Positions 1 through 34,121 of a stretch of 34,121 bases of DNA are shown here, piece after piece. Position numbers and translations under genes: made by a program. The notes beneath the pieces were generated by a model that searched no databases, was not told the origin of the DNA, and was given only the letters and a program-made list of their open reading frames with translations. The stretch comes from a virus: positions 1 to 34,121 of IMG/VR virus record IMGVR_UViG_3300012002_000090; one strand, written 5' to 3'. How positions within the stretch are numbered: position 1 is the stretch's first letter; every line of letters begins with the position of its first letter.

Positions 1-99
1 CACCGGGTGGTTTGAAGGGAGTCCAACGCTGGACGCGAACGACCGATACGTGGCTGTTGAGGATCTGGCGGGAATGTTCTGAATGTGCCGCCGTGTCAC
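1..99 (-). CDS. Partial gene at left edge, unknown product
   Basis: A GTG codon at 99-97 overlaps the TGA of the upstream gene (GTGA). The frame then stays open for 33 codons to the window edge, beginning VTRRHIQNIPARSS. This start/stop coupling is the common arrangement in this genome, which is the main reason to accept it. Too little is visible to name a function. By position, downstream of the capsid genes, a head-completion or tail gene is likely. It could be a chance frame, since only 99 nt are seen. Confidence 0.4.
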   Translation of the reverse strand, partial: MTRRHIQNIPARSSTATYRSFASSVGLPSNHPV

Positions 100-431
100 G
101 CAAGCCCTCCGGCGTACCCCGCGTACCGCGTGATCACGTAAGCCGAGACCGGCTGCGCGTCCGGCGTGAACCGAACGCGCAGCGGCCCCGTGTTGAACAG
201 GTACGTCGTGACACCTGGAGTGTTGGCACTGACTGAAATGGACTCAAACTGGTTCCAGCTGCCGTCAGGGGCTTGAAAATCTACGTTCAAGGTCCCTGCC
301 TCCGTCGAGGAGTACTGCACCACAACCTGCTGCGCAGACGGATGGGGAAAGAAAGTCGAGCTAAACCGTTCTCGGGTCGACGTCGAATTTGTGAAATCGA
401 CCAGAGTTTCTTGGGGCCTGCTAATCGTCAT
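96..431 (-). CDS. Small probable virion structural protein (111 aa)
   Basis: A 111-residue protein, mildly hydrophobic and rich in Ser, Thr and Val, with alternating beta-strand-like stretches (QQVVVQYSS, VTTYLFNTG, PLRVRF). There is no signal peptide or membrane segment. The start is an ATG preceded by a weak GGATGGTGA stretch. The gene lies 23 nt after the previous stop, and its own stop overlaps the next start. A beta-rich small protein downstream of the capsid gene suits a head decoration, head-completion or tail component, but I do not recognise the family. The function is inferred from position and composition only. Confidence 0.6.
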   Translation of the reverse strand: MTISRPQETLVDFTNSTSTRERFSSTFFPHPSAQQVVVQYSSTEAGTLNVDFQAPDGSWNQFESISVSANTPGVTTYLFNTGPLRVRFTPDAQPVSAYVITRYAGYAGGLA

Positions 432-454
432 GATTCACCATCCGCCTGCAATTT

Positions 455-1369
455 TCAGTCCTGGCCTTTGCTGAACCGCTCCTGCAGTTCTGCCTGGGCC
501 CACTTCTTGACCGAGTTGTGGTGTCCGTTCGCCAAAATGTGATTCAGCGAATCTTCGCTGAGGTCTTGCATGTTGGACAGTTCCAGGAGCATCGCGTCAG
601 CCGGCAGCGGGTTGTCGTTGTCGGTCGGGTCCGCGTCCAAGCAGAGCTGGTAAACCCGCGGCTCCACCGCGTCGTGGACGTACAGAGGTTCCGGCTTAGG
701 CGGCTTCATCTGCGGCTGGTCTTCGTCTGCACCGGCGTTGTTCACGCCCTCCACGCGCGTGGCCGGCTTGGGACTCGCCGGCTCAGTGATGACAGGCTGC
801 ATGGCCCGCTCGATGTCCGGTTCACCTTCGGGCGTTCGGTAGTCGAGTTTAATGGCTTTCTTCTTGAAATGCTCCTGTACTTCTTCGTGGGTCATGATTC
901 GGATCGCAGGGGGCTTGACCCGAGGTGCGCCGTCCGAACCGCGGACCTGTCGCGGCAGCGCCAGCTTCCGGATGTCCATAGACATCTTCAGAGCCTGAAA
1001 CGGAGCCTGGTCAGTCAGCGACACCGGGTCGCCGGAGTTCGGAACAAGCAGAGAGGTCTCTTGTCCGTTTCCGAGCTGAATCGTCAAAGACACCTGGCCT
1101 GGAACCAGAGTTTTCACCCACAGGGGCTTTTCTTCTAGAAAGAGATTGAAAAAATCGGTCGTAGTTTTCACGTGGTACCTTTCTCGGGCACGACCGAAGG
1201 TACGAGGCAAATGGTCAAACGTAGACTCCAGCTCGATAACTGGAGGGTCTCTGCTCAACCAACGCGCCACGCCGTCTTTGACAGCGCGCCGCGCCTCTGC
1301 CGGGTTCACGTCGTCGGCGTGGACGCCGTCAGCACGTTGAACTCGGACGCATCCTTTGCGCGTCAACAC
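455..1369 (-). CDS. Probable virion protein (304 aa, or 238 aa from an internal GTG)
   Basis: The frame opens at GTG 1369, with a GGAG about 10 nt upstream. A second in-frame GTG lies at 1171-1169, 6 nt after AAAGG, and begins VKTTTDFFNLFLEEKPLW. The first 66 residues look coding (VNPAEARRAVKDGVARWL), so the long form is given, but the short form has the better-spaced ribosome site. The middle part mentions patterns of structural proteins: LTIQLGNG, then NSGDPVSLTDQAPFQALKMSMDIRKL. The C-terminal third is acidic and proline-rich (QPQMKPPKPEPLY). It lies downstream of the capsid gene terminator, so it depends on read-through or an unseen promoter. The product family is not recognised. Confidence 0.65.
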   Translation of the reverse strand: MLTRKGCVRVQRADGVHADDVNPAEARRAVKDGVARWLSRDPPVIELESTFDHLPRTFGRARERYHVKTTTDFFNLFLEEKPLWVKTLVPGQVSLTIQLGNGQETSLLVPNSGDPVSLTDQAPFQALKMSMDIRKLALPRQVRGSDGAPRVKPPAIRIMTHEEVQEHFKKKAIKLDYRTPEGEPDIERAMQPVITEPASPKPATRVEGVNNAGADEDQPQMKPPKPEPLYVHDAVEPRVYQLCLDADPTDNDNPLPADAMLLELSNMQDLSEDSLNHILANGHHNSVKKWAQAELQERFSKGQD

Positions 1370-1437
1370 AGGGTCGTGTCTCCGTTGCCGCCTTCACGGC
1401 CCGCCGGGTTGCGGAAGTTGGGCGCGTCGTAAATAGA

Positions 1438-1473
1438 GCGGGAGGCTGCAGCGCGCCGTCTGCAGCCTCCCGC
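1438..1473 (-). terminator. Strong hairpin after major capsid gene
   Basis: A perfect 14-bp stem (arm GCGGGAGGCTGCAG) with an 8-nt loop starts 7 nt beyond the capsid gene stop codon. On the minus transcript it is followed by TCTATTTA, a modest T-rich tract. The position right behind the most highly expressed virion gene fits an intrinsic terminator or mRNA-stabilising hairpin. Genes further along the minus strand would then receive reduced transcription. Confidence 0.75.
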
Positions 1474-1479
1474 CATGAA

Positions 1480-2652
1480 TCACTTCTCGCCGACAGCGAC
1501 AGCGCGGGGGTTCACGACGGCAAAGCCGACGATTTCCACGAACGCCCAGCCCTTCACGGTCCGCTTGAATCCGTACATGTTGAACGGCTCGGAGAACAGT
1601 TCAACGCGGATGCCCATCTCGCCCATGTACTCGGGTCCGGTGCAAGCGTAGAAGGTGCCCGCGGGGACAACCTCCTCAACACCAGTGCCGGCCGCGGTCA
1701 CGATCTGAGCGTTCAAGAAGCTACCAATGTAGCCAGCCAGAATCAGCTCACGCTCGGTGACCGGGTCCACCTGAGTGGACATGGTCTTGATGACATCAGA
1801 GAGTTCAGCCCGGTTGATCAAGAACTTCTCGACCACCAGACGGTGACGCTCAACCTGGAACCGCACATCTTCGAACGCCGCCACACCCAGCGTGCTGAAG
1901 GTGGTGGGAACGTTGATGGTGCGCGCCGCGCGGTCAATCAGAGCCTGGCCCCGCTTGTCCTCTTCGACCTCAATCTCCTGCCGAGCAGTGTCCTGAGCCC
2001 GGTCGAGAACGTCGAAGTTCATCTGATAGATGTCCTCGATGTCCACGGTCGGGAACGAAGCAATCTTGAACTCGCTGGGCTGGACATACTTGCCGTAGAG
2101 CCGAGACTCAATGGCCTGTCCGTCCTGTCCGACGATCCACGCGGTAGCACGGACGTCCTTCGAGATGCGGAACAGTTCGCCCTGAGCGAGCGGACGCACC
2201 CGGTAGACCTTCCGAGCCCAACCCTCGTAGTCCACGATGTCCTTGATGGGGAGCAGCAGCTCCTGACCAAGAACCTTGAAGCCCTCGGGGTCCTGCATCG
2301 CCGAAGCGAGCACCTCTCGGCGCGCCTCCGGGGTCATGTCGGACTGCTTGTTGAAAGCGGACTTCGACATCGCGGTTCGGGAAGTGTTCTGGAGCAGATG
2401 CGCGATCTGGGTCAGAGCATCTTCCTTCGAGTTGGCGTTGATCTGCCCTTCCTTGTTGAAGAGGCGGTTCTGAGAGTTCAGCGCGCCTTTGATGGCCGAC
2501 CGACCACCAAAGGCACGGGGGTTATAATCCCCGCTCTCGTCAAAGATTTGCTCCTCGCCCTTAGAAGCCAGACGGGTCTTCTTGGGGGTCGAAACGCCGC
2601 CCTTGGAACCACCAAGGACCTGCTTGTAAGGGTTGTTCTTCTGAGTTGCCAT
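1480..2652 (-). CDS. Major capsid protein (HK97-fold type)
   Basis: Probable major capsid protein of 390 residues that forms the icosahedral head shell. The first 100 residues are charged and low in hydrophobics (KNNPYKQVLGG, then SKEDALTQIAHLLQNTSR), as expected for an N-terminal arm or a cleaved propeptide. From about residue 120 comes a folded domain (LLLPIKDIVDYEGWARK, FPTVDIEDIYQMNFDVL) ending in a beta-rich tail (YGFKRTVKGWAFVEIVGFAV). AAAGGAGG lies 3 nt before ATG 2658 and 9 nt before ATG 2652. The spacing favours 2652, giving MATQKNN. The placement after protease-scaffold and before a strong terminator agrees with the call. The family is assigned from sequence character and gene order, without a search. 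Confidence 0.8.
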   Translation of the reverse strand: MATQKNNPYKQVLGGSKGGVSTPKKTRLASKGEEQIFDESGDYNPRAFGGRSAIKGALNSQNRLFNKEGQINANSKEDALTQIAHLLQNTSRTAMSKSAFNKQSDMTPEARREVLASAMQDPEGFKVLGQELLLPIKDIVDYEGWARKVYRVRPLAQGELFRISKDVRATAWIVGQDGQAIESRLYGKYVQPSEFKIASFPTVDIEDIYQMNFDVLDRAQDTARQEIEVEEDKRGQALIDRAARTINVPTTFSTLGVAAFEDVRFQVERHRLVVEKFLINRAELSDVIKTMSTQVDPVTERELILAGYIGSFLNAQIVTAAGTGVEEVVPAGTFYACTGPEYMGEMGIRVELFSEPFNMYGFKRTVKGWAFVEIVGFAVVNPRAVAVGEK

Positions 2653-2681
2653 GGTCATGTGCCTCCTTTAGTCAGCCCGAA

Positions 2682-3461
2682 TCAGGCCGCCTCCTCTGGC
2701 ACGTTAGTGAAGTGAACACCGAGATACGGGTCGCTTGCGGTCGGGAGCTGAATCACCCGACCCACGTACGCGCCTTCGGTCGACACATTCGTGAACAAGC
2801 CTTCCAGACCCGCCGTGTCTCCACCGCAGTAGAGGTTGGATCCGGTCCCGGTCAGCGTATAAGTCTGCGCAGTGTCAAACTGCGTGGTGAAGATGATGGA
2901 CGGCGCCTTAACGACCGTCAGACGGCCTTCAGAAATCGAGTCTACATCGTTCAACCGGTTGAAGAAGTTCAGTCCCTGGAACTGATAGTCGTTCTGGGTC
3001 AGGTCGAAGGTGAAGGTCACAAAGACCGTATCTCCGTCGGCGACTTCGGTAGGCGACGCGTCCCAGGTCAAAGTGCCGTTGGTGGCGTTCAACGTGTAGT
3101 CACCCGCGGCGGTGATGGCGGTGCCACCTGCGCTGGTGCGCACTACCACGTTACTCACGTTGGACCGGCTCAGGTTGGTCGCCGCGTCGGCAGCCACAAC
3201 CAGAGGCTCATCCACGATGACCGAAGTGCCCAGGGAAGCCTTGTTCCACTTGGCCACGCCGAGAACGTCGGCGCCGTCAGCCAGCACCAACTCGCCATTG
3301 GCATCGAGAGACACCATCTGGCCTTGAAGGATCGTAGCGGTGTCGGCGGCCTTAAAGACGCCGAGGTCCCGCTCGATCTGAGACCGACTCAGGTCCAGGC
3401 CCGACGCGAAAACGTCGGACTGGAATGCCCCGAGACGACCAGTGTTACGAATCGAACCCAT
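2682..3461 (-). CDS. Probable capsid decoration or head-fibre-like protein
   Basis: A 259-residue protein rich in Thr, Ala, Asp and Asn with beta-strand alternation throughout and no membrane segment. A segment near residues 45-75 (QMVSLDANGELVLADGADVLG) has the look of phage decoration or head-fibre proteins, where a short beta domain reports a control, value and label pattern. A strong AAGGAG sits 8 nt before ATG 3461. The gene stands between the protease-scaffold gene and the capsid gene, with a 29-nt gap to the capsid start, so it should be made in large amounts. An alternative is a head-stabilising or minor capsid protein. Family assignment is inference. Confidence 0.6.
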   Translation of the reverse strand: MGSIRNTGRLGAFQSDVFASGLDLSRSQIERDLGVFKAADTATILQGQMVSLDANGELVLADGADVLGVAKWNKASLGTSVIVDEPLVVAADAATNLSRSNVSNVVVRTSAGGTAITAAGDYTLNATNGTLTWDASPTEVADGDTVFVTFTFDLTQNDYQFQGLNFFNRLNDVDSISEGRLTVVKAPSIIFTTQFDTAQTYTLTGTGSNLYCGGDTAGLEGLFTNVSTEGAYVGRVIQLPTASDPYLGVHFTNVPEEAA

Positions 3462-3481
3462 TGATCATTCTCCTTTCCGAC

Positions 3482-6208
3482 TCACTGTCGGGCACCCAGA
3501 CGGGCAGTTTTTGTACCGCGCAGTGCAGTACGTAGTTTCGACGGCCCATCGTCTTGGACGCTGGGTTCCGGCGAGGGGTTGAGCGTCATGTTTCCGTTCA
3601 AAACGGCTTGACGCTGTTCTGCGGACACCGCTTCTACGGGGTCCACAAACTCGGCAGCGGTCACAGACGGCACTCGATGCGCCTGCTTGCTAAGGTCGCG
3701 CTCGGCAGACTTCAGATAGTCCGAAGATTCTTTTACCAAGTCGCCAGCGCGCTGCGCCAGCCGGTCAATTTCTTTGTCCGCGGCATCTTCAAACGCAGCT
3801 TCGATGAGGTGCACGGCCAGTTCGTTGCTCATTGCCGTGTACTCCAACGGACGGCCTGACACGGCGTCATAGCCGACCGTCTTGTCGTTGGCGAGCTGCA
3901 CTCCGAGGGCTTCTTTCAGCGGCGACTCCTCTAGCCCGAGCGCCTGTCGCTTGGCGACAATCCGCAGGGCGCGGGTGAAATCAGACATGGCCTGCTTGCG
4001 CGCCGCCTGAATCTGCGACTTTGCCCATCGCTGTACGCGGGCCTCGTACGCCTTTCGGCTCATCGGGTCTTCGTCCGAAGGACCCTTGTCCAGCTGCTTC
4101 CACTGCGACTCGATGGACTGCGCCTTCACCTGGAAAGCTTTCAGGTCCTTGCCAGCCAGCGTAAACTCGCCGCTTTCGTGGTCGAAGTGAGTCACCATCG
4201 CCACGCGCTTGCCGTCAGAGACCCGGCTTCCGACCATCTTCTTGGCCAGTCGCTCCTGGTGGTCACGCGCGCCATCATCCAAAGACGACTGGTCCATGTT
4301 CCAGGGCTTTCGCTTTTCGCGCATGTCCGACTCCTGCCGGTCCGTGGTGCGCAGCCCCGGAGTCAGAGAATCATTGCCGAGTTCATGGTCAGACGCGCGG
4401 TCTTGCTGGGCCGTGTCGACTTCCGTTTCCCGCTTGTCTTCCATGTCAGACTCAGCGTCGTTTCGAACATCAGACTCAACGTTGCCGCGGTCTGCAAAGC
4501 CTTGCATGTCGTCTTCGCCTTCGCCGGCGACCGATTCCTTCGTGTACTTGTCAGCGAACTCTTTCATGTCATCGAGCGCGTGCTCGACAACCTGAGCCAC
4601 TTTACCGTGCAGGGACCCGCCGAACGTCTTAACGGTAGCGGTCAGCCCACGTCGCTCCAGCGACGCCAGAATGTTGACCGGCTTCTTGGCGTTCGGAATC
4701 ACCGCGACGGGCATGCCTTCGGCGTTTTTGACCTCCGCCGTTCCGGCCTTGGTCATGGACACAGTCCAGTCGCTGTAGGTTGAGGCGGTATGCATCGAAG
4801 CGGGCATCACGCCCATCTCCTCGGGCGTAAATTGGTCGTCGTCTTCCAACTCGTCGAGGTCTTCGATCGAGTTGTCTTCTTCTTCTTCTTCGCCAGACGG
4901 GTCGACCACGTCGACGCCGCCCTCACCGTCGTCCGTGATGTTGATAATCACGTCCGAGTCTTTGGGCATCGGCGCGTCTGCGGCCTCACGGTCATTGACC
5001 GGCGTGAAATCTGTGTCCTCAGCCTTCAGCCGGGCCGCGCCCGCATCCTCGGCTTCCACTTCGGCCATCTCGACCCGCGAACCCGAATCGGGCATCGCCA
5101 AGTCCATGGCCTCCTCCAGCGTCTCCGCTGCGTACGTGTCGCTGGGGTCACCATCGACTCGAACCACGACAAACTTCATGGCAGTTTTCTCCTTCCCGGC
5201 GGCTTTCTTGCGCTTCTTCGTAGCGGCGAGCAGCTGCCGGGTTTCGTTGTCCAAAGACTCGTCACCACTGCTGGCCTGTCGGTTGAGCACCTCAAACTGA
5301 GACGCTTTTGGGTCGGCGGGCATGTGAACGCGACTGTATTCGTCGAACTCCACGCCGCGGCACCATTCCGCTGCTTTTCGAATCGTGTAGCCGTCGTCTG
5401 CGCGCAGTTCGACGAAGTCAGCGGCTTGAAATTTCCGATTGCGGCGGGTCGCTTCCCGCTTTGCTTCTGCTGCAGTGATTTTCTTCCATCCGTCGCGCCC
5501 GTTCGCGGAGGCCCATAGCGTGCCTTTGTTTCCCGCGCGGATGTGCGTACAGAAGTCAGAGGTCGACTGCGCTACGTTGCCGCACACATTGCACAGCGTC
5601 TCTGCGCAATTGCATCCCATGGACCCGAACCGCAACTGACCGGTTTCTACACCTTTAGCGAAGGTGGGGTCTTTACGTCGGTCGACGGCAACCAAGATCT
5701 CGACAAAGTCGTCTTTAACGACCGTTCCGCACTTTTTGCATCCGAGGCCGGATTCATCTCGGTTTTTGCGGTCTGCGGTCTTGTTGCCGCATCCAGGGCA
5801 TTCTGCAAGAGGCGTAGAACTGTCGTTGTAGTGCGCGTCCAAAAGGATTCCACGGGCGCGTTTCGGGTTTTCGGTTCGATGGTTTACGTGGTGGGGCTTC
5901 TCCCGATAGGTGAGATACACCGCCGTCTTTAGTCGGGGGTCAAATCGGAGAAGTTCCGACCGCTCAAAACCGTCGTGATTGTCGTTAAAGACCTGAGAAG
6001 TGTTGGCGCGAATAACCTCGAACAGATAGTTCTTCGGGTCGTCAGAGATGGCGTAGTCCGCTGCGCGACGCTTCAGAATTCCGCGTACGTCGATCTTTGC
6101 GGACCCGTCAAGGTAGTAAGAGTCCGCCGCATCGAGCTGCGCCGTCTTCTTCCGCTTGCCCTCGACGATGGTCCCGAGGTGCTGGCACTTCCCGACCTTC
6201 CGGAACAT
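3482..6208 (-). CDS. Prohead protease fused to scaffold-like domain (908 aa)
   Basis: The N-terminal 230 residues look like a prohead maturation serine protease of the herpesvirus-assemblin clan. A His in VNHR (H110) is followed 86 residues later by Ser in FGSMG (S196), the His/Ser pair expected of the family. Inserted between them is a zinc ribbon (C137-x2-C140, C157-x2-C160), and a second Cys-rich patch follows the Ser (C199, C201, C206, C209, C220, H222). After residue 340 the chain becomes acidic and helical, with a Glu run (EEEEEEDNSIEDLDELEDDDQ is split by Asn), then charged coiled-coil-like sequence to the end, typical of scaffolds. An internal start at codon 344 has a perfect ribosome site. 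It is upstream of the capsid gene, as in T4-like and lambda-like heads. The start ATG abuts the TGA of a 35-codon frame. Confidence 0.75.
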   Translation of the reverse strand: MFRKVGKCQHLGTIVEGKRKKTAQLDAADSYYLDGSAKIDVRGILKRRAADYAISDDPKNYLFEVIRANTSQVFNDNHDGFERSELLRFDPRLKTAVYLTYREKPHHVNHRTENPKRARGILLDAHYNDSSTPLAECPGCGNKTADRKNRDESGLGCKKCGTVVKDDFVEILVAVDRRKDPTFAKGVETGQLRFGSMGCNCAETLCNVCGNVAQSTSDFCTHIRAGNKGTLWASANGRDGWKKITAAEAKREATRRNRKFQAADFVELRADDGYTIRKAAEWCRGVEFDEYSRVHMPADPKASQFEVLNRQASSGDESLDNETRQLLAATKKRKKAAGKEKTAMKFVVVRVDGDPSDTYAAETLEEAMDLAMPDSGSRVEMAEVEAEDAGAARLKAEDTDFTPVNDREAADAPMPKDSDVIINITDDGEGGVDVVDPSGEEEEEDNSIEDLDELEDDDQFTPEEMGVMPASMHTASTYSDWTVSMTKAGTAEVKNAEGMPVAVIPNAKKPVNILASLERRGLTATVKTFGGSLHGKVAQVVEHALDDMKEFADKYTKESVAGEGEDDMQGFADRGNVESDVRNDAESDMEDKRETEVDTAQQDRASDHELGNDSLTPGLRTTDRQESDMREKRKPWNMDQSSLDDGARDHQERLAKKMVGSRVSDGKRVAMVTHFDHESGEFTLAGKDLKAFQVKAQSIESQWKQLDKGPSDEDPMSRKAYEARVQRWAKSQIQAARKQAMSDFTRALRIVAKRQALGLEESPLKEALGVQLANDKTVGYDAVSGRPLEYTAMSNELAVHLIEAAFEDAADKEIDRLAQRAGDLVKESSDYLKSAERDLSKQAHRVPSVTAAEFVDPVEAVSAEQRQAVLNGNMTLNPSPEPSVQDDGPSKLRTALRGTKTARLGARQ
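5177..5194 (-). promoter_or_regulatory. Internal ribosome binding site and ATG for a separate scaffold product
   Basis: AAGGAG at 5194-5189 precedes an in-frame ATG (5179-5177) by 9 nt, inside the 908-codon gene. Starting here would give a 565-residue protein beginning MKFVVVRVDGDPSD without the protease part. This mirrors lambda C/Nu3, where scaffold is made from an internal start in the protease gene. The site is better than the gene's own start site. Confidence 0.7.
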
Positions 6209-6316
6209 TCAGTCCTCGTCGTCCGGAGTCTCTTGGTCAGGAGACGGCTCGGGCACGTCGAGGGGCACAAAGTGCTGGTCCGTCTCTTCCGGAGAGCCGT
6301 TCTTTTTGAACCCCAT
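6209..6316 (-). CDS. Possible 35-residue acidic peptide
   Basis: ATG 6316 opens a 35-codon frame starting MGFKKNGSPEETDQ and ending PDQETPDDED. Its TGA touches the ATG of the protease-scaffold gene (TGAATG). GAGG, the ribosome site for that next gene, lies inside the last codons. It fills the only gap between portal and protease. No clear ribosome site precedes its ATG, and GTG 6325 is an alternative start. It is probably real as a coupled mini-gene, but chance is possible. Confidence 0.4.
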   Translation of the reverse strand: MGFKKNGSPEETDQHFVPLDVPEPSPDQETPDDED

Positions 6317-6356
6317 GACGTACACAAAGTACTGTTACGGGTGATTTTGGGTATGT

Positions 6357-8522
6357 TTAGAGGCCGTCGTATCCGTCCATTTTGCCAAAACCCTGAATAT
6401 TTTCAGCTAGTTCCGCCAGTCTGCGACGCTCATTCCTGGAGGCACTCCGAACAACTTTCATCTCTTTGAGGATGTCTACAAGTTGGTCTATACCAGATGC
6501 GGGGTAGTCTTCTTCAATCAAGAAGTCCTCGACGGCTTCCATGATCTCGTCGTTGTCACCGCCTTTGATGGCGTCGCGGACTTTGGGGCTGTGGAAAGCA
6601 TCTACCCACGGGTCGTCGTCGGGCGGATTGCCGCTCATCAGGTCAACGAGCGATTCGACGTCTTTTTTGTGCCACATGCCGATGCGGTCACGGTTCCCGA
6701 ACGGGTTCGGCTTGGCTGGAGACGGCTCGGCCCCGTCAGTCGCCGACACACTCGCCCCTTCAGGTTCCGGCGGCTCACCACCGCCGAGGTCGTCGCCGAA
6801 AGCGTCACCTGGGATAGGCGGAAGCGCGCCGCCAAAGCCGCCGCCGCCGCCTGTGGCGTCTTCCTGGAGAAGTTCGGGGTAGTCCTTGAAGACCTCCTGC
6901 TCTTTTTTGTGGTCTGCAAGGCGCTGCTTCGACTCTTCCTCGAAGTCCCGACCGGCCAGCGACATTTTCGTGGTTTTGCTGAACCGCACGCCCATGTTTT
7001 CGAGCGTCTGCATCGCGTTGATCAGCTCGCTGTCCACGGTGGGGTCGAGCGATTGTGACCACTGCATCGTCGGGATGATCCAGCGGTGGTCTTCCGAGAT
7101 TTCAGACGATGACCGTCGGACCCGGACCCGAGAGTCCAGCTCCGCCTGCGTGGGCTTAACCCACTTGTTCACCATCGCCATCTTTTTCCAGAACTTCGGG
7201 TACAGGAACGCGTCCTCGAAGTAGGTCCGATGCGCCTTCAGACGCCGCAGGAACACCGTCAGACCGGTCGCAGCCGACGCATACGTAACTTCGCCGTGGA
7301 GGAAAGCTTTCGAAATGCCCAGAGCAACAAGCTTTACGCGCTCGATCAGCTCGTAGTGCTTGTCGATGGTCATGACTCGGTCGGTAGTGCCGACCAGTTC
7401 AAAGTTGATACCGTAGTGGTAGATTAACCATGCGTTCACATCGAGTTCGGCCTGGGCAAGAAGCTCCAAAAGCTTTCGCTCTTCTTCTGGTCCAGGGATC
7501 CAACCGTTGGCGGGGTTGCCGAGCTTCGCGACTTTGAGCGGGCCGGCGTGCCTGCGCGCGGTGGCGATAGACGCATTAAATATCGAATCTTCGTACATGA
7601 GGATCCGCCACATCCGGCTGATGATGCTGGTTCCGCGGGTGTCGTAAGGATGCAGCTTCCGCGGAAGAAACGTGAAGTTGTTCGGGTCGAGCGGGATGTT
7701 TTGATTACTCTGAAGCCGGTGCAGCAGCTCGGCTGGCATGGACTCCCGGACCTGGCGAAGCTGCGGATTGGTTGAGTTCAGCACTTTTTGCAGTCGCGGG
7801 TCAGGCTTGAACTCCACGACAGGGTCCATCCGGATAAACGGCGCGTCGATGACTTCGAGCTGGTCGGGGTTGTGGAGCGCCATGTACGTCCAGCAACCTT
7901 TGGAGTCGTCCCAGAACAAGTGCGGAGCCGCCTCTCCAGTAACCAGGAATTCTCGGGTCATGAACGGCAGATTCGACCGGAGCTTCGCCTCGTCGGCCGA
8001 GTACTCCATGATGTCCTTGACTTCGCCCTCGACGCCTTCGCCTGTCAGCTCGAACTCGCCGAAGGGGAGTTCGCTGATCAGGTCGACGCCGTTTCCGATG
8101 ACGTGGTCGAGCTTGTAGAACATCCGGAAGTATCGATTCGCCAAAATCCGGTGAACGGGGTACTGCTGTCGGTCCGGGCTCTCGAACTCCGGCTGGTATG
8201 GGCGTTGTACCGTCTGGAAGGTGTCGCCGCCTCCGCCTCCGCCTCCCATACCGCCGCCAGGTAAGTTCGCGGTGTGTCCGCGGGCGGCAGCGTTCGTGGC
8301 TTGCCGAGCTGCTTGGTAGTTGGCGCCTGCGCCGGGACTCAGCGCAGCTTCTTTCGGCAAGATTCCTGACAGGACGTCTTGGACGCTGCCCAGGTCGTTG
8401 GACAGCTTCGGCATGAAGCTCTCGAAGCGGTCGCGCATGGATTCAACCTGCTGCGGAGTCAGGCCGTGCGCGTCCCACTGGCGGACCGTGCGTCCGCTTC
8501 CGTCGTAGAGGCGATTAGTCAT
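6357..8522 (-). CDS. Portal protein (721 aa)
   Basis: Portal protein: forms the dodecameric ring through which terminase packages DNA. The N-terminal 105 residues are a variable arm with a Gly run (GGGMGGGGGGGD). The core then shows portal-like helices and strands (HRILANRYFRMFYKLDHVIG, FMTREFLVTGEAAPHLFWDD, MYEDSIFNASIATARRHAG, VTYASAATGLTVFLRRL). The C-terminal 200 residues are low-complexity (GGGGGFGG, then a Pro/Glu-rich stretch) and end in a charged helical tail. At 721 residues it is larger than the T4 portal, mainly from these ends. GGAAGG lies 9 nt before ATG 8522. The A of this ATG is the last base of the previous gene's TGA. Gene order (terminase, large protein, portal, protease, capsid) supports it. 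Confidence 0.85.
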   Translation of the reverse strand: MTNRLYDGSGRTVRQWDAHGLTPQQVESMRDRFESFMPKLSNDLGSVQDVLSGILPKEAALSPGAGANYQAARQATNAAARGHTANLPGGGMGGGGGGGDTFQTVQRPYQPEFESPDRQQYPVHRILANRYFRMFYKLDHVIGNGVDLISELPFGEFELTGEGVEGEVKDIMEYSADEAKLRSNLPFMTREFLVTGEAAPHLFWDDSKGCWTYMALHNPDQLEVIDAPFIRMDPVVEFKPDPRLQKVLNSTNPQLRQVRESMPAELLHRLQSNQNIPLDPNNFTFLPRKLHPYDTRGTSIISRMWRILMYEDSIFNASIATARRHAGPLKVAKLGNPANGWIPGPEEERKLLELLAQAELDVNAWLIYHYGINFELVGTTDRVMTIDKHYELIERVKLVALGISKAFLHGEVTYASAATGLTVFLRRLKAHRTYFEDAFLYPKFWKKMAMVNKWVKPTQAELDSRVRVRRSSSEISEDHRWIIPTMQWSQSLDPTVDSELINAMQTLENMGVRFSKTTKMSLAGRDFEEESKQRLADHKKEQEVFKDYPELLQEDATGGGGGFGGALPPIPGDAFGDDLGGGEPPEPEGASVSATDGAEPSPAKPNPFGNRDRIGMWHKKDVESLVDLMSGNPPDDDPWVDAFHSPKVRDAIKGGDNDEIMEAVEDFLIEEDYPASGIDQLVDILKEMKVVRSASRNERRRLAELAENIQGFGKMDGYDGL

Positions 8523-11500
8523 CAGTGATTTCCTTCCGTCAACAGTTGGTCACGCCCGCCGTCCGGGTCGACTTCGAGGTCTTCCGAGATTTCGTCGACG
8601 TCCGTCCAGTCGTTTGTGTTCGGGCTGATGCCAAATCCCAAAGCCTCCCGGCTGTTCGACCCCTGTACGGTGAGCTTTTTGGTGACAGACCACCAATCCC
8701 CGTCGAAGGGCACAGCTTTGTCGTCGATGTAGTGGTCTGCAACCGGTTTCGGGCCCGAGACGATTCCCGTAAACGGGATGTTGTGGTCGCGGAGGTGTCG
8801 CCCGATCTCTTCGGCAAAGTGCTGTCGCTGTTCAGGACTGCGAGCTTTCGACATCCGGGCAGTGTGAATGAGCACTTCCCATCCCAGGTCGACGAAGGTC
8901 TGCATGGCCAGCGCAGCACCTTTGACCGGGTCTGCGAGCCCAGGCTGACCAGACGCTTCTTCGTTGTCGTCGTCCGGGTCTCCGAGGAGCGTCCCGTCGA
9001 GGTCTACGCACACGACGGGCTTGTTGGCTCGGATTCGTCGACCTTCTTCGTTGGTTATAGTCAGGGAACGCTCTAAATTTCGCGAATAGACGTAGCCACC
9101 GCGGTCTGAGTCATGCACCGGAATCATGCGGTTCTCTTTTGCGTACTCACGGGCTTTTTGCCGGGTCATGCGCTTTTGGTTGACGAGTTCCCCATCCAAG
9201 AACTCCGACACCTCTACCAGTTCCATTCCTCTGTCTTTGGGCTCAGCGGGCCTGGGCCTAACGCTCGGGGCCGGAGGTCCAGGCAGCGGCAAAGGACGAA
9301 CCTGCGCGACCTTCGCAGCCCACAGCCGCCCTCGACGATACTCGTAATACAAGGGACGAGATTCGCCTGGTGACCACACGCCGTATTCTCCGCCTTGGTC
9401 CTCATTGATCAAGATTTCACGGTCAGAAGGCGCTGGACGGTGACTGACGTCAGGCATTTTCCTGAGCTTGTGGTACACGGCCCGCGCAGCGTCGCTGACT
9501 GCGACGTCCGGACGGACCCACAAGTTCTTTGAGCCCGCCCACTTGAGCACTGCGCGGTAGAGACGGGTGCCGATGCCCTGGTTTTGGAAGATGTCTTCGA
9601 CCCGCGCCATCGTCACGCGGGCCAGGCCGTTTTCTTCATCAATGATGCCTTGGATGGTGCCGGCCAGGATGTCTTCGTAGAAGGCGTAGAACGCGAATTC
9701 GTTTTCGTCTTCTTCATACGACAGCGTGATGTCGTTGGGCGAAACTTCGAAGCGCTGCGCCTGGCGGTCAGAGCCCCGGAGGAATTTCGCGAACCGGTCA
9801 GCTTTCAGCGCGTTCTCGTACATCACTCGAACGTCGCTATCTTCGGGCCACGCAGCGATATTGTCGGCGCGGTACTCTTCGTCATCACTTGTAGCGGCAG
9901 TATTCACTGCGTCTTCGAGCCACTCATCTCGCAGGTCTTGGAGCCACTGGACAGTGTGTTCAAGGATTTCCGGATGGTCGAAGAACATCCCCAAAACGCG
10001 GTTTGACGGGTGACTGTTGTTTTCTAGAATGTTGTCCAACGCGATGCCGAATCCTTCTTCGTCACCTTCCAAAAAACTCGCAATCGCGTGTACTTGGTCT
10101 CCTGAACGGGGTAGAGTCCCTCTTTGCAGCAAGTCGTCCCGAAGCTCGAACACCGACTTCGACCCCAGCTTCAGGTTCGGGTCCTCGTACTGATTCTCTG
10201 AATGATAAGAGTCAGACCACCGCGTTGCGTCGTCGAGTTCGTGCGGCGGATGCTTATCATTGATAGTCAAGTCGCCCAGTTCAAAGCCTGAAGGAGTAGC
10301 GCGTCGGTTGCGCAAGTACAACACGCGCTCGTAGGCGTCGCGGGCGGCCTCTGCGAGCTGCTCGTCAGGGATGTCGTCCCGGTTGAACTGGTCGTGCGCG
10401 ATGCCTTGCAGGTGCTCGAAGTACTCTTGCTCAGTGAGATGCCTGCGTCCGTTGTACAGCGCGCCGGTCAGGTAAGCGTGGTGTAGCGCCGCCATTTCAT
10501 TGAGTGCGGTCTGAACTGGGTCCAGGTCGTAGTGCGTGGAGTCTTCGTCGTCGGCGTTATCAAGCCGCTCGGCGAGTTCAGCATGCTCAGCGTCAAGGTC
10601 TTCAGCCAGTTCAAAGTCGCCCCGCTCGTAGGCGGCAAGCGCGGCCTCTTCAAGTTCCTGTAGGCGGTCTGCCTTCTTCCAGAGCTCGACGTGGGCGCGG
10701 CGCAGCGTCAACGGGTCCACCTGGACCGCGTTGATTTCTAGGCCAGTCAGGCGCTCGTCCACTGCAAGTTCTTTGATGGCTTCGCGCTGCGCGCTTGTGA
10801 GAGGTGTCTCGGCGTCGACCGCGGCGTATCGAATTTGCGGATTGCGCACGTAAACCAGGCGCACCAAGCCAGTGGCCCGCATGACCAAGTCCATGCGGTC
10901 TGTGGGAGATAGGTCCGCGTCGGAAAAGCGAGGCGGGAGGTACGCGCCGATTGCGCGGTGGTCTTCGCCTCGGACCTGTCCGTCGTGCTCCATCATGACC
11001 TTTGAGCCGTCCGGCGCCAGGAAACCTACGGCGGGCCAAGGCCCGTCACCTCCGCGCTCTTCAAGGATGCGCCGCAGCATCGCGTCGCCCTCTCGCTTGC
11101 TGAGCGCGCGGGGCTTCTTCGGAGGTGCCGGACGTGCGGACGGTGCCGGAGGTGCGTCTGGCACACCATAGCGCTGCCGCGCGTACGCCAAGCCCTCGTC
11201 GAAGTCGACAACCTCGTAGACTTCGGGTTCGGTCCTGACCGCTACGCCCTCGTCCCAAACAGTGTGCGTCACGGTTAGCGGCGTGACGCTGACCGCTTCA
11301 AAGTCACCGTTGGGCGCATCGCGGGTGTACTCGACGCGGTTCGGGTCTGGGCGGCGGGCACGCCAGGCCGAGGCGCCTTGGCGCGTCCCGAACGCCGTCG
11401 GGGCCACCGACAGCTGGTCAGCAATCACGCTCTTCACTTCGTCGAGCGTTTCACGCAGGCCCGTGGTCTTGAATGCGCCCTCGTAAATGGGAGTGAACCA

Positions 11501-11773
11501 AACGCCGTCTTCCGTGACAAAAAACTCTGCTACCGGATTGTTGTCGAGGGTCAGCAGCTGTTTCAACCGCTGGGCGCCTTCGCGTCGGCGGTACGGCGCC
11601 CAAGAATCAGCGCCATGAGGGTCGTCGTTGTCAGTGACCGCCGGGAACGCGGTGTCCTGCGTGTCCAATCGGCCCGGCTCCTCAGTGTCCCAAAACGGGT
11701 TCGAATGAGAGTCCGGACTTTCATCCGTCGGATTGACGGCGCCACGCACCGGTGTAAGCTTAGGTGTCACCAT
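8522..11773 (-). CDS. Large multi-domain protein with GNAT and HAD domains (1083 aa)
   Basis: The start chosen is ATG 11773, overlapping the terminase TGA and with AGGA 5 nt upstream. The frame continues upstream only as a shadow of the terminase. Residues 1-680 hold no family I recognise, with a Pro/Ala linker near 220 and a Glu/Ala-rich helical stretch. Around residues 680-785 is an acetyltransferase-like (GNAT) domain: ARVTMARVEDIFQNQGIGTR carries the Q-x-x-G-x-G acetyl-CoA loop, then SDAARAVYHKL. After a Pro-rich linker, residues 918-1040 form a HAD phosphatase domain: VDLDGTLLGD (D924, D926), HTARMS, SGPKPVADHYIDDKA. The HAD part resembles polynucleotide kinase 3'-phosphatase or nucleotidase-like phage domains. 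The place between terminase and portal suggests a virion or packaging link. The substrate is unknown. Confidence 0.8.
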   Translation of the reverse strand: MVTPKLTPVRGAVNPTDESPDSHSNPFWDTEEPGRLDTQDTAFPAVTDNDDPHGADSWAPYRRREGAQRLKQLLTLDNNPVAEFFVTEDGVWFTPIYEGAFKTTGLRETLDEVKSVIADQLSVAPTAFGTRQGASAWRARRPDPNRVEYTRDAPNGDFEAVSVTPLTVTHTVWDEGVAVRTEPEVYEVVDFDEGLAYARQRYGVPDAPPAPSARPAPPKKPRALSKREGDAMLRRILEERGGDGPWPAVGFLAPDGSKVMMEHDGQVRGEDHRAIGAYLPPRFSDADLSPTDRMDLVMRATGLVRLVYVRNPQIRYAAVDAETPLTSAQREAIKELAVDERLTGLEINAVQVDPLTLRRAHVELWKKADRLQELEEAALAAYERGDFELAEDLDAEHAELAERLDNADDEDSTHYDLDPVQTALNEMAALHHAYLTGALYNGRRHLTEQEYFEHLQGIAHDQFNRDDIPDEQLAEAARDAYERVLYLRNRRATPSGFELGDLTINDKHPPHELDDATRWSDSYHSENQYEDPNLKLGSKSVFELRDDLLQRGTLPRSGDQVHAIASFLEGDEEGFGIALDNILENNSHPSNRVLGMFFDHPEILEHTVQWLQDLRDEWLEDAVNTAATSDDEEYRADNIAAWPEDSDVRVMYENALKADRFAKFLRGSDRQAQRFEVSPNDITLSYEEDENEFAFYAFYEDILAGTIQGIIDEENGLARVTMARVEDIFQNQGIGTRLYRAVLKWAGSKNLWVRPDVAVSDAARAVYHKLRKMPDVSHRPAPSDREILINEDQGGEYGVWSPGESRPLYYEYRRGRLWAAKVAQVRPLPLPGPPAPSVRPRPAEPKDRGMELVEVSEFLDGELVNQKRMTRQKAREYAKENRMIPVHDSDRGGYVYSRNLERSLTITNEEGRRIRANKPVVCVDLDGTLLGDPDDDNEEASGQPGLADPVKGAALAMQTFVDLGWEVLIHTARMSKARSPEQRQHFAEEIGRHLRDHNIPFTGIVSGPKPVADHYIDDKAVPFDGDWWSVTKKLTVQGSNSREALGFGISPNTNDWTDVDEISEDLEVDPDGGRDQLLTEGNH

Positions 11774-13827
11774 CCTCTTCCTGACCTCCAATTCCGAGGA
11801 CCGCCTCCGCGACCGCCCGGGTTGTAAACGCCGCCCTGCCGTGCATACAAAAATCGCGCCGAGTCCGCCTCCGACCGACGACGTGCAGCTTCCCGAGAAC
11901 GGTCGTCGTGCTTCTGCGAATATCCTTGCTCTTGCACCATCTTGTGTACATGCACAACGACTTGCGCCACGTCGTTCGATTCGTAGCCGCGCTGTTCGCC
12001 CTTTTTGCTGTTCCAGACCTTGCCCGTCTCTGGGTCTCGTTCGAGCGCTTCCAGTTCGTAGAGCGCGCAGCACTGCGGACTCATCAGTGGTGGGTCGACG
12101 ATGAACTCACCCGTTTTTTCGCTGACTTCACCGGGCTCAGGAGGCAGCATCCGCACCAGCCCTGAGTAGGCGTCCGTCCGAAACCGCGTCCAGTCGTCGT
12201 TTCGTAGTGACTTGGTCTCGGCTCGGATCCCAGACCGCCGGATTTGCTGAATCAGTTGCGTGCTGTTCCAGCGGTCGAACTCTACCGTGGCAAGGTGCAT
12301 CATGCGCTGGAGCTTCACCAAGACCGCGTGCACGTTATCGTAGTAGACCTCGCAGCCGACTGGCGGCAGGATCCTCGCCACCCAGTCAATTACTGTGACC
12401 ATCCGCTCCGTGCCCTGGTCGTCGACCACCGTTTCTCCGTGCCCGCACGCTCCGGCAAAAGCGTCGAAATTCTTACCCGCGTCAAACGCCACGAAGTGGT
12501 TTCCCTCCGAAACCAGGCTTGCATGAAAGACCTGGACTCCGATGTATTCGTGGCCCTCTTCCGTGAACTGGGGATAACGGAACTCCGCCTTCGGTTCGTG
12601 GTTGCCCACCACCAGGTCGCGAAAGCGCTCTCGGTCGTGAATCAGAGGACTGGCGGCCATCGGCGGATTGGCGCCGAAGTCACGCTCCGCACCTATCGGG
12701 TCTTTGGCGTACATCTGCGCGAAGTTTTCTCGGGGCTCGTACGGATTGAACTCCCACGTCGCGTATTTGTAAGCAAGCATCCCCGGTACCTTGCCGCCCT
12801 CGGCTTCTCGCCAGAGCCGCATGGACTTGTCGTTTTTGTGTCGGGGTGAGCTGACCGAACACATCAAACCAAGCCAGCGCTGTCGGTCGTGGTCTTTTGC
12901 GCGGGACCGGACCGTCTGCAGCGAGTTGTCGGTCGCGCGGTAGATCTCGTCCGCTGACATGGCAGAGTCGCCACCTTGCATGTACGCAATCTCGTCGACA
13001 CCGTTGAATAGTCGGGTTCGGCCTCGCAGACCGCTGGAGTTCGAGTTCAAAGAGTTGATGATCAGCGCCCCGAGGTCTGGATGCTCGTTCTTGATGACCT
13101 TGTCGGTTTCGCTGTACTCCCATCGCTCCATGCCCGGCGGGGTGGACTGGTGCTTTTCTTCGTCTTTGACCCAAGACGTGTAGCGCTTGAACCAAGGAGC
13201 GTCTGCGCGGAAAGCGCGGTACTTGGCCCAAATAGTGTCCTTGCCCTGCACTTCATTCGAAGCCAAGAACGTCATTTCCCATGGGTCTTTGATGACCAGT
13301 CCAAGGTAGGCGTGCAGCCCGCCCGGATGCGAGTGCGCGATGGTCAAGATGCGGTGTTCGACGTAGGTGCCGATGAGCGCCGCCGTGACGCTCTTTCCGG
13401 ACCGCTGTCCGCATACCAGGTGCAGCGCATTGACCTTTTCGAGAAGCCCGTCTTCTTCGAGTTCGCGTCGCGATGAGCTGCAGCGCGGACACACGTCGTC
13501 GTTCTTTTCTTCGGACCATTCGAGCAAGATCTCACGTCGAAGCTCGTCCGGTGTACGTACCATCGAGTCGACGGGTCCGGTGTTGCACACCGGACACCGA
13601 AGCTGGAACACGTCACGGATGATTTGATAGCTGCGCTTGTAGTTGAACAAGCTTGGACTGTCTGCGTAGGACGGGTTCACGATCCACTGGACTGCGTTAG
13701 GCGCAGGCTTGCAGAGCGCACGGCGCTCGTCATCCCGCGGGTCTGGTCCCGCGGGGCGCCCTTCGCACGCAGCCTTCAAGTCTGCGAAGAGGTCAGCCTG
13801 GAAGGTGGTCGTAGTGGACAGGTGCAC
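11767..13827 (-). CDS. terL: Terminase large subunit
   Basis: ATPase-nuclease motor that cuts and packages phage DNA into the prohead. The ATPase has a Walker A G140-QRSGKS146, and a Walker B-like LFNGVDEIA around 273-281 with the catalytic Glu. The nuclease shows an acidic strand HFVAFDAG (D449) and a later YYDN (D497), as in RNase H-like terminase nucleases. Before Walker A sits a four-Cys zinc-ribbon-like unit (C78-x2-C81, C113-x2-C116), which is uncommon. The C-terminus is Gly/Arg-rich. GTG 13827 overlaps the upstream gene by 35 nt with no good ribosome site, so the start is only fairly sure. The stop overlaps the next ATG. It is 686 residues, within the family range. Confidence 0.88.
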   Translation of the reverse strand: MHLSTTTTFQADLFADLKAACEGRPAGPDPRDDERRALCKPAPNAVQWIVNPSYADSPSLFNYKRSYQIIRDVFQLRCPVCNTGPVDSMVRTPDELRREILLEWSEEKNDDVCPRCSSSRRELEEDGLLEKVNALHLVCGQRSGKSVTAALIGTYVEHRILTIAHSHPGGLHAYLGLVIKDPWEMTFLASNEVQGKDTIWAKYRAFRADAPWFKRYTSWVKDEEKHQSTPPGMERWEYSETDKVIKNEHPDLGALIINSLNSNSSGLRGRTRLFNGVDEIAYMQGGDSAMSADEIYRATDNSLQTVRSRAKDHDRQRWLGLMCSVSSPRHKNDKSMRLWREAEGGKVPGMLAYKYATWEFNPYEPRENFAQMYAKDPIGAERDFGANPPMAASPLIHDRERFRDLVVGNHEPKAEFRYPQFTEEGHEYIGVQVFHASLVSEGNHFVAFDAGKNFDAFAGACGHGETVVDDQGTERMVTVIDWVARILPPVGCEVYYDNVHAVLVKLQRMMHLATVEFDRWNSTQLIQQIRRSGIRAETKSLRNDDWTRFRTDAYSGLVRMLPPEPGEVSEKTGEFIVDPPLMSPQCCALYELEALERDPETGKVWNSKKGEQRGYESNDVAQVVVHVHKMVQEQGYSQKHDDRSREAARRRSEADSARFLYARQGGVYNPGGRGGGPRNWRSGRGW

Positions 13828-14707
13828 GGCGTCCGTCTGGGAACTCGCAGTAGTAGATTAGGCCTTCGTCGGACATGTCTCGCACAATCATGACCTCGGT
13901 CCCAGACGGGTACACGACGTGCGAACCTCCACGAAGTCGAACTTCTACGTCGCTTTGAAGCTTGACCATCTGGCTAGGGTGAAGACGGTCCGACCGGTCT
14001 CGTTCTGCGGGGTCGAGTCCGTGCGGCGTGTGCGTTGCTTGCTTATTCATGGCCATCTCCTTCAGTTGAGGCATCGCCGCCAACAGTGCCTCTGCGTCAG
14101 GCAACTGGATGTTGCCTGACCGGACTTTCTGCACCAGCGCTCCCAGCGTGTTGAGCACAGCGGGCGCCGCTTGAATCGCAGTCAACACCGCTTGCGGATT
14201 CTGCATCACCCACCGAGCTGCGGCAGGCAGCGCAGACGACGCAACCACGCCGAACATGCCCGGCTGAACTTTCGGCTCGCTCAGGTCAACAGGGAACACG
14301 TGTGGCGAGTACATGTTCAATCGGTCCTGCATTTTCTGCTTCACGTTCGCCTGCATCAGCATCTCGTCAAACGCCGACTGCGCTAACACCTCGATGCGAC
14401 CTTGGTCCTGAAAGACTTCCGGGTAGACCATGTAGCCCTGGTGGACGATCACTGGGATGTCGATTTCATGCTTTCTGCCGATGAGCGACCGAAAGGTAGC
14501 GCGGCAAGTCAAAACGCCGTCAGTCAGGTGGTGTGCACCTGACCCACTGAGGCGCTTCATCCCTTTGTACGTGACGTCGACATGCGACGGGATGTTGTAT
14601 TCGCTGAGTGCTTCGCGCACCAGCATCACAGCCGATAAGCCCGGATGAATGTCGTCAGGGAGAGGACGCGTCTCCAACGCGTCGTGGTTCAGGGTCCATC
14701 TCGCCAT
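13793..14707 (-). CDS. Hypothetical protein upstream of terminase (304 aa)
   Basis: Not recognised. The first 140 residues are mixed alpha/beta (KHEIDIPVIVHQGYMVYPEV, then VLAQSAFDEMLMQ). A middle Ala-rich helical part follows (AAARWVMQNPQAVLTAIQAA), then a Pro-poor charged linker. A C-terminal 50-residue beta domain (VEVRLRGGSHVVYPSGTEVM ... GLIYYCEFPDGRRAPVHYDHL) looks like a small SH3-like or KOW-like fold, which is an inference. AAGG lies 10 nt before ATG 14707. It overlaps both neighbours, so it belongs to the same transcript as terminase. Confidence 0.65.
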   Translation of the reverse strand: MARWTLNHDALETRPLPDDIHPGLSAVMLVREALSEYNIPSHVDVTYKGMKRLSGSGAHHLTDGVLTCRATFRSLIGRKHEIDIPVIVHQGYMVYPEVFQDQGRIEVLAQSAFDEMLMQANVKQKMQDRLNMYSPHVFPVDLSEPKVQPGMFGVVASSALPAAARWVMQNPQAVLTAIQAAPAVLNTLGALVQKVRSGNIQLPDAEALLAAMPQLKEMAMNKQATHTPHGLDPAERDRSDRLHPSQMVKLQSDVEVRLRGGSHVVYPSGTEVMIVRDMSDEGLIYYCEFPDGRRAPVHYDHLPG

Positions 14708-15789
14708 AGCACCAACACCTTTCCGCCTTCAGGATGGTCCGCCAAGTTTGCAATTTGGGCTGCGCCACCAAGTACCAGCCCATCGCCGAGGATCTGCATC
14801 CCCTCTTCGGACTGCGCCACGTCGTACACGTCCGTAGCGGGGCCTCCGTCGAGACCGAGCTGCGCGATGATTTCCGCCAGGTCTCGGTCACGCACGGTAG
14901 CGTAACTGAGGTTCGGATTCAGCGCGTCCTGCGTGAACTGAAGGTGGTTCGCGCGCTTCATACCTTCGATCAGCGCAATGATGAACTCGGCTGGGTCGGT
15001 CAGCGTCTGAGCTTTTTTCGACGCGCTCGGGCGGACCGCGTATTCGACAGGGTCGTCATGGTAGAGTACCACGTCGTAGCCGTAAGTCTGCTGGTAGCGG
15101 CTGGGCGTCATCTGGTCAGAGTTCGGGTTGCCGCCGTCAGGAGGCAACCCCCGGTCCTTCCAGCGCTCGCTCGCAGGGCCTGCATACTCGTCAGTCACTT
15201 CCTCGGGGAATCGAATCTCGTAGCGCTCCGGGCCGATGATGGCCGGCGCGCCCTGCTTGATGCCGGAGCCTGCCGCCACTTCGACCACGGCATCCACGCG
15301 ACGTACAGCCCACTTACGGGTTGACCCTGGCTCACCGCGGGCCACCGAGACCACCTTACCGTCTGACACGAACACGATGTCGATCGGGAATGCGACCTTG
15401 CCCATATGCATGACTGCGTCGCGTCGAGGCTCGAACGGAAAAACCATGCCCTCGGTCGGAGCGAGGCCGTCCCAGCCTTGGAGCCCCTGCCGCTGCTCTG
15501 CGGGGGTCCGGGCTGCGACACAGTCGAACCGCCGCCCGCCCAGCACCGCCGTCCGTCGCCAGACGACCGGACCGCTCCCGACCCGCCGGGCGGCTTGTTT
15601 GCGGAGTGCAGGCGCCGTCGCGGTGACTGTGGTGCCCTCACGGGGACCCTCTGTGACTTCTACAACCAAAGACCTAAAGCCCGTGGGAGACGTCACATTG
15701 CGTCGAACCACGCCTTTTTCACCTGACCCGAGAACCACTCGGTCCCCAGACTTGAAGTCGTCCGCTTTGTGTTCGACGTGGTAACCCAC
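14689..15789 (-). CDS. DUF192-domain protein with C-terminal unknown region
   Basis: The middle of the protein is a clear DUF192 domain: FDCVAARTPAEQRQGLQGWD, then TEGMVFPFEPRRDAVMHMGK, FPIDIVFVSDGKVV, and AVVEVAAGSGIKQG. DUF192 proteins are small beta-rich proteins of unclear role in bacteria and archaea, often exported; here there is no signal peptide. The first 50 residues (DFKSGDRVVLGSGEKGVV) look like a small beta-barrel. The C-terminal 170 residues are unrecognised. GTG 15789 is chosen because the longer start, TTG 15813, falls in the loop of a hairpin. Neither has a clear ribosome site. The last 19 nt overlap the next gene. Confidence 0.72.
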   Translation of the reverse strand: MGYHVEHKADDFKSGDRVVLGSGEKGVVRRNVTSPTGFRSLVVEVTEGPREGTTVTATAPALRKQAARRVGSGPVVWRRTAVLGGRRFDCVAARTPAEQRQGLQGWDGLAPTEGMVFPFEPRRDAVMHMGKVAFPIDIVFVSDGKVVSVARGEPGSTRKWAVRRVDAVVEVAAGSGIKQGAPAIIGPERYEIRFPEEVTDEYAGPASERWKDRGLPPDGGNPNSDQMTPSRYQQTYGYDVVLYHDDPVEYAVRPSASKKAQTLTDPAEFIIALIEGMKRANHLQFTQDALNPNLSYATVRDRDLAEIIAQLGLDGGPATDVYDVAQSEEGMQILGDGLVLGGAAQIANLADHPEGGKVLVLWRDGP

Positions 15790-15803
15790 GAAGCATAGTA
15801 CAG

Positions 15804-15825
15804 GCAGGCCCAAAGTCGGGCCTGC
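15804..15825 (-). terminator. Hairpin in the gap before the DUF192 gene
   Basis: An 8-bp perfect stem (arm GCAGGCCC) with a 6-nt loop lies 22 nt beyond the stop of the upstream gene. No T tract follows on the minus strand, so it may be a weak or factor-dependent terminator, or a structure covering the start of the DUF192 gene. Confidence 0.45.
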
Positions 15826-15846
15826 AGCCGCTCCCCATGCGCCGGG

Positions 15847-16611
15847 CTAATTCAGTAGCTTGTATTGTTCTTTGCTTTCGCGCATCGCTTGTGCGGCAGC
15901 TTCTGTCATGATTTGAGGCATCCGCTCACTGAGCAGCTCCTCGATTCGCTTTACAGCGTAATCCGCCTTCTCGTCAGGCACCGTTGTCAAGTCTTCGCGA
16001 ATCTCTCGCAAGACTTGGGCCATCGGCGCGCTCAGGGTCAACGCAAACTTTCGGGTGTGCTGCTCCAGGATGCTCACGGTCATTCGGTCGGAGTTCCGCA
16101 TTTTGTTGAGCGACTCTAAGATCTGGCGGGCGTTGTTGATCATGCCCGACCAGATGCCGAGCTTTTGGAAAGCGTGCTTGTTCGTGCCTTCGATCAAAAA
16201 AGCTGTCGGGTCCGCGTCGAGGGACGCGATGCGGCGCACAACCCGCTTGAACAGGTCCGCCATATGGTGGTAGTCACTGTCGTTTTCGCCCGTGGCCAGG
16301 TCTTCGAACGCACCCAGTTCCATGTCTGGGATGTCGAACTTGGGCGCGACAACCGGCTGCGCCTCGACCAGAAGAGACATGTCGACGTGCTTGTCGAAGT
16401 GCCTCCCGATAGCACGCTCGGAGGGTAGTTCTACGCCGTGACGCTCGAACAGGTGTTGGAGTCGCCGGTGCAGAGCTTTTGCACCGTGGCCTTCCTTCAG
16501 GCGCATGCGATGAACAATGCGCAAAAGACCGGGCTTGGTCTCCGCAAGCTGACAGAGCTTGCACCGGTAGTCGTGCATCAGTTCCGGGAAGTTGTGAAAC
16601 TGACCTTTCAT
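15847..16611 (-). CDS. Helical protein, possible terminase small subunit (254 aa)
   Basis: An almost wholly helical 254-residue protein. The N-terminal 85 residues are basic with a C17-x2-C20 pair and several His (RCKLCQLAETKP, then KALHRRLQHLFERHGVELPS, AIGRHFDKHV). This is compatible with a small DNA-binding helix-turn-helix head. The rest is long charged helices (ESLNKMRNSDRMTVSILEQH, RIEELLSERMPQIMTEAAA) suitable for oligomer formation. DNA-binding head, oligomer stalk and closeness to the terminase are the basis for suggesting a small terminase subunit; no family was recognised directly. ATG 16611 overlaps the upstream TGA (ATGA). Confidence 0.55.
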   Translation of the reverse strand: MKGQFHNFPELMHDYRCKLCQLAETKPGLLRIVHRMRLKEGHGAKALHRRLQHLFERHGVELPSERAIGRHFDKHVDMSLLVEAQPVVAPKFDIPDMELGAFEDLATGENDSDYHHMADLFKRVVRRIASLDADPTAFLIEGTNKHAFQKLGIWSGMINNARQILESLNKMRNSDRMTVSILEQHTRKFALTLSAPMAQVLREIREDLTTVPDEKADYAVKRIEELLSERMPQIMTEAAAQAMRESKEQYKLLN

Positions 16612-16877
16612 ACGACCTTCAGAATGCCCTTTTTCACGAACTTTTGCACGTCGGGACTGCCTTCGATGACCCGGAGCGCTTCTTCGCGGGTGCAGTCCAG
16701 CAGGTCAGGTACCGATACCTTGCCGCGGATCGGAACGGTCACCGACACCGGCGCTCCGAGCTGACCTCGCTTCAGTCGCGGCTGTGCGTAAGGCACGCAC
16801 GCGATGAGGTTCATGTTCAGCTGCGCGGGGGCCAGGTTGACCAGCAGACCTTCAAGCACGCGTGGTGTTGTGGACAC
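16608..16877 (-). CDS. Hypothetical protein (89 aa)
   Basis: Start GTG 16877 is chosen because GAGG lies 6 nt upstream. The frame extends further only as a shadow of the preceding gene. The first half has VNLAPAQLNMNLIACVPYAQ and VSVTVPIRGKVSV, beta-rich. The second half is a short helical tail (LDCTREEALRVIEGSPDVQ). It overlaps the upstream gene by 26 nt and is coupled to the next by ATGA. No family is recognised. Confidence 0.55.
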   Translation of the reverse strand: MSTTPRVLEGLLVNLAPAQLNMNLIACVPYAQPRLKRGQLGAPVSVTVPIRGKVSVPDLLDCTREEALRVIEGSPDVQKFVKKGILKVV

Positions 16878-18702
16878 CGCCCACCTCGAAGAACTCTTGC
16901 GGGTAGTCTTTGCCTCGGCTCGACGCAACTAAGACTTCGGCCACGCCGGCTTCAGGGTCGAACATCTTGAAGGCAGGCTTGCCGATGAACCCGATGTCTG
17001 GGTAGTCCTCTTTGTGCGAACTGACGAACTTGATGAACGTTTCAACGTCATCCCGCTGCGCAGGGTCGACTTCGGGGTCCCACGTGATGCGAAGGCACAG
17101 GTAGCCTCCTTGAGCAGTCATGCGCGCGATGTTCATCCGCGGCACGTTTCCAAGCGGCTCTTTGCCGCGGACACGGTCCGCAATCACCGGACGCAGCTTT
17201 GACTGGCGACGCGTGCCTCCGCCCTGCTGCATGTACTGCTCGTACACTTGTTTTACCAGTCGGTCCGGGGAGTCCGGCGTGATCACGTCAACGCCTTGCT
17301 CAACCAAGAAATTGCGCATCTTGTCTACGTCGGGCTGCGGCTGCGGCTGCGGCTGCGGCTGCGGCTCGCCCCCGAGGTCCACACGCTCTTCGCGCGTAGT
17401 TCGCTTGCCAAACTCTTTTTTAAGCTTCGGTCCGAACGTAGAAGTTGAAAGCATTCCGAAGAGCACCTTCGGATAGATGGTCGGGTCGATTCGGTCCAAA
17501 AGCGCCTTCGGGTCGTTAGACAGAAACTTTCCCATCATCTTCGAAAGCTTGCTCTCCAAGTCCGGGTCTCGGTCTGCGAAGCTCATCAGCCCGTTGACGA
17601 TGTCTTTTTTCGAAACCTCGTCCGCAGCTTTCTTTTTGCGTCCCTTGGTGTCGTACTTCTTACGAGGAATGTCCCGGGTCAGCTTTTCGCCGTAGTTGGT
17701 GTCGCGGTAGTAGTTCTTCCAGTAGTCTTTGGTCTTCCGGTCGACTGCTTTTACGACGTAATCCCCGTCTTCGTACCCGCCGGGGTCGTCTTCCCGAGTC
17801 GGAAGCGGTCCCCCACCCTGGCTGTACGGAGCTTCCACCTGGCCTTTCTTGTTGAGGCGGCATGGCACCTCTCCTTCGAGAGTATGCGCAATCACGTGTG
17901 TTTTGCCTCCCGGAGAGTCGGTCACCCTGAAGGTCATACCTGCCGACCGCACGTCGGTGTGCCGCCCGTCGACGTCGTAGCGCGGCTGCCCGACGGTCAC
18001 GTCTCGGTCCTTGAACAGCTTGGACATTCGGGTCGTCATGTCCGCTTCTGGGCCGCCTGTACCCTCCATGGTCTCGGTTTCGAGCCCCGGGTCTTGCCCC
18101 CGCGTGACTTCCGACGGTGCGTGCTGCGGCAGTTCCTGTGCGCGGATGAGCAGTTTGGCGCGGCGGCCCTGGATGTCAGCGTCCAGAAGCTCGGCGTTGT
18201 GGTGGACCTGCACGTAGGCTTCCAGGTCCGACGCCGCTGCCCGGCTGTGTCCGATGTCGAGCAGCAGAGTCTGGGTCCCGTCGCCGACGTCAGTCGGTGA
18301 CCGGACTTCGTACCAGTTCGCGTTCCGCTGCGCGGCGGCGCGGAGGGCCTGCCGGTGCTCCTGGGCCGACTTGCGGTCCGTCGGGTACAGCTCCGTCTGG
18401 GGCACGATATGGCTGACGCCGTCGTCGACGGCAACCACCCAGTGTCCAGGTTCGTCTGCAGGGCGCGACAGCACGCCCACGTGCTCCTTGCCGCTGGGTA
18501 CCTTGTACGCGACGCGCTGACCGACCTCGAACGCCTCCTGCCCAGGCGCCAGCGGAACGCCGGTGAAGCCCATCCAGAAGTCTGCCGACTGCCGGCGGAA
18601 AGGGTCACCGGCGCCTTTCAGCGCCTCTTTCCAATCAATGCGCGGCTCATCAGCCACCGGCGCTGCTGCCTGGCGCAGAAAACGGTCGTCGCTCAGTCCC
18701 AT
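16852..18702 (-). CDS. Large unknown protein with PQ repeat and shared YWxxYY motif (616 aa)
   Basis: Start ATG 18702 has GGAG 5 nt upstream and lies just after the preceding TGA. The N-terminal part includes a small beta domain (FEVGQRVAYKVPSGKEHVGV ... HWVVAVDDGVSHIV). A central segment DYWKNYYRDTNYGEKLTRDIPR is shared with the 100-residue protein encoded at 21807-22109. A Lys-rich stretch and charged helices follow, then a PQ repeat, and a C-terminal alpha/beta part (RMNIARMTAQGGYLCLRITW ... AEVLVASSRGKDY). The family is unknown. Position within the structural run and the low-complexity linkers suggest a virion-associated or head-assembly protein, which is inference only. Confidence 0.65.
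   Translation of the reverse strand: MGLSDDRFLRQAAAPVADEPRIDWKEALKGAGDPFRRQSADFWMGFTGVPLAPGQEAFEVGQRVAYKVPSGKEHVGVLSRPADEPGHWVVAVDDGVSHIVPQTELYPTDRKSAQEHRQALRAAAQRNANWYEVRSPTDVGDGTQTLLLDIGHSRAAASDLEAYVQVHHNAELLDADIQGRRAKLLIRAQELPQHAPSEVTRGQDPGLETETMEGTGGPEADMTTRMSKLFKDRDVTVGQPRYDVDGRHTDVRSAGMTFRVTDSPGGKTHVIAHTLEGEVPCRLNKKGQVEAPYSQGGGPLPTREDDPGGYEDGDYVVKAVDRKTKDYWKNYYRDTNYGEKLTRDIPRKKYDTKGRKKKAADEVSKKDIVNGLMSFADRDPDLESKLSKMMGKFLSNDPKALLDRIDPTIYPKVLFGMLSTSTFGPKLKKEFGKRTTREERVDLGGEPQPQPQPQPQPDVDKMRNFLVEQGVDVITPDSPDRLVKQVYEQYMQQGGGTRRQSKLRPVIADRVRGKEPLGNVPRMNIARMTAQGGYLCLRITWDPEVDPAQRDDVETFIKFVSSHKEDYPDIGFIGKPAFKMFDPEAGVAEVLVASSRGKDYPQEFFEVGGVHNTTRA
17335..17364 (-). repeat. Tandem CCGCAG hexamer, five copies
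   Basis: Five perfect head-to-tail copies of CCGCAG on the coding strand encode PQPQPQPQPQ in the 616-residue protein. This is a flexible linker and a slippage-prone site; unit changes keep the frame. Confidence 0.9.
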
Positions 18703-18703
18703 G

Positions 18704-21700
18704 TCAGCTCCGCCCGGACCGGAAAGCGTCCGTGCCTTTCTCTGCGACTTCGTCAAAGAGTTCGTTGACCTTGTCGTCCGTCTCAGAGTCCGCACCCAAG
18801 CTGGTGTCGGCGTGCGACACGCCAGGCTGGTCAGGATGTGCTCCGGGCTCGTCAGCGCCCATGGTCCCCGGGTCTTTGGTCTCCGAGTCCGGACCCAAGT
18901 CCGTGTCGCTCATCTGCGCGTCGTACAGCTTTGCTGGGTCTATCTGCTGGTTGATTTCGGGCGCTTCAAGGTCTTCGCCTTCATGCGTCTCCGAGTCCGG
19001 TCCCATGTTTTCAGCCTCGACATAGTCGTTCTGCTGCTCATTCACCTGAGGCTCGTACTGCGACACCTTCACGAACCAAGGAAGCCCGTTTTTGTGCTCA
19101 GCACTTCGGACGTCAAAGGGCAAGTTGTTGGCTATGTACGGAGCGAGCATGGTCTCGACCTCGGCCTTGTTCGCACCTTCAAAGAGGTACTCCCGTTCGG
19201 ACATGCCGCCGCCGTAGGTTACCTGCGCTCCGAGCGCCTTCGCCGTTGAGTCGATGACCTCGTCCATGGACTGCATGAACTTCCGGGCGCGCATCTTGGA
19301 CTCACTGCCCCGCTCGCCTTCGTCCACGGTCACCGGGTTGATGATCCGCACCATCGCGCGCCCGCTGTCAAGCTGGGCTTCTCGCTCCAGCATGCCCGGC
19401 TCCTGCCAAATCTCCGCGGCCAGCTTCATGCAGTTCGCCTCGACTTCATGTCGCTGCGAGTCGGTCTTGTCGCCGAATCGGTCGAACATGTCGCTGTACT
19501 GCGACATCAGCTGGTCAAGCGCCGAAGCAGGGCCGAGTCCTTGGTTGCGGTAGTGGGTCAAAGCCGCTCGGACCGCGTCTTCAGTCTCGGCGTCCATCAG
19601 TCCGCCCGTGCTGGGGGCCTCTTCGACCATGGGGTCCGGGTCAACCATGGGGTCCGGGTCAGCCATAAGGTCGTCGAGCTGCGCGACACGCAGAACTCGA
19701 CAGTCCGGGTTGAACCGCTCAAAAATCGCCTTGGCGTCCGCCGCAGTCTTTGCTGCCCCCTTGTCCAGGTTTACGGAGCCCTTGGTTCCCTCTTCGTCCT
19801 CAAACTCCACCTCAAACCCAGCCTGTTGCGGCTGGGCGGGCTGCTGCGGCTGCCCCACCTGCTGCGGCTGCGTAGGCTGCGAGGGCTGCATCGGCATCGC
19901 CGGCTGCTGGGGCGGCAGCGCCGTGCCCGGAGGGGTCTGCGGGTTCATGGTGTCTGGCATAGACTGCGCCTTCACCTCGAACTCCGCCACGCGATACCGG
20001 TTTTCCAAGATGTTCCGGATCCGGTTCAGCTGCTTTTCGGCCTGGACCGAGAAGTTTACCTGAAGCTTCGCGTCTTTGCGCAGCGTACCTCGGGCTCCCG
20101 GGGATACTTCCTGCAGGGCCTTCAATATCTGCTTGGCGGTAATCTGGCGCTCTCGGTTAGACTTGGTCTTGGGCAAGTCCGTCACCAGCACGTAGTCGCC
20201 TTCACCGGCGTACAGCGCGTATTTCGCGTGTCTGTCCGAGGCCGCGGACTTAGGGCGGGTCACCTCAATGAATTCGTCCAACAGGCTGTCCATGCCGAGC
20301 AGAGAAGCCGACTTCTTGCGCTTACCCCGGAAGGCAAGGTGTACCTGCGCGTCTTCGTCGAGGGTCAGTTCCCATCCAGCCTTCTTGACGATGCTCTCGT
20401 CGAGAAGCTTTCCCTCAATGCGCTGCTTTCCCATGTCGCCGTCGCTCAAGACTTCGTCAGAGACGTCCATGCGAGGCTCGGCCTGCTCGTTGATGTCGAC
20501 CGTGAAAGGCTCGTCCTTGCCTTCCATTTCGTGGTCGGTCTTTGAGGCCGACACGCGCAGCGTCGTTCCGTCTTCCATGACCACGTAAGCAAGACGCCCC
20601 AGCTTCGCCGGGTCGGCTTTGATGGACCCGCGAACGCCGAATGAAGCCATACGTCGGAACGCGGCAGTCATGTTTAGCGCCTCGAACTGGTCAATAGGCT
20701 GAGGCTGGCCTTCAACCGTTACGGTGAAAGCCATCCGGGAGTTGCAGCTTTCGTCGCAGTCACCGGCGTCTCGCTCATGCCCGCAGGCCAGGACGTCCCC
20801 GAGGGCCATACCAAGCCCGACCGCCATCGGGTTGGCGTCCTTCTCCATGTCGTCGTCCATCAGCTCTTCGGTTTCGAGCACGTCCTCCCGAGCCGGCTGC
20901 GGACCTGCGTCTTCGAGGGGACGGACGCTGACTTCGAGCATCTCATCTTCTGTAGTCGGGTCTTCCATGACCACGACGGCTTCCTCAAACGATTCGAGCT
21001 GCCCGATGTGCTCCATCATCTCGTCTTCGTCGGGCGCATCCAGTTCGGGCGTGTCCAGTTCGGGCGCATCCAGTTCGATGTGCAGCGGCTCACCGGAGAT
21101 AGGACTGACGATTTCGGCTTCCTCGCTAGGTGCGTCGTCGTCGACCTGTGCGTCGACACTGAAGCCCTGCGGGTCGAGCAGCGACCGCAGGAAGGCACGG
21201 GACCGGAATGCGACGGGGTTGTTCGTGTCGAGACCGTGCGCGACGCAGCCGGCTTCGTAGGCGTTTTGGAGGTCTGCATCACCGGACTCAGCCACGCGGC
21301 TGATCTCCGCAGCGATGCGCGCTAGCTTGCCCAGCGGCAGCGTGTTGAACCCGACCCGAGGCAGTTCTTGGTCGATCACGTGCGCCACCTTGGACCGAGG
21401 GTACTGTGTCGCGTAGTGGGCGCGTAGCCGGGCGATGTCGCCGACCGTCAGCGAGCCTTGCGGGTCCTGGGTCCACAGGCGGTATGCGTGAGTGGCCAGG
21501 CGGCTGATGCCGTTATCTTCGCCCGTCTTGGCGTCTCGGACCAGGGCGTGGAAGTCAGCCCGGGTGACTGCAGGCGCAGCGTTGTCCTGCAACCGCTCGG
21601 ACGAGGCCTCGGCGACCATGCGCCGGAGCGCTGCCAGGTGCGGCTGCGCCACGCCGTTCTCGGCGCGCTCTCGGGCTTTCGCCATGCGCGTCTGCTCATT

Positions 21701-21805
21701 GGCACGAAACGCCGTCACCAGTTCATCACGGATAGACGCCAGGGGACCGTCGCCGAACTCAGGAGCGGCCTTTCCAGCCGCGCGGAGAACCTGTCGAGTA
21801 CGCAT
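18704..21805 (-). CDS. Very large unknown protein with repeats (1033 aa)
   Basis: No known domain is recognised. The N-terminal 230 residues are helical and basic (MAKARERAENGVAQPHLAAL, RLRAHYATQYPRSK). An acidic segment with LDAPELDTPELDAPDEDEM follows, then a C-rich piece (ACGHERDAGDCDESC). A mixed alpha/beta middle comes next, then a Pro/Gln-rich linker (TQPQQVGQPQQPAQPQQ), a second folded region, and a tail with three copies of G-[PA]-D-S-E-T. A duplicated DPDPMV occurs near residue 705. The ATG at 21805 follows the preceding TGA by one base. Size and linker structure suggest a virion-associated or assembly protein. Other possibilities, such as an ejected internal protein, cannot be excluded. 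Confidence 0.65.
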   Translation of the reverse strand: MRTRQVLRAAGKAAPEFGDGPLASIRDELVTAFRANEQTRMAKARERAENGVAQPHLAALRRMVAEASSERLQDNAAPAVTRADFHALVRDAKTGEDNGISRLATHAYRLWTQDPQGSLTVGDIARLRAHYATQYPRSKVAHVIDQELPRVGFNTLPLGKLARIAAEISRVAESGDADLQNAYEAGCVAHGLDTNNPVAFRSRAFLRSLLDPQGFSVDAQVDDDAPSEEAEIVSPISGEPLHIELDAPELDTPELDAPDEDEMMEHIGQLESFEEAVVVMEDPTTEDEMLEVSVRPLEDAGPQPAREDVLETEELMDDDMEKDANPMAVGLGMALGDVLACGHERDAGDCDESCNSRMAFTVTVEGQPQPIDQFEALNMTAAFRRMASFGVRGSIKADPAKLGRLAYVVMEDGTTLRVSASKTDHEMEGKDEPFTVDINEQAEPRMDVSDEVLSDGDMGKQRIEGKLLDESIVKKAGWELTLDEDAQVHLAFRGKRKKSASLLGMDSLLDEFIEVTRPKSAASDRHAKYALYAGEGDYVLVTDLPKTKSNRERQITAKQILKALQEVSPGARGTLRKDAKLQVNFSVQAEKQLNRIRNILENRYRVAEFEVKAQSMPDTMNPQTPPGTALPPQQPAMPMQPSQPTQPQQVGQPQQPAQPQQAGFEVEFEDEEGTKGSVNLDKGAAKTAADAKAIFERFNPDCRVLRVAQLDDLMADPDPMVDPDPMVEEAPSTGGLMDAETEDAVRAALTHYRNQGLGPASALDQLMSQYSDMFDRFGDKTDSQRHEVEANCMKLAAEIWQEPGMLEREAQLDSGRAMVRIINPVTVDEGERGSESKMRARKFMQSMDEVIDSTAKALGAQVTYGGGMSEREYLFEGANKAEVETMLAPYIANNLPFDVRSAEHKNGLPWFVKVSQYEPQVNEQQNDYVEAENMGPDSETHEGEDLEAPEINQQIDPAKLYDAQMSDTDLGPDSETKDPGTMGADEPGAHPDQPGVSHADTSLGADSETDDKVNELFDEVAEKGTDAFRSGRS

Positions 21806-21806
21806 C

Positions 21807-22109
21807 TCAGACCACCTCGAAATGCCGGAGGTCGCCAGACGCCGAGAACTCAGCGGTGAACAACCGGTCTTTCTTGCCCTGCCGGACGATGCCGTCCGTC
21901 TTCAGACCTTTGTCTTTCAGAACAGCGTACCCAAGCGGGATGACCTGTACCGACGGCACTTCGCCGTTGGCCTTCCGCCGCAGTTGAGGTACGAGGGCAG
22001 CCCGAATGTACCTAGGGATATCACGGACCCACATCCGTCCGTAGTCGTAATCCTTGTAGTACTCTTCCCAATACGCCTTGGTGACGGCGTCTACGGCATC
22101 TTTCCGCAT
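21807..22109 (-). CDS. Small protein sharing the YWxxYYxDxxYG motif (100 aa)
   Basis: A basic 100-residue protein. Residues 13-33 (YWEEYYKDYDYGRMWVRDIP) closely match a segment of the 616-residue protein two genes downstream: YW, YY, D, YG and RDIPR are all kept. The rest is a small beta domain (VQVIPLGYAVLKDKG ... DRLFTAEFSASGDLRHFEV). ATG 22109 has no ribosome site. A TACTAT sequence ends 7 nt upstream, so a leaderless start is possible, but no -35 was seen. It heads the long structural run. Function unknown. Confidence 0.65.
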   Translation of the reverse strand: MRKDAVDAVTKAYWEEYYKDYDYGRMWVRDIPRYIRAALVPQLRRKANGEVPSVQVIPLGYAVLKDKGLKTDGIVRQGKKDRLFTAEFSASGDLRHFEVV

Positions 22110-22158
22110 CGTGACTATAGTACGAGCGTGCAGTAGACCAGGCCTGCGCTGAGGATGT

Positions 22159-22269
22159 CTACGGTTCTCGGTCGGGCGGCGGGCGCTGTCGCTCGCCGAC
22201 AGCTGTCCCGACGAAAAACCCGAAGTAGGCGCCGACCAGCAGCGCGCCGATCAGACTGGCAGTCGTCAT
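22159..22269 (-). CDS. 36-residue single-span membrane peptide
   Basis: ATG 22269 opens a 36-codon frame: MTTASLIGALLVGAYFGFFV, then GTAVGERQRPPPDREP. The first 25 residues form one Gly/Ala-rich membrane segment and the tail is charged and Pro-rich. It follows the three-span membrane gene by 28 nt, so the two are probably co-transcribed. Such a pair near an endolysin could be a holin with an antiholin or pinholin-like partner, which is inference. The coding match is convincing in composition, but the ribosome site (GCAGG) is weak. Confidence 0.5.
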   Translation of the reverse strand: MTTASLIGALLVGAYFGFFVGTAVGERQRPPPDREP

Positions 22270-22297
22270 ATGCCTGCGCCCTACCACATGACAGAGG

Positions 22298-22579
22298 TCA
22301 GATCAAACCACCGACCAGCCATGCGACTGCCACGCAGTAAGGCGGCAAGAGCAGCGCGACTATGACGCGCGTGAGGGCGTCGTCGGTACTGGTCGTCCTC
22401 GGCACCGGCAAAACCAGAGACGCGACCAGGCTGACGGCAGCGAACACGCCGTAGCTAGGCGTGTTGCCGGCGACGAGCAGACTCCACACCGTGTGCATGC
22501 CCCAGGCGTAGTACAGCGTTCGGAGCGGTGCGAGGACCACAGCGGTGGCGATCCCGGCCGATTGTTGTGTGATAGACAT
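22298..22579 (-). CDS. Three-span membrane protein, holin candidate (93 aa)
   Basis: Three hydrophobic segments are visible: IATAVVLAPLRTLYYAW to SLLVAG, YGVFAAVSLVASLVLPV, and VIVALLLPPYCVAVAWLVG, with short polar turns. Size (93 residues) and three spans match class I holins, which time host lysis by opening the inner membrane. An amidase gene lies about 1.3 kb upstream on the same strand. There is no sequence-family match, so the holin role is inferred. The start ATG falls 5 nt after a -10 box, so the mRNA would be leaderless. A GAGG only 2 nt before the ATG is too close to work normally. Confidence 0.6.
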   Translation of the reverse strand: MSITQQSAGIATAVVLAPLRTLYYAWGMHTVWSLLVAGNTPSYGVFAAVSLVASLVLPVPRTTSTDDALTRVIVALLLPPYCVAVAWLVGGLI

Positions 22580-22584
22580 GACCT

Positions 22585-22627
22585 CTGATACCGCATGTCC
22601 GTGCCTGTGTCAACCCCGGACATGCGG
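22585..22627 (-). promoter_or_regulatory. Sigma-70-like promoter with perfect inverted repeat (possible operator)
   Basis: TTGACA at 22613-22608, 17-nt spacer, TATCAG at 22590-22585. A perfect 11-bp inverted repeat, CCGCATGTCCG and its complement, lies at 22591-22601 and 22617-22627 with a 15-bp centre that contains the -35 box. A dimeric repressor could bind it, or on RNA from upstream it could form a hairpin. The promoter would drive the 93-residue membrane gene from its own ATG. Confidence 0.6.
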
Positions 22628-23257
22628 GGCGGCTGAAGGTGCGTGTGTCAAGCGCCGCGCGCGATGCTGTAGGAACACTTTTCCCTTTGACGAGCGGTTG
22701 ACCACCGTGCGGGTGTCCCAAGTCTGAGTCGTGCCGTCCGCGCAGGTCACGTGTAGCGTCGACCGACTCCCGGCATCACCTTCAAGGCGCGCTTCGCGGA
22801 CAGGCTTGCCGATCTTTGCGGCAAGCTTTTGAACGTAGGCGCGAAACGCCGAACGCGTGTCCGCCTCGACCTTGTCCGGGTCCGAGTCAGGATAGGCCGC
22901 CTGTGCCTCGGACACCAGGTGGTCTTCCTGTGCGGACAGCGCTTTCGCCAGGCTGTCGGGGTCACCTGAGGGGGCCGCCGGGGTCGTGTCTTCGACAGGC
23001 ACCAAAAAGTCGCCGGCGCGCATCTCACGGCGGAGCGGCTTCTCGGACTTCGAGAACTTCACCTCGAAGCCGCCCGCGTCAATGATGCGCTGGTAGCGGT
23101 CGCGAAGGCTTTTGTAGCTGACGCGTCGAGGGTTCAGCGCATCTTTTTTGGCTTTGACTTCTTCCAGGTCGTGCGGACGGACTAGCGCGTACGCTGCGTC
23201 GTCTCGACCGGTAGAGGCAAGGATGCGTCCGGTTTCGGGGTGGCGTACAGCCTTCAT
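22610..23257 (-). CDS. Hypothetical protein with own promoter (215 aa)
   Basis: Not recognised. ATG 23257 begins MKAVRHPETGRILASTGRDD and lies exactly where transcription should start from the strong promoter upstream. The upstream in-frame codons overlap that promoter and are excluded. The protein is charged: a basic N-terminal helical part (RRVSYKSLRDRYQRIIDAGG), an Ala/Asp/Pro linker, a helical piece (ADTRSAFRAYVQKLAAKIG), and a beta tail (TLHVTCADGTTQTWDTRTVV). Near residues 15-35 the text resembles short phage proteins that carry DNA-binding or inhibitor roles, but nothing firm can be said. Its stop lies in the -35 box of the next promoter. Confidence 0.6.
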   Translation of the reverse strand: MKAVRHPETGRILASTGRDDAAYALVRPHDLEEVKAKKDALNPRRVSYKSLRDRYQRIIDAGGFEVKFSKSEKPLRREMRAGDFLVPVEDTTPAAPSGDPDSLAKALSAQEDHLVSEAQAAYPDSDPDKVEADTRSAFRAYVQKLAAKIGKPVREARLEGDAGSRSTLHVTCADGTTQTWDTRTVVNRSSKGKVFLQHRARRLTHAPSAAPHVRG

Positions 23258-23263
23258 GCCCCC

Positions 23264-23291
23264 ATTATACACCTATGGGGACGCGTGTCAA
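23264..23291 (-). promoter_or_regulatory. Perfect-consensus sigma-70 promoter
   Basis: TTGACA (23291-23286), 16-nt spacer, TATAAT (23269-23264). Both boxes match consensus at every base. Six nt separate the -10 box from ATG 23257, placing +1 on the A of the start codon. The -35 box overlaps the end of a terminator hairpin by two bases. Confidence 0.85.
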
Positions 23292-23329
23292 GCACCGCGC
23301 ACCCTTGTATCGCAGGGTGCGCGGTGCTT
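23290..23329 (-). terminator. Strong terminator hairpin after the VasI-like gene
   Basis: A perfect 16-bp stem (arm AAGCACCGCGCACCCT) with an 8-nt loop begins 8 nt after the stop codon of the gene ending at 23338. No T run follows, but the stem is very stable. It insulates the next promoter from upstream transcription. Confidence 0.75.
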
Positions 23330-23337
23330 CGGGTGCG

Positions 23338-23796
23338 CTACTCGCCGCAAACTTGGGCAAGCCGTTTGAGTTGGTCGAACGACCCCGAAAGGTCGAATAC
23401 CACTGAACTTGGACGTGCGTTGTACGGCGTCAGTTCAACGACGAACCGGTTTTTGGACCTGAACTCGCCGAGCAGCTTCTTGGGCTCTAGAATGAAGAGT
23501 CCTCTTCTGTCCGTAGAACCGACTACCCGGACAGTCCGGGGGGCGTCTTGGTCGAACCGAATCCGAGTGTGGTCGGTGTCTTCGAGCATTTCTCCGAGCG
23601 GGACAGACACGATGATATCGAAATTGTCGGGGTTGCAACGGAAAGCCAAGACGTACGCGTCGTACCTACCGGTTGCGCCGACGTTTGCCTTCATCAGAGT
23701 GGCCTCGGCGCGGTCTGTCATGGGGTTAAGTTCCTTTTGAAATCGCCAGTCTCCTAACGCCGCGGTCAGTGCCAGGGTCACGATTAATCCGTTCAT
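23338..23796 (-). CDS. Exported VasI-like protein (152 aa)
   Basis: A signal peptide-like start (MNGLIVTLALTAALG) precedes a domain that fits the pattern of VasI/EvfG proteins (type VI secretion-associated family) and related periplasmic proteins. It starts with GDWRFQKELNPMTDRA, followed by YVLAFRCNPDNFDIIVSVP, then IRFDQDAPRTV, and ends VVFDLSGSFDQLKRLAQVCG. The periplasmic role of such proteins is not well defined; here it may alter or mimic host envelope functions. AAGGAG lies 6 nt before ATG 23796, so unlike its neighbours this gene has a normal leader. A 15-codon in-frame reading frame ends TAA directly before the ATG. Family call is by pattern, moderately sure. Confidence 0.65.
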   Translation of the reverse strand: MNGLIVTLALTAALGDWRFQKELNPMTDRAEATLMKANVGATGRYDAYVLAFRCNPDNFDIIVSVPLGEMLEDTDHTRIRFDQDAPRTVRVVGSTDRRGLFILEPKKLLGEFRSKNRFVVELTPYNARPSSVVFDLSGSFDQLKRLAQVCGE

Positions 23797-23848
23797 TTAA
23801 ATCTCCTTATCAGTTTGGCGCCTCGCCAGCGCCGCGGTCACCATAACC

Positions 23849-23876
23849 ATCATACACTTATGAGGACGTGTGTCAA
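23849..23876 (-). promoter_or_regulatory. Sigma-70-like promoter of the VasI-like gene
   Basis: TTGACA (23876-23871), 16-nt spacer, TATGAT (23854-23849). Over 30 bases it differs from the promoter at 23264-23291 at only four positions, all transitions, so spacer sequence is conserved too. The predicted +1 near 23842 gives a leader of about 46 nt. Confidence 0.75.
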
Positions 23877-23886
23877 GGACGGCGCG

Positions 23887-24411
23887 TCATGTTTCCACCA
23901 GGTCGGGCCGGAGAGGCCGTAGCCGCTCAGACAGCGCCTGCTGGAAAGACGTCCACATGAAGCCTTCGCCCGGGTCCCGCTTATTTTCGGGGTCGACGTC
24001 CGAATGCCGACGCACGCTCTGAATGTGCAAACCGTAGAATCTGCACCAGTGCCTAACGAGATTCACCGTAGTTATCCACTGTTCCGGCGTGGCCCAATCG
24101 TCTACGGCAATGCGTCGATAAAGCTCGGGCAAATGGTCGAACCTGCCGGGCACCAGCACCACGACTCCGAGGTGACGACTGAAACCCACGGCGTGTACGC
24201 CATGTCTGTTCGTCGGAGTCTGACGCACCACCACTCCGCTCGGCGTGACGTACGCGTGCGGTTGCACCTCCAGGGAGTACGGCGCCCACACGCCCCGCAC
24301 AAACTCCCCCATGGCGTGCACCACTACACCCTCCGGGCCGCCGGTAGGCATAGGCTTAGTTTTGAGAGGTGCGGAGACGTTGGCCGTGACAGTCAACTGT
24401 TCTTCGTTCAT
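23887..24411 (-). CDS. N-acetylmuramoyl-L-alanine amidase (endolysin)
   Basis: An amidase_2/PGRP-type zinc enzyme that cuts the amide bond between muramic acid and the stem peptide, releasing phage from the cell. Likely zinc ligands are H32 (VVVHAMGE), H136 (VRRHSDVDP) and D146 (KRDPGEGF), with K144 near the active site. The ten-residue gap between H136 and D146 matches the family. The protein is 174 residues, a single domain with no signal peptide, so a holin would be needed for release. The start ATG follows the lipoprotein stop by one base, so the two are co-transcribed. It could also act on entry as a virion enzyme, but the position favours lysis. Confidence 0.85.
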   Translation of the reverse strand: MNEEQLTVTANVSAPLKTKPMPTGGPEGVVVHAMGEFVRGVWAPYSLEVQPHAYVTPSGVVVRQTPTNRHGVHAVGFSRHLGVVVLVPGRFDHLPELYRRIAVDDWATPEQWITTVNLVRHWCRFYGLHIQSVRRHSDVDPENKRDPGEGFMWTSFQQALSERLRPLRPDLVET

Positions 24412-24412
24412 T

Positions 24413-24853
24413 TCATTTTCCGTGACAGACCAGACGGTGGAACGCTTTCAGCTGTTCGGTCTTCATTGTCGTCGCGTCCAACTCGGACGATCTGTTTGAT
24501 GTGCCCAAATTGGCGCCGTAGGACGTGCGGCTGGTTTGGGAGCTTCGCCCGTAGGCAGTCCATTCCACCCGACCCGGCCTGACCTCGGACACGACGAATC
24601 GGATGTCGTATGTCATGTGTGCACCGAGAAGCGACGCAGCGATCCAGTCCGTCTGCGACGCTCGCTGCCAGCCCGTCTGAATGTACTTGTCAGACTTCGA
24701 CTGCACCGGGTAGCCAGCTCGGACCAGCCGCATTTCGACTTCCTTCAGGTCCGTTCGGCACCGTGTGTAATGCCGCGCTTCTGCTTCTGTGCGGAGCGGC
24801 ACCGCCGCACAACCTGCAGCAGTCAGGACAGTGAGTGTCAGTAGCTTTCTCAT
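24413..24853 (-). CDS. Predicted lipoprotein next to endolysin (146 aa)
   Basis: Signal peptide MRKLLTLTVLTAAGC with a lipobox-like TAAGC; Cys15 would be the lipidated residue. The -3 position is Ala rather than Leu, slightly atypical. The mature part is beta-rich and hydrophilic (HMTYDIRFVVSEVRPGRVEW) and ends with a helical tail. Being co-transcribed with the amidase, it may be an outer-membrane lysis factor such as a spanin-like protein, or a superinfection blocker. It lacks the coiled-coil or Pro-rich look of known spanins, so this is unsure. ATG 24853 lies 7 nt after a -10 box, hence leaderless. Confidence 0.65.
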   Translation of the reverse strand: MRKLLTLTVLTAAGCAAVPLRTEAEARHYTRCRTDLKEVEMRLVRAGYPVQSKSDKYIQTGWQRASQTDWIAASLLGAHMTYDIRFVVSEVRPGRVEWTAYGRSSQTSRTSYGANLGTSNRSSELDATTMKTEQLKAFHRLVCHGK

Positions 24854-24860
24854 GCCCGCT

Positions 24861-24889
24861 ACGTTACCACCTCAGCGGACAAGTGTCAA
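24861..24889 (-). promoter_or_regulatory. Promoter of lipoprotein-amidase operon
   Basis: TTGACA (24889-24884), 17-nt spacer, TAACGT (24866-24861). The -35 side shares TTGACACnnGTCC with the neighbouring promoters. The predicted +1 is within a base or two of ATG 24853. Confidence 0.65.
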
Positions 24890-24892
24890 GCC

Positions 24893-24955
24893 CCGCGCCC
24901 CGCGCCCCGCGCCCTGCAACAACAAGGGGGCCGGGCCGCGGGGCGCGGGGCGCGG
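24893..24955 (-). terminator. Very GC-rich 19-bp hairpin after nrdA
   Basis: A 19-bp perfect stem (24893-24911 with 24937-24955) built from a repeated CCCCGCG unit, three copies in tandem, with a 25-nt loop that can pair further. It starts 3 nt beyond the nrdA stop. There is no T tract, but stability is extreme. It separates the nucleotide operon from the lysis promoter. Confidence 0.7.
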
Positions 24956-24958
24956 TGT

Positions 24959-27049
24959 TCAGCCTTCGCAGGCTTTGCAGTCGTCGGAGAAGGCGCTGGA
25001 GGCCACGTCGGCGTTCAAAACGGACTCGCTGCGCACGTAGTACAGCGTCTTGACGCCCTCTTCCCAGGCCGAGAGGTGTACCTTGTTGAACCACTTCGCC
25101 GGCACGTCGTGCGGGAAGAACAGGTTCAGGCTCTGGGCTTGACAGACATACGGTTGACGCTGCGCAGCCTGTCGAACTACCGCCATCTGGTTGATTTCAG
25201 GCGCGGTCAAGAACACCCTCTTGACGTTTTCGGGCAGCGGAAGGTGCTGCACCGAGCCTTGATTCACCGCAATGTCGTTCCAAGTCCCTGCGTTGTCAAG
25301 GCCGTGCTCAGCGAGAACAGCCTGAAGTTGAGGGTTTTGCACAAAGAAGGTGCCCTTGGCCGTCTTGAACGTGTAAGCGTTCGCGCGAATCGGCTCAATA
25401 CCTGCCGAGACCTGCCCTACGATCGTCGAGTTCGTCATGGTCGGAGCGACGGCCAACAGGTGGGTGTTCCGGCGTCCGGTCCCTTTGCACCACTCGGGCT
25501 CACCGTAAATGTTCGCAAGGTCGCGGGAAGCTTGGTCAGCTTTTTGGTGGATGTGCTTGAACACCTCTGCGTTCAGCTGCATCGCCCCCATCGAATCAAA
25601 CGGCAACATCCGCTGCTGAAGCAGGGTATGCCAGCCCAAGACCCCGAGACCCAACGCCCGCGATTTGGTCGCGAACCGCACCGCGTTTTTGAGGCCTGGC
25701 TTGTTGCGACCGTAAAGCAGAAAGTTCTGCATGACGCCGTCCAAGAAGTAGATGGACAACCTCACCAGGTCGGTGTTCTTCCATTCATCGTACTTGGACA
25801 CGTTCAACGAACTCAGGCAGCACACGAAGCTGTGGTCTGCGTCCGAGTGCAACGTAATTTCGGAGTTTCCGGTCATAACGCCGCAGGCCAGTGCAAACTT
25901 TCCTGTGGTAGGAATGGTCGGACAGTACACCGTCGCGACTTCGTCCAGCTTCTCCACCGATATGACTTTACGCCAGCCCGTCACCTCAGCGGCACCCGCC
26001 AATCGCCCCGCTGATTCTAGATAACACCCAGCTTCAAGGTTCTCGGTCGTGACCTCTCGGTACTTCTCGTTGTCGTCTTTCGCGGCGAACCACCTGTGCC
26101 GTCCGTTTGCCTTGATGACCGTGCCGTCCGAAAGCGTGACAGCGTAGAGCTGGTCTACACCGCGGGGCGCGAATGATGCCGTCTCGACCCAGTCGTTGCC
26201 GTCCCAGACCTCAACATTCTGCCCGCACAAGTCCGCAATGCGCTGCGGGCCTTGCCGAGTCACCACCAACGTGTCGCCGTGCAAGCAACAAATGTTAGTA
26301 TAACGAACATCCAGTCCACGCTCTTTGTATCCGGGCGGATTCGCACGATTCACCGTGTCCTTGAACATGATGTACGGCTCGCCGGTTTCGAGCCGAGTCT
26401 GGAGCACTTTCAGCCACAACGCACGTGCGTCGTGGTCGCCGAGCTGCACCCGCTTCATGAACTCGTCGGTGACCACCACGCAATGATGGATGTTCAAGCA
26501 CTGTCGGTTCGGGTCGCCTTCAGGCCGCCGGATCCGAAGGAACTCCTCGATGTCCGGATGGTCGATCGGAAGGTTCACGGACGACGCCCCTCTGCGCGTG
26601 CTGCCCTGACTTACGGACACAGTGGCGGTGTCGTAAACCTTCGCCCAGGGTACGACGCCGTCTGACCGACCATTGAACGTGATGTCCTTGCCGCGTCCAC
26701 GGATTTGGCTCAGGTCGATGCCCACGCCTCCACCGTTCTTCGAAAGCATGGCCTGTTCGTGAACTTTCCGGAAGATGGAGTCTACGGAGTCGTCCGGTGC
26801 AACGCCGAAGCACGAAATCGGAAGTCCCCGGCCCGTTCCGAGATTGCTCAGAACCGGACTCGATGGACACAGCCAGCCTTTCCACATGACGTCAAAGAAC
26901 TGGTCTTCAAGGTCGGGCCGACCCAGACCTTGAGCCGCTGCACGGGCAACCCTGCGGTACATTTCCGGGATCGATTCGCCGTTAAACAGGTAACCATTTT
27001 CTACGGTCTGACGACCTGCGGTCGTCATCCATTCTGGCGTATCGCTCAC
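24959..27049 (-). CDS. nrdA: Class I ribonucleotide reductase large subunit with intein
   Basis: Converts ribonucleotides to deoxyribonucleotides together with the small subunit. GTG 27049 overlaps the nrdB stop (GTGA). Visible active-site features: C80 (PISCFG), N252-I-C254 followed after the intein by S396-E397 (together NxCxE), C410/C411 (FVCCLSSLN), the YY radical-transfer pair Y670-Y671 (TLYYVRS), and the C-terminal C691-K-A-C694. N252, C254 and E397 form the catalytic N/C/E trio. A 141-residue intein interrupts it directly after C254. Mature length is about 555 residues, shorter than E. coli NrdA and lacking an obvious N-terminal ATP cone. It forms an operon with nrdB and the SbcC-like gene. 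Confidence 0.93.
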   Translation of the reverse strand: MSDTPEWMTTAGRQTVENGYLFNGESIPEMYRRVARAAAQGLGRPDLEDQFFDVMWKGWLCPSSPVLSNLGTGRGLPISCFGVAPDDSVDSIFRKVHEQAMLSKNGGGVGIDLSQIRGRGKDITFNGRSDGVVPWAKVYDTATVSVSQGSTRRGASSVNLPIDHPDIEEFLRIRRPEGDPNRQCLNIHHCVVVTDEFMKRVQLGDHDARALWLKVLQTRLETGEPYIMFKDTVNRANPPGYKERGLDVRYTNICCLHGDTLVVTRQGPQRIADLCGQNVEVWDGNDWVETASFAPRGVDQLYAVTLSDGTVIKANGRHRWFAAKDDNEKYREVTTENLEAGCYLESAGRLAGAAEVTGWRKVISVEKLDEVATVYCPTIPTTGKFALACGVMTGNSEITLHSDADHSFVCCLSSLNVSKYDEWKNTDLVRLSIYFLDGVMQNFLLYGRNKPGLKNAVRFATKSRALGLGVLGWHTLLQQRMLPFDSMGAMQLNAEVFKHIHQKADQASRDLANIYGEPEWCKGTGRRNTHLLAVAPTMTNSTIVGQVSAGIEPIRANAYTFKTAKGTFFVQNPQLQAVLAEHGLDNAGTWNDIAVNQGSVQHLPLPENVKRVFLTAPEINQMAVVRQAAQRQPYVCQAQSLNLFFPHDVPAKWFNKVHLSAWEEGVKTLYYVRSESVLNADVASSAFSDDCKACEG
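25865..26287 (-). other. Mini-intein in nrdA (141 residues)
   Basis: Residues 255-395 of the nrdA product. It starts CLHGDTLVVT, a typical block A with Cys1. Block B is DGTVIKANGRHRWF, with the His kept but Asn in place of the usual Thr. The end reads FALACGVMTGN, with terminal Asn and Ser as the +1 residue. The usual penultimate His is Gly. No homing endonuclease is inserted; 141 residues is close to the splicing minimum. Removal joins NIC to SEITL, restoring the conserved NxCxE active-site motif, so splicing should be needed for activity. Confidence 0.9.
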
Positions 27050-27990
27050 GCGAATGCTCCTTCCCAGTCCACGTGGCCCTTGCTGTAGGAGGTCGGGCGC
27101 ATCGCGAAAAAGTCACTGTGCTCGACACCTGCAGCGGCGCGGTCAAACCACGCAATGGCTTCCAGGTCGTCGGCGAAAACGTCAAAGATGGGACGGTATC
27201 CCAGCTCTGACAGCTTGGCATTCGCGCGTTGGTTGACCAAAGCGCGAACATGCGCCGGGGAAATGTTGGCGATGGGAGTTTCGTCGAAGCACATGTCGAT
27301 GAACCCGTGTTCGAGCGCTACCGTCAGGTTGGCTGCCTCGTACACGTCGTCTTCGAGCTTCTTGGTATTGAGTTCGGGGTGAGACTTCATTAGCTCCCGG
27401 AAAAGCCAACAACCCGCGCGGCTGTGCAGGCTCTCGTCACGCACTGACCAAGACACAATCTGCCCGACACCCTTCAGCAAGTTACGCTGGCTGAACGACA
27501 TAAGGATCGAGAACGCGCTGAACAGAGACACGCCCTCTGCAAACGCAGAGTAGACGGCCAGACTGCGGGCCGCGTCCCGCTCGTCGTCGATGAGCGCGTC
27601 GAGCTTCGCCTTGGCGGTGGGCTCGTACAAGAACGCATCGAAGTCTTCGAGGCCGAGCGTCGTGTTCAGGTGCGCATATGCCAAAGCGTGAATCGCTTCA
27701 AATGCAGCGAACGTCGCCCCCATCAACTGAATCTCAGGCTTCGGAAACCACTTCGGAATCATCTGACCCCAATACGACCCGACATATACTTCTACCTGAG
27801 TGAAGCCTTTCAGGACATTTCCGACAAGGCGTCGTTCGTCATCAGTCAGGTTAACTTTCCAATCCTGCACGTCGCCGCCCATCTGGACTTCTGTGTGAAG
27901 CCAGTGAGCCTGGTGTTGCTGCATTGCAAATTGTTCAGCCTTCGGGTACTCGAAGGGCTTAAAAACTTCTCGGGGTTGTGTAATGTTCAC
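27046..27990 (-). CDS. nrdB: Class I ribonucleotide reductase small subunit
   Basis: Holds the di-metal centre and tyrosyl radical. Likely ligands are E67, E98 and H101 (FEAIHALAY), E152 (AEGVSLFS), E186 and H189 (RDESLHS); Y105 is the radical site. The spacing E98-H101-Y105 and E152-E186-H189 matches the NrdB/NrdF family exactly, so this is likely an active radical enzyme with Tyr retained. At 314 residues it is of NrdF-like length. GTG 27990 has CAGGAG 6-7 nt upstream, within the last codons of the SbcC-like gene. Its stop overlaps the nrdA start. Confidence 0.93.
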   Translation of the reverse strand: MNITQPREVFKPFEYPKAEQFAMQQHQAHWLHTEVQMGGDVQDWKVNLTDDERRLVGNVLKGFTQVEVYVGSYWGQMIPKWFPKPEIQLMGATFAAFEAIHALAYAHLNTTLGLEDFDAFLYEPTAKAKLDALIDDERDAARSLAVYSAFAEGVSLFSAFSILMSFSQRNLLKGVGQIVSWSVRDESLHSRAGCWLFRELMKSHPELNTKKLEDDVYEAANLTVALEHGFIDMCFDETPIANISPAHVRALVNQRANAKLSELGYRPIFDVFADDLEAIAWFDRAAAGVEHSDFFAMRPTSYSKGHVDWEGAFA

Positions 27991-27993
27991 GCT

Positions 27994-29673
27994 CTACTCC
28001 TGGGTGTTTGTACTGATGGGCAGTTGAACGACGTGCCAATCAGACGGTGCTTCTTCTGGACGATTCCAACCAATAATCACTTGGTCCAGGCGACCCTCGT
28101 CGACCGCCTGCTTGAAACGACTGCACAACTCTGTGAGCCTCAACTTATCAAATACGCCGAGGTCGACGTCGTCGAGCAACACAATCCGCGCCGGCACATC
28201 TTCCGGCGCGAACGCTTCAGCGAACGCATACAGCAGAGAACCTTGCTCAGACCCGCAACGTGCGCCTCGCTTATGGGCGCGCCCATCGTTTCCGAGCATT
28301 CTCCATTCCGCTGATTTTTCGTTGAGATGCACATGCGCCTTAAACCCGTCCGCGGGGAGGCAGGCATTCACGGCGTCTTCTGCTTTCGACTGAATCGATT
28401 TTACGACACGCTTGACCTCTTTGACTGCCTGCGCGTTGAGCAGCTTGCAAGTCTCGGACTCACGGCGCAATCGGTGCATGTCCTCGGTTTGGTCTTTAAC
28501 TAGGCGCCGCGCTTCTACGGCTGCGACGTGACGGTCGAGGATCTTCTGCAGTTCTTCAGATGTTTGCCCTTTATAGTTTGGGTTTTTCGTCAGCAGTTCC
28601 TCCTGAAGGTCTTCCTTCCTCGCCAGCGCTCTGTCTTTTTCGTCTCTGCGAAGTTCGTCGTGTATTCTACGCGCGGCCTCTGCATGCTCCGTGAACTGGG
28701 CCGTAGCCTCTTCAATAAGTCGGTCGACGGTATCCATGGCTTGGTCAAAGTTGGGGTTGGGGTTTTGACATACGGGACACGCTTCGCCGCCGCACGCGAT
28801 GGCGGATTCAACCAGTTTCTTCAGAGCGCGGTGCCGTTGCAAGAGGGAATCTGCCTCTTTTTTCTTCGCCAAATGCTTCTCTTCTTCGGCCCGTTTTTCG
28901 GGCGTATCGAGCGCGTCGATTTCGGCTATCGTTGCGTCAATCTCCTCCTGAATTCGGGCGAGCTTTGATGCGCCCCGGTCGTAGGCCTCTTGCGCCTTCG
29001 CTTTTGCAATCTGAGATTTGACCTGGTCCCGGACCGTCTCTGTGAGGATGTCGTCTTCGTTGGGAGCAGTTGCCCGGATGACATCCTCGCACAGGCTGGC
29101 CCGCTTATTCCGTTCGACCGCCTGAGACTTGAACCACTTGGTCATCTCGACCAGCTGTGCAGCGAAGTCCTTGGCACCGTTGCACGCCGAAGCACCTTCC
29201 TTCCACAGTTCTTGCTGCTCAGGGTCCAACCCGATCGGTGTCGGGAGTTGCGTCAGGTCGCCGAACCGGTCGACCAGACGACGCCGCATCTTCTCTGCCC
29301 CATCCCGGAGGCCCGCGCCGTGGTCGAGCACCAAGCACTCTGCGAGCTTGGAGTGGTTGAACACACCTTTGCCTGCAGGTGGGTGGGGCTTTTTGGGTAG
29401 CCCCTCTTCGATGTTCATCTTCCACGCGATGAGGTCGGACGGGCGGTCGCCCGTGCCGTACACGTACAATGACTGCTGTCCAGGCGGCACCAGGTCGATA
29501 AGGTCAGACGGATGTCCCCCTACTGGATGCTTTCCCGTGAACAGCAAACGAAACGCGTCCAAAATGGAAGACTTTCCGGTGCGGTTCAGACCTGTCACAA
29601 ACGTGCAAGGAGCGAGGGTCAGCTTCCTGGGAGCTTCCTTAATATTGGTCTCGATCGTCTCGATGTACGGCAT
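27994..29673 (-). CDS. SbcC/Rad50-like ATPase (559 aa)
   Basis: SMC-type ATPase of the SbcC/Rad50/T4 gp46 group, which with a nuclease partner processes DNA ends for recombination. Walker A is TGLNRTGKSS near residues 27-36. A central coiled coil (charged Glu/Lys/Ala-rich helices) carries a C-P-V-C zinc hook near 299-302. A signature-like CGSEQGSLLYAF and Walker B IVLLDDVDLG follow. At 559 residues it is close to gp46 size, much shorter than bacterial SbcC. ATG 29673 is chosen because MPYIETIETN matches how the family begins; upstream in-frame starts exist at 29700 (ATG) and 29718 (TTG), none with a clear ribosome site. No SbcD/gp47 partner is in the window. Confidence 0.82.
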   Translation of the reverse strand: MPYIETIETNIKEAPRKLTLAPCTFVTGLNRTGKSSILDAFRLLFTGKHPVGGHPSDLIDLVPPGQQSLYVYGTGDRPSDLIAWKMNIEEGLPKKPHPPAGKGVFNHSKLAECLVLDHGAGLRDGAEKMRRRLVDRFGDLTQLPTPIGLDPEQQELWKEGASACNGAKDFAAQLVEMTKWFKSQAVERNKRASLCEDVIRATAPNEDDILTETVRDQVKSQIAKAKAQEAYDRGASKLARIQEEIDATIAEIDALDTPEKRAEEEKHLAKKKEADSLLQRHRALKKLVESAIACGGEACPVCQNPNPNFDQAMDTVDRLIEEATAQFTEHAEAARRIHDELRRDEKDRALARKEDLQEELLTKNPNYKGQTSEELQKILDRHVAAVEARRLVKDQTEDMHRLRRESETCKLLNAQAVKEVKRVVKSIQSKAEDAVNACLPADGFKAHVHLNEKSAEWRMLGNDGRAHKRGARCGSEQGSLLYAFAEAFAPEDVPARIVLLDDVDLGVFDKLRLTELCSRFKQAVDEGRLDQVIIGWNRPEEAPSDWHVVQLPISTNTQE

Positions 29674-29749
29674 GGACAGCGATGCCACAGCACATGACAT
29701 GCCAAGGGCAAGCCGCAAGTGGACGCCGGCATGGAATTAGCGTACCGGG

Positions 29750-29947
29750 ATGAGAATGTCTCCTGAGGTTATGGCAGAGCGTGACCGAATCGCCAAAGAG
29801 CTTTTGGCTGTTCGCGATTCGACCAACGACCCGATGTGGCGCTACTTCTTGAAGCTGTGCGTAGCTCAGGTTGTGTACGGCGTCGCTCCGGACGAGGTCG
29901 ACACGGGCGACCTCGGTTACACCAGACCTAGCGAAGAAACCAAGTGA
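29750..29947 (+). CDS. Lone plus-strand small protein (65 aa)
   Basis: The only convincing plus-strand gene. It fills a stretch with no minus-strand reading frame. It starts MRMSPEVMAERDRIAKELLA and continues with a helix (DPMWRYFLKLCVAQVVYGV) and an acidic tail (APDEVDTGDLGY). Starts at codons 1, 3 and 8 are possible; GAGG precedes the last by only 2 nt. It is divergent from the SbcC-like gene, with a short 76-bp gap, and its 3' end overlaps the 3' end of the next minus-strand gene by 31 bp. It has no known family. A small regulator or host-takeover protein is possible, but this is a guess. Confidence 0.6.
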   Translation: MRMSPEVMAERDRIAKELLAVRDSTNDPMWRYFLKLCVAQVVYGVAPDEVDTGDLGYTRPSEETK

Positions 29948-30354
29948 AGGATCCCTGGATATAGCTGCTTGCGCCGCATCAGATGTCCCCGCCAGTCTTC
30001 AGTCAGCGACCGGTACACGACACGCTGCCCGAGCGCCTGCGCGCGTTCGAATCCCATTTTCATACCCGTTGACCAGCCCAGGTTAACGTAAAACACACGA
30101 CACTCCCAGTGGTCACCCATCGCGAAGCCGCATTCGATGCCGCCTGTGCGCTCTTTAGGCGTCTCGTCGCAGAGAAACTGCGTGTAAAACAGGTGGCTGG
30201 CGAACGGCGCTTCGCCACGCATGAAAGAGTCGTAGCACGCGGCCTGCGCGAACTCGATATGGGTCGATAGTTCACAGGCCCATTGATGAGGGTCGTCCAC
30301 GCGTTTGGTCTTGGGGCGGTACGGGCTCTCGACAAGTACTGGGGCACGGATCAT
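29917..30354 (-). CDS. Rossmann-like DUF7768-type protein (145 aa)
   Basis: Start ATG 30354 overlaps the preceding TGA (ATGA). The N-terminus MIRAPVLVESPYRPK, then FMRGEAPFASHLFYTQFLCD, TPKERTGGIECG and later GMKMGFERAQALGQRVVYR follow the pattern of short phage proteins related to nucleoside deoxyribosyltransferase-like folds (DUF7768/DUF4406 type). These have a presumed nucleotide-binding role, but no proven reaction is known to me. It is probably a single soluble domain. The 3' end overlaps the plus-strand gene. The family call is by pattern only. Confidence 0.65.
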   Translation of the reverse strand: MIRAPVLVESPYRPKTKRVDDPHQWACELSTHIEFAQAACYDSFMRGEAPFASHLFYTQFLCDETPKERTGGIECGFAMGDHWECRVFYVNLGWSTGMKMGFERAQALGQRVVYRSLTEDWRGHLMRRKQLYPGILHLVSSLGLV

Positions 30355-30803
30355 AACTGTACCAAGATACGCGCCAAGCACGCGCACAGATAAACTCCAG
30401 AAAGAGCTACAATAACGGTCCGCGTCGAACAGTGCACGCCAGCCTTGGTCACATCTCTCCAGTCTTCCGTCAGCAGATGGTTCCGCCCCACGTCCACAGC
30501 AATCGCGACGCCCCACACCAAGGACCAGACGGAGTCTGTGTTGGTCGACAACGCGCCCGCGATAGCGCCTGACATGGCGTACGGCGCATACGCGATGATT
30601 TCTTGATGACCGTCAGGAACGGGCCATTGGTCCCATCTGTAAGTCACGCGTCCGAAATACAGGCGGTTGTCCTTGTAGTGTGGCCAGACAATGACGTTCT
30701 GCACCTTGTGTCCGAGCGCCCACACCGCAAAGGCGTGCGAGAGTTCATGCACGGACAGTTGTACAGGGTACGCAAAAACGGCAGCAACGACCAGTTCAAT
30801 CAT
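30351..30803 (-). CDS. Membrane protein with HELSH motif, M50-like (150 aa)
   Basis: Start ATG 30803 overlaps the end of the patatin-like gene. The first 40 residues include a membrane segment and a zinc-protease motif, H19-E-L-S-H23, inside VQLSVHELSHAFAVWALG. That arrangement is seen in site-2 (M50) intramembrane metalloproteases. Three further hydrophobic segments follow (IIAYAPYAMSGAIAGAL, VWSLVWGVAIAVDVG, VIVALSGVYLCACLA). The usual second M50 motif (NxxPxxxLDGG) was not found; VDVGRNH is the nearest candidate. So it may be a degenerate or minimal protease, or only look like one. It is translationally coupled to both neighbours. Confidence 0.6.
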   Translation of the reverse strand: MIELVVAAVFAYPVQLSVHELSHAFAVWALGHKVQNVIVWPHYKDNRLYFGRVTYRWDQWPVPDGHQEIIAYAPYAMSGAIAGALSTNTDSVWSLVWGVAIAVDVGRNHLLTEDWRDVTKAGVHCSTRTVIVALSGVYLCACLARILVQL

Positions 30804-31683
30804 TTCTGTACAGCCACGCGGTTGCAACTTCCGCGCCGGTTGTCTTGTTCCTTCTTACGACTGCGCTGTCAAAATCTAGCGCAGACCCAAATAAGGGACT
30901 TTCCGGACGGTGCACACGAACGTCGACTTCGCGGTGCTTGCTGTCTGCGCCAGCACGCACCATCGAGTTGACATAGCTTGCGTACGCGATGTCTCCAGCA
31001 ACCAGCTCATGTGACATCAAGCTCAGGGCCCGGAGATGCCAGTCAGCGTAAGACCCAGGCCCGGACGTCAAAACATCTACGACCTGAGCGCCTGCGTCGA
31101 TGGCCATCTTGACGGGCGCAGAAACGCCAGACACAAAAAGTGATTGTCCAGCGGCGAACGGCTCGAACGCGACCGAAAGCGCAGACGCAATGTAGACAGG
31201 CTTGCTGTCGCGCATATTCGACTCGGTCCAAATCGTCGTCTCTCCCGTCGTCAGGTCGATTCCCGCAACACGAAGGTTCTTTTTCACTGCCTCCACAAGA
31301 AAATGACGTTCAATCAGGTCACGCAGCGGTTTCGCCGTGCGCCGTGGACGTCTCCATCGACGTGTCCGGTAGACGTCCCGGCTCGAACGGATGTCATTCC
31401 TCCAGATGTCACTGTAGGCCATTGCGCCGTCCCGGAAAGTATCGAACTGACTGACCACACCCGCCGCCAACGCACCGAACGATACGCCGACGAGCACGTC
31501 AGGGTTGTAGGTTTTGTCCAACCTAGCCACAGCTTCTGCCCACCCCGCGTGAAAAGCGCCGAATGCTCCGTCACCATACAGCACCAGCGCATGCTTCTTC
31601 TTTAGCGGCGACGCTTTGTCAGGAAAGCGAGAATGCCCCACTACGCTGTATCTGGTGGTTGTGGTAGGGACGCCGCGGCGCAT
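30796..31683 (-). CDS. Patatin-like protein, probable lost catalytic Asp (295 aa)
   Basis: Patatin-like phospholipase fold. The oxyanion loop LYGDGAFGAFHAG lies near residues 35-46, and the nucleophile elbow G66-V-S68-F-G70 follows in VGVSFGALAAG. Helix and strand order fits. The catalytic dyad partner, Asp in the DG[GA] motif, appears as S185-G186 in FVSGVSAPVKMAIDAGA, so the usual Asp is absent. It may be inactive, use another residue, or act as a binding protein. No signal peptide is clear; the first 30 residues are basic. TTAAGG precedes ATG 31683 by 7 nt. It overlaps the previous gene by 43 nt and is coupled to the membrane protein gene. Confidence 0.75.
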   Translation of the reverse strand: MRRGVPTTTTRYSVVGHSRFPDKASPLKKKHALVLYGDGAFGAFHAGWAEAVARLDKTYNPDVLVGVSFGALAAGVVSQFDTFRDGAMAYSDIWRNDIRSSRDVYRTRRWRRPRRTAKPLRDLIERHFLVEAVKKNLRVAGIDLTTGETTIWTESNMRDSKPVYIASALSVAFEPFAAGQSLFVSGVSAPVKMAIDAGAQVVDVLTSGPGSYADWHLRALSLMSHELVAGDIAYASYVNSMVRAGADSKHREVDVRVHRPESPLFGSALDFDSAVVRRNKTTGAEVATAWLYRND

Positions 31684-32027
31684 CGTAAGGCCTTAATTAC
31701 GTCTTCCTTGGTCACCTCGGGCGAATCTGCCCACACTTCCGCCTTGGTCCCGCCATAGACATCCTGCCCGCCCTCGACCACGCCCGCAAGACAGTCAAGT
31801 GACTCTTTGATTAGCTCTTGGTCCTCAGTGAGATAGTACAGAAGACCGAGCGGTGTGGCCTGGACGATTTCGGGGAAGTTTTCGTCTTCGTGCCGTTTCC
31901 ACGGATTAACCTCTACCAGTTTGGGAACCCCCGATTTGGACCCCCACGCCAACGCAAACACGCCCTTACAGAGGTCGTGTTCCGGGTCTTCGTACCATTC
32001 GGCCGCTTGGTTCAGCAGATTCGTCAT
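31641..32027 (-). CDS. Hypothetical protein (128 aa)
   Basis: Start ATG 32027 overlaps the TGA of the hydrolase gene (ATGA). The protein is acidic, with a short beta part (GVFALAWGSKSGVPKLVEVN) and helices (LLYYLTEDQELIKESLDCLA). No family is recognised. The in-frame sequence upstream of 32027 is shadow of the upstream gene. It is co-transcribed with the alarmone hydrolase and patatin-like genes. Confidence 0.6.
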   Translation of the reverse strand: MTNLLNQAAEWYEDPEHDLCKGVFALAWGSKSGVPKLVEVNPWKRHEDENFPEIVQATPLGLLYYLTEDQELIKESLDCLAGVVEGGQDVYGGTKAEVWADSPEVTKEDVIKALRCAAASLPQPPDTA

Positions 32028-32563
32028 CGTCCACTCGTTGCGGGGGACAGCTTGTCCCACCACTTTCGTGCCAACTTATCCAAGGCAAACATGAGTTCCG
32101 GGTTTCCGAGTTGTCGGATTTCCGGACGGTCAAAAAACTGGAAGTGCTCTCTTGTATAAGACTCGATCATATTGCGATTTCTGTTCTTCACTGCTTCCCG
32201 GAAGTTGCACAGCCGGTCTGCCTGCTTTAGCAAGACCGCGTCGGCGCCTGCGTTCGTAAGCTTCTCGACCATGTGACGCTTTCGTGCGGCCCGCGTCGCG
32301 CCCTCGTCGTCCGTGACTGCACTGACCAGTCGGGCCACTCTCGCCCCGAACTGGTCGTAGATGTCGCGGATGGTCACAGACGTGTCTTCCACAACGTCGT
32401 GAAGCCACGCTGCAGACAGCATCTCACAGTCATACACTCCCGCATACGCCAGTGTATGGACCACGCTGCGGAGGTGATACTCATACGGGAACGCGGCGTA
32501 GCGTTGGTCGCCGTGGTGAAGGAGCGCATAGTGACGCGCAAATACAAGTGTTCCGTCGTTCAT
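32024..32563 (-). CDS. Predicted (p)ppGpp hydrolase, HD domain (179 aa)
   Basis: A single HD domain of the SpoT/MESH1 type, which removes the 3'-pyrophosphate from ppGpp. The opening LHHGDQRYAAFPYEYHLRSV carries metal ligand H30. H55-D56 lies in WLHDVVEDTSVT, together with the E59-D60 pair. KQADRLCN gives D115. The ligand gaps agree with MESH1 (from memory: H35, H61, D62, D122). Length and absence of a synthetase domain make it a stand-alone hydrolase. ATG 32563 overlaps the upstream TGA. A phage might use it to blunt host starvation or alarmone-based defence. Other nucleotides are possible substrates. Confidence 0.82.
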   Translation of the reverse strand: MNDGTLVFARHYALLHHGDQRYAAFPYEYHLRSVVHTLAYAGVYDCEMLSAAWLHDVVEDTSVTIRDIYDQFGARVARLVSAVTDDEGATRAARKRHMVEKLTNAGADAVLLKQADRLCNFREAVKNRNRNMIESYTREHFQFFDRPEIRQLGNPELMFALDKLARKWWDKLSPATSGR

Positions 32564-32943
32564 TTTAAGTTCTGCCCCGGACGTTTGTCAAACAAAGGAA
32601 TGATCGACCGCTTCGGCCCGGATTCGGTGAGTGCGCGCTCGGCGAGATGGAGCGATTCGAAGTACTCTTCGCCGATCGGAATGGCCTCACAGGCCTCTCG
32701 GACCTTGTCCGGGACCCAGCCAGGACGGTGCAGCATCCAAGCGACCTCGAACTCAGTGAGCCCCTCAACGATGGCCCAGCTCTGCATCAGTCCTTCCATG
32801 CCGTACGCCTTGAACGCTTGGCGCGCTTCACCCCACCAGTCGAGGCAGTACTGGTGCAGACCGTACTTTAGGAGCACCCATCCGTCCCGGTCGATGACTA
32901 CTGATTTCTTCTGCGGTGCGAAAACTGTACGGTCGTGTGTCAT
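32560..32943 (-). CDS. Hypothetical protein (127 aa)
   Basis: Trp-rich, alpha-helical: VLLKYGLHQYCLDWWGEARQ, MQSWAIVEGLTEFEVAWM, then ACEAIPIGEEYFESLHLAER. There is no signal peptide or membrane segment and no known family. It is coupled on both sides by ATGA overlaps. Confidence 0.6.
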   Translation of the reverse strand: MTHDRTVFAPQKKSVVIDRDGWVLLKYGLHQYCLDWWGEARQAFKAYGMEGLMQSWAIVEGLTEFEVAWMLHRPGWVPDKVREACEAIPIGEEYFESLHLAERALTESGPKRSIIPLFDKRPGQNLK

Positions 32944-33455
32944 TCTGGGTCCTCAAAAATCAATTGGTGGGTGTAGCCGTTTTCGCGGACTCCTTCGTCG
33001 ACAACCCACGAATTGACCTTAGTGCGCCCTGTAAACAGGCGCGGATGGTCTTCGTCGACCAGAGCCACCCGAATTGTGTGAACGCGGCTGTCATCGAGAC
33101 GCGCGTCCCAGTACGTTTGAGCTGCGTGTCCGTAGGAGGTCGCAGACACAAAGCTTGAATTCTCTCGGACATCTACCCAGCATTCGTATCGTCTGTTGGC
33201 TCCGGTCTCTGGGGGAGCGGGTTGGCCTTCGGTTTCAGGGCGGGCCACGATAGCGTTCCGGATTGCACCCTCGATAACCTGCGCGACGCCCGGCGAGATC
33301 TTCGCCACTGCCACTTCGCCGTCGCAGATAACTGTGCCGTCTATATCAATCAGTACTTCGGACCCGGAAGACCGAAAGCATATTTGGTTTCGTCGTGCTA
33401 CAGCCCCGGAACCGACGGACAGTGACCGCCCGTTAAGCAGTGAGTTCGTATTCAT
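32940..33455 (-). CDS. Hypothetical protein (171 aa)
   Basis: No family is recognised. The N-terminal part contains SEVLIDIDGTVICDGEVAVA, which superficially recalls a HAD motif (DIDGT) but lacks the other HAD motifs in visible order. The middle is a helical segment with a Pro-rich linker. The C-terminal part is beta-rich (RVHTIRVALVDEDHPRLFTG). ATG 33455 lies 2 nt after the polymerase stop, with AAGGG 6 nt upstream, and its own stop overlaps the next start. Confidence 0.6.
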   Translation of the reverse strand: MNTNSLLNGRSLSVGSGAVARRNQICFRSSGSEVLIDIDGTVICDGEVAVAKISPGVAQVIEGAIRNAIVARPETEGQPAPPETGANRRYECWVDVRENSSFVSATSYGHAAQTYWDARLDDSRVHTIRVALVDEDHPRLFTGRTKVNSWVVDEGVRENGYTHQLIFEDPE

Positions 33456-33457
33456 GA

Positions 33458-34120
33458 TTACCCTTGGTCACTCCAGCGGTACGATACTTCAGGCGTTGCG
33501 GTGAATCTGATGCCCGAGTACTCCCACTCCATACATTCACGAAACAGGCCAACCGCTTCGCGTGCTCGGTCCCGTGGGACGTAGGCCGCGATGTAGTCGT
33601 GGCACTGGTTGAACAGGCCCGACACGGGCGACCATTCGCGGTGCGGGATCGCCTCGGACAGTTCGAGAGTCGCGCGGTTCATAATCGACCCCGCCGCACC
33701 TTGGATGGTGTGGTTCGGCGGGGCGTTCTTTTTGTCGATGCCGCCCGGCCAGAACCGGGCTCGCCGGTCGAGGAAACCCACGCGGATCTGACCGGTCGCG
33801 TAAGCTTCTTTCTTGCAGCGGTTCTGCCACTGCTTGGTTTCAGGGTGGAGCCGGTGCCAGCGTTCATGCCATTCGTGGACTTCGGACTCTTTCAGGTTCG
33901 GGAAGTCGCGCTCTCCGGTCGCCTTGTTGCGGCTCGCCGCCATTACACTGAATAACTTCGACTCTTCCCCGCCGTAACATTCCAGGTAGCAGTTGGAAAT
34001 CAACTTGTCATTCGCAGTGAAACGGTGCCGAGGGCCGGCGTTCAGGATGTCGTAGACCGCGACAAGTGTCCGAGTCGGCCTGTGAACTCCGGACGCTTGT
34101 TCCGCAAGTTCGCGCTGCGC
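33458..34120 (-). CDS. DNA polymerase, family A, C-terminal part (cut by window edge)
   Basis: The last 220 residues of a family A (Pol I/T7 type) polymerase that continues past the right edge; the frame is open to the end of the window. The O-helix (motif B) region is likely NDKLISNCYLECYGG, close to the K...F...YG pattern though with shifted spacing. The HTIQGAAGSIMNRATLEL helix follows as in Pol I. Motif C is QCHDYIAAYVP, where Pol I enzymes usually have HDE; here Asp stays and Glu is Tyr. The replicative role is inferred by comparison with other phages. The internal TTG at 34003 is not a start, since coding continues upstream. Confidence 0.85.
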   Translation of the reverse strand, partial: AQRELAEQASGVHRPTRTLVAVYDILNAGPRHRFTANDKLISNCYLECYGGEESKLFSVMAASRNKATGERDFPNLKESEVHEWHERWHRLHPETKQWQNRCKKEAYATGQIRVGFLDRRARFWPGGIDKKNAPPNHTIQGAAGSIMNRATLELSEAIPHREWSPVSGLFNQCHDYIAAYVPRDRAREAVGLFRECMEWEYSGIRFTATPEVSYRWSDQG

Positions 34121-34121
34121 G

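What the first reader, a model, noticed from the sequence alone, without database searches (positions are those of the whole stretch)
3482..6208. Prohead protease fused in frame to a long scaffold, with a nested scaffold start
One 908-codon frame carries a His/Ser protease with two metal-binding Cys patches and an acidic, helical scaffold-like half. AAGGAG with 9-nt spacing to the Met at codon 344 would make a separate 565-residue scaffold. This echoes lambda C/Nu3 but with a zinc-ribbon protease of a different look.
Basis: partly seen in the sequence, partly recalled or inferred. Interest (0 to 1): 0.65.

Follow-up and report, generated by a model that had tools for sequence, protein, structure and literature searches.

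The report
Nested protease–scaffold gene in phages
One long phage gene encodes a capsid-maturing protease joined to the scaffold it destroys, and ribosome-binding signals inside the gene, conserved across many related environmental phages, suggest that the scaffold is also made on its own, an arrangement like that of herpesviruses (protein products not yet shown).

Summary
In detail: an unbroken 908-codon frame lies at 3482-6208, on the minus strand, between the portal and major-capsid genes. Residues 1-343 are a prohead protease. AlphaFold2 gives pLDDT 87.5, and the model matches T4 gp21 (Z 12.3, 2.4 A over 142 residues) and, weakly, cytomegalovirus protease. It is not the lambda-C protease type. 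Residues 344-908 are acidic and helical, and are the only scaffold candidate.

The fusion is conserved in 27 relatives. Three relatives instead carry separate protease and scaffold genes, split near the same junction.

AAGGAG, 9 nt before Met344, is real. Support for its use is moderate: recurring SD+ATG at this junction, odds ratio 7 over other in-frame ATGs, but only p=0.017 against synonymous recoding.

An SD+Met there recurs in 17 of 25 fused genes (recoding null mean 4, maximum 8). The SD is spelled by different residues and by rare codons, and is absent from the three split relatives. In the window this second site is altered (GAGGAG before GTG467/ATG468).

Best reading: full-length protease-scaffold plus one or two scaffold-only products, a phage counterpart of herpesvirus UL26/UL26.5. 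Internal initiation is inferred; no protein data exist.

The parts
3482..6208 (-). protease-scaffold fusion ORF, 908 aa, 100 kDa
   Evidence: homologous unbroken ORFs in 27 relatives
5303..6208 (-). prohead protease domain, residues 1-302 (modelled as 1-343)
   Evidence: PHROG 18299; AF2 pLDDT 87.5 pTM 0.84; T4 gp21 5jbl Z 12.3 rmsd 2.4 over 142 residues, HCMV protease Z 5.9
5879..5881 (-). codon of His110, proposed catalytic His
   Evidence: invariant in 27 aligned proteases; role inferred
5621..5623 (-). codon of Ser196 (SMG motif), proposed catalytic Ser
   Evidence: S196-M197-G198 invariant in 27; role inferred
5729..5800 (-). four-Cys insert C137-C140-C157-C160, possible zinc ribbon, optional in the family
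   Evidence: absent in L036, L037, L038, L041, L043, L045; Pfam Zn_Ribbon_TF only E 0.013, below cut-off
5543..5614 (-). second Cys patch C199/C201/C206/C209/C220/H222
   Evidence: C206, C209, C220 invariant, H222 nearly invariant (Cys in L041), C199/C201 variable
5189..5194 (-). AAGGAG Shine-Dalgarno of nested start J1
5177..5179 (-). ATG codon 344, nested start J1 (565-aa product)
   Evidence: SD+ATG at this junction in L012, L020, L014, L017, L002, L019, L032, L037
4979..5179 (-). small alpha/beta domain MKFVVVRVDG..., residues 344-410, present in only some relatives
   Evidence: present in win, L010, L011, L012, L020 of 13 aligned; pLDDT 74-87 over most of 341-400, first strand at 344-351
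4808..4978 (-). very acidic linker, residues 411-467 (42% D/E)
   Evidence: low pLDDT
4817..4822 (-). GAGGAG, SD-like, of shifted nested start J2
4805..4810 (-). GTG467/ATG468, candidate nested start J2 in this phage (441-aa product from ATG468, 48.5 kDa)
   Evidence: dG -8.9; relatives have a canonical SD+Met a few codons downstream
3482..4807 (-). conserved scaffold-like C-terminal half, residues 468-908
   Evidence: weak but real similarity to the stand-alone scaffold of L045 (E 5e-7)
6357..8522 (-). portal
   Evidence: PHROG 16240 E 3e-77
2682..3461 (-). probable decoration/Ig-like protein
   Evidence: PHROG 807 E 3e-7
1480..2658 (-). major capsid protein
   Evidence: PHROG 2522 E 5e-63

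Best explanation
The gene encodes a T4 gp21/herpes-assemblin-fold prohead protease (residues 1 to about 302) continuous with the capsid scaffold. The full-length 100-kDa protein is incorporated through its scaffold half, which brings the protease into the prohead, while a larger number of protease-free scaffold molecules is made from the same mRNA by ribosomes that start inside the frame: at Met344 (565 aa), at GTG467/ATG468 (441 aa), or at both. After assembly the protease cleaves the scaffold. Shown here: the ORF, its conservation, the protease fold, the gene order, nucleotide-level conservation of an internal SD and start in the family, and natural relatives in which the two halves are separate genes. 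Inferred: that the second half is the scaffold, that the internal starts are used, stoichiometry, cleavage.
For: Protease: PHROG 18299 in 12/12 members; AF2 pLDDT 87.5 and T4 gp21 match Z 12.3; invariant H110 and S196. Position portal-[gene]-decoration-MCP with no other scaffold candidate. Fusion conserved in 27 relatives without a stop. L045, L038 and L041 have a separate protease and next to it a separate scaffold of 572-621 aa in the same gene order, similar in size to the 565-aa J1 product. Nested start J2: 17/25 fused genes have SD dG <= -7 before an ATG in one 30-column bin, recoding null mean 4.2, maximum 8; combined p_syn 7e-7 over 20 genes, control ATGs 4.2% <= -7; rare AGG/AGA 13/17 against 1.4 expected, and GGA 8/8 at 9-24% usage; SD encoded by unlike residues (RRR, GGP, KGG, KEA); no internal SD <= -7 in the three unfused scaffolds. 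Nested start J1: 9/39 ATGs <= -7 against 22/545, odds 7, p 7e-5, including the closest relatives L012 and L020, by different codons.
Against: No protein, ribosome-profiling or mass-spectrometry data. J1 is weak against the recoding null (p 0.017 pooled, 0.11 for the window alone) and missing in several relatives. The window lacks the canonical J2 Met; GAGGAG before codons 467/468 is explained about as well by the conserved PEExG peptide (p_syn 0.34). The p values treat related genes as independent. The scaffold role of the C-terminal half rests on position, composition and distant similarity; its model is poor (mean pLDDT 54 for the whole protein).
Confidence: 0.66

Rival explanations
1. P2 gpO type: a single protease-scaffold product, made once, separated only by self-cleavage; the internal SDs are not used.
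For: P2 gpO is a known single protein with an N-terminal protease and C-terminal scaffold that cleaves itself (PMC7552001). Window J1 and J2 signals are individually compatible with codon composition.
Against: Across the family J2 is held at nucleotide level by rare codons and by differing peptides, and is absent from unfused scaffolds; self-cleavage needs no SD.
Confidence: 0.2
2. Nested initiation occurs in this phage only at the second site (GTG467/ATG468), and Met344 is merely the first residue of a domain that was inserted as a unit.
For: The MKF domain that begins at 344 is present in only 5 of 13 aligned members, J2 is far better conserved than J1, and L011 has the domain without a start there.
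Against: SD+ATG also occurs at J1 in relatives without that domain (L002, L014, L017), and the three closest members keep the SD with different codons.
Confidence: 0.25
3. The C-terminal half is not the scaffold but a cargo or internal head protein carried by the protease.
For: In mycobacteriophage Alice the same protease type is fused to a long C-terminal region with other domains (1511 aa). The C-terminal half has no database family.
Against: No other scaffold candidate between portal and capsid genes; same composition and position as scaffolds; separate gene in the scaffold position in L045, L038 and L041.
Confidence: 0.12

Closest known systems
Herpesvirus UL26/UL26.5 (assemblin and scaffold)
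   Same: Same protease fold class (HCMV protease Z 5.5-5.9); protease at the N-terminus of a scaffold; shorter in-frame ORF sharing the 3' end encodes scaffold alone (PMC4498786).
   Different: UL26.5 has its own promoter and transcript (Liu and Roizman 1991, cited in PMC4498786); here an internal SD is proposed and no sigma-70-like promoter was found. Here possibly two nested starts. Not shown to be inherited from a common fused ancestor.
Lambda C/Nu3
   Same: Protease and scaffold in one gene, scaffold gene overlapping in frame (PMC8508860, citing Shaw and Murialdo 1980).
   Different: Lambda C is, from general knowledge, of the ClpP/SppA-like S49 type; here the fold is the T4 gp21/assemblin one. 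Convergent arrangement, not the same family.
P2 gpO
   Same: Protease-scaffold fusion in one chain (PMC7552001).
   Different: No nested scaffold start is described in the text read; processed by self-cleavage.
T4 gp21 / gp22 and jumbo-phage proteases (PHROG 18299)
   Same: Protease fold; capsid position. The T4 record annotates an internal initiation in gene 21 giving a smaller protein.
   Different: Scaffold gp22 is a separate gene; the internal start in gene 21 lies near the protease N-terminus and does not release a scaffold.
Virus Rctr197k gp047 and PHROG 2774 proteins (Alice gp90)
   Same: Fused protease; Rctr197k is 40% identical over 83% in the same gene order.
   Different: Deposited as 'similar to hypothetical protein' or hypothetical; no function or nested start noted.

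Membership tests
Assemblin-fold procapsid proteases (T4 gp21, herpesvirus assemblin) | fold | tested here: met
   5jbl_A Z 12.3, 2.4 A over 142 residues, well above unrelated rows; HCMV protease Z 5.9 over 139
Assemblin-fold procapsid proteases (T4 gp21, herpesvirus assemblin) | conserved catalytic His and Ser | tested here: met
   H110 and S196 invariant in 27; placement in one active site not measured, third residue not assigned
Assemblin-fold procapsid proteases (T4 gp21, herpesvirus assemblin) | sequence-profile similarity to T4 gp21 | tested here: inconclusive
   hhalign of A3 against the single T4 gp21 sequence gave probability 0.1
Assemblin-fold procapsid proteases (T4 gp21, herpesvirus assemblin) | cleaves scaffold and capsid proteins | not testable with these tools
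   needs protein experiments
PHROG 18299 head maturation protease | profile match | tested here: met
   E 7.7e-21 for the window, 12/12 members
Lambda C/Nu3 | S49/ClpP-type protease domain | tested here: not met
   no such Pfam match; fold is T4 gp21-like
Lambda C/Nu3 | scaffold translated from an internal in-frame start | tested here: inconclusive
   internal SD+start signals present and conserved in the family; product not shown
Herpesvirus UL26/UL26.5 | assemblin protease N-terminal to scaffold in one frame | tested here: met
   scaffold role inferred
Herpesvirus UL26/UL26.5 | separate promoter for the short product | tested here: inconclusive
   no sigma-70-like promoter at 3400-6600; phage promoters may differ
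P2 gpO | protease-scaffold fusion | tested here: met
   scaffold role inferred; homology to gpO not tested

The most novel reading that the evidence does not exclude
A three-tier nested capsid-assembly gene: one frame yields the full protease-scaffold, a long scaffold from the junction start (Met344) and a short scaffold from the second start (about codon 467). This would be a bacteriophage version of UL26/UL26.5, with the homologous protease fold but made by internal translation initiation, which tunes the protease-to-scaffold ratio and arose when separate protease and scaffold genes fused.
Probability: 0.35. Interest if true: 0.65.

Novelty: new variant of a known kind. Interest (0 to 1): 0.5.

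Why it matters
A fused protease-scaffold with an internal scaffold start is known in herpesviruses, and an unrelated protease does the same in lambda. Finding it in tailed phages that carry the herpes/T4-type protease would put the herpesvirus arrangement, with a homologous enzyme, on the phage side, in a family where unfused relatives exist, so the fusion step can be traced. It also identifies probable scaffolds in a group of large phages whose scaffold genes are filed as 'hypothetical', and it shows that gene callers miss the nested products.

Tried and rejected
Lambda-type protease: rejected (no S49/ClpP match; fold match T4 gp21). Sequence search of PDB with one sequence and with the 12-member profile: no hits. 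hhalign to single T4 gp21: uninformative. Foldseek E-values alone in PDB were not significant (0.23); the VIA-align second look gave the clear T4 gp21 match. Full-length AF2 model too poor to search (mean pLDDT 54). Host/prophage relatives in genome contigs: none confirmed. Internal promoter in place of internal SD: none found. Met368 and Met372 of the window have strong SD-like GGAGGAGG, but with spacings of 2 and 14 nt, and no recurrence in relatives, so they were not taken as starts. Alice/Tonenili: an SD of dG -12 before an internal Met (735/464), outside any scaffold-like region; not followed. Papers: no description of this nested arrangement in phages with a T4-type protease was found in nine completed text searches, which is weak evidence because most subscription papers are missing.

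Full report
Observation. The window is a 34,121-base IMG/VR virus record, probably a fragment. The reported frame is exact at 3482-6208 but on the minus strand: 908 codons, no stop. AAGGAG at 5189-5194 stands 9 nt before the ATG of codon 344. Gene order on the minus strand is terminase, a 1183-aa multidomain ORF, portal, this gene, a probable decoration protein, major capsid protein. No other gene between portal and capsid could be the scaffold.

The protease. PHROG 18299 (head maturation protease) matches at E 7.7e-21, and all 12 aligned family members match it. An AlphaFold2 model of residues 1-343 from 27 sequences has pLDDT 87.5 and pTM 0.84. VIA-align places T4 gp21 first, Z 12.3, 2.4 A over 142 residues; human cytomegalovirus protease follows at Z 5.9, and unrelated rows fall to 3.6 and below. 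Foldseek alone ranks T4 gp21 first but not significantly in PDB; against viral models it finds phage G gp19 and jumbo-phage proteins with E to 1e-17. H110, D176, S196-M197-G198, C206, C209 and C220 are invariant in 27 sequences. The first Cys patch (C137/C140/C157/C160) is missing in six relatives and so is not part of the core. Zinc binding is inferred only.

The fusion. Relatives were collected from IMG/VR and INPHARED. The frame is continuous through both halves in 27 relatives besides the window, 870-1080 aa in most, longer where inteins or inserts occur (two are cut at their 5' end by the contig). The closest is L012 (51-55% identity); Virus Rctr197k, 40%, has the same gene order. Three relatives, L045, L038 and L041, have the protease as its own gene (303-315 aa) followed at once by a 572-621-aa gene and then the decoration and capsid genes. 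The separate gene of L045 resembles the window's C-terminal half (E 5e-7). By eye, the stand-alone scaffold begins near window residue 305-315, so Met344 lies some 30 residues inside the homologous scaffold.

Nested start 1 (J1, window Met344). SD strength was scored as duplex energy to the 16S tail. Within 34-62 residues after the protease end motif, 9 of 39 ATGs from 21 genes have dG <= -7, against 22 of 545 elsewhere in the same genes (odds 7, p 7e-5). The SD is spelled differently in the window (AAG GAG AAA), L012 (CAG GAG AGA) and L020 (AGG AGA). But Lys/Glu-rich sequence makes SDs by itself: against synonymous recoding the pooled p is 0.017 and for the window alone 0.11; in an unbiased scan J1 gives 8 genes where 3.8 are expected. 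J1 is therefore plausible, not established.

Nested start 2 (J2). At the start of the next conserved domain (MRFxxxYxxWxVEVTxxGN) most members have a Met preceded by a strong SD. An unbiased scan of 25 fused genes finds 17 with dG <= -7 in one 30-column bin; 60 synonymous recodings gave mean 4.2 and maximum 8. Over 20 genes the pooled recoding p is 7e-7; other in-frame ATGs reach -7 in 4.2%. High-GC members use AGG/AGA for 13 of 17 Arg codons in the SD zone where 1.4 are expected (p 5e-6), and eight low-GC members all use GGA (9-24% usage) for the first Gly of GGPS. Since the encoding residues differ (RRR, KGG, GGP), it is the nucleotide signal that is kept. The three unfused scaffolds have no internal ATG with such an SD; the two homologous Mets score -0.6 and 0.3. 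These p values treat related genes as independent and are optimistic; the contrasts are large enough to survive that. In the window the canonical Met is gone; the nearest candidates are GTG467/ATG468 behind GAGGAG (dG -8.9, p_syn 0.34) and Met472 with a poor SD. L012 has GTG503 behind AAGGAGG (dG -11.4).

Mechanism. The most likely reading is that full-length protein carries the protease into the prohead through its scaffold half, while internal initiation supplies additional protease-free scaffold, which the protease later digests. Separate from this, J1 and J2 may both be used, giving three products (100, 62 and 48 kDa). Nothing here shows protein.

Comparison. Herpesvirus UL26 and UL26.5 overlap in frame with identical 3' ends, the longer carrying the protease (PMC4498786). 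Lambda and P2 encode protease and scaffold in a single gene (PMC8508860; PMC7552001). T4 gene 21 has an annotated internal start, but near its N-terminus. The present case shares fold class with T4 and herpesviruses and arrangement with herpesviruses and lambda. It is a new variant of a known kind. Common descent of the arrangement with herpesviruses is not claimed.

Verdict.

Noticed in passing
L034:4995-9074 and L030:3381-7688 (L031 same): Intein-like inserts inside the protease itself, next to the active-site motifs: in L034 after SMG (SMG|CFVPGTLV...VHN|C), in L030 just after the His motif (NHR|CFREGTPV...FN|S).
   Followed up: partly
window 24959-27049 (-): Ribonucleotide reductase large subunit carries an intein-like insert (Pfam Intein_splicing E 2.7e-6).
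   Followed up: no
window 8522-12073 (-): 1183-aa ORF between terminase and portal with a GNAT acetyltransferase domain and a C-terminal phosphatase/kinase-like region; in Rctr197k the ORF at this place is 6.5 kb.
   Followed up: no
window 6209-6316 (-): 35-codon acidic small ORF directly upstream of the protease, its TGA abutting the protease ATG (TGAATG), possible translational coupling.
   Followed up: no
window 1480-2658; L011:10013-11722; L010:5378-7266: Major capsid N-terminus varies greatly: 392 aa in the window, 569 aa with a Gln-rich extension in L011; possible extra internal scaffold or propeptide.
   Followed up: no
L004:6878-11413, L005:6878-10588: Mycobacteriophages Alice and Tonenili fuse the same protease type to a long different C-terminal region (PHROG 2774, filed as unknown) and share a very strong SD (GAGGAGG) before an internal Met.
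   Followed up: no
L008:6001-9114: Eggerthella phage LE2-3 gene annotated 'tRNA synthetase' matches the protease families PHROG 2774 (E 6e-41) and 18299; probably misannotated.
   Followed up: no
L045:6350-6660: The stand-alone scaffold of L045 has simple acidic/basic repeats (KKDDFKED, EEDKK), absent from the window's scaffold half.
   Followed up: no
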